Positions 1 through 64,000 of a stretch of 64,000 nucleotides of DNA are shown in pieces. A program made the position numbers and the translations under genes. Positions within the stretch are counted from its first letter, which is position 1. Every line of letters begins with the position of its first letter. This DNA comes from Cloacibacillus evryensis DSM 19522 (GTDB lineage: Bacteria; Synergistota; Synergistia; Synergistales; Synergistaceae), in contig NZ_KK073872.1 in assembly GCF_000585335.1 (NCBI RefSeq), positions 1,229,183 through 1,293,182 of the forward strand. The letters run 5' to 3'. A model generated the notes under the pieces. That model ran no database searches, was not told the origin of the DNA, and saw only the letters and a list, made by a program, of their open reading frames with translations.

Positions 1-158
1 ATGATTAAACCGGCAAAAAAATGGCGTAAAGGAGACGACACTTTAAAGAGTGATATATAAAACGATGACCTCTTGTGAGATGCGTTGTACAAGGACGATG
101 CCTCTTTTTTCTTTGTGGTGATTTTCTCGTCCCGCCGACGCAAGCGAAAGGAGATTCT
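1..158 (+). other. Window edge and upstream region of the first LysR gene
   Basis: Bases 1-60 form an open frame ending in TAA at 58-60. It could be the tail of a gene that starts before the window, but 19 codons are too few to identify anything. The rest is the leader of the LysR gene; I see no convincing promoter or terminator in it. Confidence 0.3.
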
Positions 159-1082
159 ATGAATATACTCCAGTGGGAATACGCGATTGAAGTAGCCCGG
201 CTAAGCTCGATCAACAAAGCCGCTGAAAAGCTGCTGGTCGCGCCGCCCAATTTGAGCCGCGCGATCAGAGAGCTGGAAGAAGACCTTGGCATCGTCATAT
301 TCAATCGTTCCTATAAAGGTATGACTTTAACGCCGGAAGGTGAAAACTTCATCGGTTACGCGAAAAGGATTATCGGGCAGATAAATGAAGTTGAGTATAT
401 GTATAAAAGCGGCGCGTCGGTAAAACAAAAATTTTCCGTATCCGTACCGAGGGCAAGCTACATATCCGACGCGTTCGCCCGTTTTTCAACATGCGTCAGC
501 GCGGAACAGGCGGAAATATATTATAACGAAACCAGTTCGCTGCATACCATGGACAGCGTGATTTCCTCCGAGTACGATCTGGGGATAGTAAGGTATGCCA
601 AAAAATTCGACAAATATTTTGAGAAATCATTTGAGGAAAAAGGGCTGCTCTACGAACTGATTACGGATTTTCATTATGTCCTGATCATGAACCGCGACAG
701 CCCGCTTGCCGCTCAAGACGCGATACGCCTGTCTGACTTGACGCCCTTCATTGAGATCGCGCATGCCGATCCGTTCGTGCCCTCGCTGGCGCTGTCCGCC
801 GTCAGAAAAGAGGAGCTGCCGGAAGAGATCAAGCGCAGGATATTTGTCTTTGAGCGTGCAAGTCAATTCAGCCTGCTGCTTCACAACAAAGAAACCTTCA
901 TGTGGGTATCTCCCGTCCCGAATCAACTGCTGGAACAGTTCCAGCTTGTACAAAAGGAATGTGCGGATAACCGAAAAACCTATCGTGATGTTCTGGTCCA
1001 CAGAAAGGACTATCCGCTTTCCGAACTGGACAGGCGGTTTATCACAGAGCTCATCCGGGCAAAAAGGCGCTGCCTGCCTTAA
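159..1082 (+). CDS. LysR-family transcriptional regulator
   Basis: A 307-residue protein with the usual LysR layout. An N-terminal winged helix-turn-helix (about residues 1-60, including SINKAAEKL and PPNLSRAIREL) is followed by a linker helix and a periplasmic-binding-like effector domain. The frame is open further upstream, but ATG 159 is chosen because AAAGGAG lies at 147-153 and family homology begins exactly there. It lies upstream of, and on the same strand as, the hydrogenase genes, so it may regulate them, but about 110 bp and a separate promoter stand between. The effector is unknown. The effector domain is divergent and I cannot assign a subfamily. Confidence 0.88.
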   Translation: MNILQWEYAIEVARLSSINKAAEKLLVAPPNLSRAIRELEEDLGIVIFNRSYKGMTLTPEGENFIGYAKRIIGQINEVEYMYKSGASVKQKFSVSVPRASYISDAFARFSTCVSAEQAEIYYNETSSLHTMDSVISSEYDLGIVRYAKKFDKYFEKSFEEKGLLYELITDFHYVLIMNRDSPLAAQDAIRLSDLTPFIEIAHADPFVPSLALSAVRKEELPEEIKRRIFVFERASQFSLLLHNKETFMWVSPVPNQLLEQFQLVQKECADNRKTYRDVLVHRKDYPLSELDRRFITELIRAKRRCLP

Positions 1083-1131
1083 CGTCAGTTTTTATACTCG
1101 CGGGATAGTTTTCCGGCCTTCTGACAAGCGC

Positions 1132-1161
1132 TTGTATATCGTAAATAAAATGAGTTATAAT
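1132..1161 (+). promoter_or_regulatory. Probable promoter of the hydrogenase operon with overlapping palindrome
   Basis: TATAAT at 1156-1161 is a perfect -10 box. TTGTAT at 1132-1137 lies 18 bp upstream as a weak -35. A perfect 12-bp palindrome, ACAAGCGCTTGT (1124-1135), overlaps the -35 and could be an operator, for example for the neighbouring LysR protein. The -10 is clear; the operator role is inference. Confidence 0.5.
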
Positions 1162-1195
1162 CAAAAAATAATGAATGACGGAGAGGAATGTTATC

Positions 1196-1678
1196 GTGAC
1201 AGAAAAATTTGATTACGCGCTCATCGATAAGATACTTGAAGAGCATGAGTCTTCAGGTACGGCTATTATCGCGATATTACAGGATATCCAGGAACATTAC
1301 CGTTATCTGCCCCGCGAGATTTTCCCCTATCTCTCCAGAAAGCTGAGGGTGCCCCAGGCGCGTATCTACAGCGTCGCCACCTTTTACGAAAATTTTTCCC
1401 TCAACCCGAAGGGGAAATTTGTGATAAAAGTCTGCGACGGCACCGCCTGCCACGTGCGCAAGTCGATCCCTATCCTTGAACAGCTGCGCTCGGAGCTCGG
1501 CCTCTCCGATAAGAAGGTGACGACCGACGACCTCGGCTTCACCGTGGAGACCGTCTCCTGCCTCGGCGCCTGCGGCCTCGCGCCGGTGCTCACCGTCAAC
1601 GACAAAGTATACCCTGCGATGACGCCCGACAAGGCCTCGGCGCTCCTCTCCGCGCTGAAGGAGGGGCTTATAAGATGA
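1196..1678 (+). CDS. hydC: NuoE-like [2Fe-2S] subunit of NAD(P)-dependent [FeFe] hydrogenase (HydC/HndA)
   Basis: A 160-residue thioredoxin-like [2Fe-2S] protein of the NuoE family. The N-terminal helical part (LIDKILEEHESSGTAIIAILQDIQEHY) is typical. The cluster ligands are two Cys in CDGTACHVR and two in CLGACGLAP, a C-X4-C ... C-X3-C pattern. Family members pass electrons between the flavin subunit and the hydrogenase subunit in the cytoplasm. An ATG at 1175 is in frame, but the Shine-Dalgarno GGAGAGG at 1180-1186 fits the GTG at 1196, giving a protein that starts MTEKFDYALIDK. The stop overlaps the hydB start by 4 bp (ATGA), indicating translational coupling. The order hydC-hydB-hydA matches that in Thermotoga. 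Confidence 0.92.
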   Translation: MTEKFDYALIDKILEEHESSGTAIIAILQDIQEHYRYLPREIFPYLSRKLRVPQARIYSVATFYENFSLNPKGKFVIKVCDGTACHVRKSIPILEQLRSELGLSDKKVTTDDLGFTVETVSCLGACGLAPVLTVNDKVYPAMTPDKASALLSALKEGLIR

Positions 1679-3549
1679 TAAAGACCCGTGAAGAACTGCG
1701 GAAACTGCGCGAAATATATGCCGCGAGCCTTGGTGAAGAGGACAAAAAAATACTCATCTGCGCCGGCACCGGCTGCATATCGAGCGGTTCGCTGGAAATA
1801 TACGACGAATTGAAAAAGATAATGGAGGAGCGCGGCATCAACGTCGCCGTCGAGCTCAGGGAAGAACCGCACGAACACTCGGTCGGCCTTAAAAAATCGG
1901 GCTGCCACGGCTTCTGCGAGATGGGGCCGCTGGTGCGGATCGAGCCGCAGGGCTGGCTCTATGTCAAGGTCAAGCCCGAGGATTGCTCTGAGATCATCGA
2001 AAAGACGATCGTCGGCGGAGAGCACATCGCGCGCCTCGCCTACGCCAAAAACGGCGAGATATACAAGAAGCAGGGCGAGATCCCCTTCTACAAGAAACAG
2101 ACGCGCCACGTGCTCGAGCACTGCGGCCACATCGACGCCACCTCGATCAAAGAATACCTTGCGATCGGCGGCTACTCGGCCTTCGAACGCGCCCTCTTTG
2201 ACATGAACGGGGACGAGATCGTCGGTATGATCGAAGAGTCGAACCTCCGCGGGCGCGGCGGCGGCGGTTTCCCCACCGGGCGCAAGTGGAGCCAGGTAAA
2301 ACGCCAGAACGCCGAACATAAGTACATCGTCTGCAACGGCGACGAGGGCGACCCCGGGGCCTTTATGGACCGCAGCATCATGGAGGGCGACCCGCACCGG
2401 ATGCTCGAAGGCATGATGATCGCGGGGCTCGCCTGCGGAGCGCAGAACGGTTACATCTACGTGCGCGCCGAATATCCGATGGCCGTCTCGCGGCTGCGCA
2501 CGGCGATCGCGCAGGCGGAGGAGCTGGGGCTGCTCGGCGGCGACATCCTCGGCAGCGGCTTCTCCTTCCGTATGCACATCAACCGCGGCGCGGGAGCCTT
2601 CGTCTGCGGCGAGGGCAGCGCGCTGACCGCCTCCATCGAGGGCAAACGCGGCATGCCGCGCGTCAAGCCGCCGCGCACCGTCGAACACGGCCTCTTTGAC
2701 AGCCCGACGGTGCTCAACAACGTCGAGACATTCGCGAACGTCCCGCTCATCATCAACAAGGGCGTGGCATGGTACAAGACGCTCGGCCCCGAGAAGAGCC
2801 CGGGAACGAAGGCCTTCGCGCTGACGGGAAACATAGAGAACACGGGACTCATCGAAGTGCCGATGGGGACGACGCTGCGCGAGATCGTCTTTGAGGTCGG
2901 CGGCGGGATGCGCGGCGGCGCGGATTTCAAAGCCGTCCAGATCGGCGGCCCCTCCGGCGGCTGCCTTACGGTCAAGGATCTTGACCTGCCCCTTGACTTC
3001 GATTCGCTGAAGGCGGCGGGGGCGATGATCGGTTCCGGCGGCCTCGTCGTCATGGACTCCAGGACCTGCATGGTCGAGGTGGCGCGCTTCTTCATGAACT
3101 TCACGCAGAACGAGTCCTGCGGCAAATGTGTCCCCTGCCGCGGCGGCACCAAGCAGATGCTCGCGATACTTGAACGCATCGTCGCGGGGGAGGGGCGCGA
3201 GGGCGACATCGACCTGCTGCTCGAACTCGCCGATATGATATCCCACACCGCCCTCTGCGGCCTCGGCAAGACCGCCGCGCTGCCGGTCGTCAGCACCATC
3301 AAAAACTTCCGCGAGGAATACGAGGCCCATATCAGCAAAAAATACTGCCCCGTGGGGGCCTGCGCGAAGCTCAAAAGCTTCGAGATCGATCCCGCGCTCT
3401 GCAAAGGCTGCTCGAAATGCGCGCGCGGCTGTCCCGTGGAGGCGATCTGCGGTAAAATAAAAGAACCCTTTACGATAGACAAAGAAAAATGCATCAAATG
3501 CGGCGCGTGCGTCACGGCGTGCCCCTTCCACGCGGTCAAGGAGGTCTAG
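1675..3549 (+). CDS. hydB: NuoF-like flavin/NAD(P) subunit of [FeFe] hydrogenase (HydB/HndC)
   Basis: A 624-residue flavoprotein. The N-terminal thioredoxin-like [2Fe-2S] domain has ligands in CAGTGCIS and CHGFCEMGP. The central NuoF FMN/NAD(H)-binding core includes the glycine-rich GRGGGGFPTGRKW at about residue 190. A NuoF-type [4Fe-4S] site is seen in SCGKCVPCRGGT at about residue 485. Two C-terminal ferredoxin [4Fe-4S] motifs (CKGCSKCARGC, CIKCGACVTAC) follow. Length and architecture match HydB of bifurcating hydrogenases and HndC of NADP-reducing hydrogenases. It oxidises or reduces NAD(P)(H) and exchanges electrons with HydA. Whether the complex bifurcates with ferredoxin cannot be decided from sequence alone. 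Confidence 0.94.
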   Translation: MIKTREELRKLREIYAASLGEEDKKILICAGTGCISSGSLEIYDELKKIMEERGINVAVELREEPHEHSVGLKKSGCHGFCEMGPLVRIEPQGWLYVKVKPEDCSEIIEKTIVGGEHIARLAYAKNGEIYKKQGEIPFYKKQTRHVLEHCGHIDATSIKEYLAIGGYSAFERALFDMNGDEIVGMIEESNLRGRGGGGFPTGRKWSQVKRQNAEHKYIVCNGDEGDPGAFMDRSIMEGDPHRMLEGMMIAGLACGAQNGYIYVRAEYPMAVSRLRTAIAQAEELGLLGGDILGSGFSFRMHINRGAGAFVCGEGSALTASIEGKRGMPRVKPPRTVEHGLFDSPTVLNNVETFANVPLIINKGVAWYKTLGPEKSPGTKAFALTGNIENTGLIEVPMGTTLREIVFEVGGGMRGGADFKAVQIGGPSGGCLTVKDLDLPLDFDSLKAAGAMIGSGGLVVMDSRTCMVEVARFFMNFTQNESCGKCVPCRGGTKQMLAILERIVAGEGREGDIDLLLELADMISHTALCGLGKTAALPVVSTIKNFREEYEAHISKKYCPVGACAKLKSFEIDPALCKGCSKCARGCPVEAICGKIKEPFTIDKEKCIKCGACVTACPFHAVKEV

Positions 3550-3554
3550 GCGAG

Positions 3555-5252
3555 ATGGAGACGAAAAAATACATGACGATAGACGGGCTCCCCGTCGAAA
3601 TAAGCGGCGAGAAAAACATCCTTGAAGTCATCCGCAAGGCCGGCATCAAACTCCCGACCTTCTGCTACTATTCCGAGCTCTCCATCTACGGCGCCTGCCG
3701 CATGTGCATGGTCGAAAACAAATGGGGCGGCCTCGACGCGGCCTGCTCGACCCCGCCCAAAGAGGGCATGGAGATCTGGACGAACACCGAGCGCCTACGC
3801 AAATACCGCAAAATGATCCTCGAACTGCTGCTCGCCGACCACTGCCGCGACTGCACCACCTGCGGCAACAACGGCAAATGCAAGCTGCAGGAGCTCGCGA
3901 TGCGCTTCAACATCGACGGCGTGCGCTTCCCGAACGGGGCCGAGACCCCGCGCCGCGACGAATCCTCTCTCTGCATCACGCGCGACCAAAACAAATGCAT
4001 CCTCTGCGGCGACTGCGTGAGGATGTGCAACGAGATACAGCGGGTCGGCGCGATCGACTTCGCGGGGCGCGGCTCAAAAATGACCATCAGCACCGTATTC
4101 GACATCCCCATCAGCGAAAGCGTCTGCGTCGGCTGCGGCCAGTGCGCCGCCGTCTGCCCGACCGGCGCGATCGTTATCAGGAACGACAGCGCGAAAGTCT
4201 GGAAGGCGCTCGACGAAAAAGAGACGCGCGTCTCCGTGCAGATAGCGCCCGCCGTGCGCGTCGCGCTCGGAAAAGAGCTCGGCATCGGCGACGGCGAAAA
4301 CGCGATGGGCAAAATCGTCGCCGCCCTGCGCCGTATAGGCTTCAACGAGGTATTCGACACCTCGACGGGAGCGGACCTCACGGTACTCGAAGAGTCCGCG
4401 GAATTCCTCGCGCGGCTCGGCGAAGGCGAACATGAGATGCCGCTCTTCACCTCCTGCTGTCCCGCCTGGGTGAACTACGCGGAGAAGAACGAGCCCGAAG
4501 TGGCGGAAAACCTCTCCACCTGCCGTTCGCCGATGCAGATGTTCGCGGCGGTGATCAAAGAACACCACAAACACTCGCCGAGAAAACACGTGCACGTGGC
4601 GGTCATGCCCTGCACGGCGAAAAAGGCCGAGGCGGCGCGCGAAGAATTCCGCGGCGAACTGGGGCCTGATGTGGACTGCGTGATCACGACGCAGGAGCTC
4701 ATCCAGATGATCAAAGAATCCGGGCTGGTATTCTCCGAACTGGAGCCGGAGGCGGTAGACATGCCCTTTGGCACCATGAGCGGCGCCGGCGTCATCTTCG
4801 GCGTTACCGGCGGCGTCACCGAGGCGGTGCTGCGCCGGATCGTCTCCGACAAATCGGCGGCGGCGCTGCAGGCGATCGCCTTCAAGGGCGTGCGCGGCAA
4901 TGAGGGCCTCAAAGAGGCTACCGTGAAATACGGCGGCCGCGAACTTAAGATCGCGGTGGTGAGCGGCCTCGGCAACGCCCATGAACTGATAGGCCGCATC
5001 AAAAACGGCGAACGCTACGACTTCGTGGAAGTCATGGCCTGCCCAGGCGGCTGCGTCTGCGGCGCGGGACAGCCCTTCGTCCTCCACGAGGGCAAAGAGA
5101 GCCGCGGCAAAGGGCTCTACTCGGCGGACAAAATGTCGAGCATAAAACGCTCCGAAGAGAACCCGCTGATGATGGCGCTCTACAGCGGGCTGCTCAAGGG
5201 TCGCGTCCACGACCTGCTCCACGTACACTACCGCGCGAACGGGGAGGCGTAA
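3555..5252 (+). CDS. hydA: [FeFe] hydrogenase catalytic subunit HydA/HndD
   Basis: A 565-residue group A [FeFe] hydrogenase. Domains in order: a plant-type [2Fe-2S] domain (CYYSELSIYGACRMC), a His-Cys3 [4Fe-4S] site (HCRDCTTCGNNGKC), two ferredoxin [4Fe-4S] clusters (CILCGDCVRMC, CVGCGQCAAVC), then the H-cluster domain. The H-cluster signatures are all present: TSCCPAWVN (L1), MPCTAKKAE (L2) and EVMACPGGCVCGAGQP (L3, with GA where GG is common). ATG 3555 follows the hydB stop by 5 bp; the open frame upstream is a shadow inside hydB. Catalyses reversible H2 formation. HydE, HydF and HydG maturases are needed and are not in this window. The C-terminal [2Fe-2S] domain found in longer HydA proteins is absent and appears as the next gene. 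Confidence 0.96.
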   Translation: METKKYMTIDGLPVEISGEKNILEVIRKAGIKLPTFCYYSELSIYGACRMCMVENKWGGLDAACSTPPKEGMEIWTNTERLRKYRKMILELLLADHCRDCTTCGNNGKCKLQELAMRFNIDGVRFPNGAETPRRDESSLCITRDQNKCILCGDCVRMCNEIQRVGAIDFAGRGSKMTISTVFDIPISESVCVGCGQCAAVCPTGAIVIRNDSAKVWKALDEKETRVSVQIAPAVRVALGKELGIGDGENAMGKIVAALRRIGFNEVFDTSTGADLTVLEESAEFLARLGEGEHEMPLFTSCCPAWVNYAEKNEPEVAENLSTCRSPMQMFAAVIKEHHKHSPRKHVHVAVMPCTAKKAEAAREEFRGELGPDVDCVITTQELIQMIKESGLVFSELEPEAVDMPFGTMSGAGVIFGVTGGVTEAVLRRIVSDKSAAALQAIAFKGVRGNEGLKEATVKYGGRELKIAVVSGLGNAHELIGRIKNGERYDFVEVMACPGGCVCGAGQPFVLHEGKESRGKGLYSADKMSSIKRSEENPLMMALYSGLLKGRVHDLLHVHYRANGEA

Positions 5253-5255
5253 GTC

Positions 5256-5498
5256 ATGGCCGTCGTAAGAATATGCATCGGCACGTCATGCTACCTCAAA
5301 GGGGCCTACAACGTGCTACAGCTATTCCAGCACGAAATAGAGAAGAGAAAGCTCCACGACAAAATAGAGATAAGCGGCTCCTTCTGCATGGGGCAGTGCC
5401 AGAACGACGTATCGGTCGACGTGGACGGAAAAATATACAGCGTGTCGCCGGAAACGGCCCACGAATTCTTTGAAGAGACGATCGCGACTCGCCTGTAA
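5256..5498 (+). CDS. Stand-alone thioredoxin-like [2Fe-2S] protein of the hydrogenase operon
   Basis: An 80-residue protein with four cysteines in the thioredoxin-like ferredoxin pattern: CIGTSC near the N-terminus (C-X4-C) and CMGQC at about residues 44-48 (C-X3-C). It starts 3 bp after hydA and is followed by a strong terminator, so it is the last operon gene. It resembles the C-terminal [2Fe-2S] domain fused to HydA in Thermotoga-like enzymes, and the small HndB subunit of Desulfovibrio. A role as an electron-carrying accessory subunit of this hydrogenase is the simplest reading. I do not give a symbol because both HndB and a split HydA domain fit. Confidence 0.85.
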   Translation: MAVVRICIGTSCYLKGAYNVLQLFQHEIEKRKLHDKIEISGSFCMGQCQNDVSVDVDGKIYSVSPETAHEFFEETIATRL

Positions 5499-5521
5499 TA
5501 AAAGCAGCGCGCAAAAACATC

Positions 5522-5565
5522 CGGTGAGAGGGACCCCAGCATGGCCCCTCTCACCGTTTTTTTTT
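5522..5565 (+). terminator. Rho-independent terminator of the hydrogenase operon
   Basis: A perfect 11-bp stem (5522-5532 with 5546-5556, CGGTGAGAGGG / CCCTCTCACCG) is followed by nine T residues. It closes the hyd operon. Confidence 0.93.
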
Positions 5566-5788
5566 GAGGGAAGCTGCGCGCCGCGTAAATGAGCGCGCGT
5601 CTCACCGCTGGCCGGATAGACGAGAAGAGTGGCATAGAGGCGGACTACGATAAAAACATCAGTTTGATAAAAAATCATCGGAAAATAAGTATTTACCCGT
5701 AAGATTTAATAAAGTCAAAAATTTTTATGGATAATAAAGCAAATCGAAGATAAAGCAATATTACAGAGTAAAACGAAAAATATTTGCC

Positions 5789-5872
5789 TATAATCATATT
5801 TGAGAAAAGCGCCGTCAGTCAGTAAAATTTCAGGCGTAAAGAAAATTAGCACTCAATGAATGTGAGTGCTAA
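5789..5872 (+). promoter_or_regulatory. groESL control region with a perfect CIRCE operator
   Basis: At 5846-5872 a perfect CIRCE element is present: TTAGCACTC, nine bases, then GAGTGCTAA. CIRCE is the binding site of the HrcA repressor, so groESL should be HrcA-controlled and heat-inducible; hrcA itself is not in this window. A TATAAT at 5789-5794 is a possible -10 box, which would put CIRCE in the 5' leader, but I see no good -35. The AT-rich stretch 5566-5788 contains no gene that I can support. Confidence 0.93.
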
Positions 5873-5916
5873 CACAAAAAACAAATTGCTTTAAAAATAA
5901 CAGGAGGGATCTCTTA

Positions 5917-6207
5917 ATGAAACTTAAGCCACTTGGAGACAGGATCGTAGTAAAGGCAGCGCCGAACGAAGAGAAGACTAAGGGCGGCCTCGTTCTTCCG
6001 GACACAGTGAAAGAAAAGCCCGTCGAGGGCATCGTCGTAGCGGTCGGAGCCGGCAAAGTCCTGGACAACGGACAGCGCCAGCCGATGGAAGTCAAAGTTG
6101 ACGACAAAGTCATCTACAGCAAATATTCGGGAACCGAAGTCAAAGTCGACGACGAAAACTACCTCATCATCGGTGAAAGAGACGTTCTCGCGATAATCGA
6201 GAAGTAA
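5917..6207 (+). CDS. groES: Co-chaperonin GroES
   Basis: A 96-residue Cpn10 protein starting [13 protein letters not shown]. It contains the mobile-loop region ([12 protein letters not shown]) that contacts GroEL and the conserved C-terminal half ([33 protein letters not shown]). ATG 5917 is supported by AGGAGGG at 5902-5908; the longer open frame starts inside the CIRCE element and is rejected. GroES forms the heptameric lid of the GroEL folding chamber in the cytoplasm. groEL follows after 33 bp in the same CIRCE-controlled operon. Confidence 0.97.
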
Positions 6208-6219
6208 TTATTTAGATAG

Positions 6220-7887
<1,668 letters not shown>

Positions 7888-7930
7888 GTCCGGGCGCATA
7901 ATCCACAGACCGCAAAAAAAACGAAACAAT

Positions 7931-7964
7931 AAAGAGGCCGGGGACGTCAGTCTCCGGCCTCTTT
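7931..7964 (+). terminator. Terminator after groEL
   Basis: An 11-bp perfect stem (AAAGAGGCCGG at 7931-7941, CCGGCCTCTTT at 7954-7964) lies downstream of groEL. Only the T run inside the stem's 3' arm serves as a U-tract. Confidence 0.75.
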
Positions 7965-8050
7965 CGTGGGATAACGGCGGCCGCTGCGCGGAGATTGGCG
8001 GAGGCAGCTCTGGGGGGATGCGCTCACTAATTGGACTTGTAAAAACAACC

Positions 8051-8079
8051 TTGATCGGTAACGTAATTTACGTTACAAT
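8051..8079 (+). promoter_or_regulatory. Promoter of the RelBE-like module with operator palindrome in the spacer
   Basis: A -35 box TTGATC (8051-8056) and a -10 box TACAAT (8074-8079) are separated by exactly 17 bp. A perfect 19-bp palindrome (GTAACGTAA, one base, TTACGTTAC; 8058-8076) fills the spacer and overlaps the -10. This is the expected arrangement for autorepression by the antitoxin or the toxin-antitoxin complex. Confidence 0.8.
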
Positions 8080-8101
8080 GTCTATGGAAGGAGTTGATCT
8101 T

Positions 8102-8407
8102 ATGGAAAAGTCTACGACGCTAAACCTGCGGGTAAATCCCACAGTAAAGATGCAGGCAGAGGATGTTTTGAAGCAGTTGGGCGTTCCGATGGCGACCGCT
8201 GTGGATATGTTTCTGCGCCAGATCACTTTGACCGGAGGCATTCCCTTTGAAGTATCCCTGCCCAAAGTGCCGGCCGCCGTCAATGCCGACGCCATGTCGG
8301 CGGAGCGGCTTCGCGCGGAGCTAATGGCCGGCTATGAGGAGATGAGACAAGGCAGCACACAGGATGCTTCCACCGCCTTTGCCAGATTTCGTGAATCGCA
8401 CAGATGA
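8102..8407 (+). CDS. RelB/DinJ-family antitoxin
   Basis: A 101-residue protein. Its N-terminal ribbon-helix-helix is typical of RelB/DinJ antitoxins (STTLNLRVNPTVKMQAEDVLKQLGVPMATAVDMFLRQI, followed by GGIPFEV). The C-terminal part should wrap the toxin. ATG 8102 is chosen because GGAAGGAG at 8086-8093 sits 8 bp upstream; the frame is open much further but without family similarity. It overlaps the toxin start by 4 bp. It probably represses its own promoter through the palindrome at 8058-8076. Confidence 0.88.
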   Translation: MEKSTTLNLRVNPTVKMQAEDVLKQLGVPMATAVDMFLRQITLTGGIPFEVSLPKVPAAVNADAMSAERLRAELMAGYEEMRQGSTQDASTAFARFRESHR

Positions 8408-8721
8408 AACAATATCAAATAAAAATCACCAACAAAGCGTTGGAGGACATGGCTGAGATTTACGAGTATATCGCGGACAATCTCAAAGTTTCGGATACGG
8501 CGATGAAACAATACGACCGCATTGCGGATGGGATTGAATCACTAAATGAATTCCCGGAGCGGTATAAATTATTTGCGTTCCAGCCGGAGTGCGACTTATG
8601 TTTGAGACAACTGCCTGTCGGGAATTACTCCGCAATCTATGTGGTGGAGGGAGATTGTGTCACGGTACTGCGCGTATTGTATAGCTCTTCTGACATCATC
8701 ACTCGTTTGCGAAACGGATAA
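8404..8721 (+). CDS. RelE/ParE-family toxin
   Basis: A 105-residue protein with the ParE/RelE fold pattern: ITNKALEDMAEIYEYIADNL at the N-terminus and a C-terminal RQLPVGNYSAIYVVEGDCVTVLRVLYSSSD strand region. Small toxins of this superfamily cleave ribosome-bound mRNA (RelE) or poison gyrase (ParE). The sequence does not settle which; the helical N-terminus is ParE-like and the RelB-type partner is RelE-like. Start overlaps the antitoxin stop (ATGA), so the two are translationally coupled. Confidence 0.87.
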   Translation: MKQYQIKITNKALEDMAEIYEYIADNLKVSDTAMKQYDRIADGIESLNEFPERYKLFAFQPECDLCLRQLPVGNYSAIYVVEGDCVTVLRVLYSSSDIITRLRNG

Positions 8722-8785
8722 AATCCCGCGGCAAACGCGTCAAGAAAGGCCGGACAAATCGCGGTTTACTCAATTACAAGGAAAA

Positions 8786-9050
8786 GATAAACTGCGATTT
8801 ATGCCTTTTAAGCCTCCCTCGCCGAGGCGGCCAGGGAGCCAAATCAGAGTTTTGCTGATTTGTGCGACTCGGCTGGTAGTTACACCAGAGGTGGGCCGGC
8901 GCGCGATTTTTGCGCCGGGTCGGAAGGAGTGTTGTACTGTTTGGCGCGGTTTTTCGCGCTAAACAGTGCCCGCGGCAGAAGCCGCGGAAGAGGATAAGGT
9001 CAGAACCAAGGTCAACCCTCCTCCACCGGCTTCGCCGGAGCCCCCTCGCC
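8786..9050. repeat. Interspersed hairpin-rich repeat, copy 1
   Basis: Non-coding DNA sharing long near-identical blocks with three other places in the window. It starts near AACTGCGATTTATGCC and contains GCCTCCCTCGCCGAGG (8812-). A module with AAATCAG/CTGATTT arms recurs inverted at 45600-45670. The blocks GCGCCGGGTCGGAAGGAGTG and CGGAAGAGGATAAGGTCA recur at 60610-60700. The copy ends at the left end of the IS3-family element, which seems to have inserted into it; a GAGGGAG remnant continues after 10495. No open frame is credible here. Confidence 0.8.
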
Positions 9051-9107
9051 TGAACAGAGTCCCGCAAACCGGACAACGCTATAAAAGCTCCCAAGGGTAT
9101 CAAAAAT

Positions 9108-9978
9108 TTATTCAATAAAGAGACTTCGATATTGCATCGGAGCCTTTTTCAATTTTATCTGTATCCTGTCGTTATTATAATACCTTATATATTCGTCTAT
9201 AGCATCTTTGGCCTCCTCGTAGTTCTCCCATTTTACTCGGTTGACGAGTTCTGATTTAATGTGACTAAAGAAGTTTTCTGCACAGGCATTATCCAAACAA
9301 TTTCCTTTCCTTGACATCGAGACCTTGAGTCCGTATCTTTGTGTCAGGTTGAAATATGCATGGCTTGTATATTGAAACCCCTGGTCGCTGTGGAGGATTG
9401 GTCCATCAGCGACCACCTTATTATTATTTTCAAATGCTTTCTTCAATGTATCGGTTACTAACTTAATATTATTATTACGACTGATTTGATATCCCTGTAT
9501 GGAATTATCAAAGAGATCTTTTATCATGGAGAGGAATATATTACCCTTTTTGTTCGTATATATGTGATATCAGTAACCAGTTTCTGGTTTGGTCTGTCGG
9601 AACGAAATTCTCTGTTCAGGATATTCTCATAGCTGTGGATATTTCCTGACATCACTTTAAACTTTTTCTTTTTCTTATTTCCGCTTGAAGTCCCGCTTTT
9701 TTCATAACACGCCTTACCCTCTTATTGTTTACATGAATGCCAATGAAGTTGTTGAGCCACAGAGTCATTCGCCTGTACCCATAAGTGTTTTTGTTGATAT
9801 TCTGTCCCGTTCTTATTGCTTCTATGAGAGGACCGTCTTTATCTTCCATTCCACGCCGCTTTAGCCAACTGTAGTATGTCGAACGAGATACGGACAAAAA
9901 TCTACACATTACACAGACAGAATGTTTTGTTGAAAATTCAAAAATGATTCTGTATTTAATATTTCTTTCTATCACCAC
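9108..9978 (-). pseudogene. IS3-family OrfB transposase (DDE integrase), frameshifted
   Basis: Two frames encode one protein. Positions 9978-9652 give the HTH_21-type N-terminus (RNIKYRIIFEFSTKHSVCVMCRFLSVSRSTYYSWLKRRG ... YGYRRM). Positions 9527-9108 give the rve integrase core C-terminal part (HSDQGFQYTSHAYF with the second Asp, and CAENFFSHIKSELVNR with the catalytic Glu). The frames are offset and about 120 bp between them are not cleanly open, so the gene is inactivated. Confidence 0.88.
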
Positions 9979-9988
9979 CTTTGCAGCT

Positions 9989-10413
9989 CTAAGGCTTTTT
10001 TAATACATCGACCTGCATTTCCAGCTCTTTAATCTTTTCTATGCTATTTGTAACTTCCAATTTCTTATCTGGACAGTCTTGTTTTGAACTAGAAATATCC
10101 CCTTGTTCGATAAATTCCTTACACCATCGTCTTAAAAGAGAGGGACTTGAAATGTTAAAAGATGAGGTAACATCTACCATAGTACGTCCCTCTTCTAAAT
10201 GAGCCGAAACAGCTTCAAGTTTTACAGCCTTGCTGTAGGTTCTTTTTTCCTTGTATCATCCAGTAAGTCCTTCTGTCCGCTCTTATATAAAGATATCCAT
10301 GTTTTAACAGAATCATGACTAACACCAAGTTCTTCAGCAATCCGCCTTCGTGGAATTCCCTGTTTGTGCATCTCAATTGCTTTTATTCTTTCTTCTGTTT
10401 TACGTTTACGCAT
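9989..10413 (-). pseudogene. IS3-family OrfA (helix-turn-helix protein), frameshifted
   Basis: The first piece (10413-10222) has a clear HTH (GIPRRRIAEELGVSHDSVKTWISLYKSG). The second piece (about 10237-9989, another frame) has a second HTH and a leucine-zipper-like segment (SIEKIKELEMQVDVLKKP). Together they give the double-HTH OrfA of the IS150 group. A frameshift near 10225-10235 separates them. Confidence 0.82.
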
Positions 10414-10543
10414 AGAAGAGCCCCCTTTATATGTATTTAGTTTTATTATAATCCAGGGGCTTTATTTGGCTGTCCGATTTTCGGGACTCTGTTCAAAAGA
10501 GGGAGCCAAAGGTCTTTGGTAACCCGCCGTTTACCGCTTTGCG

Positions 10544-10572
10544 TTGACTTTTTTCGCTAATAACTATATTCT
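10544..10572 (+). promoter_or_regulatory. Probable pilC promoter
   Basis: TTGACT at 10544-10549 is followed by TATTCT at 10567-10572 with 17-bp spacing; an alternative -10, TATATT at 10565-10570, has 15-bp spacing. It lies just outside the right end of the IS3-family element. Confidence 0.5.
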
Positions 10573-10607
10573 CTCAGACGTAAGCGTTTAAGCGGGAGTT
10601 GGTTTTG

Positions 10608-11855
10608 ATGGAATTTTACTATGAGGCTAAGGACAAGAGCGGGAAGACGGTCAGCGGCACACGCAACGAGCCGGGCGAGCCGGAGGTCCTCTCGTGGATA
10701 CGCGGCAACGGCTGGGTCCCGCTCAATGTCTCGCAGCAGCTGGAAATATCGCTCTCCGCCCCGGGCGACAAGCTTGCCGCCGATCCGAAGGGCAAAAGCG
10801 AATTCTGGGACCTTTCCCCGCGCATCAAGCTGCGCGACAAGCTCATCTTCTTCCGCCAGCTCTCGACGATGATCGCCGCCGGCATCCCAGTCACCTCCTC
10901 GCTCGCTATCCTCGTCGACCAGACGCAGAACCGGCGCTTCCGCCGCGTGCTCACGCGCGTCTACAAACGCGTCAGCGCCGGCACGACGCTCGGTAGCGCC
11001 CTCGCCGAGAACCCCAAATGCTTCGACGCGATCACGATACCGCTCGTGCGCTCCGGCGAGGAGTCCGGCACGCTTGACATGAGCCTCGCGAAGATCGCCT
11101 CCTTCATGGACGACCAGGACAACCTCCGCAAGAAGATCATCTCGGCGATGACCTACCCCGCGGTGGTCATCGGCATCGCGCTGCTCGTCCTCGGCGTGAT
11201 GGTCGCCGTCGTCATCCCGCAGTTTGAAAAGGCCTTTTCCAACCTTAACATAAAACTCCCCGCGCTGACGCTGATGACCTTCAAATTCGGCCGCTGGATG
11301 GAGCACAACTGGTATATCATCCCGCTTGCCGTCGTCGCAATCGTCCTCCTTTTCAGCCAACTGCGAAAGATGAAATCGATGAAGCTGCCGCTAGACTCCT
11401 TTATGCTTAGGATACCGGTATTCGGCGACATCGCCTTCAAGGCCTCGCTGACGCGCTCCTTCCGCACGATGGGCTCGCTGCTGCGCTCCGGCGTCCCCGT
11501 GCTCTCCGCGCTTGAGATGACGGCCGACGTCGCGGGTAATGAGAAGATAAAGCGCGGCTTCCTCGAAATGCGCGACGGCGCCGCGATGGGGCGGGCCCTC
11601 AACGATGTCGTGCGCGAGAAAAAGCTCTTCCCGCCGATGATCGGCCACATGATCGCCGTCGGCGAAGAGACGGGGCGCACCGACGAGATGCTCGAGAAGG
11701 TCGCCGACTGGTACGACGCGGAGCTCTCGGAGAAGATCAAGCGGCTCAGCTCGATCCTCGAGCCGGTCATGGTCGTCTTCGTCGGCGTCATCGTCGGCTT
11801 CATGGTGCTCGCCATCTTCCTGCCGATCATCTCGGCGATCCAGGCTTTTATGTGA
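10608..11855 (+). CDS. pilC: Type II secretion/type IV pilus inner-membrane protein (PilC/GspF family)
   Basis: A 415-residue protein with two T2SSF domains, each with a cytoplasmic helical bundle (RQLSTMIAAGIPVTSSLAIL and RTMGSLLRSGVPVLSALEM) followed by membrane segments. The hydrophobic stretches are near residues 180-210, 240-260 and at the C-terminus (VMVVFVGVIVGFMVLAIFL). It forms the inner-membrane platform that couples the assembly ATPase to pilin polymerisation. ATG 10608 is preferred over TTG 10599 because the GGGAG at 10594-10598 sits 9 bp before it. A type IV pilin lies 300 bp downstream on the same strand, supporting pilus rather than secretion use. No ATPase (pilB) is in the window. 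Confidence 0.93.
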   Translation: MEFYYEAKDKSGKTVSGTRNEPGEPEVLSWIRGNGWVPLNVSQQLEISLSAPGDKLAADPKGKSEFWDLSPRIKLRDKLIFFRQLSTMIAAGIPVTSSLAILVDQTQNRRFRRVLTRVYKRVSAGTTLGSALAENPKCFDAITIPLVRSGEESGTLDMSLAKIASFMDDQDNLRKKIISAMTYPAVVIGIALLVLGVMVAVVIPQFEKAFSNLNIKLPALTLMTFKFGRWMEHNWYIIPLAVVAIVLLFSQLRKMKSMKLPLDSFMLRIPVFGDIAFKASLTRSFRTMGSLLRSGVPVLSALEMTADVAGNEKIKRGFLEMRDGAAMGRALNDVVREKKLFPPMIGHMIAVGEETGRTDEMLEKVADWYDAELSEKIKRLSSILEPVMVVFVGVIVGFMVLAIFLPIISAIQAFM

Positions 11856-11856
11856 T

Positions 11857-12158
11857 ATATGGCAAATTTGAGCATTTTAAGAGATATATTGCTGCGATTT
11901 ATGGCAAATTCGGCCCTTTTAAGAAATACATCTCTTTCCTTTTGTTGAAATTGATACTATAATCAGGATGGTAACAGCGGAGCCGCCAGGCGCGGCTCGG
12001 AAAAATTATAGATATAAACAAACGGAGATATCATCGAGGGAGGGATATGCAAGGGCATATCTGTCAAATCAAACGGGGGACCGGAAGGCGAGTCCGGTCC
12101 GAGCAGGGTGGGCGCGCGCGCGGCATTCGGCAAAAATAGATTGGGAGGAAAAATGTAA
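11857..12158 (+). promoter_or_regulatory. Pilin upstream region: tandem repeats, -10 box and three-hairpin leader
   Basis: Two imperfect direct repeats of about 35 bp begin ATATGGCAAATTTGAGC (from 11857) and TTATGGCAAATTCGGCC (from 11899). TATAAT at 11958-11963 is a good -10 without a clear -35. The following leader of about 190 nt holds three strong hairpins: 11980-11998 (GAGCCGC/GCGGCTC), 12044-12061 (GATATGC/GCATATC) and 12078-12100 (GGACCGGA/TCCGGTCC). A ribosome-binding site (GGGAGG) precedes the pilin start. The structure suggests post-transcriptional control or mRNA stabilisation. I do not recognise a known riboswitch. Confidence 0.55.
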
Positions 12159-12620
12159 ATGAAAAAGATGATCAAAAAGTACCGCAAAGCGAAAGGCTTC
12201 ACCCTCGTAGAACTGCTTATCGTTATAATCATTATCGGCATACTGGCCGGGATGATGATGCTGTCGACCGGTTCGGCGACGGATACGGCTGAGGCAACAA
12301 AAATTGTATCAGATATGAGAAACATTAAATCTGCCTGTTTAATGTATTATGCAGAAAATCGTGTATGGCCCAAAGCAACAGACATCGAGAGTGTTGACAA
12401 ATATTTGGATACACAAACCGATACGACAAAGTATAATCTCGAAGCAGGAGTTAAGTCAGGGGATTTGAACGTTACGGGAACTACGAAGGAGGCAGGTGTC
12501 CAGAAAAAACTTGTGACTATGGCAGCTGATGCAGGTTTATATGATGATAATACTGCTACTAAGATTATTAAAACCCCACAAGACAAGGTACATATGATAA
12601 TTAAAAAAGACAAAGACTAG
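12159..12620 (+). CDS. pilA: Type IV pilin (prepilin)
   Basis: A 153-residue class III-signal protein. A short basic leader is followed by the prepilin peptidase site KG^FTLVELLIVIIIIGILAG, with Glu at +5 and a 20-residue hydrophobic helix that forms the fibre core. The globular part is Lys/Asp/Thr-rich. It is the probable major pilin, assembled by machinery including the upstream PilC. Oddity: the first 130 bp or so have G+C-rich codons like the neighbours, but from about 12295 the gene is markedly AT-rich (AAAATTGTATCAGATATGAG-type codons). This is as expected if the variable globular domain was exchanged horizontally. Confidence 0.93.
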   Translation: MKKMIKKYRKAKGFTLVELLIVIIIIGILAGMMMLSTGSATDTAEATKIVSDMRNIKSACLMYYAENRVWPKATDIESVDKYLDTQTDTTKYNLEAGVKSGDLNVTGTTKEAGVQKKLVTMAADAGLYDDNTATKIIKTPQDKVHMIIKKDKD

Positions 12621-12644
12621 ATTAATAGCTAAAGATAAATTCAA

Positions 12645-12675
12645 TGGGGGTGCTGCTATAGCATCCCTTTTTTCG
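12645..12675 (+). terminator. Terminator after the pilin gene
   Basis: The hairpin GGGGTGCT-gctat-AGCATCCC (12646 onward) is followed by six T residues. Confidence 0.88.
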
Positions 12676-12823
12676 TCTTTTTACATACTCAAATAAAAGC
12701 ATTCACGCAAACAAAAAACTCCCGCCCGCCGAATCTATCTCAAAAAACCTCGCAAACACCGAACCGCACCTGCTGCGCGGCGCGAAGCGCCAATAAACAT
12801 GCCATCGCGGCGGAATTCCCCCA

Positions 12824-13744
12824 TCACGCCACCAGCCGTGCCATCCTGCCTCTGTCGGGCAGAGGGGCGTCCTTTATCCCGCGCGCCGTCCCGATGAAGG
12901 CCTCCATCGCCTCCGTCATGTATTTGTTTTTGTGGTAGACGAGGGAAAAGACCCTGTCCCAGTCGCCGCTGCCGCTGCAGATCGCGCGGATGCCGCCGGC
13001 GTCGAGGTGCGGTATCAGCAGGCGGATGGAGGCGACGCCGATGCAGCCCTCTTCGCGCACCGCGCGCAGCGTCGAATCGAAGCAGGCCACCTCCCATTTG
13101 ATTTTCAGTTTCCTCTTATGCTCGACGATGAAGTTCTCAAATATCTCCCTTGTGCCGCTGCCATGTTCGCGCATCACGAAGTTTTCGCGGCAGAGCTCGT
13201 CGAGGCTGACGTACTTTTTCCCCGCGAAGGGGTGGTCCTTGGCGCAGAAGAGCGCGACGTAGTCGTCCATCAGATGAAAGCGGAGGAGGTCGGGATTTCT
13301 TATCTTCCCTTCGACGACCGCCGCGTCCAGCTCCGAGCGCAGCAGCATCTCCTCTATCGTCCGCGTGTTGTTGACGTAGCTGTAGATGTCGGTATCCGGC
13401 CTTGTTTCGGAGAATTTTCTGACGACGGCCGGCATCACGCACATTCCCACGGTGACGGAGGAGCCCACGCGGAGGGTGTCGCGGCGCACGGCGGGAGACA
13501 TGTTGTATTCAAGGTTTTCATAGGCGCTTATCACCTCCCGCGCGTAGCCGAGGAGCCTTTTGCCCTCCTCGGTGATATGGAGCCTTTTGGAGAGCCGCTC
13601 GAACAGCGCGGCGGAGTAGTATTCTTCCAGCTCCCGGATGATCTGGCTCACCGTCGGCTGTGAGAGGTGGTGATCGCGCGCGGCCGCGCTCATCCTGCCG
13701 CTCTCCGCGACGGCGATGAAGATTCTAAGGTGATGAAGGGTCAT
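12824..13744 (-). CDS. LysR-family transcriptional regulator (CysB/CysL-like)
   Basis: A 306-residue regulator. The N-terminal HTH (MTLHHLRIFIAVAESGRMSAAARDHHLSQPTVSQIIRELE) is very well conserved and a substrate-binding effector domain follows. GGAGGAACAAA precedes the ATG. It is transcribed divergently from the CoA-disulfide reductase and sulfite reductase-like genes, and an inverted repeat with T-N11-A character lies between them. That layout is classical for a LysR protein controlling the divergent genes. The effector is probably a sulfur metabolite, by context only. Confidence 0.9.
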   Translation of the reverse strand: MTLHHLRIFIAVAESGRMSAAARDHHLSQPTVSQIIRELEEYYSAALFERLSKRLHITEEGKRLLGYAREVISAYENLEYNMSPAVRRDTLRVGSSVTVGMCVMPAVVRKFSETRPDTDIYSYVNNTRTIEEMLLRSELDAAVVEGKIRNPDLLRFHLMDDYVALFCAKDHPFAGKKYVSLDELCRENFVMREHGSGTREIFENFIVEHKRKLKIKWEVACFDSTLRAVREEGCIGVASIRLLIPHLDAGGIRAICSGSGDWDRVFSLVYHKNKYMTEAMEAFIGTARGIKDAPLPDRGRMARLVA

Positions 13745-13761
13745 TTTGTTCCTCCCGGTAT

Positions 13762-13827
13762 ATAGGTTTTACCTATGATATAAATTATATTTTATTACTT
13801 TTAATAATCAAAAGATAGCCCTATAAT
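13762..13827 (+). promoter_or_regulatory. Divergent control region: LysR-type box and -10
   Basis: The inverted repeat ATAGGT-TTT-ACCTAT (13762-13776) fits the T-N11-A motif bound by LysR proteins and sits just upstream of the LysR start. TATAAT at 13822-13827 is a good -10 for the rightward operon. No clear -35 is seen, consistent with activator dependence. Confidence 0.55.
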
Positions 13828-13864
13828 TGGCTGCGGCAAATAATATTACAAGGGGCGTGGAATT

Positions 13865-15496
13865 GTGAAGATTCTTGTGATCGGCGGCGTGGCGGCTGGC
13901 ACGAAGGTCGCGGCGAAGCTTAAGAGGGAAGACCGCGGCGCGGAAGTCCGCATATTGGTAAAGGATAAGGATATCTCCTACGCGGGCTGCGGCCTGCCCT
14001 ATTATGTCGGCGGCGTCATCGCCGACAGGGGGGCGCTTATCGTCAATACGCCGGAGAAGTTTTCCGCGCTGACGGGCGCCGCGGTGCTTACGGGCAAGGA
14101 GGCCGTCTCGCTGGACAGGGAGGCGAAGCTGGTGACCGCCGTCGACACGGAGACGGGGGAGAGGGAGGCTTATTCTTACGACAAGCTGGTCATTGCGACG
14201 GGCGCGAGCCCCGTGGCGCCGCCCTTTCCCGGGATAAATCTGAAAAATGTATTTTTTATGAGGAAGCCGGAGGACGCCGTGTCTCTGCGCGCGGCGGTCG
14301 ATACGGGGGAGATCCGGCGCGCGGTCGTCTGCGGCGGCGGTTTTATCGGCCTCGAGGTGGCGGAGAATCTCGCTGCGAAGGGCGTCAGGGTTTCGGTCAT
14401 CGATATGGCGGAGCAGATCCTTCCCGGCTTTGACCCGGAAATGGCCGCTTACGCCGAAAGGCATCTCGCCGACCACGGCATCGCCTGCTTCACCGGGGCG
14501 AAGCTCGAGGAGATCATCGGCGGCGAAAAGGTGGAGAAGATAAGGACCGATAAGCGCGCGATGAAGGCGGACGCAGTGGTGCTGTCGCTCGGCATCCGTC
14601 CGAACACGGCGTTTCTAGCCGGCAGCGGCATCGAGCTCGCCCCCGGCGGGACGATAAAGGTCGACGGGCAGATGCGTACCAACGACCCAGACGTGTATGC
14701 CGTCGGCGACTGCGCGATGGTGACGAACCGCGTCACGGGAGCCCCAGCCTGGTCCCCGATGGGCTCTTCCGCCAATATAGAGGGACGCCTGGCCGCCAGG
14801 GTGCTCGCGGGGGAGGCGCTTTCATATCCCGGCGTGCTCGGCACGGGCGTCTGCAAGCTGCCGGAGCTCAACGTCGGCCGCACGGGCCTCACGGAGGCGG
14901 CGGCGAAAGAGGCCGGCTATGACGTGGTGACGGTGACGGCGGTCGTAGACGACAAGGCGCATTATTATCCGGGCGCGTCAAATTTTATCGTTAAGATGAT
15001 CGCCGACAGGCAAAGCGGCAAGTTTCTCGGCCTGCAGGCGCTCGGCAAGGGCGCGGTCGACAAAATGGTCGATATCGCCGTCGTCGCGCTGACGCTGGGA
15101 GCCTCGCTGCATGACCTTGAAAACATGGACCTTGCCTACGCGCCGCCGTTCTCAACGGCGATACATCCCTTCGCCCATACGCTCAACGTGCTTCTCAACA
15201 AGATAAGCGGCGGGCTGGATTCGTTCACTCCCGCGGAATACGCGGCGGGACTGGCGGATGATTATAAGATAGTGGATGTTTCGATAAATCCGTCGCTGGA
15301 GGGCGCGCCCTATGTCGATCTTACGAAGATAGCCGGGCCGCTGCCGGAATACGGGACCGGCGATAAGCTGCTTCTCGTCTGCGCCAAGGGCAAGCGCGCC
15401 TATCTGACGCAGAACCGCATGAAATTTTACGGCTATGATAATACGAAGGTGCTCGAAGCCGGGCATATCTTCAATGAAATAGATATCGAAGAATAA
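13865..15496 (+). CDS. CoA-disulfide/persulfide reductase with C-terminal rhodanese domain
   Basis: A 543-residue flavoprotein of the pyridine nucleotide-disulfide oxidoreductase class. FAD-binding GGVAAGTKVAAKL is at the N-terminus and the catalytic single Cys lies in SYAGCGLPYY (about residue 43), the CoA-disulfide/persulfide reductase signature. The NAD(P)-binding GGGFIGLEVAENLA is near residue 160 and the second FAD motif TNDPDVYAVGDCA near residue 280. The C-terminal 100 residues are rhodanese-like, with a Cys-containing loop (LLLVCAKGKRAYL). Such fusions (Npsr/CoADR-Rhd) reduce CoA-persulfide or polysulfide to sulfide. GTG start with AAGGGG upstream. The next gene, 28 bp away, handles sulfite or nitrite, supporting a sulfur role. 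Confidence 0.9.
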   Translation: MKILVIGGVAAGTKVAAKLKREDRGAEVRILVKDKDISYAGCGLPYYVGGVIADRGALIVNTPEKFSALTGAAVLTGKEAVSLDREAKLVTAVDTETGEREAYSYDKLVIATGASPVAPPFPGINLKNVFFMRKPEDAVSLRAAVDTGEIRRAVVCGGGFIGLEVAENLAAKGVRVSVIDMAEQILPGFDPEMAAYAERHLADHGIACFTGAKLEEIIGGEKVEKIRTDKRAMKADAVVLSLGIRPNTAFLAGSGIELAPGGTIKVDGQMRTNDPDVYAVGDCAMVTNRVTGAPAWSPMGSSANIEGRLAARVLAGEALSYPGVLGTGVCKLPELNVGRTGLTEAAAKEAGYDVVTVTAVVDDKAHYYPGASNFIVKMIADRQSGKFLGLQALGKGAVDKMVDIAVVALTLGASLHDLENMDLAYAPPFSTAIHPFAHTLNVLLNKISGGLDSFTPAEYAAGLADDYKIVDVSINPSLEGAPYVDLTKIAGPLPEYGTGDKLLLVCAKGKRAYLTQNRMKFYGYDNTKVLEAGHIFNEIDIEE

Positions 15497-15524
15497 ATCA
15501 AGGGAATAAGGGGAGAAATCAGTT

Positions 15525-16478
15525 ATGGCAAACGGTTCTGTTACGCCCGAGGAAGAGAAGTCCGTCAAGGCGCTGGGTTTTTTGAGGAACAGGGGCACGA
15601 ATAATTTTTCAGGGAGGATCATCACCGTAAACGGCAAGATAACCGCCGACCAGATGATATGCCTGTCCGAAGCGGCCAAGCTCTACGGGAACGGCGTCGT
15701 CACGATGACGACGCGGCTCACAGTCGAATGTCAGGGGATACCGTTCGACAAGATAGAGGATTTTCGCGCCCATGTCGCGAAGGCGGGGCTCTCGACCGGA
15801 GGCACCGGCTCCAAAGTGCGCCCCGTCGTCTCCTGTAAGGGGACGACCTGCCAGTACGGCCTTATCGACACTTTTGAGCTGTCAGAGGAGATCCACGAGA
15901 GATTCTACAACGGTTACAGGTCTGTGAAGCTGCCGCACAAATTTAAGATCGCCGTCGGCGGCTGCCCGAATAACTGCGTCAAGCCGGACCTCAACGACGT
16001 CGGGATCATCGGCCAGCTGATCCCCAACTTTGACGAAGAGAGCTGCAACGGCTGCAAAAAGTGCGCGGTCGTGAGCGCCTGCCCCATGAACGCGGCGAAG
16101 GTCGCGGACGGCCTGCTTCAGATAGACGGCGCGAAGTGCAACAACTGCGGACGCTGCGTAGGCAAGTGCGGCTTTGACGCCATCGAGGACGGCACGCGGG
16201 GATATAAAATATACATCGGCGGCAGGTGGGGGAAGTCCACCGCCGTGGGCAGGCCGCTCGGCAAGGTATTTACCGACAGGGAAGAGGCGCTCGCGGCCAT
16301 AGAACGGGCGATATTGCTCTTCTGCGAACAGGGAAAGACCGGAGAACGTTTCGCCTCCACCATCTCGCGCCTCGGTTTTGAGTACGTGGAAAAGGAACTG
16401 CTCGACGGCGGCATCCTCTCAAGAAAAGACGAGATCCTGGCAGCCGGCCTCCACGCAACAGGCGGCGCCACCTGCTAG
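15525..16478 (+). CDS. Siroheme sulfite/nitrite reductase-like protein with ferredoxin insert
   Basis: A 317-residue protein with one ferrodoxin-like half-domain (residues 1-80) and one siroheme/[4Fe-4S] half-domain. The cluster/siroheme cysteines are in SCKGTTCQYG (C-X5-C, about residue 105) and GGCPNNC (C-X3-C, about residue 148). Two extra [4Fe-4S] motifs follow (CNGCKKCAVVSAC, with a three-residue rather than two-residue gap, and CNNCGRCVGKC). It is half the size of assimilatory sulfite reductase and resembles single-unit anaerobic enzymes such as AsrC-type or small sulfite reductases. Likely reduces sulfite with electrons from the paired flavoprotein or a ferredoxin. The substrate could be nitrite instead. 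Confidence 0.85.
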   Translation: MANGSVTPEEEKSVKALGFLRNRGTNNFSGRIITVNGKITADQMICLSEAAKLYGNGVVTMTTRLTVECQGIPFDKIEDFRAHVAKAGLSTGGTGSKVRPVVSCKGTTCQYGLIDTFELSEEIHERFYNGYRSVKLPHKFKIAVGGCPNNCVKPDLNDVGIIGQLIPNFDEESCNGCKKCAVVSACPMNAAKVADGLLQIDGAKCNNCGRCVGKCGFDAIEDGTRGYKIYIGGRWGKSTAVGRPLGKVFTDREEALAAIERAILLFCEQGKTGERFASTISRLGFEYVEKELLDGGILSRKDEILAAGLHATGGATC

Positions 16479-16493
16479 AAACGTGACGAAAGA

Positions 16494-16524
16494 GGGCGGC
16501 GGAGCTCGATTGCCCCCGCCGCCC
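16494..16524 (+). terminator. GC-rich hairpin after the sulfite reductase-like gene
   Basis: GGGCGGCGG pairs with CCGCCGCCC across a 13-base loop, 15 bp after the stop. There is no U-run, so it is only a weak terminator candidate. The following 150 bp hold nothing I recognise. Confidence 0.4.
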
Positions 16525-16682
16525 CGCCCGACGCGCTCATTCGCCGGCCTAACCCCTAACCCCCAAGCCGCCGGGCTCCGGCTCGCAGGCCGGAGCGACG
16601 GGAAATATGTCGTAATTATGAGTTTGTTGGTAAGGGTATGCGGCAACGATCATTTTCACAGCCGCGTTCTTTGGGTATATAT

Positions 16683-16712
16683 TCAAAAAAATAACCCGGC
16701 TTAAAAAGCCGG
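16683..16712 (-). terminator. Terminator downstream of tRNA(CAU)
   Basis: CCCGGCTTTTTAAGCCGGG read on the minus strand is followed by TTATTTTTTTG, 13 bp past the tRNA 3' end. The hairpin also has Ts on the plus side and may work both ways. Confidence 0.85.
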
Positions 16713-16724
16713 GATTTTTGTCGG

Positions 16725-16801
16725 TGGTGGGCCCATCAGGAATCGAACCTGAAACCATCCGGTTATGAGCCGGGAGCTCTAACCAATTGAGCTATGGGCC
16801 C
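16725..16801 (-). tRNA. tRNA with CAU anticodon (elongator Met, or Ile2)
   Basis: A 77-nt tRNA including an encoded CCA. The acceptor stem GGGCCCA/TGGGCCC is fully paired, so it is not the initiator. The D arm is GCTC...GAGC and the anticodon stem CCGG...CCGG carries loop CTCATAA (anticodon at 16765-16767). The T arm is TCAGG-TTCGATT-CCTGA and the discriminator is A. A CAU anticodon fits elongator Met or the lysidine-modified Ile2 tRNA; sequence reading alone does not separate them, and Met is the more common call. Confidence 0.95.
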
Positions 16802-16820
16802 TTATGTCAGGGCGGCAGGG

Positions 16821-17000
16821 CTAGTCTATCGTTATAGCCGATACCGGGCAGCTGTCAGCCGCCTCTTTAGCCGAAGAATTGACTTCATTGCTTATGACCA
16901 TGCATTTGCCTTCATCTTCGTCTAGCTTAAAATTTTGTGGACAAAGCTCGAAGCACACGCCACAGCCGATGCAGTCATCAAGGTTAACTTTTATACCCAT
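16821..17000 (-). CDS. Small single-cluster [4Fe-4S] ferredoxin
   Basis: A 59-residue protein, start MGIKVNLDDCIGCGVC. GGAGGTGAC lies 8 bp upstream of the ATG. Cluster ligands by comparison with Thermotoga maritima ferredoxin are Cys10, Cys13, Cys16 and Cys51 (C-X2-C-X2-C ... CPVSAI). Cys20 is kept, but its disulfide partner at position 43 in Thermotoga is Ser here, while a Cys appears at 33. It is an electron carrier for ferredoxin-dependent enzymes; the hydrogenase, CODH and sulfite reductase of this window are possible partners. Lies between the tRNA and purR. Confidence 0.93.
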   Translation of the reverse strand: MGIKVNLDDCIGCGVCFELCPQNFKLDEDEGKCMVISNEVNSSAKEAADSCPVSAITID

Positions 17001-17087
17001 GGCGAGTCACCTCCCTTCCACGAGGTAAGATTCTACGACATTTTCAGTGATACGTCAAACACTTTTTTATAAATGGGCCGAGGGACG

Positions 17088-17894
17088 CTACTCCCTGCCC
17101 GGCGTCACGGCGAGGCGGTTCTGCCCCTCCGAGCTGTGCTTCAGCGTCAGCAGCGACCGGTAGTTGGGGACGGTCTTTTCTTTCGGCTCGTCGTAGGCGA
17201 TGAAGACGCCGATCCCCGCGACTTCGGCGTCGAACTGCTTCGCCATGAGCAGCATGCCGGACGCGGTGCTGCCGCCGCGCATGAAGTCGTCTACGATGAG
17301 GACGCGGCAGCCGCGGCGCATTTGGCGGGTGCCTATATACATGGTTTTGACGTCTCCGCTCGCGGTCGGATAGTGCACGCCCACGGCGGCCCCGTCGCTG
17401 GGGCGATTGCGGAAGCGGCAGACGGCGAGGGGAACGCCGAGCGCGTAGGCGGCGAACATCGCGATGGGGATGCCCTTTACCTCGGATGTCATGACGACGT
17501 CGGGTTCGGCGTCGGTGAACAGCGAGGCCATGCAGTAACCGAGCGAGAGGGCCGTTTCTGGGTTGAAGATAAGGTCGCTGTAGTAGATCAGTCCGCCGGG
17601 CAGGTTCCTCTCCGGGTCTGTCAGTTTTTCGGCGATCTCGGAGAGCAGCGTCTGGCGGTATTCTGGCGTGCATATCGGAACGAAGCGCGCGCCGCCGCTG
17701 CGTCCGCGGTCGACCTGCATCTGTCCGAATCCCTCCGCTACCATCGCCGAATTGATGACTTCGACGTCGTCGCTGATGACGGTCTTTGAGACGTTGAATT
17801 TGCTTGCAAGATCTGTCAGGGATATAAGCTTCGACGGACAGAGCATAAATTTTGCCGCTAACCTGACCAGTCTTTCTGTTCTTTGACCCCTCAT
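17088..17894 (-). CDS. purR: Purine operon repressor PurR (PRTase-fold)
   Basis: A 268-residue protein: an N-terminal winged helix (RTERLVRLAAKFMLCPSKLISLTDLASKFNVSKTVISDDV) joined to a phosphoribosyltransferase-like domain. The PRPP-binding motif is VLIVDDFMRGGSTASG (about residue 205). In Gram-positive bacteria PurR represses purine synthesis genes and PRPP relieves it. ATG 17894 is favoured over GTG 17903 because GGAG at 17905-17908 is 10 bp from it and only 1 bp from the GTG. Follows ispE by 5 bp in the same operon, as in Bacillus. Confidence 0.94.
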   Translation of the reverse strand: MRGQRTERLVRLAAKFMLCPSKLISLTDLASKFNVSKTVISDDVEVINSAMVAEGFGQMQVDRGRSGGARFVPICTPEYRQTLLSEIAEKLTDPERNLPGGLIYYSDLIFNPETALSLGYCMASLFTDAEPDVVMTSEVKGIPIAMFAAYALGVPLAVCRFRNRPSDGAAVGVHYPTASGDVKTMYIGTRQMRRGCRVLIVDDFMRGGSTASGMLLMAKQFDAEVAGIGVFIAYDEPKEKTVPNYRSLLTLKHSSEGQNRLAVTPGRE

Positions 17895-17899
17895 AGTGA

Positions 17900-18766
17900 T
17901 CACTCCATATTAAATGTTTTTAATATCCAGCCTTCATTGTTATATATCTTTTCGGCACGAAGCGCCTCTTCCCGGTCAGCGTAGAGGCCAAAGAAAGCGC
18001 TTCCGCTGCCGCAGAGCCCCCAGCCGCGGGCGCCCGTTTCCGAGGCTATCTCCTCCGCGACCGCGTACTCGCGGTGCTCCTCTGTAAGTATAGGGAAAAA
18101 ATCGTTGGGCAGCCGGTTCGCCCGATGTCCTTCCCTGAGCCGACGCAGGCATTCGGCGGCCTCTGCCGCGATCTCTTCCTCCGACGGCGGAGCCTCGTTT
18201 TTGTTCTCGGCGCGCATGGCGTCCAGCTTCGCGTAGGCCTCTTTCGTGTCGGAACTCCACTTGGGAAAAGCAAGCACCCATCCCAGCTTTGGAGCCTCTC
18301 CGCCCGGGGTCAAAATTTCTCCTATGCCGCGCGCTGCCGCCATTTCACTGTCGGAGGCGAGAAAGGCGATATCCGCGCCTAGCCGTCCGATTTCTTTTTC
18401 CGTCATCTCAAGACGGAAATTTTCCCTTAGCCACTTCAGCAACGCGGCCGCGTTGCCGCTCCCGGCCCCTATCCCGCTCCCGGCAGGAAAAAATTTATCA
18501 AGCCGTATTTTGAGGGGCGGGATGTTCGCCGCGCACTCCCTTGCCGCCGTGAGAGCTTTTGTTACAAGGTTTTCTCCTATTATCGGCATTCCTGTTACTT
18601 CCAGAAAATCTCCAATAATTTCATCGCAATTTGCCCGAATTGTCAACCTCTCTACCGCTCTTTTCTGCCAAAATAGTGAATATATTTCATGATATCCGTC
18701 ACTGCGCCGGGAGAGTATCCGCAGTGTCAGGTTTATTTTGATAGGGGAGTTTATTATGCTTTGCAC
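17900..18766 (-). CDS. ispE: 4-(cytidine 5'-diphospho)-2-C-methyl-D-erythritol kinase
   Basis: A 288-residue GHMP kinase of the MEP isoprenoid pathway. It has the substrate-side N-terminus SPIKINLTLRILSRRSDGYHEI and the ATP-binding glycine loop PAGSGIGAGSGNAAALL at about residue 95. The C-terminal GHMP motif (GARGWGLCGSGSAFFGLY) is also present. It phosphorylates CDP-ME at the 2-hydroxyl. It sits between veg and purR on the minus strand; a terminator at 18785 separates veg from it. Confidence 0.95.
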   Translation of the reverse strand: MQSIINSPIKINLTLRILSRRSDGYHEIYSLFWQKRAVERLTIRANCDEIIGDFLEVTGMPIIGENLVTKALTAARECAANIPPLKIRLDKFFPAGSGIGAGSGNAAALLKWLRENFRLEMTEKEIGRLGADIAFLASDSEMAAARGIGEILTPGGEAPKLGWVLAFPKWSSDTKEAYAKLDAMRAENKNEAPPSEEEIAAEAAECLRRLREGHRANRLPNDFFPILTEEHREYAVAEEIASETGARGWGLCGSGSAFFGLYADREEALRAEKIYNNEGWILKTFNME

Positions 18767-18784
18767 CTTGATCCTCCTGAAGAT

Positions 18785-18817
18785 ATACTAAAACGCCCCG
18801 GCTCGTCTGCCGGGGCG
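18785..18817 (-). terminator. Terminator between veg and ispE
   Basis: CGCCCCGG (18794-18801) and CCGGGGCG (18810-18817) form a perfect 8-bp stem. On the minus strand the stem is followed by TTTTAG, so it ends the veg transcript. Confidence 0.85.
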
Positions 18818-18835
18818 TAGTCAGTCAAAGAATTT

Positions 18836-19081
18836 CTAAAAGAGATTTTCTCCGCTGGGTTCCAGCTGCAATTCAACTTCTTTGGTGAGGAGATCCGTAT
18901 AGCTGAAAGAGATCGTACTCTGCTGGGATTCTATGAATACCGTAAAGAGGCTGGGGTACGTCTCCTTTATTATCCCTGTGCGCTCCTCAATCTTGCGCCT
19001 GCCGTTGGCCGCGCGGTATGAGATTTTGGACCCTTTGTGGAGAGACACTATCTCACGAATTGATTCTAAAGTATACGCCAT
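18836..19081 (-). CDS. veg: Veg family protein
   Basis: An 81-residue protein starting MAYTLESIREIVSLHKGSKISYRAANGRRKIEERTG-, the recognisable Veg family (DUF1021). The core segment is GIIKETYPSLFTVFIE, a small beta-barrel fold. In Bacillus, Veg influences biofilm matrix gene expression; a general role is not established. The start at 19081 is supported by GGAGG 8 bp upstream, not the longer frame from 19096. The veg-ispE-purR order is the same as in Bacillus subtilis (where sspF intervenes). Confidence 0.92.
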   Translation of the reverse strand: MAYTLESIREIVSLHKGSKISYRAANGRRKIEERTGIIKETYPSLFTVFIESQQSTISFSYTDLLTKEVELQLEPSGENLF

Positions 19082-19185
19082 ACACAACACCTCCACAAGT
19101 CGTCAAGTAATTGTACATCAAAATTGGCGAGATTGCAATACAATCTTGAAAGGGAGGTGCGTTTACCAGCCTTTTATGCAAACAT

Positions 19186-21096
19186 TTATTTTTTCATTAA
19201 TATGCGCTTGTCGCCGACCCGTCTGGTGATCCCCTTGCTGTCAAAGTATTCAAGCAGCGGCAGAGCGTATTTTCTGCTGCTGCCGGTCGCGTCGCGCACC
19301 GCGGCGAGCGTAATGTCGCCGGAAATATTTGCTAACTTTTCTTTGAAATCAGCCTCAATTTCAAGGAATAGAAGGAACGCGCCCGTTATGAGCGCGAGTT
19401 CTTTTTTCTCCTTGAGGTAGGCGATAATGCGTTTCATCTCTTCCGCGGTGAAGCCCAGGGCAGCCTGCGCCTCTTCGACGCTTGGCATGGAGTAACCCAT
19501 TTTGACGGCGTATTTTTTCAGCGCCGTGACATTGGCGGAGAAAAGTTCCTCGTCAAAGGGCTCGAAGTTGGCGAGACGCGCCCGCTCGTCTTCAAATTTT
19601 ATCACGCCCTGTTTTTCAAAGAGCGTGAGAAGTTCGCGGGTAAACTTCGTATCCTGCAAGTCAATGGCCTTTGCGCATTCTTCGGCGGGCATTCCCTTTC
19701 TCTCAGGGTGTTCCCTGTGGAAGGAGGCGAGGGCCTTTGCGAGCCCGGAGCCGAGTTCTTCCATTTTGCCCTTCGAGAGCAGGACGGCGCTGCCGCCGCG
19801 GATCACGCCGATCTCCCCCCTCGCCTCAAGCGGAGAGAGCGCGCGCATAAGCTCCGCGATGTTTATCTCGTTCATCCTCGCGGCGTCGGCCGCGTTTATC
19901 AGCCCTTTGTAGTTTATCAGCGCAAGCAGCCTCTCTTTTAGCTGCGGTTCTTCGGAGAGCCTGTCGAGATATTCCAGCAGGGCGGTCTTTGACTGCCTGT
20001 TTTTAGGGCGTTCGCCCGCGGGCATCAGTATCTTTCCGCCGGCCACCGTCACCAGCGGGCTGTATGTCCTCAGTATGAAGCAGCTGTTCATCGAGGCGAC
20101 GACGGGGTCTTCCGTTATCAACTGAGCCGCCGCGCTTTCGCCGGGAAGTATCTGTTCCCTGTCGAGCAGCGAGACACGGGTCACGGTGTCCGTGGTCCCC
20201 ACGTGGAGCCTCAGCCTCTGCCAGTGTTTAAGCGGCTCGGCGGACGGCAGCAGCCTGATGCTGACGTCGAGGCACTTGGAGGCGGTGAAACAGTCTTTCG
20301 CCGTTACGACGTCCCCGCGTCCCACATCGCTGAGCGATATTCCAGCAAGGTTCACCGCGACGCGCTGTCCCGCCGTGGCGACGGAGACAGGCGCGCCGTG
20401 TACCTGTATGGAGCGTACCTTTGAGGGGAAGCTCCGCGGCATCACCTCTACCTCGTCTCCCTCGCGGACTTCGCCGTTGATGGCCGTGCCGGTGACTACG
20501 GTGCCGAAGCCTGAGATGTGGAAAGCCCGGTCGACGGGGAGGAAGAAAGCGCCTTTGCGGCTCTTGGCGTCCGCCGTTTCTGTCATCCGCTGCAGCGCCT
20601 TTTTGAGTTCTTCGATGCCCGCTCCCGTGTAAGCGGAGACCGGTATGACCGGCTTATCGGCCAGAAATGTATCCGCAAGCAGCGATTTGGCGTCGTCCAC
20701 CGCCATTTCGAGCATCTCTTCGTCGACGAGGTCTATTTTGTTGATAACTGTCAATCCGTTTTTTATGCCCAGCAGCGAGAGGATGGCCAGGTGTTCGCGC
20801 GTCTGCGGCATCACGCCGTCGTCGGCGGCGATGACGAGCATTACCGCGTCTACGCCCGCCGCTCCCGCCACCATTTGGCGGATGAATTTTTCATGTCCGG
20901 GAACGTCGACGATGCTTATCGTCTGCCCCGACGGCAGGGTGAAGGGGGCAAAGCCCAGCTCGATCGTCATGCCGCGCTTTTTTTCCTCCGCTAGGCGGTC
21001 GCAGTCGACGTCGGTGAGGCGCTTTACGAGGGTCGTCTTGCCGTGGTCTATGTGTCCGGCTGTGCCGATGACAAATGGGTACTCGTTGTTGGCCAT
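19186..21096 (-). CDS. selB: Selenocysteine-specific elongation factor SelB
   Basis: A 636-residue translational GTPase. G1 is GTAGHIDHGKTTLVKRL, the switch region is KKRGMTIELGFA, G3 is DVPGHEKFI and G4 is NKID. EF-Tu-like domains II and III follow, then a C-terminal series of winged helices that bind the SECIS mRNA hairpin (about residues 370-636). It delivers Sec-tRNA(Sec) to UGA codons. ATG 21096 lies 1 bp after the selA stop, indicating coupling; the longer upstream frame runs through selA and is rejected. No SECIS or in-frame-TGA gene is evident in this window. Confidence 0.96.
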   Translation of the reverse strand: MANNEYPFVIGTAGHIDHGKTTLVKRLTDVDCDRLAEEKKRGMTIELGFAPFTLPSGQTISIVDVPGHEKFIRQMVAGAAGVDAVMLVIAADDGVMPQTREHLAILSLLGIKNGLTVINKIDLVDEEMLEMAVDDAKSLLADTFLADKPVIPVSAYTGAGIEELKKALQRMTETADAKSRKGAFFLPVDRAFHISGFGTVVTGTAINGEVREGDEVEVMPRSFPSKVRSIQVHGAPVSVATAGQRVAVNLAGISLSDVGRGDVVTAKDCFTASKCLDVSIRLLPSAEPLKHWQRLRLHVGTTDTVTRVSLLDREQILPGESAAAQLITEDPVVASMNSCFILRTYSPLVTVAGGKILMPAGERPKNRQSKTALLEYLDRLSEEPQLKERLLALINYKGLINAADAARMNEINIAELMRALSPLEARGEIGVIRGGSAVLLSKGKMEELGSGLAKALASFHREHPERKGMPAEECAKAIDLQDTKFTRELLTLFEKQGVIKFEDERARLANFEPFDEELFSANVTALKKYAVKMGYSMPSVEEAQAALGFTAEEMKRIIAYLKEKKELALITGAFLLFLEIEADFKEKLANISGDITLAAVRDATGSSRKYALPLLEYFDSKGITRRVGDKRILMKK

Positions 21097-21097
21097 A

Positions 21098-22531
21098 TCA
21101 GGCTCCGCGCTCCGACGGCATGTGGAGGATCTCGTCAAGGGCGTCGATGATCCGCCTGTCGTCTCCCGGCCGCATGGTGCGCAGGTGGAAGAGTACTTTG
21201 TCTTCGGCCGCGCCCGTGATCACCGGATGGCTTCCCCGGCGCAGCTTTTCCGCGAGTTTGCCCGCGCTGCCCATCTCGGGCAGGCGCAGGGCCACCGCGT
21301 ATCCCGCGAGCTCCGACTGCGGAAAGGTGCCTCCGCCCACGGTGTCGTTTACGGGGACGACTTCGATCATCAGCCGCTGTATCCTCGTGTTCTTAAAATA
21401 GCTCTTGAGCCGGCGGCTGAATCTCTTCGCATCCTCAAGCAGCTCCTCTTTGGTTTTAAAGATCATGTCCACCGTCGGTATCGCGCGGCCGTCCCCGCGC
21501 AGGTAGAGGCGCAGCGTCGCCTCGCAGGCGGCCAGCGTCATCTTGTCGACGCGCAGCGCGCGCAGCAGCTGATGCGATTTCAGTTTTTCTATCAGCTCTT
21601 TTTTACCGACGATCGCCCCGATCTGCGGGCCGCCGAGCAGTTTGTCGCCGGAGAAGGTGACGATGTCGCAGCCGGCTTTGAGCGATTCCGCGACGGTGGG
21701 GTCGTTTTCGCTTGAGAGTCCCGCCGCCGAGGTGTCTATCAGCATGCCGCTGCCGAGGTCCTCCATGAAGACCAGGCCGCGGGCGCGGGCGAGCGCCGCG
21801 AGTTCTTCGCGCGGCACGGCGGAGTGGAATCCCGTAACGCGGTAATTGGACGGATGCACCTTCAGGAGTACCGCGCATTCTTCCGTGATCGCCGTTTCGT
21901 AATCTTTGAGGTGCGTGCGGTTTGTCGTGCCGACCTCGACCATCCTTGTGCCGGAAAGGGCCATGATGTCCGGGATGCGGAAGGAGCCGCCGATCTCGAC
22001 GAGTTCCCCGCGCGAGACGACGGATTCTTTATCATTCGCGAGCGCCGAGAGGGCCAGGATCACCGCCGCCGCGTTGTTGTTGACGACGAGCGCCGCCTCC
22101 GCCCCCGTGAGGCGGCAGAGCAGCCATTCCACGTGGTTGTTGCGGTGGCCGCGCGCGCCCTCTTCGAGTGAATATTCAAGGGTGTTGTATGAGCCGGCGA
22201 TCTCAAGGACCTCTTTTACCGCCTCCTCCGCGAGCAGCGATCGTCCGAGGTTGGTGTGGATGACGACGCCGGTCGCGTTGACGACGCGGCGCAGGCTCGG
22301 CGTCGATTTTTTATCGAGCAGCCGCCTCGCGTCGTTTTCGATCGATTCAAAGTCGAAGGCCGTGTCTGGGTCTTTAAGTATCCTGGCGCGCTGGGCGGCG
22401 AGCAATTCGGTCAGCAGCAGCTTCACCGTCTCGCGTCCAAGTTTTTTTTCGTATCCGTCTATCCACGGCAGAGCCAGCAGCTTGTCCATGGAGGGGATGT
22501 TTCTCATTATCTTTTGAATGTTCGCGTCCAA
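21098..22531 (-). CDS. selA: L-seryl-tRNA(Sec) selenium transferase
   Basis: A 477-residue PLP enzyme of fold type I. The N-terminal tRNA-binding part (IPSMDKLLALPWIDGY...GRETVKLLL) is followed by the catalytic core, with the PLP-Lys in TFSGDKLLGGPQIGAIVG (about residue 295). It converts Ser-tRNA(Sec) to Sec-tRNA(Sec) using selenophosphate from SelD. The start is a TTG at 22531 with AGGGAGG seven bases upstream. selA-selB are an operon here; selD and the selC tRNA are not in the window. Confidence 0.96.
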   Translation of the reverse strand: MDANIQKIMRNIPSMDKLLALPWIDGYEKKLGRETVKLLLTELLAAQRARILKDPDTAFDFESIENDARRLLDKKSTPSLRRVVNATGVVIHTNLGRSLLAEEAVKEVLEIAGSYNTLEYSLEEGARGHRNNHVEWLLCRLTGAEAALVVNNNAAAVILALSALANDKESVVSRGELVEIGGSFRIPDIMALSGTRMVEVGTTNRTHLKDYETAITEECAVLLKVHPSNYRVTGFHSAVPREELAALARARGLVFMEDLGSGMLIDTSAAGLSSENDPTVAESLKAGCDIVTFSGDKLLGGPQIGAIVGKKELIEKLKSHQLLRALRVDKMTLAACEATLRLYLRGDGRAIPTVDMIFKTKEELLEDAKRFSRRLKSYFKNTRIQRLMIEVVPVNDTVGGGTFPQSELAGYAVALRLPEMGSAGKLAEKLRRGSHPVITGAAEDKVLFHLRTMRPGDDRRIIDALDEILHMPSERGA

Positions 22532-22597
22532 GGGAAGTCCTCCCTGTCATTTATATTGGTATTGACCACCTAATTGTATATGAAAATCCTGAAAAAG

Positions 22598-23707
22598 TTA
22601 TATTATTTCAGACCAAATCAGGTTTGCGACCCTCAGTCCCTTCCGGGTCAGCCTGATCCCCCGCCCGTCGTTCTCATAAAGGTCGCGGGGAAATTTTCGC
22701 AGCGACGCGGTCAGGGAATCGAGGGCTTTTTCTCCGTACCTCTCCGTGAAAGCCGTCCTGTCGATGCCGGAGGTCATCCTTAACCCCAGCACCGCCGCCT
22801 CGCGCGCGCTTTTTTCAAGGGGGAGCCTTTCTTCCTCTTCGACCGGCAGCCGCCCTTTCGTCAGCTCCGCCGCGTATCGCCGCAGTTCGCCGAAGTTTTT
22901 ATAGCGAAGCCCCGACAGATAGCCGGCGGCCCCCGGCCCGGCTCCGAAGTATTCCCCCTCGCGCCAGTAGTTGATGTTGTGGCGGCTCTCGCGCCCCGGT
23001 TTCGCGAAGTTTGCGACCTCATACTGCGCGTAGCCCTTGCGCGGAAGGTACCACTGGGCCCACCGGTAGGCAGCGTATCCGTCGCCGAGGATCTTTTCAT
23101 CGAGCGATCCCCACGGCGTGCCCTCCTCAAGCGACAGCTGGTAGAGCGATATATGATCCAGGCCGCAGCGCGCCGCCTCGCGCAGGGTGCGCCCCCAGTT
23201 GGCGAAGCTCTGATAGGGCAGCCCGAAGATAAAATCCGCGCTCACGGAGAAGCCGGAGGCGAGCGCCGCGGAGATCGCGCCGTGCGCCTGGCGCGGGCTG
23301 TGCAGCCGTCCCATCAGCGAGAGTTCGGCGTCGTCAAAGCTCTGTACGCCGATGCTGACGCGCGTCACACGCCAGTCGCGCCAGGTCAGCAGATGCTCAG
23401 CCCGCAGTGAATTTGGATTCGCCTCGACCGTGACCTCCGCTTTCTGATCGAAGTCGAAGTACCTCTCTATAAGCTCCGTCAGCGCGAGCCATTGCGGCCC
23501 GGTGAGCGTTGTCGGCGTGCCGCCGCCGACGTAACAGGTCGCGAGCCTCGGCCTCTCCGCGGAGGAGAGGCGAAGCGAAAATTCGCGCTCCAGCATCGAC
23601 AGCCAGAGCTCGCGCTCGCCCTCGCGCGGCACGGCGCTCTCAAAGGCGCAGTAATTGCATTTGCGTTCGCAAAACGGAACGTGGATATAGAGAGAACGAC
23701 AGCTCAT
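22598..23707 (-). CDS. hemW: Radical SAM heme chaperone HemW
   Basis: A 369-residue radical SAM protein with the cluster motif FCERKCNYCAF at about residues 11-22 and the glycine-rich GGGTPTTL motif for SAM. The HemW C-terminal domain follows (TSGIDRTAFTERYGEKALDSL). Family members were annotated as oxygen-independent coproporphyrinogen oxidase but lack that activity; they bind and transfer heme. It lies next to lepA, a common arrangement in low-G+C Gram-positives. Confidence 0.93.
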   Translation of the reverse strand: MSCRSLYIHVPFCERKCNYCAFESAVPREGERELWLSMLEREFSLRLSSAERPRLATCYVGGGTPTTLTGPQWLALTELIERYFDFDQKAEVTVEANPNSLRAEHLLTWRDWRVTRVSIGVQSFDDAELSLMGRLHSPRQAHGAISAALASGFSVSADFIFGLPYQSFANWGRTLREAARCGLDHISLYQLSLEEGTPWGSLDEKILGDGYAAYRWAQWYLPRKGYAQYEVANFAKPGRESRHNINYWREGEYFGAGPGAAGYLSGLRYKNFGELRRYAAELTKGRLPVEEEERLPLEKSAREAAVLGLRMTSGIDRTAFTERYGEKALDSLTASLRKFPRDLYENDGRGIRLTRKGLRVANLIWSEII

Positions 23708-23794
23708 GGAGTTACCTTTCTACCGGCCCCTGACACAGCGCCGCGGCCTGTGTCCGCCCGTGGCGCTGATGATGTTTATGATCGGCGGCGATCC

Positions 23795-25606
23795 CTATTT
23801 ATCCTCGGCTTTGGTGACGTCCATGAAGGCGAGGAACGCCTCCTGCGGTATGGAGACGCGCCCCACCTGCTTCATGCGCTTTTTGCCCTCTTTCTGCTTC
23901 TCGAGCAGCTTGCGTTTGCGGGTGATGTCGCCGCCGTAGCACTTGGCGAGAACGTCCTTGCGCACCGCCTTGATGTTCATGCGGACGATGACCTTCTTGC
24001 CGACCGCCGCCTGTACCGGCACCTCAAATAGCTGGCGCGGTATCAGCTCCTTGAGCTTGCCGACCACGGCGTGTCCGCGATGGTACGCCTGGTCCGCGTG
24101 GCAGATGAAGGAGAAGGCGTCGACCGGCTCCTCCTGGAGCAGCACGTCCACCTTGACGAGCTTCGAGGCGCGGAAACCCGTGTGGTCGTAGTCCAGCGAG
24201 GCGTAGCCGCGCGTGCATGACTTGAGCCTGTCGTGGAAATCAAGGATGAATTCCGCGAGCGGCATGTCGTAGGTGAGGCGCACGCGCTCCGGCGTTATGT
24301 AATCCATCGAGACGTAGGTGCCGCGCTTGTCCTGGCAGAGCTGCATCGCCGCGCCGACGAACTGTTCGGGCATAAATATCGAGAGTTTTATGTATGGCTC
24401 GCGTATCTCCTCGATGCGGACGGGGTCGGGAAAGTCGGAGGGACGGTGCGCCTCGATGATCGAGCCGTCCGTCTGCACGATCTGATAGACGACGTTCGGC
24501 GCGGTCGCCACAAGGTCGACGCCGAACTCGCGGTTCAGCCGCTCCTTCGCGATCTCCATGTGCAGCAGCCCGAGGAAGCCGCAGCGGAAGCCGAAGCCCA
24601 GCGCCGCGGAGTTCTCCGGTTCAAAGCTGATCGCAGAGTCGTTTATCTGTAATTTTTCCAGCGCCTCGCGCAGCTGGTTGATGTCCTCGCGCTCCACGGG
24701 GTAGAAGCCGCAGAAGACGACCGGCTTCACCTTTTTATAACCCGCGAGCGGCGCGGAGGCGGGCTTCGCGCTGTCGGTTATCGTGTCGCCGACATGCGCT
24801 TCGTCGATCGTCTTTATGCTTGCGCAGATAAAACCGACCTCTCCGGGGCCGAGCCTCTCGACCTTCAGCATGTCGGGCTTGAATACGCCGACCTCGTCTA
24901 TCTGGTAATCGCGCCCGGTCGCCATGAAGCGGACATTCTTCCCCGCCGCCAGCGTTCCGTTCATCACGCGGACATAGCAGATGACGCCCTTGTAGTTGTC
25001 ATACACGGAATCAAAAATGAGCGCCTGCAGCGGGGCCTCCGCCTCGCCGACCGGCGCGGGGACGTCGCGCACGATGCGCTCCAGCAGCTCTGGGATGCCC
25101 TCGCCGGTCTTTGCCGAGACGGGGACCGCCTCTTCGGCGTTGATGCCGATTATCTCCTCGAGCTCGCGCTTCACCTGTTCCGGGTGGGCCGAGGGGAGGT
25201 CTATCTTGTTCAGGATCGGCACGAGCTCGAGGTCGAGGTCCGCGGCAAGATAGCTGTTCGCCACAGTCTGCGCCTCGACGCCCTGCGCCGCGTCGACGAC
25301 CAGCACCGCCCCCTCGCAGGCCGCGAGCGAACGCGAGACCTCGTAGGAGAAGTCGACGTGTCCCGGGGTGTCGATGAGATTCAGGATATATTCCCTGCCG
25401 TCCTGCGCCAGATAGTTCATCCGCACGGGAACGGACTTTATGGTGATGCCGCGCTCGCGTTCGATGTCGAGCCGGTCGAGCAGCTGCGCCTTCATGTTTC
25501 TCTTGTCTATCGTACCCGTCGCTTCGAGAAGCCGGTCCGAAAGCGTCGACTTTCCATGGTCGACGTGGGCGATGATGCTGAAATTCCTGATATTTTCCAA
25601 TTTCAT
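23795..25606 (-). CDS. lepA: Elongation factor 4 (LepA)
   Basis: A 603-residue translational GTPase. It has G1 [15 protein letters not shown], switch [16 protein letters not shown]3 DTPGHVDF and G4 NKIDLP. The LepA-specific C-terminal domain ([32 protein letters not shown], seen with Thr/Lys variants) completes a full-length protein. It acts on the ribosome, reported to promote back-translocation or to assist initiation and biogenesis. Divergently transcribed from rsmA with 145 bp between them. Confidence 0.97.
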
Positions 25607-25751
25607 TCGCGTAAATTCACTCCCTCAAAATCACATTGTATTTTATCCGATAATGGCGGTGCAGGGCAATGTATAATTTTCCCAACTTAGATGTTAAAAT
25701 ACAAAGGCGGCCTCCGCGCCGCGAAAATTCCTACGAAAGCATGGACTGCAG

Positions 25752-26627
25752 ATGGCGGATAAACGGCATTTTATACATAACACCGATATTGGACAAAATT
25801 TTCTGATCGACCGCGGCGTCGTCGAGTTTATATTAAAAAGGTCGGAGCCGGCGGCCGGCGACGTCGTGCTTGAGATAGGCCCCGGCGACGGCATCCTTAC
25901 GCGCGGTTTGCTGACGACGCCGCTGGCGGCGCTTTATTCCGTCGAAGTCGACGACCGGCTGCGCGACGGCATTGAGAGGATCGCCGCGCACGACGGGAGG
26001 TACCGCTGCTTCTGGGGCGATGCGGTGCGGTTCGATTACGTGCGCGAACTGCCGGAGATGCCGGCAAAAATCATCGCGAACCTGCCATACCATATAACGA
26101 CGCCTTTGATGTGGGCCTTCCTCGAACAACTGGTCCCGGATAAGACCGATTACATGCTGCTGATGGTGCAGTTGGAATCGGCGGAGCGCATCGCCTCTCC
26201 CGCCGGCCACCGCGAGCGCTCGCCGCTGGGAATAACCGTCGAGGCTATGGGCAGCGCGGAGATCGTCAGGAAGATCCCGCCGTCGGCCTTCAATCCGCAG
26301 CCGCGCGTGAACTCGGCGCTTATCGAAATAAAAATAGAGAGAAACAGGGAGCTGGCCAACGACCGGACCTGGCGCGGGCTGCTCGCGCGCTCCTTCACAC
26401 AGCGCCGCAAGACCCTTGTGAACAACTGGACGGCGGGCTACGGCGGCAGCGGCGTGACGCGCGAGACGGCCCTTGAGATACTTGCCGCGCATGACCTGAG
26501 GGCGACCGCCCGCGCGGAGGAGCTTCCGCTTGAAAAATGGTTCGAGCTTGCGAAGGTACCGGAATTTCATCTGAAAAATAAAAAGAGCGGAGAACGGATA
26601 AATAAAGATGTTGTGGAATCTCAATAA
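25752..26627 (+). CDS. rsmA: 16S rRNA (adenine1518/1519-N6)-dimethyltransferase
   Basis: A 291-residue KsgA-family SAM methyltransferase. It has the N-terminal signature HNTDIGQNFLID, SAM motif I VLEIGPGDGILTRGL and the catalytic motif IV ANLPYHITTPLM. The C-terminal helical domain includes FTQRRKTLVNNW. It dimethylates two adjacent adenosines in helix 45 of 16S rRNA. A C-terminal tail rich in Lys/Glu follows. It overlaps the trmB start by 20 bp. Confidence 0.95.
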   Translation: MADKRHFIHNTDIGQNFLIDRGVVEFILKRSEPAAGDVVLEIGPGDGILTRGLLTTPLAALYSVEVDDRLRDGIERIAAHDGRYRCFWGDAVRFDYVRELPEMPAKIIANLPYHITTPLMWAFLEQLVPDKTDYMLLMVQLESAERIASPAGHRERSPLGITVEAMGSAEIVRKIPPSAFNPQPRVNSALIEIKIERNRELANDRTWRGLLARSFTQRRKTLVNNWTAGYGGSGVTRETALEILAAHDLRATARAEELPLEKWFELAKVPEFHLKNKKSGERINKDVVESQ

Positions 26628-27543
26628 AGTCATAATCAGCCAAAACGACGGGCTGCCGGTCGACTGGCGCGGAATGTCGCCGTCTGGGCGCGTCCTTGTC
26701 GAGATCGGATTCGGCAACGGGGAATTCCTCGAATTCCTCGCCGGCAGCAACCCCGACGCGCTCATCGTGGGCGTCGAGGTCTCCCAGTGGTGCGCCGCGA
26801 AGGGCGCGCGCCGGATACTCGCCGCCGGCTATGAAAACGCGCGCGTGATGCACGGGGACGCCCGCTTTCTGCTGCGCCATTGCTTTGCGCCGGAGAGCGT
26901 GGAGCGCGTATACATGAACTTTCCCTGCCCGTGGCCGAAGACGAGGCACGCCTCGCGCCGCGTCACGGTGCCGTCATTCGCCGATCTGATGAAATACCTC
27001 ATCAGCCCCGGCGGCGCCTTAGAGCTCGCGACCGACGTCGATTGGTACGCGTTGGAGACGGCGGAAGTCTTTTCCGGAGATCCCGCCTTCCGCGCCGATC
27101 CCGTGGCGGTAAACCCGGCGCGCCCGTACGTGACGAAATACGAACGCAAATGGAAGGCGATGGGAAAGGATACCTGGCATTTGACGATACACAAGGATGT
27201 AAAACTTACGGAAAAACCGGCGGGGGAGGACGACTGGCCAATGGAATGTGAAGCGTCGACGAAAAAGAGCGTCAAAGAGGTCATAGATTCGCTGAAAGAC
27301 TGCGAGGGAGAGGGAGTCGGCGGCAAAGGACACTGGGTGTTCCGCGACGCATTTCTCTCCGACGGCGGAGTGGGGCTGATGCTCGTCATCACCGCCGACG
27401 AAGAATTTGAACAGCATTTCTACCTCAAGGTGATCCCCAACCCGCGAGGCGTCACCATCAAAGTCGACTCCGTGGGACATCCCTACAGGACTCCGGCGAT
27501 GAGGGCGGCGCTGCTGAAGGCGCTGGCCGCGGCTGAAAATTAA
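26608..27543 (+). CDS. trmB: tRNA (guanine46-N7)-methyltransferase with C-terminal extension
   Basis: A 311-residue protein. Residues 1-200 or so match TrmB: SAM motif VEIGFGNGEFLEF, the signature MNFPCPWPKTRHASRR (Cys where Asp is usual in NFPDPWPK) and the C-terminal TKYERKW. The last 100 residues (from about KLTEKPAGEDDWP) form an extra domain not found in standard TrmB (about 210-240 residues), and I do not recognise it. Methylates G46 of tRNA. Translationally coupled to rsmA. The Asp-to-Cys change in the motif deserves checking. Confidence 0.88.
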   Translation: MLWNLNKVIISQNDGLPVDWRGMSPSGRVLVEIGFGNGEFLEFLAGSNPDALIVGVEVSQWCAAKGARRILAAGYENARVMHGDARFLLRHCFAPESVERVYMNFPCPWPKTRHASRRVTVPSFADLMKYLISPGGALELATDVDWYALETAEVFSGDPAFRADPVAVNPARPYVTKYERKWKAMGKDTWHLTIHKDVKLTEKPAGEDDWPMECEASTKKSVKEVIDSLKDCEGEGVGGKGHWVFRDAFLSDGGVGLMLVITADEEFEQHFYLKVIPNPRGVTIKVDSVGHPYRTPAMRAALLKALAAAEN

Positions 27544-27588
27544 CGCCCTCGTTATCTTTGATAATATTTGTTTTCATACGATGTGAAA

Positions 27589-27616
27589 AAGGGCGGAGCG
27601 CGGTTGTTCCGCCCTT
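27589..27616. terminator. Hairpin terminator between trmB and the MFS gene
   Basis: AAGGGCGGA / TCCGCCCTT form a perfect 9-bp stem between two convergent genes. Poly-A lies before it and a short T run after, so it may serve both directions. Confidence 0.75.
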
Positions 27617-27630
27617 GCTAAAATTCAAGC

Positions 27631-28824
27631 CTATTTTTTGAGCAATTTTTTGCCTATATACAATAAAGTAACGAGCCACGGCAGGAAAGCGACGGCATTG
27701 AGCGTCGCCTGCAGCCCCGCGATGTCGGCGATGATGCCGACTGGCGTGACGAAGAGATTGGCGATGCCCCATGACACCCCGTTGGACAACGAGCTTACCA
27801 TACTGCGGGAATCGGGGCAGCGTCTTTGCGCCATAGCCGTGGTAACCGGGGTGCTGGCCTGTAAAAAAGCAAATCCAACCATCAGCGAGAGCAGGCAAAA
27901 GAGATTCGAGGCATGGAGGCCGATGATGAGAAAGAGCGGGGAAGCGGCAAGCGCCCCGAAAAGCACCTTCTCGTCGCCGATCATATCTGCCAGCTTTCCT
28001 CCCACGATACCGGCGAACGTCGCTGAAAGCGTGGCGGCAAATAGGACCATGCCGCCCATCGCGATGGTACTGCCGCGTGTGATGAGCAGCATCGGCAGGA
28101 ATATCTTGATCGACTGGAAAACGGCGTCGCGGATGCTCGTTATCGAGACGATCCAGCCTACCCTGGAAATAAGATAACGCAGGTTGCGCAGGAACTGCGG
28201 GCGCTCGCCGGCCTCGCGGGCGGCTTCATCAGCCCGCCGTCCCATGCGGCGCCAGAGTGACAGGCAGACGCACGCCGCGACGGGAATGATGACGAGGGGA
28301 AAGCCCGGCTTGCCCAGCATCGAGATCATAAAGACGACATATATCGGTCCGATGGCGCTGCCAAAACTGCCGCTGGCCTGAAAGAGCGAAAGATAAAAGG
28401 CGAGGGCGTTCTCACCCGCCGTCGCGCCGCATCTGCCCGTGCCCTGCGGATGAAAAAGCGCCGTCCCCACGCTCATCATCCCGACGAAGATGAAAGCCGT
28501 GCCGTAACTCGGCGAAAGGGGGAGCAGCGCCGCGCCCGTGACGGAGAGCAGCGGTCCCCAGACGGCGAACCACGGGCGTCTGAGCCTGTCGGCAAAGAAA
28601 CCGAAGACCGGCTGTCCGAAAATATTCGTAATGCCGAAAAGCGCGTTCAAAAGCCCCGCCTGGCTCATCGTCAGCGAAATAGACTGTGCCAGCATCGGGA
28701 TGATCGTCGGCAGCGCCGTCGAATGCATATCGTTGAGGCCGTGGAGAAAGATCACTCCGAACAGCGTGCGTTTGTTTCTCTTAGAAATGGCGCGGCAATC
28801 ATTACAGGCGGCGGTCGAATCCAT
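27631..28824 (-). CDS. MFS transporter, fosmidomycin-resistance (FSR)-like
   Basis: A 397-residue polytopic membrane protein. About 12 hydrophobic segments are visible (for example GVIFLHGLNDMHSTALPTIIPML, LLNALFGITNIFGQPVFGF, TAFIFVGMMSVGTALFHPQGTG). The GLNDMHS and ALFHPQG motifs resemble Fsr-type major facilitator exporters. ATG 28824 is taken because GGGGGA precedes it by 6 bases; the longer frame is a shadow of the divergent rsmD gene. Substrate unknown. Transcribed toward trmB and divergent from rsmD. Confidence 0.85.
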   Translation of the reverse strand: MDSTAACNDCRAISKRNKRTLFGVIFLHGLNDMHSTALPTIIPMLAQSISLTMSQAGLLNALFGITNIFGQPVFGFFADRLRRPWFAVWGPLLSVTGAALLPLSPSYGTAFIFVGMMSVGTALFHPQGTGRCGATAGENALAFYLSLFQASGSFGSAIGPIYVVFMISMLGKPGFPLVIIPVAACVCLSLWRRMGRRADEAAREAGERPQFLRNLRYLISRVGWIVSITSIRDAVFQSIKIFLPMLLITRGSTIAMGGMVLFAATLSATFAGIVGGKLADMIGDEKVLFGALAASPLFLIIGLHASNLFCLLSLMVGFAFLQASTPVTTAMAQRRCPDSRSMVSSLSNGVSWGIANLFVTPVGIIADIAGLQATLNAVAFLPWLVTLLYIGKKLLKK

Positions 28825-28906
28825 AAAAAATCCCCCAATATCCATATATACATCAAAACTATCCGATATTATACTCTTTGTGTGAAACAGTGGGAGGAAT
28901 AAGTTT

Positions 28907-29404
28907 ATGAAAGAAATGAGACCGACGACCGGCAAAGTGACGCTGGCGCTCTTCAATATATTGGGCAACATCCACGGCAGAAGCTTTCTCGACCTTTTTT
29001 CCGGCAGCGGCCAGATCGCTTTAACGGCGGCGAGGAAAGGGGCCGCGCCGGTCGTATCTGTCGAATCGGAGCGGAAGCGCCACGCCGAGATCGTCAAAAA
29101 AGCGCCCGCGGGGGTGAAATGCCTCTGCTTCGACGTGCGCCGCGCCGTCGCCAGATTCGCGAAAAACGGCGAACGATTCGATATAATATTTGCCGACCCA
29201 CCCTATAATTTAGGCTGGGGCGAAGAATTTCCCAAACTGATGGCGGCGAACGGGGAGATTTTAGCGCCGAACGGCGTTATAATCTTTGAACATTCCGAAG
29301 AGGAAGAGCCGGCCGCGATGGACGAGGCGGAGTGGGAACGCGAAGACAGAAGATACGGCGGCACGGTACTGAGTTTCTACAGCAGGAGGAATAACGATGA
29401 TTAG
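28907..29404 (+). CDS. rsmD: RsmD-type 16S rRNA (guanine966-N2)-methyltransferase
   Basis: A 165-residue SAM methyltransferase: the N-terminal RPTTGKVTLALFNIL, SAM motif FLDLFSGSGQIALTAARKGA and catalytic motif IV ADPPYNLG. It is slightly shorter than E. coli RsmD (198) but typical for Gram-positive YlbH-like members. The rsmD-coaD pair (overlapping by 8 bp here) is a conserved neighbourhood and supports the call. Confidence 0.92.
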   Translation: MKEMRPTTGKVTLALFNILGNIHGRSFLDLFSGSGQIALTAARKGAAPVVSVESERKRHAEIVKKAPAGVKCLCFDVRRAVARFAKNGERFDIIFADPPYNLGWGEEFPKLMAANGEILAPNGVIIFEHSEEEEPAAMDEAEWEREDRRYGGTVLSFYSRRNNDD

Positions 29405-29885
29405 GGCAGTATACCCGGGGTCTTTCGACCCGATAACCAACGGACATCTATATATATCGGAACGGGCGGCGGCGCTCTTCGACGAACTGATCGTCGCCGT
29501 GCTGGTCAACCCGGAAAAACGCTCCACCTTCAGCGAGGAAGAACGCCAGATCATGGCGCGCGAGGCGCTCGTCCACCTGCCGAACGTCAAGGTAAAATAC
29601 TTCAACGGCCTGCTCGCGGACTTCATGCGCCAGCAGCAGAGCCGCATCATCATCCGCGGCCTGCGCGCCCTTTCCGACTTCGAGTACGAATTCCAGCTCG
29701 CGCAGATGAACCGCCAGCTCGCGCCGGAGATAGAGACCTTCTTCATCGTCACCGACGCCAAATACTCCTACCTCTCCAGCCGCGCGATCAAAGACGCCTT
29801 CCAGTTCGGCGGCGCGGTAAGAGACATGGTCCCCCCGGGGGTCTACAGAAGGCTGCGCGAAAGGATACCGCCGCGAAATCTGTAG
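29397..29885 (+). CDS. coaD: Phosphopantetheine adenylyltransferase
   Basis: A 162-residue nucleotidyltransferase of CoA synthesis. It has the HxGH-type motif YPGSFDPITNGHLYI, the substrate loop NPEKRSTFSEEER, the RGLRALSDFEYEFQLAQMNRQL core and the C-terminal ISSR-like loop (YLSSRAIKD). Transfers AMP from ATP to 4'-phosphopantetheine. Standard length. Coupled to rsmD. Confidence 0.97.
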   Translation: MIRAVYPGSFDPITNGHLYISERAAALFDELIVAVLVNPEKRSTFSEEERQIMAREALVHLPNVKVKYFNGLLADFMRQQQSRIIIRGLRALSDFEYEFQLAQMNRQLAPEIETFFIVTDAKYSYLSSRAIKDAFQFGGAVRDMVPPGVYRRLRERIPPRNL

Positions 29886-29946
29886 GCGCCGCATATCCAT
29901 ATCCGCCGGTTACCTTCTCTTCGCCGGGATCGCGGTGGTCCAAATA

Positions 29947-30384
29947 TCAGCGTTCCGGCCGCGGCCGTCTTATCTCCATCAGGTCCTGCGGCCGTTTGGT
30001 GGGGACGAAGCCCTTTTTGCGGTAGAGGCCGTGGGCGTCTTTGGTGATCAGCAACCACTGATAGACGTCGGAAAGTTCAGGCGCGCCGAGGACCCGGTCT
30101 ATCATTTCCTGTGCGATGCCAGCGCCGCGATACTCTTCCTCGACGTAGAAATCGGTCAGGTAAGCGAAGCGGGTTCTGTCCGATATCACGCGCCCATATC
30201 CTATCTGCCGCCCCTCTTCGCCGAAGGCTCCGATCACAAGCGCTGAGTTTTGCGCGGCTTTTGTCACCTCGGCGAGCCCGATGCCGGGCGACCAGTAGGT
30301 TTTTGAAAGCATATCCCTCACCCTTGCCATATCCATATTCTTCAGGCCTGTTTTGTATGTGACGTTCATACCGCCCTTTTTCAT
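29947..30384 (-). CDS. GNAT-family N-acetyltransferase
   Basis: A 145-residue acetyltransferase. The acetyl-CoA-binding loop is EEEYRGAGIAQEMIDRVL (R/Q-x-x-G-x-G/A type), preceded by the strand FAYLTDFYV, and the C-terminal YRKKGFVPTKRP motif is typical. Substrate unknown. The start overlaps the tmcAL stop by 4 bp (ATGA), so it is coupled to that gene. Confidence 0.87.
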   Translation of the reverse strand: MKKGGMNVTYKTGLKNMDMARVRDMLSKTYWSPGIGLAEVTKAAQNSALVIGAFGEEGRQIGYGRVISDRTRFAYLTDFYVEEEYRGAGIAQEMIDRVLGAPELSDVYQWLLITKDAHGLYRKKGFVPTKRPQDLMEIRRPRPER

Positions 30385-31592
30385 ACCATAATTACCTTCC
30401 TTTTATGTTCTTCGCCGTAGCTGCCGTTGGGGATCAGCTCCTCCCATAATTCGCAGGCCAGCGCCTCATAGCGCGCGGCCTTTGCGGCGTACGGCGATAC
30501 CCGCGCCGCCTTGCCGTATGTCGTGACTACGGGCAGCGCGGATCTTTCCCTCATCTCGCGGAGCAGCGCGCGCCCTTTTTCGTTCATGCCGAGCACGCGG
30601 ATGTACGGCGGCCCAAGGCGCTGGGCGGCGCGGTTCGTCCAATGGTCCAGCCCCAGCGCGGCGTGGACCGCCGAGCGGCGGATGCGTCCGGCGGGGTAGC
30701 GTTTCGAGGTGCAGGCGTCGGTCCATTCTTTGAAGCTTTTCGCTTCGCGCGCCGCTTCGCGCATTTTATATTCGACGCCCTCGCCGATCTCCGCGCAGTT
30801 TGCCAGCTCTTCCGTTTTTGTACGCAGGATCACGGCCCGCAGCAACTTCCAGAATGTATCGTGGCTGACGCAGGCGCGCCCCGTGTTGAGCGCGTCCTCT
30901 AAGATTCCCGCCGCCGCCGCGGGCATGTAAAGGAGCGCCTCGCTCCTTCTTTCCTCTCGCAGCGCCGCGCGTATCGCCGTGGCGCTGGGGATTTCTTCGA
31001 GTTCCGCGCAGTTGTAAGCGGAGCCGAGGCGTTTGACCGGCACCGGGCGCATAGGGTAGTTTTTCTTTTTTATCCTCATCATGTAGGAGAGCGCGAGCGT
31101 GTTGTTGCTGCCGGCAAGCAGCGCGGCGCTCCCGGGAAGCAGCTCCTCCGCCGCGCGCGCGCGCGCCTCGACGTATGAAAACCCCGCCGTCAAATATTTT
31201 TTCAAAGATAACTTGAAAGGTTCGGGTTCTTCTAGTAAGATATCAATAATACTGTCCACAAGGCAGTCTGGGTTTTCCGCGCCAAAGGAAAGATGCGTCA
31301 CGGCGCCGGTCGCGGCAAGTATGTCTACGGCCGCGTTCGCGAAGACGCCGGCGTTGTGCGAGGAGAATATTACGGGCAGCTCGAGGACCAGATCTATCCC
31401 GCACGAGAGAGCCGTTTTTGCCCTTGTCCATTTATCGAGCAGAGCCGGTTCCCCGCGCTGGACGAAGTTTGAAGAGAGCACGGCGACGGCGGCCTCCGCG
31501 CCGCACGTTTCACGGGCTCTTTCGGCGTGGTAAAGATGCCCCTTATGGAGCGGATTATATTCGGCAACAATCCCGGCGACGGGGTAAAGCAT
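30381..31592 (-). CDS. tmcAL: tRNA(Met) cytidine acetate ligase TmcAL
   Basis: A 403-residue nucleotidyltransferase-fold protein (formerly DUF795/YlbM). It has the N-terminal GIVAEYNPLHKGHLYHAERAR with the HxGH motif, then the conserved NFVQRGEPALLDKWTRAKTALSCGIDLVLELPV block and GSNNTLALSYM. TmcAL activates acetate with ATP to acetylate C34 of elongator tRNA(Met). The start MLYPVAGIV (31592) fits the family better than the frame start at 31619. Divergent from ackA, whose substrate is also acetate. Confidence 0.92.
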   Translation of the reverse strand: MLYPVAGIVAEYNPLHKGHLYHAERARETCGAEAAVAVLSSNFVQRGEPALLDKWTRAKTALSCGIDLVLELPVIFSSHNAGVFANAAVDILAATGAVTHLSFGAENPDCLVDSIIDILLEEPEPFKLSLKKYLTAGFSYVEARARAAEELLPGSAALLAGSNNTLALSYMMRIKKKNYPMRPVPVKRLGSAYNCAELEEIPSATAIRAALREERRSEALLYMPAAAAGILEDALNTGRACVSHDTFWKLLRAVILRTKTEELANCAEIGEGVEYKMREAAREAKSFKEWTDACTSKRYPAGRIRRSAVHAALGLDHWTNRAAQRLGPPYIRVLGMNEKGRALLREMRERSALPVVTTYGKAARVSPYAAKAARYEALACELWEELIPNGSYGEEHKRKVIMV

Positions 31593-31672
31593 AGAGGTCC
31601 ACCGTCCTTTCATATTCATTAGGATACCATAAAGGGCGGTGCAAACAGATTAAGGGAGGCAACTCGGTTCTA

Positions 31673-32881
31673 ATGAAAATTCTTGTTCTCAATTGCGGCA
31701 GCTCATCTCTGAAGTATCAGCTCATCGAAATGGATGGCGAAAAGGTCCTGGCCAAGGGGCTGGTGGAGCGTATCGGCATCGAAGGCTCGCGTATCAAGCA
31801 CACAAAGACCGGCATGGACTCTGTGACGCGCGAAGTGCCGTTCCCCAACCACTCCGCGGCGATCAAGTACGTCCTCGACATTCTCGTCGATCCCGAGCTC
31901 GGCGTGCTCAAGAACCTTGACGAGCTTTACGCCACGGGCCACCGCATAGTGCACGGCGGAGAAAAGTTCACCAAGTCCGTGCTCGTTACGCCCGAGGTCG
32001 TCAAGGGCATCGAAGAGGTCATCCCTCTCGCGCCGCTCCACAACCCGGCGAACCTTCAGGGTCTCAAGGCCGTAATGGAGGCTCTCCCCGGAAAGCCGAA
32101 CGTCGTCGTCTTCGACACCGCGTTCCATCAGACGATGCCGCCGAAGGCTTTCATTTACGGAACACCCTACGACTGCTACGAGAAGGACCGTGTGCGCCGC
32201 TACGGCTTCCACGGCACCAGCCACGGGTATGTCGCCGGCAGGGCGGCGGAGATACTCGGCAAGGATATCAAAGACCTTAAGATAATCACCTGCCACCTCG
32301 GCAACGGCAGCTCGATCACGGCTGTGGACGGCGGGAAGTCTGTGGATACGTCGATGGGATACGGCACGGCCGAAGGAGTCCTCATGGGCACTAGAAGCGG
32401 CAACGTCGATGTCTCCGTCATGATATACCTGATGGAGCGTTACGGCGACGTGCAGAAGGTCAGCGACATCGTCCACAAACAGTCTGGGCTCCTCGGCGTC
32501 TCCGGCGTCTCCGGCGTCTCCAGCGACCTCCGCGACGTCGAAGAAGCGGCGGCGAACGGCAACCAGCGCGCGAAGATTGCGCAGGACATCCTTATTACCG
32601 GCGTCAAAAAATACATCGGTTCCTATGCGGCGGAGATGGGCGGCGTGGACGTCGTCGTCTTCACAGCCGGTATCGGTGAAAACGGCATCGGCTTCCGCAA
32701 AGAGGTCTGCGAGAATATGGAGTTTATGGGCATCAAGATCGATCCCGAGAAGAACAACTGCCGCGGCAAAGAGGTCATCTTCAGCACGCCCGATTCAAAG
32801 GTCACGGTGATGGTCGTCCCGACAGACGAAGAAATGGCCATCGCGCGCGATACCAAGAGATGCGCAGAGGAAGCGAAGTAG
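31673..32881 (+). CDS. ackA: Acetate kinase
   Basis: A 402-residue ASKHA-fold kinase. Motifs: LNCGSSSLKYQLI at the N-terminus, GHRIVHGGEKF, FHGTSHGYVAGRAAEIL, GNGSSITAVDGGKSVDTSMG and VVVFTAGIGENG. It interconverts acetyl phosphate plus ADP with acetate plus ATP, giving ATP at the end of fermentation. No pta is adjacent. The SGVSGVSSD segment contains a short in-frame repeat (GVS). AGGGAGG lies rather far (about 13 bp) from the ATG. Confidence 0.97.
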   Translation: MKILVLNCGSSSLKYQLIEMDGEKVLAKGLVERIGIEGSRIKHTKTGMDSVTREVPFPNHSAAIKYVLDILVDPELGVLKNLDELYATGHRIVHGGEKFTKSVLVTPEVVKGIEEVIPLAPLHNPANLQGLKAVMEALPGKPNVVVFDTAFHQTMPPKAFIYGTPYDCYEKDRVRRYGFHGTSHGYVAGRAAEILGKDIKDLKIITCHLGNGSSITAVDGGKSVDTSMGYGTAEGVLMGTRSGNVDVSVMIYLMERYGDVQKVSDIVHKQSGLLGVSGVSGVSSDLRDVEEAAANGNQRAKIAQDILITGVKKYIGSYAAEMGGVDVVVFTAGIGENGIGFRKEVCENMEFMGIKIDPEKNNCRGKEVIFSTPDSKVTVMVVPTDEEMAIARDTKRCAEEAK

Positions 32882-32888
32882 GGAAGTA

Positions 32889-33473
32889 ATGGAAAAATAT
32901 CTGGAGGCGGCTCCCAAAAGCTGGAAGCATCGACTCGTGCTCTCCGCCGTTCCGAAAGACGGCGCCCCGTACGAGGACAGCTTTTCTGTACACCTGGACA
33001 GGCCGGTGAGCTACTGGGACCAGATATACACGCTGCTGTCGGACCCTCTGGTAAAGGTGGAGTCCTGCCGTTCGGAGGGGCGCGTGGTCGTCATCGTCTC
33101 CCTTCGGACGGAGGTCGGCGTTCCTTGCGCACGCTGCCTTGAACCGGCCCGCTCCGAGATCGGCGGAGAGCTGCGGTATATTTTTTCGCTTCGCCGCGAC
33201 GAACGGCAGCGGGAAGAATCGGAAGAGGGGCAGGACGGGGAAGAGGAGATGATCGTTCTCGACTCATGGGAAGATGAGATCGATCTGGGACAGCTCATCT
33301 GGGAGGTCCTCATCACGGCGCTCCCCGGAGCCGTCCTCTGCTCGCCGGACTGCAAAGGGCTCTGCCCGCAGTGCGGCGCGAACCTGAACAAGGCTCCCTG
33401 CGGCTGCAAAAAAGAGAGCCGGGACCCTCGTTTCGACGTTTTGAAAAATTTTATGGCGGATAACGGTAAATAG
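32889..33473 (+). CDS. yceD: DUF177/YceD family protein
   Basis: A 194-residue protein with the YceD/DUF177 signature: VPCARCLEP in the middle and a C-terminal zinc-like motif set CSPDCKGLCPQCGANLNKAPCGC. It almost always precedes rpmF, as it does here (84 bp upstream). In E. coli and plants the family is linked to 23S rRNA maturation or ribosome assembly. An acidic segment (about residues 105-130) separates the two halves. It starts 7 bp after ackA. Confidence 0.88.
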   Translation: MEKYLEAAPKSWKHRLVLSAVPKDGAPYEDSFSVHLDRPVSYWDQIYTLLSDPLVKVESCRSEGRVVVIVSLRTEVGVPCARCLEPARSEIGGELRYIFSLRRDERQREESEEGQDGEEEMIVLDSWEDEIDLGQLIWEVLITALPGAVLCSPDCKGLCPQCGANLNKAPCGCKKESRDPRFDVLKNFMADNGK

Positions 33474-33556
33474 TACTGCAAAAAAACCAATTTAGTGATA
33501 GAATTGTCCAGTTGGAAAAATGTTCCGGCGGATTTATTTAAGGGGGGAAACAGAAG

Positions 33557-33757
33557 ATGGCAACACCCAAGAGGCGAGTATCCCACGCCCGTACGCATAA
33601 TCGCAAAGCACAGTGGCTCGGCGAGCTCGAGGCCCCCAGCCTTACAGCCTGCAAGCATTGCGGAGAAATGATCCAGACCTATTGCGCCTGCCCGGCGTGC
33701 GGCTATTACAAGGGCCGTCAGGTCGTCAAGATCGCTGAAGAAAAGACAACGGATTAA
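33557..33757 (+). CDS. rpmF: 50S ribosomal protein L32
   Basis: A 66-residue L32: MATPKRRVSHARTHNRKAQW N-terminus and a zinc ribbon with CKHCGEMIQTYCACPACGYY (C-X2-C ... C-X2-C). Strong ribosome-binding site AAGGGGGG. Located upstream of the fatty-acid cluster, as in many bacteria. Confidence 0.97.
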   Translation: MATPKRRVSHARTHNRKAQWLGELEAPSLTACKHCGEMIQTYCACPACGYYKGRQVVKIAEEKTTD

Positions 33758-33814
33758 TAGCGCCGCAGGCCGCTTTTGGGCGGCGATGGCGAGTTTCTGT
33801 CTGACAGCCAAAGA

Positions 33815-33846
33815 ACGGGACGGCATTTTTTGCCGCCCCGATTTTT
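33815..33846 (+). terminator. Terminator after rpmF
   Basis: Stem CGGGACGGCA / TGCCGCCCCG (one imperfect position) with a T-rich loop, followed by ATTTTTG. Confidence 0.75.
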
Positions 33847-33934
33847 GATTGCCGGAGGCTTTTACCCTCCGTGAAACATAGAAAATTTTCATAAAAAATT
33901 TACGCCGCGGGGCCGCGAATTATAAATTTTCCTA

Positions 33935-33990
33935 TTGACAACGAACCTAAGATATAATATCTTGTCTGGTGTTATGACCAGCTCTTAATT
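33935..33990 (+). promoter_or_regulatory. Fatty-acid operon promoter with FapR-like operator
   Basis: A consensus -35, TTGACA (33935-33940), pairs with TATCTT at 33958-33963 (17-bp spacing); a nearer TATAAT at 33953-33958 is also present. Just downstream, 33972-33990 resembles the Bacillus FapR box as I recall it (TTAGTACC..GTCTTAATT): it shares TTA, ACC and TCTTAATT, about 14 of 19 positions. A FapR site at the transcription start of its own operon is the known arrangement. Confidence 0.7.
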
Positions 33991-34044
33991 GAGTTGGGAT
34001 TTATGTGGCTAAGTGACCAGAGATGTTTCTTTAAGGAGAAGCAA

Positions 34045-34635
34045 ATGCGTTCGGAAGGCAGAAAACAGCGGCACAAGCAGCTTGTAAACCTGATAGAATC
34101 GAATCCTTTGTTGACGGACGAAGAGATATCTTCCGCGCTCGGCGTCAGCCTGAGCACGGTGCGCCTTGACAGGGGCCTGCTTGCGATCCCCGAGCTGCGC
34201 GAGCGGATGCGCTCGATGGCGGAGCATGCCACGAGCCGCTTAAAATCGCTCTGCGCTGACGAGGTCGTCGGCGAGCTTGTGGGGCTTGAGCCGAGTAAAT
34301 GGGCGCTGTCGATGCTTTCCACGAACCCCGATATGGCCTTTCGTCAGACGGAGATGGTCGGCGACTACTACATCTACGCGCAGGCCGCCTCGCTGGCGAT
34401 CGCGACGATAGACGCCGAGATGGTGGTGGTAGCGACGGCGCGGCTCAAATATTGCCGCCCGGCCTATCTGGGAGAAAAGATAATCGCCCGTTCGAAGGTT
34501 GGGACGCATAAAGGCAACAAATATGTCGTCAGCGTTCATTCGCGTATCGGCGACAGGGAAATATTTGTCGGCCGTTTTGTGGTCGCTGCGCTGGATGCTC
34601 ACAATAACGAAAAATTGGGGGACGAAATATGCTGA
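34045..34635 (+). CDS. fapR: Fatty-acid biosynthesis transcriptional repressor FapR
   Basis: A 196-residue protein: an N-terminal HTH (LVNLIESNPLLTDEEISSALGVSLSTVRLDRGLLAIPELRERM) and a C-terminal hot-dog domain (ATIDAEMVVVATARLKYCRPAYLGEKIIARSKV). FapR binds malonyl-CoA through the hot-dog domain and releases fab promoters. AAGGAG at 34033-34038 fixes the start at 34045; the longer frame from 33994 begins inside the operator. It overlaps plsX by 7 bp. Confidence 0.95.
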   Translation: MRSEGRKQRHKQLVNLIESNPLLTDEEISSALGVSLSTVRLDRGLLAIPELRERMRSMAEHATSRLKSLCADEVVGELVGLEPSKWALSMLSTNPDMAFRQTEMVGDYYIYAQAASLAIATIDAEMVVVATARLKYCRPAYLGEKIIARSKVGTHKGNKYVVSVHSRIGDREIFVGRFVVAALDAHNNEKLGDEIC

Positions 34636-35642
34636 TAGCACTGGATGCAATGGGCGGAGACCACGCGCCCGAAGAACCGTGCAAGGGCGCGATTCTCGCC
34701 TGCAGAGAGAAACCTCATCTTTCTATCGCGCTCGTAGGCGACAGCGAAAAGATAAAACCGCTCGTTGAAAAGGCGGAAAGAAATGTACGCTCACGGCTGA
34801 GCATAGTACATACCGACGAGGTGATAAACGGCAGCGACTCTCCTTCTCTCTCGATCAGAAGGAAGAAAAACTCAAGCCTCGTCGTCGGCTTTGAAATGGT
34901 CCGTTCCAAAGAGGCGGACGGCATCGTCTCCTCCGGCAACACCGGCGCGATCGCCGCGGGCGCGGTGCTCCTCCTCGGACGCATTCCGGGGATAGACCGT
35001 CCCGGGCTGGGCGCGGTGCTCCCGGTCCTCAACCGTTCGACGCTTCTCATGGATGTGGGTGGCACGGTGCGCTGCAAGCCGATAAACCTGCTGCAGTTCG
35101 CGCAGATGGGCTCCATATATATGAAGCTTTTCCAGAATGTCGAAAACCCGTCCGTGCGCCTGCTCAGCAACGGTGAGGAGATGACGAAGGGAGACGACGT
35201 GATCTCCGCGGCCAGAGGGCTGATCGAGGCGAGCTGCCTCAACTTTCAGGGATACGCGGAGGGCAAGGACATCCCCAACGGGATATCGGACGTCGTTATA
35301 TGCGACGGCTTTACCGGGAACGTCATCATAAAATTCGGCGAAGGGCTCGGGGAACTGCTGAAAAGCCAGTTCAAAGAGGAATATATCCACCATACGCTGC
35401 CGAAGATAGGACTTTTCTTTATGTGGCCCGCGATGAAACGAGTTATGGGCCGTTTTGACTGGGAAAAATATGGCGGCTCCCCGGTACTGGGCGTCAACGG
35501 AAGCGTCGTCAAAGTACATGGACGCTCTAAGGCGAACGCCATAGCGCACGCCATTACGGGGGCGGCCAATTTTATAGAACGCAACGGCGTCGACCGAATA
35601 CGAGAAGAGATTGCACGAGGAGTACAAAATGGCAATGATTAA
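34629..35642 (+). CDS. plsX: Phosphate acyltransferase PlsX
   Basis: A 337-residue protein beginning MLIALDAMGGDHAPEEPCKGA, with GNTGAIAAGAVLLLGRIPGIDRPGLG in the middle and VICDGFTGNVIIKF later, all PlsX signatures. Converts acyl-ACP to acyl-phosphate for phospholipid synthesis. The fapR-plsX-fab order is that of Bacillus and relatives. Confidence 0.97.
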   Translation: MLIALDAMGGDHAPEEPCKGAILACREKPHLSIALVGDSEKIKPLVEKAERNVRSRLSIVHTDEVINGSDSPSLSIRRKKNSSLVVGFEMVRSKEADGIVSSGNTGAIAAGAVLLLGRIPGIDRPGLGAVLPVLNRSTLLMDVGGTVRCKPINLLQFAQMGSIYMKLFQNVENPSVRLLSNGEEMTKGDDVISAARGLIEASCLNFQGYAEGKDIPNGISDVVICDGFTGNVIIKFGEGLGELLKSQFKEEYIHHTLPKIGLFFMWPAMKRVMGRFDWEKYGGSPVLGVNGSVVKVHGRSKANAIAHAITGAANFIERNGVDRIREEIARGVQNGND

Positions 35643-36597
35643 CGGATACCCCGTGAAGATCGCGGGAACGGGAAAATACATCCCGGAAAAGATAATGACC
35701 AACTTTGATTTTGAGGGATTTCTTGAGACCAGCGACGAATGGATCAGGAGCCGCACCGGCATTAAGAAACGGCATATAGCCGCGGATGACGAAAAGTGCA
35801 GCGATCTGGCCTACAGGGCCGGTCTGGCCGCTCTGGAAGACGCCGGAATGCGTCCCGAGGAGCTTGACCTCGTCATCGTCTCCACAAATACTCCCGATAC
35901 CTATTGCCCCTGTACTTCGGCAAAGGTGCAGGGGAAGCTCGGCGCTAAGAACGCCGGCGCATATGACATCCTTGCCGGCTGCACCGGAAGCCTCACGGCT
36001 ATGCTGACGGCGATAGGCGGCATTGCTGGCGGTATATGGAACAACGTGCTGGTCATCGGCGCGGAGGATTTCGCCAGCGTTCTTGACTGGAACGACCGCT
36101 CGACCTGCATCCTCTTCGGCGACGGCGCGGGGGCCTGCATCCTTACCCGTTCCGCGGAGGGCGGCCCGCGCTTCATCTCCGGAGAGCTCATGGCCGACGG
36201 AGATAAATACGATTTCATAACGATAGACAAAGAGGAGGGGCACCCCTCTCCCGTCTTGCGCATGAAGGGCTCCGAAGTGTTCCGCTTCGTCAATACGTAC
36301 CTGCCCCCGTTCCTCAAAAACTTCTGTGAAAAATCAGGCGTTACGCCGCCGGAGGTGGATTTCTGGGTGCTGCACCAGGCCAACACGAGGATAATCGACA
36401 GCCTCTTCAAGCGCCTCGGCGTCTCCACCGACCGCACTCTGATCAACCTCGAAAATTACGGAAACACATCCGCCGCCTCAATGGTGGTCACGCTAGACGA
36501 GGCGATGAAAGAGGGGCGCGTAAAGAGCGGGGAGAAGATCATGTTCACCGCCTTCGGCGCCGGCATGACGCTTGGCGCGCTGCTTTACGAGGCGTAA
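35629..36597 (+). CDS. fabH: 3-oxoacyl-ACP synthase III
   Basis: A 322-residue condensing enzyme. The catalytic triad is visible: Cys in DILAGCTGSLTAML (about residue 110), His in WVLHQANTRIID and Asn in NLENYGNTSAAS. Starts fatty-acid synthesis from acetyl- or branched acyl-CoA and malonyl-ACP. AGGAG five bases before the ATG at 35629 sets the start; the gene overlaps plsX by 14 bp. Confidence 0.96.
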   Translation: MAMINGYPVKIAGTGKYIPEKIMTNFDFEGFLETSDEWIRSRTGIKKRHIAADDEKCSDLAYRAGLAALEDAGMRPEELDLVIVSTNTPDTYCPCTSAKVQGKLGAKNAGAYDILAGCTGSLTAMLTAIGGIAGGIWNNVLVIGAEDFASVLDWNDRSTCILFGDGAGACILTRSAEGGPRFISGELMADGDKYDFITIDKEEGHPSPVLRMKGSEVFRFVNTYLPPFLKNFCEKSGVTPPEVDFWVLHQANTRIIDSLFKRLGVSTDRTLINLENYGNTSAASMVVTLDEAMKEGRVKSGEKIMFTAFGAGMTLGALLYEA

Positions 36598-36608
36598 GGA
36601 GAGGTTCG

Positions 36609-37556
36609 ATGTTTGAAAATAACCCCGTAACAAAACTGCTGAAAATTAAATATCCCATCATCCAGGGCGGAATGGCCTGGGTCGCGGACGCGGACCTCGC
36701 CGCGGCTGTCAGCAACGGCGGCGGCTTGGGAATAATCGCGGCGGCGAACATGCCCCCAGAACTCCTGGAACGGCAGATAATAAAGATCCGCACTCTGACC
36801 GACAAGCCCTTCGGGCTCAACATAATGCTGATGTCGCCTACGGCCGACGACGCGCTTGAACTTGCCGCCAGGCATAACGTTCCCGTCGTCACTACGGGGG
36901 CGGGGCTGCCGGGCAAAGTGCTGGAAAAGCTCAAACCGCTCGGCACGACGGTCATTCCGGTCGTAGCCTCCGTTTCGCACGCTGAGCGTATCGCCAAACA
37001 GGGCGCCGACGCCGTTATCGCCGAGGGCACCGAAGCCGGCGGGCATATCGGCGAGATCACGACGATGAACCTCGTCCCGCAGATCGTTGACGCGGTGGAT
37101 ATCCCCGTGATCGCCGCCGGCGGCATCGCCGACGGACGGGGCGCGGCGGCGGCGTTCGTGCTGGGTGCCTCCGGCGTCCAGGTGGGGACGCGCTTTGTCT
37201 GCGCCGAAGAGTGCAACGTCCACATCAACTATAAGCAGAAGATAGTCAAGGCCAACGACCGCGCGACGGCGGTGACGGGCCGTTCGCTCGGGCATCCCGT
37301 GCGCGCGATAAAAAATAAATTCATCAAGCAGTACGAAGAGCTTGAAAAAAGGGGCGCGCCGGCGGAGGAGCTCGAGGCTCTCGGCGCCGGAAAACTGCGC
37401 CTCGCCGTCGTCGAGGGAGACACCGAGATGGGCTCCCTGATGTCCGGACAGTCCGCGGGACTTGTCCGCGCCATAGAGCCGGCGGCCGTCATTATTGAGA
37501 GCATCGTCTCTCAGATGAACAACATCTTTTCAGAAATGACGAGGTATAGCAGATGA
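36609..37556 (+). CDS. fabK: Enoyl-ACP reductase II (FMN, FabK type)
   Basis: A 315-residue NPD-like FMN protein: YPIIQGGMAWVADADLAAAVSNGGGLGIIAA at the N-terminus, AEGTEAGGHIGEI and IPVIAAGGIADGRGAAAAFVLGASGVQVGTRF. FabK is the NADH/FMN-dependent replacement for FabI, reducing enoyl-ACP. Its presence inside the fab operon, and the absence of FabI here, identify it over nitronate monooxygenase. Overlaps fabD by 4 bp. Confidence 0.95.
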   Translation: MFENNPVTKLLKIKYPIIQGGMAWVADADLAAAVSNGGGLGIIAAANMPPELLERQIIKIRTLTDKPFGLNIMLMSPTADDALELAARHNVPVVTTGAGLPGKVLEKLKPLGTTVIPVVASVSHAERIAKQGADAVIAEGTEAGGHIGEITTMNLVPQIVDAVDIPVIAAGGIADGRGAAAAFVLGASGVQVGTRFVCAEECNVHINYKQKIVKANDRATAVTGRSLGHPVRAIKNKFIKQYEELEKRGAPAEELEALGAGKLRLAVVEGDTEMGSLMSGQSAGLVRAIEPAAVIIESIVSQMNNIFSEMTRYSR

Positions 37557-38506
37557 AATATGCGATGATATTTCCCGGACAGGGCGCTCAGCGCCCGGGG
37601 ATGGGAAAAGACATCTACGACCGTTACGTCTCGGCGAAGAGGATCTTTGACGAGGCCGACGAGGCTCTGGGATTCTCATTGAGCGACATAATATTCAACG
37701 GCACCCCGGAGGAGCTGGCCCATACGAAAATAACCCAGCCGGCCATCCTCACCGTCAGCGTCGCTATGCTCCGGGCGCTTGAACAGGAACTGGGGACCGC
37801 GGTGGAACCTGCCTGCATGGCGGGGCACAGCCTCGGCGAATACACGGCCCTTGTCGCCGCCGGGTCCCTGTCGCTGACAGACGGCGTGCGCCTTGTCCAT
37901 AAACGCGGCGGCCTCATGCAGGATGCCGTTCCGCTCGGAATGGGCTCGATGGCGGCGATAATAGGGATCGAACTCTCAGACGTCAGCGCGATCTGCGCCG
38001 AGGCGGCGCAGGGCGAGGTCTGCCAGGCGGCGAATATCAATTCCCCGACGCAGATCGTCATCTCCGGACACGCGGGAGCGGTTGCCCGCGCGGTCGCCCT
38101 CATCGAACAGAAATACACCGCCAAGGTCGTGCCGCTGAGAGTGAGCGCCCCCTTCCACTGCGACCTTATGCGGCCGGTGGCGGACAGGCTGAAAGAGGCA
38201 TTCAAAAGCATCGAATGGCATGAGCCTAAGTTCCCCATCATCGCGAACGCCAACGCCCGTCCGGTACAGAAGATCCCCGCCGTGCGCGAGGCCCTTTACA
38301 ACCAGACCTTCTCGCCGGTCATGTGGTCGCAGTCGGTCCTCGAGATGGAGAACGAGGGCGTCGAGGGTTACATCGAGCTCGGCCCCGGCAGCGTCCTCTC
38401 CGGGCTTGTGAGAAAAATATGCAAAGGCAAACGCCCATATGCCGTTTCGAACTCGGATGAGCTCATGGCGGCCGCCGAATATCTGCGAGGCGCGAACAAT
38501 GGATAA
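37553..38506 (+). CDS. fabD: Malonyl-CoA:ACP transacylase
   Basis: A 317-residue acyltransferase: FPGQGAQRPGMG at the N-terminus, the nucleophile in GHSLGEYTALVAAG (about residue 92) and the catalytic His in VSAPFHCDLM. The ELGPGSVLSGLVRK C-terminus is typical. Provides malonyl-ACP for elongation. Overlaps fabG by 8 bp. Confidence 0.97.
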   Translation: MKYAMIFPGQGAQRPGMGKDIYDRYVSAKRIFDEADEALGFSLSDIIFNGTPEELAHTKITQPAILTVSVAMLRALEQELGTAVEPACMAGHSLGEYTALVAAGSLSLTDGVRLVHKRGGLMQDAVPLGMGSMAAIIGIELSDVSAICAEAAQGEVCQAANINSPTQIVISGHAGAVARAVALIEQKYTAKVVPLRVSAPFHCDLMRPVADRLKEAFKSIEWHEPKFPIIANANARPVQKIPAVREALYNQTFSPVMWSQSVLEMENEGVEGYIELGPGSVLSGLVRKICKGKRPYAVSNSDELMAAAEYLRGANNG

Positions 38507-39236
38507 GAGGATCGCGCTGGTGACCGGAGCGGGCCGCGGCATAGGCCGCGCCATCGCCCTTGAACTCGCGAAGGACGGCTGCGCGGTGGCCGTAAATTAC
38601 AGCCGCTCCGAAGGCCCCGCAAACGAAGTCGCGGCGGAGATAAGGGCGATGGGAGGCGAGGCGGTGGCAGTCAAAGCCAATGTTAGCGACGCCGCCGAGG
38701 TGAAGGAGATGTTCAAGCTCGTAGCGGAACAGCTCGGAGCCGTGAACATCCTCGTCTGCAATGCGGGCATCACGAAAGACAACCTTCTCATGCGCATGAA
38801 AGAATCCGAATGGGACGACGTCATAGACACGGACCTGAGTTCGCTCTTCTATTGCGCCAAAGAGGCGGTGCGCCCGATGCTCAAAGGCCGCTGGGGCCGC
38901 ATCATCGCCATCACCTCGGTAAACGCGCTGCGAGGCGGCGCGGGGCAGTGCAACTACGCGGCGGCAAAGGCCGGCATGATCGGATTCATAAAGAGCCTCG
39001 CGCGCGAAGTCGCGGCGAAGGGGATCACCGCCAACGCGATCGCGCCGGGCTTCATCGAAACAGACATGACGGCCGTGCTCTCGGATGAGCTCAAAGGAAA
39101 ATTCGTCGAATCGATACCGGCGGGCCGCGCGGGAACGCCGCGGGACGTGGCCGGAGCCGCGGTCTTCCTTGCTTCGGAAAACGCGTCTTATATACAGGGA
39201 CAGGTCATCGCGGTTGACGGCGGCATCACAATGTAG
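38499..39236 (+). CDS. fabG: 3-oxoacyl-ACP reductase
   Basis: A 245-residue short-chain dehydrogenase: TGAGRGIGRAIALEL NADP motif, NAGITKDNLLMRM, the catalytic Ser in ITSVNALRG and the Y-x3-K in NYAAAKAG. C-terminal GQVIAVDGGITM is typical of FabG. The start at 38499 (MDKRIALVTG) is within fabD; the longer frame is rejected. Confidence 0.97.
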   Translation: MDKRIALVTGAGRGIGRAIALELAKDGCAVAVNYSRSEGPANEVAAEIRAMGGEAVAVKANVSDAAEVKEMFKLVAEQLGAVNILVCNAGITKDNLLMRMKESEWDDVIDTDLSSLFYCAKEAVRPMLKGRWGRIIAITSVNALRGGAGQCNYAAAKAGMIGFIKSLAREVAAKGITANAIAPGFIETDMTAVLSDELKGKFVESIPAGRAGTPRDVAGAAVFLASENASYIQGQVIAVDGGITM

Positions 39237-39319
39237 TAAAACGGTTATAAAGTCGGATACAGGCTTTTGACATAAACAAAAAATCAAATTACGAACAATC
39301 GTAAAGGAGAGACATAACA

Positions 39320-39571
39320 ATGAAAATGGAAGAAGTACAGAGCAAGCTGAAGGAAATAGTCATGGACCGCCTCAACGCGGAAGAGGATCAGATCAAGCCG
39401 GAAGCCTCATTTGTTGAGGACCTCGGCGCGGATTCGCTCGACATCGTCGAGCTCATCATGGGCATCGAAGAAGAATTCGACATCGAGATCCCCGACGAGG
39501 ACGCCGAAAAGCTGACGACCGTCGGCGAGGCGATGGAATACGTTAAGACGAAGCTCGCGGTCGAAGACTAA
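39320..39571 (+). CDS. acpP: Acyl carrier protein
   Basis: An 83-residue acidic protein with the phosphopantetheine attachment motif [14 protein letters not shown] (Ser about residue 40) and a helical ACP pattern throughout. AAGGAGAG lies upstream. It carries growing acyl chains for the surrounding Fab enzymes. Confidence 0.98.
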
Positions 39572-39626
39572 GAAATGCGTTGGGGGACTGCCGCTGCGGT
39601 CCCCCCTCTTACACAGGAGGGAGCCT

Positions 39627-40883
39627 ATGACGCCAATGAACAACAGAAGAGTGGTAATCACAGGTTGCGGTGCTGTTACCCCAATCGGAATCGGGAAAGA
39701 AGAATTCTGGAACGCCCTTGAGCGCGGGGAAAACGGCGCGGATTTCATCACACAATTCGATACAGCCCAGCACACCACAAAAATCGCCGCCGAAGTAAAA
39801 AATTTCAATCCTGAAAACTGGCTTGATAAAAAAGAGGCGCGCCGCACAGACCGCGTCATACACTTCGCGGCCGCTGCCGCGGACCTGGCGGTAAAAGACG
39901 CGGCGCTTGACATAGAAAAACTTGACAGCAACATGTTCGGCGTTTACGTAGGAAGCGGAGAGGGCGGCATCCACACGCTTGAAGACAACGCGCTGGTCCT
40001 CTATGAAAAAGGCCCCAACAGGATCAGCCCGTTCATGGTGCCGATGATGATCACTAACATGCCCGCCGCCTACATAGCTATCCGCGTCGGCGCGAAGGGG
40101 CCGAACATGGCCGTCGTGACCGCCTGCGCGAGTTCGATAAACAGCATGGGCGAGGCATACAACTGCATAGTGCGCGGAGACGCGGACGTAATGCTCACCG
40201 GAGGCGCGGAAGCCGCCGTGTCGCCGCTTGCCACGGCCGGATTCGCCTCGCTCAAGGCGCTCTCAAACAGGAACGACGACCCTAAACACGCCTCGCGTCC
40301 CTTCGACTCCGGGCGCGACGGCTTTGTGATCGGCGAGGGCGCGGGAATACTGGTATTCGAAGAATACGGGCACGCCAAAGCCCGCGGCGCGCACATATAC
40401 GCCGAGGTCGTAGGCTACGGCCTCTCATGCGACGCGCACCATATCACAGCTCCCGATCCGGACGGCGACGGGGCCTGCCGCGCGATGGCGATGGCCGTCA
40501 AAAAGGCCGGCTGGCAGCCCGAGGAAATCGACCTCATAAACGCGCACGGCACATCGACGCCGCTCAACGATAAAATGGAAACGATGGCGATAAAGCGCCT
40601 GATGGGCGAAGAGGCGGCGAAAAAAGTCCTCGTGCATTCCACCAAATCGATGGTGGGGCACGCCCTCGGCGCCGCGGGAGCGATCGAGACGATCGCGACG
40701 CTTCTCGCCGTTGAAAAGGGGATCGTGCACCCGACGATAAACCAGATAACTCCCGATCCCGAATGCGGCCTTAACACCGTCCCCAATAAGGCGGTAAAGG
40801 CAAAGGTCGACCGGGCCATCATAAATAACTTCGGCTTCGGCGGACACAACGGCGTACTTGCCATCCAGAGCTGCAAAGACTGA
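39627..40883 (+). CDS. fabF: 3-oxoacyl-ACP synthase II
   Basis: A 418-residue condensing enzyme: the catalytic Cys is in VTACASSINSMGEA (about residue 168), the two His are in NAHGTSTPLND and KSMVGHALGAAGAIE, and NNFGFGGHNGVLA ends the chain. It elongates acyl-ACP with malonyl-ACP. Starts at ATG 39627 with GGAGGGAG upstream. rnc follows after 2 bp. Confidence 0.97.
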   Translation: MTPMNNRRVVITGCGAVTPIGIGKEEFWNALERGENGADFITQFDTAQHTTKIAAEVKNFNPENWLDKKEARRTDRVIHFAAAAADLAVKDAALDIEKLDSNMFGVYVGSGEGGIHTLEDNALVLYEKGPNRISPFMVPMMITNMPAAYIAIRVGAKGPNMAVVTACASSINSMGEAYNCIVRGDADVMLTGGAEAAVSPLATAGFASLKALSNRNDDPKHASRPFDSGRDGFVIGEGAGILVFEEYGHAKARGAHIYAEVVGYGLSCDAHHITAPDPDGDGACRAMAMAVKKAGWQPEEIDLINAHGTSTPLNDKMETMAIKRLMGEEAAKKVLVHSTKSMVGHALGAAGAIETIATLLAVEKGIVHPTINQITPDPECGLNTVPNKAVKAKVDRAIINNFGFGGHNGVLAIQSCKD

Positions 40884-40885
40884 TA

Positions 40886-41578
40886 ATGAAGACGGACAAA
40901 GGGCGCGAAGAACTTCTTCGCGCCTTTCAAAAAAAACTGCGCTACCAATTCAATGACACGGAACTTCTCCAGGAGGCGCTGACCCACTCGTCATACGCCA
41001 ATGAGAACGGCGTGAAATTCAATGAACGGCTGGAATTTCTGGGCGACGCCGTTCTGGAACTCGTCACCTCCGACAAACTTTTCTCCTCATACCCGGACTA
41101 CGACGAGGGCCAGCTCACCAGGCTCCGCGCCAGGATAGTCTGCAAAAACAGCCTGAGCCTCTGGGCCTCTGAGATGGGGCTCAAAAACCTCATCAGAATA
41201 GGCAAAAGCCTGGTGAAATCAGGACCGACCGACTCCGTCGCCGCCGACTGCGTGGAGGCGCTCTTCGGCGCGATATTCCTTGACGGCGGGTTCCCGAATG
41301 CGGTCGAAGCGGTCTCGAACTTTCTTGACACCAAGCCCGAGATATCGGGGGCGGCGGTCATAAAAGACCCCAAGACCGAGCTGCAGGAATACTTCCAGCG
41401 GCAGGGGATGGATGTGCCATGCTACGAGACGATGGAACGCACCGGGCCGGAACACGCGTTAAACTTCAAAGTAAGGCTCGCTATGGGAAACAAAATACTG
41501 GCCGAAGCCTGGGGCGCGTCGACCAAAGAGGCCGAATTCAAAGCCGCGGAAGAGGCGCTGAAAAAGATACGCGCGTGA
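40886..41578 (+). CDS. rnc: Ribonuclease III
   Basis: A 230-residue dsRNA endonuclease. The catalytic signature NERLEFLGDAVLEL (about residue 45) and second acidic site ADCVEALFGAIFLDGG are present, and the C-terminal dsRNA-binding domain covers DPKTELQEYFQRQG ... AAEEALKKI. Processes rRNA precursors and structured RNAs. Standard placement after fabF/acpP. Confidence 0.97.
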   Translation: MKTDKGREELLRAFQKKLRYQFNDTELLQEALTHSSYANENGVKFNERLEFLGDAVLELVTSDKLFSSYPDYDEGQLTRLRARIVCKNSLSLWASEMGLKNLIRIGKSLVKSGPTDSVAADCVEALFGAIFLDGGFPNAVEAVSNFLDTKPEISGAAVIKDPKTELQEYFQRQGMDVPCYETMERTGPEHALNFKVRLAMGNKILAEAWGASTKEAEFKAAEEALKKIRA

Positions 41579-42180
41579 ACCCCTTCCCGTCATGCCGGCG
41601 ATCAGCGGGAGCTAAAAATACTTCAGGCAGAGACCGCGGTTTCGTGATCGTCACGGTACTCATATTAGGCGGCGTGCTCCTGACCTTCGCGGCGCTCGCC
41701 CTCCAGACCGCGAGGGCGATGTTCGACGAAGACACTGCCGCCGCCGGGCGGCTGAGAATCGAAAACGCCGCCGCCCAAGCCTCGGCGCTGGCCGAAGAGT
41801 GGTTTCGAGTCAGCATAAAAGACCTCGCCAAAGAAAATACCTTCGCCCTTTCAGCCGAACCGCAGGACGATCCCACGATAGAACTTTCCCCTGGATTTTT
41901 TCAGATAATGACCGAGGAATACCGCAGCTGCGGATTCTCCTGCCAAACAATAGACCTTCACTACACCGACAAATTCGCTGCCTCCGCCGACAAACTGCGT
42001 ATCCCGCGCATCCCGCCCGTTGAATTGCCGGACGGTTCCATTGAGAGAGCCTACATACAAAAGGTCGCCGTTACCCCAAATGAAAACAAAAACGCCGCCT
42101 ACACCCACACAAAAAGCCTGAGAGCGATAAAAGACGCTTCGGGCGATATCCGCTGCGTCGTAGTCGGCGTGACGGACTAA
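41575..42180 (+). CDS. PilX-like minor pilin/pilus assembly protein
   Basis: A 201-residue protein. Start GTG 41575 overlaps the rnc stop (GTGA); the longer frame runs inside rnc. After about 23 residues comes RGFVIVTVLILGGVLLTFAALALQTARAM, a single hydrophobic helix that strongly resembles the PilX N-terminal domain of type IV pilus proteins (R-G-x-x-L/I-V-x-x-L-I-L). There is no Glu at +5 after Gly-Phe. The rest is soluble, with two close cysteines (RSCGFSCQT). It lies far from the pilC-pilA genes of this window, at the end of the fatty-acid operon. Function inferred from the N-terminus only. Confidence 0.65.
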   Translation: MNPFPSCRRSAGAKNTSGRDRGFVIVTVLILGGVLLTFAALALQTARAMFDEDTAAAGRLRIENAAAQASALAEEWFRVSIKDLAKENTFALSAEPQDDPTIELSPGFFQIMTEEYRSCGFSCQTIDLHYTDKFAASADKLRIPRIPPVELPDGSIERAYIQKVAVTPNENKNAAYTHTKSLRAIKDASGDIRCVVVGVTD

Positions 42181-42372
42181 ACGCGTTATCCGTCCCGATA
42201 ACTTACAAACCGTGCCCGTATAAAAAACACTTAAAGATCAAAAACAAACAAATCAGGGCGAATGCGTGAACAGCGATTTGCCAAATTGAAAGTGAACGGT
42301 AAACAGCGATTTAGCGGGCATCCACAAAAAGCCGTTTGTCGATATTCAACGATTTTGGTTTAGATTTTGCCC

Positions 42373-42569
42373 TTGCCTCCCTCGCCGAGGGAGGTGGCCC
42401 GAAGGGCCGGAAGGAGTTTTGACCTTGGGTTGTGCTTTGCTCTTGATCTTATCATCTTCCGCTTCTTCCGCGGCTGTCGCCGCGGGCTCCGTTCGGCGCG
42501 AAAACCGCGCGCCAAACGGAGCAACACTCCTTCCGTCATGACGCGGAAAAACACCGCGTCATGCCACCT
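42373..42569. repeat. Interspersed hairpin-rich repeat, copy 2 (IS110 insertion target)
   Basis: A composite copy. A left part has GCCTCCCTCGCCGAGGGAGG and CCGGAAGGAG in forward sense. The right part (about 42440-42569) has the same blocks inverted: TCTTCCGCGGC, the 42500-42530 palindrome and ACACTCCTTCCG, ending GCCACCT. The sequence resumes beyond the IS at 45557 (CCCTCGGCGAGGGAGGC), so the IS110 element splits this repeat. The 190 bp between 42181 and 42372 show nothing I recognise. Confidence 0.75.
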
Positions 42570-42583
42570 CGTATAATAAGTGC

Positions 42584-42765
42584 AGTCGTTGAAGGACAGG
42601 GAAAACTCAAGAGCAATCCTGTACAATAAACGACTAACGCTGTGGACCGGTTGTGCCACGTACCGCACGACGGTTTGAGGGAGGATCCGGCCACGGCTTT
42701 TTGCTTGAATGGTGATGAGTCAGATACTGCGCGACAGTTTATATCTATCGAGGTTCCATATGCAA
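42584..42765 (+). ncRNA. Candidate bridge RNA of the IS110 element
   Basis: Three consecutive stem-loops follow the TATAAT at 42572-42577. First, a 5' stem-loop (AGTCGTT/AACGACT, 42584-42635). Second, a long stem (42639-42650 with 42687-42697) holds an internal loop. One side of that loop has TGCCAC (42654-42659), identical to the left flank of the insertion site; the other has GAGGGAGG (42677-42684), the reverse complement of CCTCCCTC at the site. Third, a loop has AGTCAG (42718-42723), identical to the element's right end next to its core, and CGAG (42749-42752), complementary to CTCG at the left junction. Order and guide logic match the target- and donor-binding loops of IS621 bridge RNA. 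The 3' end is uncertain. Confidence 0.65.
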
Positions 42766-42813
42766 AAAGACCGTGGGTTACAGCGTATCTTAATTGAGAA
42801 AGATGGTTTTATT

Positions 42814-43996
42814 ATGATCTATGTCGGCATCGACATCGCTAAGAATAAGCACGACTGTGTTATTCTCAGCGATCACGCTACTTGCCTTCGTCCTTGCTTC
42901 TCTTTGAAAAACAACTCTCAAGGCTTTGCTCTGCTAATTAATGCCATCAAAGAGGCTTGTGGCGGTGATTTCAATCATGGAGAAGTGAAAGCAGGGCTTG
43001 AAGCTACCGGACACTACGCTCACAACATAGTGGCTTTTCTAAACTCTAACGGTATTGATACCACAATATTCAATCCTTTTCTGGTAAATCAATATCGTAA
43101 ATCACGTTCCCTGCGCAAGACAAAAACCGATAAGGCTGATGCCATGCTCATCGCTGAGCTTTTGATATCGACGGCCGCAAACCCTGCAACTTCATCTTAC
43201 CACAATCAGGAAATGAAAACACTATGCAGGTATCGTTTTAGTCTCGTAAAACAGCGCAGCAAGCTCAAAGCTGACATGTCACGCTATGTCGACCTCTTAT
43301 TCCCAGAACTTGGTTCTCTAGGCTTAAACCCCACTTCCTCCTCCGTCATGGCTATGTTAAAAGAACTTCCCGGTGCATCATATATTTCTATTTGTAATAT
43401 CTCCCAGCTCACAGATACCCTCTCAAGCAGCTCTCGTGGAAGGTATGGAAAAGAAACGGCTGAACAGGTTAAAGCAATGGCGAAAGAATCCATCGCCACG
43501 GCCAATAAAGCGTTTGTCATACATAATGTCGGATACAATAGAGCAGATCTGCCTGCTAAACAAACGTATTGCAAAAATAGACGGTGAACTGAAAAACGAG
43601 GTTGAAAAATCTGGGACAAAACTTACCTCTATACCTGGAATAGGCTTTTGTATAGCTTCCGTGATATTAGCGGAAATAGGGGATATCAACCTCTTCTCAT
43701 CTGCAGACAAACTTCAGGCATTCGCGGGACTCGACCCATCCACATTCCAGTCAGGAAACTTCACGGCAAGCCACACCCACATGGTAAAACGCGGCTCTGC
43801 ATATCTGCGATGGGCGATCATGCAGGGTGCTCGCTTATGTTCTCTCAACAATCTAAAGTACAAACAATATTTGGACAAAAAAATAAAGGAAGGCAAACAC
43901 TACAATTCGGCTTTAGGACACCTATCTAAAAAACTGATAAGATTGATATTCCATTTACTGAAAGAAAATGAAGAATATGATCCAAAAGTAGCTTAG
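42814..43996 (+). pseudogene. IS110-family transposase (DEDD recombinase), frameshifted
   Basis: The N-terminal part (MIYVGIDIAKNKHDCVIL, then GLEATGHYAHNIVAFL and KTDKADAMLIAELL) has the DEDD catalytic domain acids. The C-terminal Transposase_20 part (LTSIPGIGFCIASVILAEIGDINLFSSADKLQAFAGLDPSTFQSG, with the RGSAYLRWAI serine-region) is in another frame. The shift lies near 43530-43545, after AKESIATANKAF. Restored, the protein would be about 390 residues. It may be one mutation away from activity. Confidence 0.9.
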
Positions 43997-44015
43997 CCGT
44001 AAAAAACAAGAACGG

Positions 44016-44032
44016 GACTAGAGATAAAACAT
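44016..44032. repeat. Left 17-bp direct repeat (target duplication) of the nested IS
   Basis: GACTAGAGATAAAACAT, identical to 45435-45451. The pair flanks the IS1202-like element exactly. Confidence 0.85.
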
Positions 44033-45434
44033 GTCAATAGCCAGAGAAAAAGTCACCCCAAATGGTCAAAGAAAATGTCACTATTCCTTTGAATTATGGC
44101 ATCATCCTTGGTAGTCACATTTGTAGATCTGCCCCGCCAGGGGTGGTCTGAAGCAGGTTTGTGTGGTGACACAACACCTGCTTTTTCTTTGAATCACTAT
44201 GGGTCGCTTTTTTCGGCATCTCCACCTGTTTCATCAATATAGCCCTGTCGTTACGCATGATGTATATCTCTCCTTTAACGGTCTGTCTAACTTCAACGGT
44301 GCTTCCTGGAGTCATGTATATACTGCCGTCAACCGGAATATATATCCGACTGTTGTAAGATATAGTGTTTCCGCCGCCTATCTTTCTTTCACAGCGCAGA
44401 ACAAAGACCAGATCCAGATCAATTCTCTTGTCGAATTTGAGATACACAGAGTTTTCTACTTTTGGTTCAACGGAAAATCTGGCGTTGTAATCATCCAGAA
44501 AGAGTGGGAGGAAGCTATTAGCCTCTTCAATGTTCCTGATTCCATTGAGCCTGAGTTCCGCCGCAAGCCTGTCCTGAAAAGTATTCCACAGCCGTTCTAT
44601 ACGTCCTTTAGCCTGGGGCGTATTGGCAAATATCTGCTTTATGCCTAAATCATTCAGTGCATGGCCAAAATTCGACAGGTGAATTGATACGCCTTTCAAT
44701 TCGTCTTCGAGGGTCAGCTCCTTAGGAGACTTGAATTTTCGTGTGCCTGTCGCTGTAAATATAAAGGGGCAGTCCATAATCCCTTATACCCATCTTTATA
44801 GCCTCCGCATATCCGACAAAACATTCACTCTCTATGAAGAATGCACCGGTAACAATACCTGCGGCATCGTCCATAAAAGCATGCAGGGTTGCTACTATCT
44901 CCATCTTTGCCAAACCACTTATGGCTGCTCGCGTCTGTCTGCCATAACATGCCGGACGATTCCTTCCTTTGCCTCGGACGATGTGCTTTGGGCTTTTATT
45001 TACCGACCTCTTACTCCTTATTCCCTCCAACTTCAGAATACGAGACACCGACGACCGGCTGATACTGATACATTCCCTTTCATTAAGATGTTCGGTAAAA
45101 TGAGAGATATTAAAGTCATAATACCTTTCCTTAAAAAGACTCACTACCTCCCCTCTGATCTCATCGGTAATCGCATGGACGGGATTCCTACCACGATTAC
45201 CGTGAACCAACCCTTGTGCTCCTTCCTGTAAAAACTTCTTCTTGATTCTGATAAACTGCCTGACGCAAACACCGAGCAGCTCAGACGCATCTTTGTTAGT
45301 CAATCCTCCTGATAATGCGATACTCAACACCTCAACGCGCCTTACTTCCTTCTTCGTCATTGTCACTAGCTCCTGGCTCATAGTGACATTTTCTCAGATC
45401 TGTTATGGAGTGACTTTATCTCTGAGCAATAACA
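44033..45434 (-). mobile_element. IS1202-like (ISNCY) insertion sequence inside the IS110 element
   Basis: Length 1402 bp, flanked by perfect 17-bp direct repeats. The ends carry related inverted repeats: AGAGAAAAAGTCACCCCA and AGAAAATGTCACTAT on the left match AGAGATAAAGTCACTCCA and AGAAAATGTCACTAT read inward from the right. The transposase type and the unusually long target duplication both fit the IS1202 family. It interrupts the right end of the IS110 element. Confidence 0.85.
44115..45381 (-). pseudogene. IS1202-like DDE transposase, multiple frameshifts
   Basis: The N-terminal helix-turn-helix (LSIALSGGLTNKDASELLGVCVRQFIRIKKKF) and the helical region to about residue 130 are intact. 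Near 44950-44900 the family segment MLWQTDASSHKWFGKDGD, with the first catalytic Asp, is readable only in another frame. The reading then returns to the first frame at TLHAFMDDAAG. After YSDRHTK (second Asp) another shift occurs near 44740, and the C-terminal part with KGRIERLWNTFQDR (catalytic Glu) continues from the frame of 44777. At least three frameshifts, so inactive. Confidence 0.87.
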
Positions 45435-45451
45435 GACTAGAGATAAAACAT
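45435..45451. repeat. Right 17-bp direct repeat (target duplication) of the nested IS
   Basis: GACTAGAGATAAAACAT, identical to 44016-44032. The motif AGAGATAAA also resembles the IS ends. Confidence 0.85.
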
Positions 45452-45553
45452 TGCCTTTACAGAGGCTTAGTATTACTTTGATAGTATCTGCTGTTTACAA
45501 TTATAGATACTTTCTCTTTTTTTTTGTTTAAGGGCTTGACTTAATATAGTCAG

Positions 45554-45714
45554 TCTCCCTCGGCGAGGGAGGCTTTAAAAGCATAAATCGTAAAAAATGT
45601 GCGGCTGCCACCTCTGGTGTGCCTACCAGCCGATTCGCACAAATCAGAAAAACTCTGATTTGGCTCCCTAGCCGCCTCGCCGAGGGAGGCTTTTAAAGCG
45701 TAAATCCCAGTTTA
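45554..45714. repeat. Interspersed hairpin-rich repeat, copy 3
   Basis: Begins with the right half of the repeat split by the IS110 element (CCCTCGGCGAGGGAGGC) and continues with TTTAAAAGCATAAATCG. It then holds an inverted copy of the module in copy 1 (CACCAGAGGTGG, CAGCCGA, AAATCAGAAAAACTCTGATTT). It ends with GCCGAGGGAGGCTTTTAAAGCG. No coding potential. Confidence 0.78.
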
Positions 45715-45772
45715 CCTTTCCTCTTCGATTTATCCTACTATTAGTAAAGATAGTAAAGGCAAATTACATGGT

Positions 45773-45801
45773 TTGACAAAATAGTTAGACAGTGCTAACA
45801 T
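45773..45801 (+). promoter_or_regulatory. Promoter of porin gene A
   Basis: Consensus -35 TTGACA (45773-45778), 17-bp spacer, -10 TAACAT (45796-45801). It predicts a leader of about 320 nt before the ATG at 46129. Confidence 0.65.
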
Positions 45802-45807
45802 AACCAC

Positions 45808-46128
45808 CGCCATATGTTAGCAAAGACTAACTATAGGTTATTTATCGGCGTTGTTCGGCACCTTGAAAATAGAAATTTTTACTTTATTTATATTTCGCGG
45901 CTGCCAATCGCTTAGAATCCCGTAACTTCCAAAGGCTGAAAAGAGAGGTGAAACCGGCCAGAGCCACTAAGGGTGTACGGATTTTAAGGCGGGAGAATGA
46001 TATGACGGCTGATGTCTGAGAACTAATCAAGGAAACATTGGAATCTTGAACTTGACCCGGACCAGCCCCTCACAAAAATTCTTTCGCTCTATAGAAAACT
46101 CAGAGACAACCAGGAGGGTTGCAGTGTA
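45808..46128 (+). promoter_or_regulatory. Long conserved 5' leader of porin gene A
   Basis: Shares ordered blocks with the leader of porin gene C: AAGAGAGGTGAAA (45941-), GATTTTAAGGCGG (45980-45992), CAAGGAAAC (46028-46036), TTGGA and CTTGA, then ACAACC..G.GGGTTG at the ribosome-binding site. The distances between blocks are almost equal in the two leaders (39 versus 41, then 48 and 48 nt). CAAG...CTTG can pair. No open frame of note. Probably a structured leader that stabilises or regulates an abundant envelope-protein mRNA. Confidence 0.6.
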
Positions 46129-47658
46129 ATGAAAAAAATTCTTGCAGTAATCGCAATGATCGCATCTATGGCAATGGCCGTTCCTGCAATGGCGGCGACA
46201 AATCCTTTTATGGATGTTCCGCAGGGCCATTGGGCCTATGACGCGGTAGGCCTTCTCGCTTCGCGCGGCATCGTGTCGGGATATCCTGACGGTGCATTCA
46301 AAGGCGCGCAGCCCGCGACACGTTATGAGATGGCGTCTGTGGTAGCGCGCGCCCTCGTGGCGGTCGACGCTGACAAGGCCAGCAAGCAGGATCTTGAACT
46401 CCTCAAGAAGCTCGTCATGGAATTCAAAGACGAACTCGACGCCCTCGGCGTGAAAGTCGACAAACTCGACAAGAGAGTCGCGGTCCTTGAAGACGGTGTC
46501 GGCGGATGGAAGATCCGCGGGACATTTATGTTCGACGCGAAGTTTGCCAACGACACCGACAACGGGCAATACTATTACAACGAAAGCAATAAAAAGAACG
46601 ACTTTGAAAAAGAGCAGTTCCGTCTCTATCTGACGAAGCAGATCGACGAAAACACATACTTCTACGCCGAATACCGTACTGGCGCCGACGACGCGGGAGA
46701 TGACGTCAACGGACGCGGCGACCTGCAGCACATGATGTGGTCGCATCTCTTCTTAGATACCAAGCTTCCGTACGATATCGGATTCCGCGTCGGGCGCTTC
46801 ACCGTGGACTTTGAAGAAGAATACGGCCTCTACACCGACAACGACGCCGTCTTCGGCGACTTCCGCACGGATGGCTTCCGCCTCACCAAGCAGTGGAGCA
46901 ATTTCAGGGCGACGGCGGTCGTCGGACGCAACGACAATCTTGGTATCGACGGCATGAACGACAGCGGCAGCGGTACCCACATGACATATGTGCTTGACCT
47001 CAACTGGCAGCCCGGCGAGAAGTTCTTTGCGGGCGCGACCGGCTACTGGTTCGACGACGATTCAACGCCCGACACGGCCGGCGATCTTGGAGTCAAAAAC
47101 TACGGTCTCTATGCCGGTTATAAGTTCACCCCGGCGGTCGAACTGAAGGGCATCTACTACTTCCAGGATCTTGGCAAAGACGTCTCCGGCGCGGCGTACG
47201 AAGACAGCCCGAAAGCGTGGAAAGCCGTCCTCGACGTCAAGCAGGATCTTCTCAAATTCACCGGGCTCTGGATCGAATATTCACAGCAGGACAACACCTT
47301 CCTCGGCTACAACGACCGCTATTCGATAGGCGGGGGAGCCTATGACCATGTCGGCAGAAACATGGAATACGCAAACCCTTACGGGACCTCAAAGTGGTGG
47401 TTTGTGAAAGCCGACCAGCAGTGGAACGACAAGTGGAGCACCTTCATTCGTTTCGCGAACGTCGGCTACGATACCGCGGGGCTTGACGACGCGACGGAGT
47501 GGGGCCTTGGCGTTGGTTACCAGTACACGCCCGCCATCGGTTTTGAGCTTGCCTACGACCAGGTCGACCACGGAGACAACGGCTGGGCCGTCGGTGATCC
47601 CGAAGTGGCGCGCGGCAAGGACCATGTCGTCCGCTTCCGCACGACCATCAATTTCTAA
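46129..47658 (+). CDS. SLH-domain outer-membrane porin A (OmpM type)
   Basis: A 509-residue envelope protein. The signal peptide is MKKILAVIAMIASMAMAVPAMA. One SLH domain follows (NPFMDVPQGHWAYDAVGLLASRGIVSGYPDGAFKGAQPATRYEMASVVARAL), then a coiled-coil spacer (KQDLELLKKLVMEFKDELDALGVKVDKLDKRVAVLE). The rest is a long Gly/aromatic-rich beta-barrel ending in TTINF with the C-terminal Phe used by the Bam machinery. Such proteins tether the outer membrane to peptidoglycan in Negativicutes and Synergistota. It is complete, with its own promoter and leader, unlike its two relatives at 48.6 and 51.7 kb. Confidence 0.92.
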   Translation: MKKILAVIAMIASMAMAVPAMAATNPFMDVPQGHWAYDAVGLLASRGIVSGYPDGAFKGAQPATRYEMASVVARALVAVDADKASKQDLELLKKLVMEFKDELDALGVKVDKLDKRVAVLEDGVGGWKIRGTFMFDAKFANDTDNGQYYYNESNKKNDFEKEQFRLYLTKQIDENTYFYAEYRTGADDAGDDVNGRGDLQHMMWSHLFLDTKLPYDIGFRVGRFTVDFEEEYGLYTDNDAVFGDFRTDGFRLTKQWSNFRATAVVGRNDNLGIDGMNDSGSGTHMTYVLDLNWQPGEKFFAGATGYWFDDDSTPDTAGDLGVKNYGLYAGYKFTPAVELKGIYYFQDLGKDVSGAAYEDSPKAWKAVLDVKQDLLKFTGLWIEYSQQDNTFLGYNDRYSIGGGAYDHVGRNMEYANPYGTSKWWFVKADQQWNDKWSTFIRFANVGYDTAGLDDATEWGLGVGYQYTPAIGFELAYDQVDHGDNGWAVGDPEVARGKDHVVRFRTTINF

Positions 47659-47680
47659 ACGTTCAGATACATTAAAATAA

Positions 47681-47714
47681 AAAGAGCAGAGACTCGCGAG
47701 GGCCTCTGCTCTTT
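47681..47714. terminator. Bidirectional terminator between porin A and its convergent neighbour
   Basis: AAAGAGCAGAG (47681-47691) pairs with CTCTGCTCTTT (47704-47714), with A-rich and T-rich flanks, so it can end both convergent transcripts. Confidence 0.88.
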
Positions 47715-47734
47715 TTCATATTGTTATGGTTCTG

Positions 47735-48499
47735 TCATTGGACCTTTGCGAGCTCGTCCAGCCTTGACTGAATGGTCGAGATCTCGCCGTTGATGGATGC
47801 GAGCTTCGCCTCTTCCTCGGCCTTGTCCTTGCGAAGCTTTTCGAGACGCTTGATCAGGCGGTCGGTCTCAATACGCGCCGCGGTCGTGCCTTGATATAAT
47901 TTTTGCGGGGCGTCGTCGGAGACATCCCAGATGAACCTTGTCGGCTGCCCTTTGGTAATTGTGGGAGCGACGGCGCTGCGCAATTCCAGCGTGACGTTTT
48001 TCACCCCTTCCAAGAGGTCCCTGCCTGTCTTTTCGTCATAACGCGGAAAATATACGAGACCTTCCTTCCTGCCCTGGAATTTAAAGTTTAACCGTTTGTC
48101 ATAGTCTACCGGTTTATAACTTTTGTTTTTTATTTGCAGTTTGACCATGATGTCAAATGGCCCCATATGCATTGTCTCGGCATTGTTATTAAATTCTATT
48201 TGAATTGGAATCATCTCGTCTAATTTTAGGGCGCTGAGGAATTTATATTTATAATCCTCGGCCTCCTGCTTAGTCCAGAGGTTTGCTTCCGCCTCTTTCT
48301 GTATATAAGCCTCTATAAACTCGGCTGAGTAGTATGTGGCCTTTATTTCGAGGTTGCTGAGCTTGTCTTCTCCCGTATACTTACGCGATTTCGTCCATCG
48401 GTCGAGAATCTGTCCAAAGCTGTCTGCGCTGGCGAACGGTATCGCCAGCAGACTCAAAAGCGCCGTGATAAGCAGGATGGGTATTATTTTTTTTCTCAA
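47735..48499 (-). CDS. Secreted coiled-coil protein, cassette paralog 1
   Basis: A 254-residue protein of unrecognised family. A signal peptide (RKKIIPILLITALLSLLAIPFASA) is followed by a soluble domain with LDEMIPIQIEFNN and FNFKFQG-like strands. The C-terminal coiled coil is Lys/Glu-rich (RLIKRLEKLRKDKAEEEAKL). The likely start is TTG 48499 behind GGAGG, matching the TTG start of its paralog at 53343, rather than ATG 48526. The two paralogs are about half identical in the middle but nearly identical over the last 45 residues. It lies downstream of porin body B, mirroring the position of the other paralog behind porin C, so it probably works with the porin at the envelope. Confidence 0.8.
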   Translation of the reverse strand: MRKKIIPILLITALLSLLAIPFASADSFGQILDRWTKSRKYTGEDKLSNLEIKATYYSAEFIEAYIQKEAEANLWTKQEAEDYKYKFLSALKLDEMIPIQIEFNNNAETMHMGPFDIMVKLQIKNKSYKPVDYDKRLNFKFQGRKEGLVYFPRYDEKTGRDLLEGVKNVTLELRSAVAPTITKGQPTRFIWDVSDDAPQKLYQGTTAARIETDRLIKRLEKLRKDKAEEEAKLASINGEISTIQSRLDELAKVQ

Positions 48500-48585
48500 A
48501 AGAGTTTCCTCCAGTCTGATTTGCATTGCTTTGATAAAGCCGGTAAAAATAGATCGATGGTTATGAGAAAGCCTGTGCTCTTAAC

Positions 48586-48615
48586 AAAACAGAGGCCCAA
48601 AGGGCCTCTGTTTTA
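48586..48615 (-). terminator. Terminator after porin body B
   Basis: AAAACAGAGGCCC-AAA-GGGCCTCTGTTTT, a perfect stem followed by Ts on the minus strand. Confidence 0.9.
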
Positions 48616-48651
48616 GAGTTGTTAATTGTTTTTGTTCAGCAGATCGTCCAA

Positions 48652-50049
48652 TTAGAAATTGATCGCTGTGCGGAACTGGAATACGTGGTCTTTGCCGTCT
48701 TTGAAATCGTCGCCATGATTAAAGATGTTGCCATCTCCATAGTCAACGCAGTCGTAGGCGAGACGGAAAGCGATGGCGGGCGTGTACTGATAAGTTACGC
48801 CAGCGCCGTAACCCTTCGCGTCATCAAGGCCGGTCGTGTCGAAATCAGCCTGCTGATAACGGAGGTAGCTGCTCCACTTGTCGTTCCATTTCTGGTCGGC
48901 ATAGATGAAGAACAACTTCGTTGTACCGTCGTTCCAAGGCATATTGTCGGAGATCGAAGCGGCGTTTGCGGAATTGACGCCGAAGCTGTAAGGATCTCTT
49001 ACGCCGTTGAAGGTATTATCCTGCTGCTGATATTCAAAGCGAAGCCCTGTGAACTTAAGCAGATCCTGTTTGACAGCAAGGGTTGCTCTCCAAGCCTTCG
49101 GGCTATCTTCAAAACCACCTGCAATCCCTTCATCGAGGTCCTGCCAGTAGTAGGTTCCCTGGAGGGCGACGGCCGGTGTGAAGTTATAGGACGCATAGAC
49201 GCTGTAGGTGTTGTAATCCATATCCTCCATGGCCGCGAGGTCGCTGTCATCCTTAACCCAAACGCCGTTGGCGCCAATAAAGAACTTTTCATTGGGCTGC
49301 CAGGTAAGGTCAAGGGCGTAGTGCATCTGAGCTGTATCATAAAGATTACCACTATTCATCACAACGTCACCAGCTCCGTTTATTCTGTAAGCAGGAGACT
49401 TGTAAGCGCCGCTGAACGTGTTGCGTCCAATAACAGCCTTCGCGGAGAAGGTGTTCCATGTCTTCGTGAACTGGAAACCGTCTACACGATAGTCGCCGTA
49501 GATGGCGTCGTTGTCGATGTAGAGATCGTGGTCGCCTTCAAAGTCGAGGAAGAAACGCCCGACGCGGTAACCTACGCCATAGGGAAGCACTGTGTCGACA
49601 TAGACCTGACGGATATTGAATCCATCGACATCTCCATAACCGCTCTTACCGCCGGAACCTTCGCTGCCCGCGCGGAACTGGGCATAGAAGCTGGTGGTGT
49701 CGCTGATCTGCTTGGTGAGCGTCAGACGGAAACGGTCTTTCTCAAAATCTGTGTCGAGTCCGTTCGATGTGTAAGCGCTTCCTGCCTGATCTCCGCCGGC
49801 GAAGTTAGCGTCAAACCAGAACTGTCCGGAGAGCTTCCATCCGCCGAGACGATCTTCAAGAACCGCAACGCGCTTGTCAATTTTGTCGACCTTCACGCCG
49901 AGTGCGTCGAGTTCGTCTTTGAATTCCATGACGAGCTTCTTGAGGAGTTCGAGATCCTGCTTGCTGGCCTTGTCAGCGTCGATCGCCACTAGGGCGCGCG
50001 CTACTACTGACGCCATCTCATAACGTGTCGCGGGCTGTGCACCCTTGAA
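48652..50049 (-). pseudogene. Silent porin cassette B: SLH-porin body without start, signal peptide or promoter
   Basis: Reads in frame from Phe at 50049 (FKGAQPATRYEMASVVARALVAIDADKASKQDLELL...) to the stop at 48652, 465 residues. It contains the last third of the SLH domain, the coiled coil and a full beta-barrel ending in RTAINF. The signal peptide and first part of the SLH domain are missing, and upstream DNA has no ribosome-binding site. The break falls exactly at the recombination-type site 50034-50057. Joined to the 56 codons of porin C upstream of the matching site, it would encode an intact 521-residue porin. I therefore see it as a stored cassette, not simple decay. Confidence 0.85.
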
Positions 50050-50057
50050 TGCACAGC
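50034..50057. other. Recombination-site candidate at the head of cassette B
   Basis: Perfect inverted arms GCTGTGCA (50034-50041) and TGCACAGC (50050-50057) around an 8-bp spacer. This is the arm-spacer-arm form of tyrosine-recombinase core sites. In the reading direction of cassette B the spacer is TTCAAGGG, identical to that at 51874-51881 in porin C, which lies in the opposite orientation. Confidence 0.7.
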
Positions 50058-50116
50058 TCCCCGTGACTGCTGCGGTGTTTTTTTACGTACTTTTGAGATG
50101 TACGACGTATGAGTAA

Positions 50117-51277
50117 TTAGTGCCGAAGCATACTGACCGCTTCCTCCAAAGAATTATGCGAAAGATGAGCATACCTTTGCGTCATGGCGATAGAGCCGTG
50201 GCACAATAATTTTTGTATTATATGAAGCGGGACCCCCTCGATCGCGAGTTGGCTTGCGAAGTCATGCCGCAGGCAGTGCCACGTGAAATTTTTTAGCCCC
50301 GCCTTATCCACCACCCTCATGAAAGGGCGCGTTATATCATTCCTCTGACTTCCGTCCGGGGCGGAAAAAATAAAGCCGCTGTCGGCTCCGCAAAATTTCT
50401 GCCAATCGGCAAGCGCCTTATAAGCCTTTTTATTCAGCGGAATGATCGCGTCCTTTCCACCCTTCATGATCTCCGCGCGCAGACTGAGAGTACGCAGCTT
50501 GAAATCAACATCTTCCCACTTAAGTCCCAGCAGAGTTCCCTTTCTGATGCCGGTGTTCAAACTTAGGACGACGGCAGGTTTCAGATAGTCCTTTCCCTGC
50601 TGTCGCTCCCTGTCGTTGAGCGCGGCCATTAAACTTACGCGTTCCTCTTTAGTTAAAAAACGTGCCACCACTTTGGAATCTGTTTGAGGCAGTTTGGGGG
50701 CCTTGAACGGAACCTCTTTGAGGAAGCCATGCTTTACGCCCCAGGATGTCACCGCCTGTAATGCCGCGATACGCCGATTGATAGTGGCGCGTTTTATCTG
50801 TCCGATATTATCCATCTGCCAGCGCTCGATACAGCCGGTTGAAAGAGAGGCGACGGGGAGATCAAGAAACTCTTTGAAAAGCCTCAAAGCTCTCAGCGTG
50901 ACCGCGCCGCTCTTTTGGTGGGAGTTGACCCACGGTTCATACGCGTCGATCAACTCTCGCAGAGTGACGCCGGAATAAACAGGCCTCTTAGGATTCATAA
51001 GAATGGCGGGGTCTACCCCTTCCAGATACAATTTCGCCAAATATTCTCTGGCGATCTTGCGTGCCGTGGCAAGATTTACAAGCGATGCGGAAATTATCTT
51101 TTTATTCTTGAGCCTCTTCTCAGGCGACGGCGTCCGATAACTTAGATACCATGTCTTTCTGCCGGAGACCTCTACGCGGAGAAACAGCCCGCGAACGAAG
51201 GTATCCCGCAGGTCGTAACGCTTGCTTCTTGGGCTTGCCTTGTCACAAACCGACTGTGTAAGATAAAGCTGTGCCAT
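50117..51277 (-). CDS. Tyrosine recombinase (phage-integrase family), probable inversion enzyme
   Basis: A 386-residue protein. The N-terminal arm-type DNA-binding domain (LRDTFVRGLFLRVEVSGRKTWYLSYR) and a SAM-like core-binding domain (VTLRELIDAYEPWVNSHQ) precede the catalytic domain. All catalytic residues are visible: Arg in NTGIRKGTLLGLKW, Lys in IMKGGKDAIIPL, HxxR in WHCLRHDFASQL, His in LLCHGSIAMTQRYAHL and the nucleophile Tyr in the same segment. Start ATG 51277 with GGAGG nine bases upstream. Intact, adjacent to the site at 50034-50057 and inside the segment that appears invertible. It could instead be the integrase of a lost element. Confidence 0.93.
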   Translation of the reverse strand: MAQLYLTQSVCDKASPRSKRYDLRDTFVRGLFLRVEVSGRKTWYLSYRTPSPEKRLKNKKIISASLVNLATARKIAREYLAKLYLEGVDPAILMNPKRPVYSGVTLRELIDAYEPWVNSHQKSGAVTLRALRLFKEFLDLPVASLSTGCIERWQMDNIGQIKRATINRRIAALQAVTSWGVKHGFLKEVPFKAPKLPQTDSKVVARFLTKEERVSLMAALNDRERQQGKDYLKPAVVLSLNTGIRKGTLLGLKWEDVDFKLRTLSLRAEIMKGGKDAIIPLNKKAYKALADWQKFCGADSGFIFSAPDGSQRNDITRPFMRVVDKAGLKNFTWHCLRHDFASQLAIEGVPLHIIQKLLCHGSIAMTQRYAHLSHNSLEEAVSMLRH

Positions 51278-51407
51278 TTTTTCAATCCTCCATTTTGTAT
51301 AAAACTGGTGTAACGAGACAAGAAAATATAACAAAATACAGACATAAAATAGCCCAAAGTCTTTTAATATGAGGCTATAGGCCCATGCCCCTATAAAAAA
51401 ATGTATG

Positions 51408-51705
51408 TATAATGCTTACAAGCGAATAGAGAAAAGTGTTCGCTGGAAAGAAGCACATTGACAATCTGGACCCCAAATAGCTTGGAATTCTGCGACGACC
51501 CTGGACGGCAAGAAAGAGAGGTGAAAACCAACCCCCAGCCAATAAAGGAGAGCAGATTTTAAGGCGGCGGCAAGGCTGAAAAGGCTGACGACAAACATAG
51601 AGCAAGGAAACTTTGGAGACTTGAGTATGGATGCCGGCAACCCCTAAAGCGGAGCTTCCGCGTAATACAAAAAACTAAAAAACAACCAAGGGGGTTGTAC
51701 AAGTA
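51408..51705 (+). promoter_or_regulatory. Promoter region and conserved leader of porin gene C
   Basis: TATAAT at 51408-51413 is a likely -10 (TG precedes it); no clear -35. The leader of about 290 nt has the same ordered blocks as that of porin A: AAGAGAGGTGAAA (51514-), GATTTTAAGGCGG (51555-51567), CAAGGAAAC (51603-51611), TTGGA, CTTGA and a closing ACAACCAAGGGGGTTG. It lies within the putative invertible segment. The 130 bp between the recombinase start and this promoter are AT-rich and may hold its divergent promoter. Confidence 0.6.
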
Positions 51706-53197
51706 ATGAAAAAGTTTATGGCAGTACTCGCAATGGTTGCCGTAGTAGCGTTCGCCGCTCCGGCACTCGCAGCAACAAACCCGTTCATGGACGTACCCCA
51801 GGGCCATTGGGCCTATGACGCGGTAGGTCTTCTCGCTTCGCGCGGAATCGTATCAGGATATCCTGACGGCGCATTCAAGGGTGCACAGCCCGCGACACGT
51901 TATGAGATGGCGTCAGTAGTAGCGCGCGCCCTCGTGGCGATCGACGCTGACAAGGCCCAGCAAGCAGGATCTCGAACTCCTCAAGAAGCTCGTCATGGAA
52001 TTCAAAGACGAACTCGACGCACTCGGCGTGAAGGTCGACAAACTCGACAAGAGAGTCGCGATTCTTGAGAAGAACCTCGGCGGGTGGAGGCTTTCAGGAA
52101 GCTTCAAGTTTGACGCCAACTTCAGCAGCGACGACAACAACTGGTATAATGAAAACGGCGCCAGCACTGAATTCCACAAGGAATGGTTCAACCTTACGCT
52201 CCAGAAGCAGATAGACGACAAAACGTCGCTCTATGCGCGTCTCCGTATGGGACAGTACGTAGCGGGCACGGGCCGCGGTGATATCAGCGGCGCTGATACA
52301 CGTTGGGACCGTATCTTTGTAGACACGAAGCTTCCCTACGATATCAACTTCCGCGTTGGACGCTGGCTTGTCGACTTTGAAGGCGACAATGGCCTCTATT
52401 GGGAATATGATTCGAACCCGATTTTCGGCAGCAAGCGTACAGACGGATTCCAGCTCAACAAAGCATGGAACGCTTTCACTGCCACCGCGGTTATCGGTCG
52501 TAACTCCACCTATGCATGGGACGGTGCGGCTGGCAATTATATGAACTACATGCTCGACCTCAACTGGAAGCCCAACGAGAAGTTCGTGCTTGGCGCGACC
52601 GGTTACTGGTTTGTAGGCGATGCCGGCCTCCCCGATGAGTTTGATATGGATGTAAATAACTATGGTATCTATGCCGGATTCAAGTTTACGCCGGCTATTG
52701 AGCTTAAGGGTATTTATTACTTCCAGAAGCTTGGAGACAACTGGGCAGTCGCGGAAGACAGCCCGAAGGCATGGAAGGCCGTCCTCGACGTGAAACAGGA
52801 AGCCCTCAAGTTCACCAGCCTCTGGCTCCAGTATGAGCAGGTCGACAACTCCTTCATGGGGCTCAATCAGCAGAACAATATGGACTGGGGTGTAGTTCCC
52901 TCGATCTCCGATAACAGGCCGGTCGGCGCGGACAGCACATCAACGTTCTGGATGATCGGCGCCACTCAGCAGTGGAACGACAAGTGGAGCACATTCCTGA
53001 AGTATGCTCAGGCTGATTACGACGAAGATTGGCTCGATGACGCGAAGAACTATACGATCGGTGTGAACTATCAGTACACACCGGCGATAGCCTTCCAGCT
53101 CACCTACGACCATATCGACTACGGTGATACAAACCCTGCCGATTACCTGAACGGAGACAACCACGTCGTCAAGTTCCGTACAACGGTCAATTTCTAA
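51706..53197 (+). pseudogene. SLH-domain porin C, currently linked to the promoter but frameshifted
   Basis: A complete gene layout: signal peptide (MKKFMAVLAMVAVVAFAAPALA), SLH domain, coiled coil and beta-barrel ending in RTTVNF. A single extra C in GGCCCAGC (CCC at 51956-51958; GGCCAGC in the otherwise matching A and B sequences) shifts the frame and gives a stop at 52068. Without it the protein is 496 residues. The change lies in the inverted repeat shared with cassette B. It may be a slipped-strand off state, a fixed mutation or a sequencing error. Confidence 0.88.
51866..51889. other. Recombination-site candidate inside porin C
   Basis: Left arm ACGGCGCA, spacer TTCAAGGG (51874-51881), right arm TGCACAGC (51882-51889). 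Spacer and right arm are identical to the site at cassette B; the left arm is imperfect. The porin A equivalent has a different spacer (TTCAAAGG) and right arm (CGCGCAGC). Confidence 0.65.
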
Positions 53198-53217
53198 TTT
53201 AACTCACTTAACACCAA

Positions 53218-53248
53218 AAACAGAGACCCGCAAGGGTCTCTGTTTTTT
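53218..53248 (+). terminator. Terminator after porin C
   Basis: CAGAGACCC-GCAA-GGGTCTCTG with T6 following. Confidence 0.92.
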
Positions 53249-53342
53249 ACGCCTTATTATTCAGGATTTATAGCTTGTTTTTTATTTTACGGATTTATCA
53301 AACATAAATCATCAATATTTTTAAAAACAGGAGGAAATAAAT

Positions 53343-54101
53343 TTGAAAAGAAGTGTAAGGATGATTTTAGCAGTCGCATGTCTGCTTATAGGACTGGCTG
53401 CCGTCGCAAACGCCGCCGCCACAGATCAGATACTGTCAAGGTGGGGCAAGAAGATAAAGTTGATCGACAGGGAGGATCAGGTATCTAATTTAGAGATAAG
53501 GGCGACATATTATTCGACGGAGTATGTTGAAGCCCTCGTGCAGAGCGAGGCTCAGAAAAACCTCTGGACCCAGCAGGAGGCCGACGAGTATAAATACAGG
53601 CTGTTGAACACCCTTCAACTGGAAGAGATGATACCGATCCGTATAGAGTTCACTAACAACGGCCCATCCATGCATCTCGGCCCATTTGACGTAATGGTCA
53701 AGCTGATGATAGGCAACAAAGAATATAAAATGGCCGATTACGACAAGAGGTTCAACTTCAAATTTCAGGGAGAGAAAGAAGGTCTCGTGTTTTTCAGAAG
53801 ATATGATGAAAAGACAGGAAAGGACCTTCTGAAAGGGGTCAAACAGGTACGCCTAATATTTTCTCCGACGATAAGCCCGATAACGGATGGCAGGCGAACG
53901 GAATTTATCTGGGACATAGCAAACGACGACCCTGCTAAGCTCTTTCAGGGAAAGGCCGCCGCGAAATATGAGACCGACCGCCTGATCAAGCGTCTCGAAA
54001 AGCTCCGCAAGGACAAGGCCGAGGAAGAGGCGAAGCTCGCCTCCATCAACGGCGAGATATCGACCATCCAGGCAAGGCTGGACGAGCTCGCGAAACAGTA
54101 A
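53343..54101 (+). CDS. Secreted coiled-coil protein, cassette paralog 2
   Basis: A 252-residue paralog of the protein at 47735-48499. It starts at TTG 53343 behind AGGAGG, with a signal peptide ending near VANAAA. It shares the motifs LDR/LSNLEI.ATYYS, LEEMIPI.IEF, GPFD.MVKL and YDEKTG.DLL.GVK with paralog 1. The C-terminal coiled coil (ETDRLIKRLEKLRKDKAEEEAKLASINGEISTIQ) is almost the same DNA as in paralog 1, suggesting recent gene conversion. It follows porin C as paralog 1 follows porin body B. Family and function unrecognised; an envelope role is inferred from the signal peptide and neighbours. Confidence 0.82.
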   Translation: MKRSVRMILAVACLLIGLAAVANAAATDQILSRWGKKIKLIDREDQVSNLEIRATYYSTEYVEALVQSEAQKNLWTQQEADEYKYRLLNTLQLEEMIPIRIEFTNNGPSMHLGPFDVMVKLMIGNKEYKMADYDKRFNFKFQGEKEGLVFFRRYDEKTGKDLLKGVKQVRLIFSPTISPITDGRRTEFIWDIANDDPAKLFQGKAAAKYETDRLIKRLEKLRKDKAEEEAKLASINGEISTIQARLDELAKQ

Positions 54102-54107
54102 CTTAAA

Positions 54108-54156
54108 AACCCCGGACACAGAGCGTAATTCTACGCCACGTGTCCGGGGGTTTTTT
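54108..54156 (+). terminator. Terminator after cassette paralog 2
   Basis: CCCCGGACAC (54110-54119) pairs with GTGTCCGGGG (54140-54149), followed by GTTTTTT. Confidence 0.92.
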
Positions 54157-55423
54157 ATATAAGCCATGCCGGGACCAGCCAATTGTGTTTGTTGATCGGT
54201 AATAGATCTTGAGACATGCATATCACGGCGCCTTCGCCAAGATTGAAGTTTTGTACGGCAAATATTTCACCGCTGTTATCAGAGTCCTTTTCTTCCCCTT
54301 CGGGCAGCAGCGCTTTGAAGTGCCTGGACGCATTGACTGGATGGGCGCTTTTTTTTATCTCTATCGGATAGAGAGTGTTGTCTTTGGCTATGATCAAATC
54401 CACCTCCCTGCTGTTGCTGTCCCGGTAGTAAAAAAGAGGCGGGCGTCTGCCTGTATTGATAAAGCTTTTGTATATCTCGCTGACGACCCATGTCTCAAAA
54501 ATCGCACCTGACATCGCGCCAGCTTCAAGGTTTTCCGGAGACGTCCAGCGTGTCAGATGCGAACAAAGGCCGGTGTCAAGGAAATACATGCGCGGGGCTT
54601 TGACGGCTCTTTTCAGCGCATTGCTGAAATATGGCTCTATCAGGATAACAATGCCGGAGGTTACGAGCAGCGACAGCCACCTTTTAGCCGTAGGCGCGGA
54701 GACGTCAGCTTCCCTTGCCATCGCCTCATAATTCAGCATACAACCGCTGCGCGCGGCGGCTACGCAGAGAAAACGGTAAAAGGAATTCTCATCCGCGACC
54801 TGCGTCAAATCCCTGATGTCTCTTTGCAGATAGCTCTGTACGTATGAATAATAAAATTTCTCCGAATCTGTATCCGCCGCGTAAAGCGCCGGCATCGAAC
54901 CTCTGAATATCCTCTCATAAACCTGCATTAAATCCATCGGAACGGCGCTTTTAAGCCTTGTCATAAGAATATCCGGCGATGTTGTGAATTCAGAGAAAAC
55001 AGAACCGTTGATCTCTCCATTGGAAAGCCCCGCCATATTTAATATACCCACCCTTCCGGCAAGGCTTTCACTGACGCCGCGCATAAGATGGAATACCTGT
55101 GAGCCAGTCAACCAGAATATTCCCCGTTCGTCACCGTGGCTGTCAACATATATTTTTATATGCGTCATCAAATCGGGCGCGTATTGAATTTCGTCGATCA
55201 AGACAGGCGGTTCATACCTCTGAAGAAAAAGCTCCGGCTCACGGGAGGCTAATTCTCTTGCCGCCGGGTCGTCAAGCGTGACATATTTTCGCCCGCTATT
55301 CTGAGCTAATTTCTTTAAAACCGTAGTTTTCCCAACCTGCCTGGCCCCGGTAAGAAGTACGACAGGAAAAGACATATCTGTTTCAATAATGCTTTTTTCG
55401 ATCGCCCGCTCGATGTACAAAGC
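54155..55423 (-). CDS. AAA-family ATPase with DUF4143 domain
   Basis: A protein of about 422 residues. The P-loop is LLTGARQVGKTTVLKKLA, the Walker B region PPVLIDEIQYAPDL and sensor 1 IFWLTGSQ. The DUF4143 C-terminal domain has a nuclease-like motif (FYYRDSNSREVDLIIAKDNTLYPIEIKKS: D, E and K as in restriction-type folds). The frame opens at 55453, but TTG 55423 behind GAGGTG gives the normal family start (M)YIERAIEKSI. These ATPases are common accessory genes with unclear roles. It lies between the porin switch and a toxin-antitoxin pair. Confidence 0.87.
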   Translation of the reverse strand, partial: ALYIERAIEKSIIETDMSFPVVLLTGARQVGKTTVLKKLAQNSGRKYVTLDDPAARELASREPELFLQRYEPPVLIDEIQYAPDLMTHIKIYVDSHGDERGIFWLTGSQVFHLMRGVSESLAGRVGILNMAGLSNGEINGSVFSEFTTSPDILMTRLKSAVPMDLMQVYERIFRGSMPALYAADTDSEKFYYSYVQSYLQRDIRDLTQVADENSFYRFLCVAAARSGCMLNYEAMAREADVSAPTAKRWLSLLVTSGIVILIEPYFSNALKRAVKAPRMYFLDTGLCSHLTRWTSPENLEAGAMSGAIFETWVVSEIYKSFINTGRRPPLFYYRDSNSREVDLIIAKDNTLYPIEIKKSAHPVNASRHFKALLPEGEEKDSDNSGEIFAVQNFNLGEGAVICMSQDLLPINKHNWLVPAWLI

Positions 55424-55562
55424 TGTCACCTCACAATTATCTATGCAAATCAAATATTACATGTTAGATTATCCTAAATTTAAAATTAGGTTTTGGCAAG
55501 GGGGTAAAGGCTTTTTTACTTCTAGCTTAATTTCCTTCTCCTGCAAAAGGAAATCCCGTGTG

Positions 55563-55595
55563 TTGACACTCCTCTATATGTACGCTATTATGTAC
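55563..55595 (+). promoter_or_regulatory. Promoter and operator of the YefM-YoeB-like module
   Basis: TTGACA (55563-55568), 17 bp, TATTAT (55586-55591). Two TGTAC cores at 55579-55583 and 55591-55595 are 12 bp apart and bracket the -10. Repeated TGTACA cores at this spacing are known as the YefM operator, so autoregulation is likely. Confidence 0.8.
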
Positions 55596-55617
55596 GTAAT
55601 ATTAAGGGGGGGATAAT

Positions 55618-55866
55618 ATGTTGAATACCAACATCACAAATTTCCGAAAAAATATCTTCATGCTTCTTGAGCAGACAATAAAATATAACGAACCTGTCAA
55701 CATCAGCACCAAGGACGGAAATGCGGTGATCCTCAGCGAGGAAGATTACAATGGACTCATGGAGACATTGTACCTCTCATCGATCCCAGGCATGAAAGAG
55801 AAGATCGTAGAGGGGCTCAACACTCCGTTGGAAGATTGTATTGCCGAAGATAAAGTGTCATGGTAG
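55618..55866 (+). CDS. Phd/YefM-family antitoxin
   Basis: An 82-residue protein: N-terminal Phd/YefM fold (NTNITNFRKNIFMLLEQTIKYNEPVNISTKDGNAVILSEEDYNGLMETLYLSSIPGM) followed by an acidic toxin-binding tail. Preceded by AAGGGGGGG. Overlaps the toxin start by 7 bp. Neutralises the toxin and represses the shared promoter. Base composition is lower in G+C than the core genes. Confidence 0.92.
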   Translation: MLNTNITNFRKNIFMLLEQTIKYNEPVNISTKDGNAVILSEEDYNGLMETLYLSSIPGMKEKIVEGLNTPLEDCIAEDKVSW

Positions 55867-56129
55867 GGTATTCTATCGTCTATACGAAAAAAGCGGCGGC
55901 TGATATACCTAATTTAAAGGCATCCGGATTGGAGTTCAAAGCCCGCGCCCTGATAGATATTATCAGAATCAACCCGTTTCAGTCTCCGCCGCCGTATGAG
56001 AAACTCGTCGGCGGTATGCGGGGAGCTTATTCCAGGCGCATCAATATCAAGCATCGTCTGGTATACGAAGTGAACGAAGAGAACAGAACGGTAAAAATCA
56101 TCAGTATGTGGTCTCATTACGAGTTTTAA
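55860..56129 (+). CDS. YoeB/Txe-family toxin (mRNA interferase)
   Basis: An 89-residue RelE-superfamily toxin with the YoeB/Txe signature: YTKKAAADIPNLKASGLEFKARALIDIIRINPFQSPPPYEKLVGGMRGAYSRRINIKHRLVYEV and the C-terminal ISMWSHYEF (MW-x-HYE; catalytic His and aromatic residues at the end). Cleaves ribosome-associated mRNA. Paired with the Phd/YefM-type antitoxin just upstream. Confidence 0.93.
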   Translation: MVGYSIVYTKKAAADIPNLKASGLEFKARALIDIIRINPFQSPPPYEKLVGGMRGAYSRRINIKHRLVYEVNEENRTVKIISMWSHYEF

Positions 56130-56179
56130 AGTTAATACCCAAAGTTTAGGCAAAAAGTGTTGTTGCGGATTTTCATTTA

Positions 56180-56258
56180 GAAGAGATGATACCGATCCGC
56201 ATAGAGTTCACTAACAACGGCCCATCCATGCATCTCGGCCCATTTGACGTAATGGTCA
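56180..56258 (+). pseudogene. 79-bp relic of the cassette paralog gene
   Basis: Identical to 53622-53700 of cassette paralog 2 except for one base (C for T at 56200). It corresponds to LEEMIPIRIEFTNNGPSMHLGPFDVMV. The flanks show no homology. Evidence that the cassette genes have been copied or recombined nearby. Confidence 0.88.
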
Positions 56259-56274
56259 CGGTGCGCAATATAAC

Positions 56275-56303
56275 TTGATAATTTTTATCCAATATGATAT
56301 TCT
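56275..56303 (+). promoter_or_regulatory. rrf2 promoter with GATAA-N3-TTATC operator
   Basis: TTGATA (56275-56280), 17 bp, TATTCT (56298-56303). The perfect palindrome GATAATTTTTATC (56277-56289) overlaps the -35. The same 14 bases, GGATAAAAATTATC, occur in opposite orientation before cooS, so this is a likely Rrf2 operator. Confidence 0.7.
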
Positions 56304-56345
56304 AAAAACAAGATTTGAAGAAAAAAGGAAAGGGGGGATACTTCG

Positions 56346-56744
56346 ATGATCATGACGCGGGAGACTGATTATGCGGTGCGCATCTTGCGGGCTTTGTCTT
56401 GCGGAGAGCGTATGACGGTGCGTCAGGTCTGTGATTTGGAGCTTGTCCCCGTCCAGTTTGCCTATAAGATTTTAAAGAAGCTGGCCGCCTGCGGTTATGT
56501 GGAGGTGTTCCGCGGTCAGGAAGGCGGGTGCCGCCTGAAGGCCGACCTCAACGAGCTCTCTCTTTATGACCTGATGCGCTGCATCAACGATGATATTTTT
56601 GTTAATGCCTGCATGGACCCCGGATACAAGTGCCCGTGGCGGCGCTCTCACTGCGGCGTGTGTCATTTCCACAGCAGCCTCAAGGGAGTCCAGAATGAGA
56701 TCGAAGAGCTGCTGAAGCGATGGTATATAGGAAAAATGCTGTAA
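56346..56744 (+). CDS. Rrf2-family transcriptional regulator
   Basis: A 132-residue protein: an N-terminal winged helix (TRETDYAVRILRALSCGERMTVRQVCDLELVPVQFAYKILKKLAACGYV) with the Rrf2 wing (GQEGGCRL). The C-terminal part is cysteine-rich (CMDPGYKCPWRRSHCGVCHFH). Rrf2 regulators often sense Fe-S status, NO, redox or thiols through such cysteines. ATG 56346 or 56352 could be used. Directly upstream of cooS with a shared operator palindrome, so it probably controls itself and the CO dehydrogenase operon. Confidence 0.9.
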   Translation: MIMTRETDYAVRILRALSCGERMTVRQVCDLELVPVQFAYKILKKLAACGYVEVFRGQEGGCRLKADLNELSLYDLMRCINDDIFVNACMDPGYKCPWRRSHCGVCHFHSSLKGVQNEIEELLKRWYIGKML

Positions 56745-56763
56745 TGAACAGCGTTCTATTTTT

Positions 56764-56792
56764 TTGTGTGTAAAGTGGATAAAAATTATCTA
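56764..56792 (+). promoter_or_regulatory. cooS operon promoter with the second operator palindrome
   Basis: TTGTGT (56764-56769), 17 bp, TATCTA (56787-56792). The palindrome GATAAAAATTATC (56778-56790) covers the -10, ideal for repression. It matches the palindrome before rrf2. Confidence 0.65.
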
Positions 56793-56823
56793 AATATGCC
56801 GATAGGGCGAGGGAGGAATTCTT

Positions 56824-58707
56824 ATGAATCAGTGTTTTGGGTGCAGCACCTGTAAGAGCGCGGATAAGCCGCTCGAGGCGTTTATCCGTTCGCTGCCGCT
56901 TGAGACGTCGCATCATCGTGTCGAGGGGCAGTCGGTAAAGTGCGGTTTTGGCCTGCAAGGGGTCTGCTGCCGCCTTTGTTCAAACGGCCCCTGCCGCGTG
57001 ACTCCGAAAGCGCCTAAAGGCATCTGCGGCGCGACGGCGGACGTAATTGTTTCACGCAACTTTCTGCGCGCCGTTGCCGCAGGCTCGGGCTGTTATATCC
57101 ATATCGTTGAGAATACGGCGCTTAATCTTAAGAATACTGCGCTTGCCGGAGGCGCGATCAAGGGAGAGAAGGCGCTTGACCGCCTCTGCGGGTTATTCGG
57201 CGTTACGGCGGCCGATAAGTATGATAAGGCGCTTGCCGTTGCGGAGATGGTGCTCGCGGACCTTTATAAGCCCGAATATGAAAAGATGGCGCTGGTGAAT
57301 AAGCTGGCATACGCGCCGCGCCGCGCAAACTGGGAGAAGCTTGGCATCCTCCCTGGCGGCGCGAACGCGGAGATCGTGAAGGGCGTGGTGAAGTGCTCGA
57401 CGAACCTTAATTCCGATCCGGTCGATATGCTGCTCACCTGTCTCAAGCTCGGCATATCGACGGGGCTTTACGGCCTGACGCTCACGAACCTTCTGAATGA
57501 CGTGATGCTCGGCGAGCCGGAGATCCGCCTTGCCCCCGTCGGGCTTGGCGTCATTGATCCCGATTATATAAATATCATGATCACCGGCCATCAGCATTCC
57601 TGTTTCTCTTATCTTCAGGACCGCCTCACCGATCCCGAAGTCACGGCGAAGGCCGCGGCAGTGGGGGCGAAGGGCTTCCGCCTCGTCGGCTGTACCTGTG
57701 TGGGACAGGATCTGCAGCTGCGCGGGGCACATTATGAAGAGGTGTTTGTCGGGCACGCCGGCAATAATTATACGTCGGAGGCGGTGCTGGCCACCGGCGC
57801 GATCGACGCGGTGCTTTCGGAGTTCAACTGCACGCTGCCTGGCATCGAGCCTATCTGCGACATGCTCAATATCAAACAGATATGTCTTGACGATGTGGCG
57901 AAGAAGTCGAACGCGGAGTATATGCCATTTGTCTTTGAAAGCCGCGCGCCGGACAGCGACCGTATCATCGACGCCGTCATCGCCTCCTACAAAGCGCGCC
58001 GCGGCGAGGTCGCCCTGAATCTGCAGCCGGAGCATGGGAACAGTGATACGCTCACCGGCGTCTCTGAGGTATCGCTCAAGGATTTCCTCGGCGGCAGCTG
58101 GAAGCCGCTGATAGACCTGATCGTATCAGGCGATATCAAGGGCGTCGCCGGCGTCGTCGGCTGTTCCAACCTTACCTTTGGCGGCCATGACGTACTCACG
58201 GTAGAGCTGACGAAGGAGCTCATCAAGCGTGACATCATCGTCCTTTCGGCCGGCTGTTCGTCGGGCGGCCTTGAAAATTGCGGACTGATGTCGCCGGAAG
58301 CGGCCGAACTGGCCGGTCCGAAGCTCAGGGCGATCTGCAAAAAATTGGGAATCCCGCCGGTGTTGAATTTTGGTCCCTGCCTCGCGATCGGACGCCTGGA
58401 GATCGTCGCGACGGAGCTTGCCGCGGAGATCGGAATAGATCTGCCGCAGATGCCGCTCGTGCTCTCCGCGCCGCAGTGGCTTGAGGAACAGGCGCTCGCG
58501 GACGGCGCCTTCGGACTTGCGCTGGGACTGCCTCTGCACCTTGGCGAAGCGCCCTTCATTACGGGAAGCAAGCTTGTAGTGGATGTGCTTACGGAGAAGA
58601 TGAAATCCCTAACGGGAGGACAGGTGATAGTTGACCCGGACGCTAGCTCGGCGGCGGACAAACTTGAGGGCATCATACTCGAGAAGCGGGCCGCGCTGGG
58701 GCTCTGA
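56824..58707 (+). CDS. cooS: Anaerobic CO dehydrogenase catalytic subunit (CooS), divergent
   Basis: A 627-residue Ni-Fe CODH. N-terminal cluster cysteines are in CGFGLQGVCCRLCSNGPC and GICGATADVIVSRNF. C-cluster ligands can be placed by motif: His256 (ITGHQHS), Cys290 (LVGCTC), Cys336 (EFNCTLP), Cys447 (VVGCSN), Cys478 (SAGCSS) and Cys519 (FGPCLA). Odd points: GHQHS replaces the usual GHNP, and the His-rich proton path after the FLR motif (HSDH in typical CooS) is mostly absent. Gln556 (WLEEQA) replaces the catalytic Lys of the usual EKA motif. Followed by cooF and an NAD(P)H oxidoreductase. It may still oxidise CO, or have a changed activity. Confidence 0.9.
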   Translation: MNQCFGCSTCKSADKPLEAFIRSLPLETSHHRVEGQSVKCGFGLQGVCCRLCSNGPCRVTPKAPKGICGATADVIVSRNFLRAVAAGSGCYIHIVENTALNLKNTALAGGAIKGEKALDRLCGLFGVTAADKYDKALAVAEMVLADLYKPEYEKMALVNKLAYAPRRANWEKLGILPGGANAEIVKGVVKCSTNLNSDPVDMLLTCLKLGISTGLYGLTLTNLLNDVMLGEPEIRLAPVGLGVIDPDYINIMITGHQHSCFSYLQDRLTDPEVTAKAAAVGAKGFRLVGCTCVGQDLQLRGAHYEEVFVGHAGNNYTSEAVLATGAIDAVLSEFNCTLPGIEPICDMLNIKQICLDDVAKKSNAEYMPFVFESRAPDSDRIIDAVIASYKARRGEVALNLQPEHGNSDTLTGVSEVSLKDFLGGSWKPLIDLIVSGDIKGVAGVVGCSNLTFGGHDVLTVELTKELIKRDIIVLSAGCSSGGLENCGLMSPEAAELAGPKLRAICKKLGIPPVLNFGPCLAIGRLEIVATELAAEIGIDLPQMPLVLSAPQWLEEQALADGAFGLALGLPLHLGEAPFITGSKLVVDVLTEKMKSLTGGQVIVDPDASSAADKLEGIILEKRAALGL

Positions 58708-58727
58708 GGAGAGGGGAGTGTGCGGCG

Positions 58728-59180
58728 ATGAAACGTATTTTCATAGATGCCGATAAGTGCGACGGCTGCATGAACTGCTCTCTTGCGTGCATGAACGCCC
58801 ACCGCAAGGACGGCGCGGATAATATTTATTCGCTTGATTTAAACGACCCCGAGAACGAGAGCCGCAATTTCATCCTGCAGGACGGGGAGAAGCATTATCG
58901 CCCCCTTTTCTGCCGTCATTGCGGCGAGCCGATGTGCGTCACGAGCTGCATGAGCGGCGCGATGCGCAAGAACCCCGAGACGGGGCTTGTCGAATATGAC
59001 GAAACGAAATGCGGCGCCTGCTATATGTGCGTCATGAACTGCCCTTACGGCGTGCCGAAGCCGGATGCCGCGACGCGCACTTTTGTGATAAAGTGCGACT
59101 TCTGCGCCGGCAAGGAGGAGGGGCCGAGCTGCGTCCGGGCCTGTCCGAAAGAGGCCATCTATCTCAAGGAGGTGGAGTAG
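58728..59180 (+). CDS. cooF: CooF-like four-cluster ferredoxin
   Basis: A 150-residue iron-sulfur protein with four [4Fe-4S] sites: CDGCMNCSLAC, CRHCGEPMCVTSC, CGACYMCVMNC and CDFCAGKEEGPSCVRAC. This is the CooF/HycB/DMSO-reductase-type electron-transfer layout. Between cooS and an FAD-NAD(P) oxidoreductase, it should carry electrons from CooS to that enzyme. No twin-arginine or lipoprotein signal, so cytoplasmic. Confidence 0.94.
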   Translation: MKRIFIDADKCDGCMNCSLACMNAHRKDGADNIYSLDLNDPENESRNFILQDGEKHYRPLFCRHCGEPMCVTSCMSGAMRKNPETGLVEYDETKCGACYMCVMNCPYGVPKPDAATRTFVIKCDFCAGKEEGPSCVRACPKEAIYLKEVE

Positions 59181-59181
59181 G

Positions 59182-60405
59182 ATGAGACATCTTATCATCG
59201 GAGCCTCCGCCGCGGGGATCGCCGCGGCGAAGAAGATCCGCGAAATGCGCGCGAACGACGGGATCACGGTCATCGCGAAGGACGCCAAGGTCCATTCCCG
59301 CTGTATGCTCCACCATTTTCTCGGCGGACGTAAGAGCGCCGAAGAGATAAATTTCGCGGGCGCGGATTTTTTCGAGAGGAACAATATCCGTTTTATCGCG
59401 GAGGAGGAGATAACGGCGGTCTGCCCGCGGGAGAACTGCGTTATCGGCGCAAGATCCGGCAAACTGCCCTACGACGTCCTGCTGATAACGACGGGCGCGC
59501 GCTTTTTTATCCCGCCGATCCCCGGCTTCCGGGAGGCGAAGAATGTCTACGGACTGCGGGACCTTTCGGACGCGCAGAAGATAGACGCCGCCGCGCTCGG
59601 CGCGAAGGAGTGCGTCATCGTGGGGTCCGGCCTCGTCGGCCTTGACGCCGCCTACGCCCTCTGCGAACGCGGTATAAAATGCCGCGTCGTCGAGATGGAG
59701 GACCGTATCTGCCCGCTGCAGCTTGACGCGGTGGCCGGCGCGCCGTACCAAAGGCTTTTCGAAGAGGCGGGCTGCGAATTTTTCCTCGCGAAGAGAGCCG
59801 CCGGTTCCGAACTGGATGATGCGGGCGACATGCGCGCGGTGCTGCTTGAGAGCGGTGAACGGCTGCCGGCCGATTTTGTGATCGTCACGGCGGGGGTGCG
59901 CCCCAATATAGAATTCCTCGAGGGCAGCGGCGTCGTCACAGACAGGTGTGTCAAGGTCGACGACGGCATGCGCACGAACATAGAGAATATATGGGCCGCC
60001 GGCGACGTCGCGGGGCTTTCCGGCATCTGGCCGAACGCCGCGCTGCAGGGCGAGACGGCGGCGCGCGGCATGTGCGGCGAGTCCGTTAAATACAGCGACC
60101 GCTACGCGATGAAGAATACGATGAATTTCTTCGGCCTGACGACGCTCTCTCTGGGCCCCAATTCGGCGGAAGCCGGCGACGAAACGGTGGTAAACGAGTG
60201 GCGGTCCGGTTATACGAAGGCGATCATTCGCGACGGCAGGCTTGTGCATCTCACTATTCAGGGAGATATTTCAAACACCGGATTCTGGCAGGAGCTCATA
60301 AAGCGCGGCCTCAAGGTAAAGGACGCGAAGAAGCCGCTGGAACGCCTGAGCTACGCGGATTTCTGGAACTATGACGAGGAGGGCGGGGAATACCTCTGGA
60401 AATAA
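59182..60405 (+). CDS. FAD/NAD(P)-dependent oxidoreductase (FNOR) of the CODH operon
   Basis: A 407-residue flavoprotein. The FAD motif is IIGASAAGIAAAKKI, the NAD(P)-binding motif VIVGSGLVGLDAAYALCERG (about residue 150) and the second FAD motif TNIENIWAAGDVAG (about residue 265). The C-terminal dimer domain is truncated-looking but complete. CooS-CooF-FNOR operons are known; CO oxidation is proposed to reduce NAD(P)+ through CooF. Starts 1 bp after the cooF stop. The reactive Cys of NADH oxidases is not obvious, apart from HSRCMLHHFLGG at residues 38-49. Confidence 0.9.
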   Translation: MRHLIIGASAAGIAAAKKIREMRANDGITVIAKDAKVHSRCMLHHFLGGRKSAEEINFAGADFFERNNIRFIAEEEITAVCPRENCVIGARSGKLPYDVLLITTGARFFIPPIPGFREAKNVYGLRDLSDAQKIDAAALGAKECVIVGSGLVGLDAAYALCERGIKCRVVEMEDRICPLQLDAVAGAPYQRLFEEAGCEFFLAKRAAGSELDDAGDMRAVLLESGERLPADFVIVTAGVRPNIEFLEGSGVVTDRCVKVDDGMRTNIENIWAAGDVAGLSGIWPNAALQGETAARGMCGESVKYSDRYAMKNTMNFFGLTTLSLGPNSAEAGDETVVNEWRSGYTKAIIRDGRLVHLTIQGDISNTGFWQELIKRGLKVKDAKKPLERLSYADFWNYDEEGGEYLWK

Positions 60406-60406
60406 G

Positions 60407-60533
60407 TAAATCGGCGTTTATAAGCACGATTTGCGTCATAACTTAGGGCTCTGGCGTCCTCGCCGTATTAATATACGGCTCCGGTTCCAGAGCCCAAAGT
60501 TATTTAGCAACTCGCACTTCTAAACGCCGATTT
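60407..60533. repeat. 127-bp near-palindrome (giant hairpin)
   Basis: The outer arms GTAAATCGGCGTTTA / TAAACGCCGATTTAC are perfect. The next 33 bases on each side match at about 26 positions, ending in GGGCTCTGG/CCAGAGCCC, and the centre holds CCGTATTAATATACGG. It starts 1 bp after the FNOR stop. It could be a strong terminator-like RNA, a REP or MITE-type element, or a cruciform. No open frame. Confidence 0.8.
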
Positions 60534-60554
60534 ACGCGATTAGGAGGGAACGGC

Positions 60555-60728
60555 AAACTGCGGTTTATATTTTAAAGCCTCCCTCGCCGAGGGAGGTGGG
60601 CCGGCGCACGATTTTTGCGCCGGGTCGGAAGGAGTGTTGCACTGTTTGGCGCGGTTTTCCGCGCTAAACAGTGCCAGCGGCGCAAGCCGCGGGAGAGGAT
60701 AAGGTCAAAGAATCAACACCAAGGTCAA
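60555..60728. repeat. Interspersed hairpin-rich repeat, copy 4
   Basis: Nearly the same as copy 1 around GCCTCCCTCGCCGAGG, GATTTTTGCGCCGGGTCGG, AAGGAGTGTTGCACTG and GAGAGGATAAGGTCA. It lacks the AAATCAG module. It ends at AAGGTCAA where the group IIC intron begins; in copy 1 the sequence goes on CCCTCC, so the intron interrupts the repeat. Confidence 0.8.
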
Positions 60729-62612
60729 ATCGAGTAGGAGGCCTCCCATTATTTGAGAGGCCGTCCTCTCACACCACCGTACGTACCGTTCGGTATACGG
60801 CGGTTCGGTAACGAGCGCGCATTGCCTCATATCGCAGCAGGATATCGTCATATCCCTGCGAGGCGAGGTATTTGTTGGTCAGTGAGGTGGTCAGTATCCA
60901 CGTTCTGGCTATATGCCAGCATCCGAGCCTGCTGTTTGCCCATCGCCACGCGTCCCTGTGATGGATCCCCAGCTGCCTGAGGTTCTTGTATTTCGGCCAT
61001 ATCCTTTTCCACTGTTTCCAGTAGATTTGCCGTATCCTGCGTCTTATCCATCCAGTCAGCTGTAACATCGCGCTTTTCATTTCGGCTATCGCATAGTAGC
61101 CCAGCCATCCCGTCGTGTATTTCCTGAGGTTTAGCATGATGGTCTCTATCGAGCGTCCCTGATTCCTGGCGGTAAGTTTTCGGATTTTGTCTTTGAACCG
61201 TTTCAGGCTTTGTTCGTGGACCCTTATCTTCGTTTCTCCTTTGCTAGGGTAGAGGGAGAAACCAAGAAATTTGAGTTTTGTCGGGCTTCCGATACAACTT
61301 TTCTTTTGGTTCACTTTGAGTTTCAGCGTTCCTTCAAGATAATTGACGCAGTTTCCCATTACTCTTTGGGCGGCTCTTGCGCTTTTGACATATATGTTGC
61401 AGTCGTCGGCATATCTTACAAATTTGTGTCCTCTGCTTTCCAGCAGTTTGTCAAATTTTGTAAGGTAGATGTTGGAGAGGAGTGGTGATAGGTTGCCTCC
61501 CTGCGGAGTTCCTTCTGTGGTCGAGCTGATGAGCCCGTTTTCCATTACTCCGCTTTTGAGGTATTTCCTGATGAGCCTTATTACACGCTCGTCTTTTATC
61601 TCTTCCCGAAGCATCTTTATGAGCAGGTTGTGGTTGACTGTGTCAAAGTATTTGGCCAGGTCGATATCCACTGATACTTTGTATCCCTGTTCGTAATATA
61701 TCCTCGCCTGTTCTATTGCCTGATGGGCGCTTCTCCCTTTGCGGAATCCATAGCTGCCGTCGGAGAATTGCTTCTCGAATATTGGCGTCAGCACTTGGGA
61801 GATGGCTTGCTGTATCATACGGTCTATGACCGTGGGGATTCCCAGCTTGCGCTTTCCTCCGTCCGCTTTGGGGATTTCGACTCTCTTTACTGCTTGGGGC
61901 CTGTAGCTTCCATCATAGAGGCTTTGGATAAGTTCGGGATAGTGCTCCTTCAGGTGTCCATACATCGCTTGGACTGTCATTCCGTCTATGCCTGACGCAC
62001 CTCCGTTTTTGACTACCCGTTTGTACGCCTCTGCCATGTTCGCTCTGGTGAGGATACATTCGAGCAACGTTTGCGCTCTTTCTTCTCCTGCGTTTTCTGT
62101 GTGGGCAATACTCGGCGCTTTCATGGTGCTTTCCGCTTCCAGCTTGTCCTCGCATGAACAGCCTGCTTGCGCAGTTTTCTGCTTTCTTCGCATTGCCCGA
62201 CCTTCTTTCGTCTGAGAAGTTTGTTACCGTTCGGCCCTTCCTGATGTTTTTTTTCTCTCACCAGTACTATGGCCTCTGCTGACTTCTTGCGGTTCATCCA
62301 TCCATCTCTGGGTGGATTGCACTCAGGTTAAGCCCCCGCAAGATCTCCCCGAGTAAGCACATAAACTTTCTCCTCATATATCCGCCGCATTTACACCATG
62401 GGATTCGTGCAGTGTAGGACTTTGTCTTGGGGGGTAGACTCGTCCGTCCCATAATGCCTCACATGCGGTTCCTGTTCGTCGGACCGAGGGTTTGCCTCCG
62501 GCTTCCTTCAGATTCCACCTCACGATGGACACCCTTGCCTTTGGCTAACAGTTCACACTGCAATGCCTGTAGCGGACTTACACCGCCTAGTTTATGTGCA
62601 TGTCGGGCGCAC
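60729..62612 (-). mobile_element. Group IIC intron, copy 1 (complete, 1884 bp)
   Basis: Read on the minus strand the intron starts GTGCGCCCGACATG at 62612 and ends ACTCGAT at 60729, fitting the GUGYG...AY rule. Domain V (60773-60806) has a 9-bp lower stem, 2-nt bulge and 4-bp upper stem, with the CGC triad; it matches what I remember of the Oceanobacillus iheyensis IIC intron. Domain VI is the GGCCTC/GAGGCC hairpin at about 60735-60765. Encodes a maturase. The 3' exon begins TTGACC. The 5' exon is not host DNA but the end of intron copy 2. Confidence 0.92.
60769..62193 (-). CDS. ltrA: Group II intron reverse transcriptase/maturase, copy 1
   Basis: A 474-residue protein. RT motifs in order: VEIPKADGGKRKLGIPTVIDRMIQQA, FSDGSYGFRKGRSAHQA, VDIDLAKYFDTVNH (first catalytic Asp), GTPQGGNLSPLLSNIYL, the FVRYADDCNIY catalytic box and LKFLGFSLY. 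Then comes the maturase (X) domain (LTARNQGRSIETIMLNLRKYTTGWLGYY). There is no HNH endonuclease domain, as in IIC introns. It helps the intron splice and reverse-transcribes it at new sites. The frame reads into domain V and stops at 60769. Confidence 0.95.
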   Translation of the reverse strand: MRRKQKTAQAGCSCEDKLEAESTMKAPSIAHTENAGEERAQTLLECILTRANMAEAYKRVVKNGGASGIDGMTVQAMYGHLKEHYPELIQSLYDGSYRPQAVKRVEIPKADGGKRKLGIPTVIDRMIQQAISQVLTPIFEKQFSDGSYGFRKGRSAHQAIEQARIYYEQGYKVSVDIDLAKYFDTVNHNLLIKMLREEIKDERVIRLIRKYLKSGVMENGLISSTTEGTPQGGNLSPLLSNIYLTKFDKLLESRGHKFVRYADDCNIYVKSARAAQRVMGNCVNYLEGTLKLKVNQKKSCIGSPTKLKFLGFSLYPSKGETKIRVHEQSLKRFKDKIRKLTARNQGRSIETIMLNLRKYTTGWLGYYAIAEMKSAMLQLTGWIRRRIRQIYWKQWKRIWPKYKNLRQLGIHHRDAWRWANSRLGCWHIARTWILTTSLTNKYLASQGYDDILLRYEAMRARYRTAVYRTVRTVV

Positions 62613-64000
62613 ATCGAGTAGGAGGCCTCCCATTATTTGAGAGGCCGTCCTCTCACACCACCGTACGTACCGTTCGGTATACGGCGGTTCGGTAACGAGC
62701 GCGCATTGCCTCATATCGCAGCAGGATATCGTCATATCCCTGCGAGGCGAGGTATTTGTTGGTCAGTGAGGTGGTCAGTATCCACGTTCTGGCTATATGC
62801 CAGCATCCGAGCCTGCTGTTTGCCCATCGCCACGCGTCCCTGTGATGGATCCCCAGCTGCCTGAGGTTCTTGTATTTCGGCCATATCCTTTTCCACTGTT
62901 TCCAGTAGATTTGCCGTATCCTGCGTCTTATCCATCCAGTCAGCTGTAACATCGCGCTTTTCATTTCGGCTATCGCATAGTAGCCCAGCCATCCCGTCGT
63001 GTATTTCCTGAGGTTTAGCATGATGGTCTCTATCGAGCGTCCCTGATTCCTGGCGGTAAGTTTTCGGATTTTGTCTTTGAACCGTTTCAGGCTTTGTTCG
63101 TGTGCCCTTATCTTCGTTTCTCCTTTGCTAGGGTAGAGGGAGAAACCAAGAAATTTGAGTTTTGTCGGGCTTCCGATACAACTTTTCTTTTGGTTCACTT
63201 TGAGTTTCAGCGTTCCTTCAAGATAATTGACGCAGTTTCCCATTACTCTTTGGGCGGCTCTTGCGCTTTTGACATATATGTTGCAGTCGTCGGCATATCT
63301 TACAAATTTGTGTCCTCTGCTTTCCAGCAGTTTGTCAAATTTTGTAAGGTAGATGTTGGAGAGGAGCGGTGAGAGGTTGCCTCCCTGCGGAGTTCCTTCT
63401 GTGGTCGAGCTGATGAGCCCGTTTTCCATTACTCCGCTTTTGAGGTATTTCCTGATGAGCCTTATTACACGCTCGTCTTTTATCTCTTCCCGAAGCATCT
63501 TTATGAGCAGGTTGTGGTTGACTGTGTCAAAGTATTTGGCCAGGTCGATATCCACTGATACTTTGTATCCCTGTTCGTAATATATCCTCGCCTGTTCTAT
63601 TGCCTGATGGGCGCTTCTCCCTTTGCGGAATCCATAGCTGCCGTCGGAGAATTGCTTCTCGAATATTGGCGTCAGCACTTGGGAGATGGCTTGCTGTATC
63701 ATACGGTCTATGACCGTGGGGATTCCCAGCTTGCGCTTTCCTCCGTCCGCTTTGGGGATTTCTACTCTCTTTACTGCCTGGGGCCTGTAGCTTCCATCAT
63801 AGAGGCTTTGGATAAGTTCGGGATAGTGCTCCTTCAGGTGTCCATACATCGCTTGGACTGTCATTCCATCTATGCCTGACGCACCTCCGTTTTTGACTAC
63901 CCGTTTGTACGCCTCTGCCATGTTCGCTCTGGTGAGGATACATTCGAGCAACGTTTGCGCTCTTTCTTCTCCTGCGTTTTCTGTGTGGGCAATACTCGGC
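62613..64000 (-). mobile_element. Group IIC intron, copy 2 (cut by the window end)
   Basis: The 3' part of a second intron, ending ACTCGAT at 62613, immediately next to the GTGCG start of copy 1 with no exon between. The sequence is offset from copy 1 by exactly 1884 bp, with only a handful of differences (for example near 63100, 63367, 63763 and 63866). Its 5' end and 5' exon lie beyond the window. Confidence 0.9.
62653..64000 (-). CDS. ltrA: Group II intron reverse transcriptase/maturase, copy 2 (partial)
   Basis: Same protein as copy 1 with only a few changes (for example Ala for Val in KIRAHEQ). The YADD box and all RT motifs are intact. By the 1884-bp offset its start would lie at about 64077, outside the window, so the N-terminus is missing here. 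Confidence 0.93.
   Translation of the reverse strand, partial: PSIAHTENAGEERAQTLLECILTRANMAEAYKRVVKNGGASGIDGMTVQAMYGHLKEHYPELIQSLYDGSYRPQAVKRVEIPKADGGKRKLGIPTVIDRMIQQAISQVLTPIFEKQFSDGSYGFRKGRSAHQAIEQARIYYEQGYKVSVDIDLAKYFDTVNHNLLIKMLREEIKDERVIRLIRKYLKSGVMENGLISSTTEGTPQGGNLSPLLSNIYLTKFDKLLESRGHKFVRYADDCNIYVKSARAAQRVMGNCVNYLEGTLKLKVNQKKSCIGSPTKLKFLGFSLYPSKGETKIRAHEQSLKRFKDKIRKLTARNQGRSIETIMLNLRKYTTGWLGYYAIAEMKSAMLQLTGWIRRRIRQIYWKQWKRIWPKYKNLRQLGIHHRDAWRWANSRLGCWHIARTWILTTSLTNKYLASQGYDDILLRYEAMRARYRTAVYRTVRTVV

What the first reader, a model, noticed from the sequence alone, without database searches (positions are those of the whole stretch)
48652..53197. Recombinase-driven inversion switch for outer-membrane porins
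A 1.84-kb segment (50042-51881) holds an intact tyrosine recombinase and an outward-facing promoter, long leader, signal peptide and start of an SLH domain. Both ends lie in inverted copies of porin coding sequence (about 172 bp, one substitution and one indel). To the left is a porin body with no start, signal peptide or promoter, reading left; to the right is a second porin body, reading right. The break in the left gene falls exactly at the inverted repeat. Joining the 56 codons upstream of the right site to the left body gives an in-frame 521-residue porin. The known parallel is promoter inversion of Campylobacter fetus S-layer genes, but here the recombinase would travel inside the switch and the OMP is an OmpM-type tether. 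The inversion itself is inference.
Basis: partly seen in the sequence, partly recalled or inferred. Interest (0 to 1): 0.95.

Follow-up and report, generated by a model that had tools for sequence, protein, structure and literature searches.

The report
Recombinase-driven shuffling of anchored porin genes
This bacterium carries one porin "front end" (predicted export signal plus start of a cell-wall anchor) on a short DNA segment together with a recombinase gene, between two porin gene bodies, and the recombinase likely flips the segment so that the cell could change which outer-membrane pore it makes; a relative carries six such bodies, and the same bodies are found behind different front ends in other sources.

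Summary
A 1.84-kb segment (50042-51881) carries a tyrosine recombinase and the 5' end of an SLH-porin gene between inverted sites. The left porin body has no head; the right gene has the head, but a 1-nt insertion breaks its frame near 51957. Six other genomes of the family hold an orthologous recombinase and porin bodies that start at the same place in the same site (one G010 site differs by a base). A same-genus genome has six modules at the orthologous locus. The site pattern occurs in 6 of 185 phylum genomes, all with the recombinase. Pairings differ between sources: the window's silent left body is orthologous to the body behind the head in the relative, its right body to a headless one there; database proteins show the recombinase-side flank fused to a right-type barrel, and one stub fused to left and right bodies. 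The known kind is a shufflon. What differs is a mobile head-plus-recombinase cassette whose junction lies inside the SLH domain of an OmpM-like porin. Flipping within a culture, recombinase activity, promoter and expression are untested. New variant of a known kind.

The parts
50033..50058 (-). R site (recombinase side): left arm 50050-50058, 8-nt spacer TTCAAGGG 50042-50049, right arm TGCACAGCC 50033-50041; the arms are an inverted repeat in 8 of 9 positions
51865..51890 (+). H site (head side): same spacer (51874-51881) and right arm, degenerate left arm (6 of 9)
49801..50052 (-). left arm of the inverted repeat (first ~172 nt nearly identical)
51871..52123 (+). right arm of the inverted repeat
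50117..51334 (-). tyrosine recombinase, 405 aa from TTG; likely start nearer 51277 because its two closest database copies are 386 aa
51458..51705 (+). leader conserved among switch heads, from about a TTGACA; inferred to hold the promoter
51706..51873 (+). constant head: start codon, predicted signal peptide (by eye), first part of the SLH domain (56 codons)
51874..53197 (+). right porin body, behind the head; 1-nt insertion near 51957 breaks the frame in this assembly
48652..50049 (-). left porin body, headless, behind the R site
47735..48526 (-). partner gene (263 aa) downstream of the left body; a similar gene follows each of the six bodies in G001
53343..54101 (+). partner gene (252 aa) downstream of the right body

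Best explanation
A 1.84-kb cassette that holds a tyrosine recombinase and the 5' end of an SLH-porin gene lies between two inverted copies of one site, and the recombinase is predicted to flip it, so that the one head would be joined to either of two porin barrels. Strand exchange is placed in the 8-nt spacer TTCAARGG, which codes for residues at the junction of head and body, so each flip would keep the reading frame. The body at the head side would be exported and anchored; the body at the recombinase side lacks the head and would stay silent. In relatives with more bodies, successive inversions between sites would bring further barrels behind the head, as in a shufflon. SHOWN: anatomy, site identity, co-occurrence of site and recombinase, different body-to-context pairings between genomes and database proteins. 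INFERRED: that this recombinase does it, that it happens within a culture, the promoter, and the benefit (changing surface loops, which would alter phage or antibody recognition or permeability).
For: (1) Besides the window, six of 60 relatives searched carry an orthologous recombinase (50-85% identity). Both ends of the cassette are seen with their two sites in inverted orientation in the window, G001, G020, G010, G007 and G014 (G014's R-side body is cut by a contig end; G028's head side is not in the contig). Site-to-site length is 1.8 kb in the window, G001, G020 and G010, 2.3 kb in G014, 4.7 kb in G007. (2) The headless bodies begin at gca|TTCAARGG, except G010 R (spacer one base different) and G007 R (aca before the spacer), preceded by unrelated, often AT-rich DNA. 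(3) The site pattern hits 6 of 185 Synergistota genomes (the window's included), 21 sites, none for the reversed control pattern; all 6 are among the 8 genomes with a recombinase at E<=1e-80 (5e-10 if genomes were independent, which they are not). (4) The G001 locus is orthologous by both flanks and has six body+partner modules; window left body is closest to the G001 body behind the head (83% nt; 76% to the body at G001's R site), window right body to a headless G001 body (83%). (5) Junction exchange in database proteins: the window's recombinase-side flank fused to a right-type body (P0113, 97% over the divergent part) and to two other bodies (P0107, P0073); stub MLFFLL(F/I)ICTNISLLA fused to the left body (P0001, 100%), right-type bodies (P0123 98%, P0120 97%) and a third (P0087); a head identical to the window's, over the 47-56 residues present, fused to six bodies. 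(6) The seven switch recombinases form one group at 100/99 support among 28 rows. (7) Barrel diversity lies mainly in the loops on the outer side of a predicted 18-strand barrel.
Against: No reads or PCR show both orientations in one culture. The exact product head + this left body (90% or more) was not listed as its own cluster; the nearest is P0003, 82% in the barrel part. Database junctions come largely from short contigs, where repeats can create assembly chimeras. The arms share ~172 nt, enough for homologous recombination. Spacers are not always alike within a genome: G010's R and H sites differ by one base, and in draft G028 (6% contamination) the R site has TTCAAAGG and another site TTCAAGGG. 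Arm symmetry does not mark the H sites: they score 4-6 of 9, and two standalone porins of the window's genome score 5 of 9. The recombinase ends 17 residues after the catalytic tyrosine, so it lacks the extra C-terminal domain credited with directing Rci to inversion. With two very divergent rows included, the tree needs two changes for the switch group.
Confidence: 0.86

Rival explanations
1. Rearrangement by general (RecA-type) homologous recombination across the ~172-nt inverted arms and the conserved 5' block of the bodies; the recombinase gene is only a passenger.
For: Arms are long and nearly identical; the first ~70 residues of the bodies are highly conserved (mean entropy 0.28 for residues 57-125 in 46 aligned porins); spacers differ within G010 and within draft G028.
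Against: Similarity between contexts stops at the same place in genomes of five genus labels, next to a tyrosine-recombinase-like site; site and recombinase co-occur; the recombinase stays intact and linked in seven genomes.
Confidence: 0.08
2. Frozen relic: an integrative element once inserted in a porin gene and split it, and nothing moves now.
For: The recombinase belongs to the integrase family with an Arm-DNA-bind_3 domain; the right gene is frameshifted in this genome.
Against: Besides recombinase and head, no ORF over 94 aa lies in the segment; recombinase plus head between inverted sites is kept across genus labels; bodies have different contexts in G000 and G001 and in database proteins.
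Confidence: 0.04
3. Assembly artefact at repeats.
For: Four of seven sites in draft G014 lie within 40 nt of a contig end, so this locus is hard to assemble.
Against: G000 and G001 are each a single contig of 3.49 and 3.59 Mb with conserved flanks on both sides of the locus, and show different pairings.
Confidence: 0.02

Closest known systems
R64-type shufflon (Rci invertase, sfx sites, pilV)
   Same: Constant N-terminal part, exchangeable C-terminal parts (in part recalled); tyrosine recombinase; sites with conserved core and right arm and a variable left arm (passages of PMC11852207).
   Different: Here the target is an outer-membrane porin; the recombinase and the head lie together on the flipping segment; spacer 8 nt rather than 7; no extra C-terminal domain; the R site is nearly symmetric in five genomes.
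Bacteroides fragilis SusC/SusD shufflon-type inversions (Tsr0667)
   Same: Multiple inversions by a DNA invertase at outer-membrane protein genes in a gut anaerobe (passages of PMC4747536).
   Different: There one master invertase acts on several distant regions; here recombinase, leader and head form one local cassette, and the N-terminal anchor is shared.
Dichelobacter nodosus omp1 multiple site-specific inversion
   Same: One 5' end placed in front of several outer-membrane protein genes (title seen in the reference list of PMC5903667; the rest recalled).
   Different: As recalled, the invertase is not part of the flipping segment and the protein is not an SLH tether.
Salmonella Hin flagellar switch
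   Same: Recombinase and outward promoter inside the flipping segment (recalled).
   Different: Hin is a serine recombinase and flips a promoter only (recalled); here coding sequence would be exchanged inside a protein.
OmpM, SLH-domain outer-membrane tether porin (Veillonella)
   Same: N-terminal SLH domain, linker, C-terminal barrel (passages of PMC10628300; OmpM1 entries 8bys, 8bym and 8byt among the fold matches).
   Different: The term 'phase variation' does not occur in that paper's main text; here the barrel would be exchangeable under a constant anchor.

Membership tests
tyrosine recombinase family | integrase catalytic domain with R, K, H-R, H and Y | tested here: met
   PF00589 E 1.4e-32; R264, K294, H353/R356, H379, Y388 aligned to XerC-like and XerA structures
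shufflon (multiple inversion system) | several copies of one site in both orientations around exchangeable segments | tested here: met
   six sites in both orientations in G001 (one search's pattern misses its R site and counts five), seven over several contigs in G014; the window itself has two
shufflon (multiple inversion system) | constant N-terminus with exchangeable C-termini, frame kept | tested here: met
   identical head on six bodies, same body on several contexts; in the window the right body is out of frame by its own indel
shufflon (multiple inversion system) | switching observed within a clone | not testable with these tools
   no reads available
R64/Rci subtype | extra C-terminal domain after the catalytic domain | tested here: not met
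   17 residues follow Y388
R64/Rci subtype | asymmetric sites (conserved core and right arm, variable left arm) | tested here: inconclusive
   H sites 4-6 of 9, S sites of G001, G014 and G028 3-4 of 9; but R sites 7-8 of 9 symmetric in five genomes, and G007 S sites 7 of 9
OmpM-type tether porin | SLH domain plus outer-membrane barrel | tested here: met
   Pfam SLH; AlphaFold2 model of relative P0003 with 18 strands, pLDDT 79, PDB matches to MOMP and, lower, OmpM1
OmpM-type tether porin | binds peptidoglycan and tethers the outer membrane | not testable with these tools
   needs biochemistry
Campylobacter fetus S-layer inversion | the switched genes code for S-layer proteins (feature recalled) | tested here: not met
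   the encoded proteins are barrel porins by model and fold search; the resemblance in mechanism remains

The most novel reading that the evidence does not exclude
A travelling-head shufflon: one self-contained cassette (recombinase, promoter, leader, signal peptide, most of the SLH anchor) docks onto any of up to six or more silent barrel modules through an in-frame site cut into the SLH domain, so that these Synergistota vary the pore and its surface loops while never losing the peptidoglycan tether.
Probability: 0.75. Interest if true: 0.8.

Novelty: new variant of a known kind. Interest (0 to 1): 0.74.

Why it matters
OmpM-type proteins couple outer-membrane tethering to nutrient uptake, so a switch that swaps the barrel but keeps the anchor shows how a cell could vary an important, surface-exposed protein. 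It would be a programmed surface-variation system in Synergistota; the open-access searches made here found no description of one (the last with only 15 of 3,293 papers listed), though PMC5903667 reports an inversion signature in one of two Synergistetes species without naming it in the text. It also offers a compact recombinase with an in-frame site whose relatives and sites are now listed, so it can be tested directly.

Tried and rejected
Searches that led nowhere: the genome-contig scan for the recombinase gave 25 relatives of at most 36% identity, none used; viral-contig scans with the site found 0, and with the recombinase 2 weak matches of 32-33%. Rfam gave nothing above gathering score and nothing in the leader. 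The leader folds no better than shuffles (z -0.19), so a structured leader RNA was dropped. G168 has a 41% recombinase with no porin in the 4.1 kb fetched and no site; it was kept as a negative. The first tree (30 rows, a part of the matches) split the switch group, two rows being very long; rows L008 and L036 were dropped for (28 rows). Of 156 protein records (154 hits and two translations of the window), 93 showed an SLH head, 16 a non-head stretch before the site (one of these, P0141, is a head missed by my filter) and 47 no site by my motif, some of them full-length porins with another sequence there. The tool listed only the best 120 of 426 and of 337 hits. In one search the G010 R row is out of register by one base and was ignored. 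The idea that a synonymous GGT alone marks switch sites was dropped: a few non-switch porins also have it. Searches were literature look-ups; one search gave nothing useful on Campylobacter fetus, so that parallel rests on recall.
Full report
WHAT IS THERE. The window lies in a single-contig genome of 3,488,464 bases. Several close protein hits carry the names Cloacibacillus or Synergistaceae; I take the organism as a Cloacibacillus-like member of Synergistota (inference). Between 50042 and 51881 lies a segment with a tyrosine recombinase reading left (50117-51334) and, reading right, a leader and the first 56 codons of an SLH porin. Both ends lie in inverted copies of porin coding sequence: 49801-50052 against 51871-52123, of which about the first 172 nt differ by one substitution and one indel. 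To the left a porin body reads left without a head (48652-50049); to the right a second body follows the head. The indel breaks the frame of the right gene, which appears as ORFs of 120 and 400 aa; intact relatives of this body exist at 97-98% identity, so this may be a recent mutation or a sequence error. A third SLH porin with its own head stands beside it (46129-47658).

THE SITE. Read in the direction of the porin, the junction is gca|TTCAARGG|TGCNCAGC in most copies; exceptions are both G010 sites, one base in the right arm of G001 R, and the bases before the spacer in G007 R. The recombinase-side copy is a dyad: AGCTGTGCA-TTCAAGGG-TGCACAGCC in the window (8 of 9 arm positions), 8 of 9 in G020 and G014, 7 of 9 in G001 and G028, but only 5 of 9 in G007. 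That is the layout of a tyrosine-recombinase core site, two inverted arms about an 8-nt spacer. Head-side copies match in 4-6 of 9 arm positions, no better than two standalone porins of this genome (5 of 9); the other copies match in 3-4 of 9, except in G007 (7 of 9). Spacers agree within the window, G001, G020, G014 and G007, but differ by one base within G010 and between two contigs of draft G028. The spacer falls inside the SLH domain (Pfam SLH covers residues 26-69; the site is at residue 56), and an exchange there keeps the frame.

RELATIVES. A search of 60 relatives found orthologs of the recombinase at 50-85% identity in six genomes besides the window's. Over 185 genomes of the phylum 8 pass E<=1e-80, the eighth (G168, 41%) having no porin within the 4.1 kb fetched. 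The site pattern occurs in 6 of 185 genomes, 21 sites, none for the reversed control, all in recombinase carriers; G010 carries a variant site and is missed by the pattern, as is the R site of G001. If genomes were independent, six of six falling among eight of 185 would have a chance of 5e-10, but they are related, so the real strength is less. The seven linked recombinases form one group at 100/99 support among 28 rows; the earlier 30-row tree with two very long rows needed two changes. In the same-genus genome G001 the locus is orthologous by both flanks (window to 42181 = G001 to 1369226; window from 56272 = G001 from 1387369; about 85% identity) but holds six modules, each a porin body followed by a partner gene of about 250 codons. 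Only one of the six has a head.

EXCHANGE. With the first 210 nt of each body left out, the window's left body (silent, at the R site) is closest to the G001 body that stands behind the head (83% nt, against 76% for the body at G001's R site), and the window's right body (behind the head) is closest to a headless G001 body (83%). Since the flanks are about 85% identical, 83% is near the level of orthologs. So the two genomes have different pairings, with similarity for the right module beginning at the site (51871 = 1369380). Database proteins show the same at closer range. The window's recombinase-side flank, translated, is fused in P0113 to a right-type body (97% over the 375-residue divergent part) and in P0107 and P0073 to other bodies; the flank differs from the window's by one residue (a stop here) in P0113 and P0073 and by three in P0107. 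The stub MLFFLL(F/I)ICTNISLLA is fused to the left body in P0001 (100%), to right-type bodies in P0123 (98%) and P0120 (97%) and to a third in P0087. A head identical to the window's, over the 47-56 residues present, is fused to bodies 82%, 77%, 75% and 75% like the left one, 91% like the right one and 76% like the neighbouring porin. What was not found: a cluster with this head and a body 90% or more like the left one. Clusters are made at 90% identity, so such a protein could lie inside P0001's 96 members, but it was not seen.

WHAT IS EXCHANGED. A model of P0003, a natural full-length relative, has 18 barrel strands (mean pLDDT 79; the head is poorly predicted) and matches MOMP best and, at rank 38 and below, OmpM1 of Veillonella. 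Over 46 aligned porins, mean column entropy of the nine loops after odd strands is 0.84-3.05 and they hold 111 insertion columns; the eight turns after even strands have 0.15-1.79 and 2 insertion columns. In even-stranded porins with both ends in the periplasm the odd loops face outward (established topology), so the exchanged parts would differ mainly at the surface.

MECHANISM (inferred). The recombinase is predicted to bind the sites and exchange strands in the spacer. In the window one inversion of the 1.84-kb cassette would trade the left for the right body. In G001 inversions among six sites in both orientations would reach the others. Because the R context, recombinase, leader and head lie on one piece between two sites, exchange at the sites would not part them; they form the constant cassette, 1.8 kb from site to site in the window, G001, G020 and G010, 2.3 kb in G014 and 4.7 kb in G007. 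The leader is shared with two standalone porins of this genome, and similarity to L077, G020, G014 and G010 begins at or within 6 nt of TTGACA 51458, so I place the promoter there, although the consensus scan finds none.

COMPARISON. By logic this is a shufflon: a constant N-terminus with exchangeable C-termini (R64 pilV; passages of PMC11852207). It is not an Rci-type enzyme by the one feature tested, since it ends 17 residues after the tyrosine. Bacteroides SusC/SusD inversions (passages of PMC4747536) and Dichelobacter omp1 (title only, in the references of PMC5903667) are the nearest outer-membrane cases that I met. Searches of the open-access library for Cloacibacillus with invertible (0 papers), with genome and phase variation (0 papers), for Synergistetes with porin and S-layer homology (1 paper, listing seen), for invertons with Synergist- (5 papers, listing seen) and for two of Cloacibacillus, recombinase, outer membrane (15 of 3,293 listed) showed no description of this system; preprints and most subscription journals are not in that library. 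PMC5903667 (sections 12 and 13 read) reports an inversion signature in one of two Synergistetes species without naming it in the text; its table could not be read here, so this locus may have been flagged there.

VERDICT. Observation confirmed except for the promoter, interpretation supported and extended. Remaining doubts: whether the recombinase acts, whether it acts now in this strain, and what is gained.

Noticed in passing
window 51957 region: A 1-nt insertion relative to the sister copy breaks the right porin's frame; database relatives of the same body are intact, so the 'on' gene of this assembly would be off.
   Followed up: partly
L077 4980-6527 (G000:C1:1112979-1114526): An unlinked intact porin beside an rpoB-like gene (name recalled) has a leader and head 98.8% identical over 505 nt to the switch cassette, with a one-base-different site; all six porin matches of the relative G001 lie in the switch locus, so this looks like a recent copy of head plus body.
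   Followed up: partly
window 47735-48526 and 53343-54101: Paralogous genes follow each body, and each of six bodies in G001; no Pfam match for the two in the window. Possible partner proteins of the porins.
   Followed up: partly
window 48588-48620 and 53218-53250: Similar GC-rich hairpins with T-runs follow both porin bodies (seen by eye; not listed by the terminator scan), as if each module carried its own terminator before the partner gene.
   Followed up: no
window 51458-51705: A ~250-nt porin leader is conserved across genus labels without Rfam match or unusual folding energy; a candidate regulatory leader.
   Followed up: partly
window 44115-45381: What looks like a transposase split in two overlapping frames beside the locus, in a stretch (42182-46094) with no listed similarity to the G001 region.
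   Followed up: no
window 55618-56129: Small gene pair that looks like a YefM/YoeB-type toxin-antitoxin (recalled, no search run).
   Followed up: no
G014 contigs C16, C17, C20, C22 (L072, L110, L111, L112): Four of seven sites lie within 40 nt of a contig end, as expected if the site joins several partners in the sequenced population, or simply because it is repeated.
   Followed up: no
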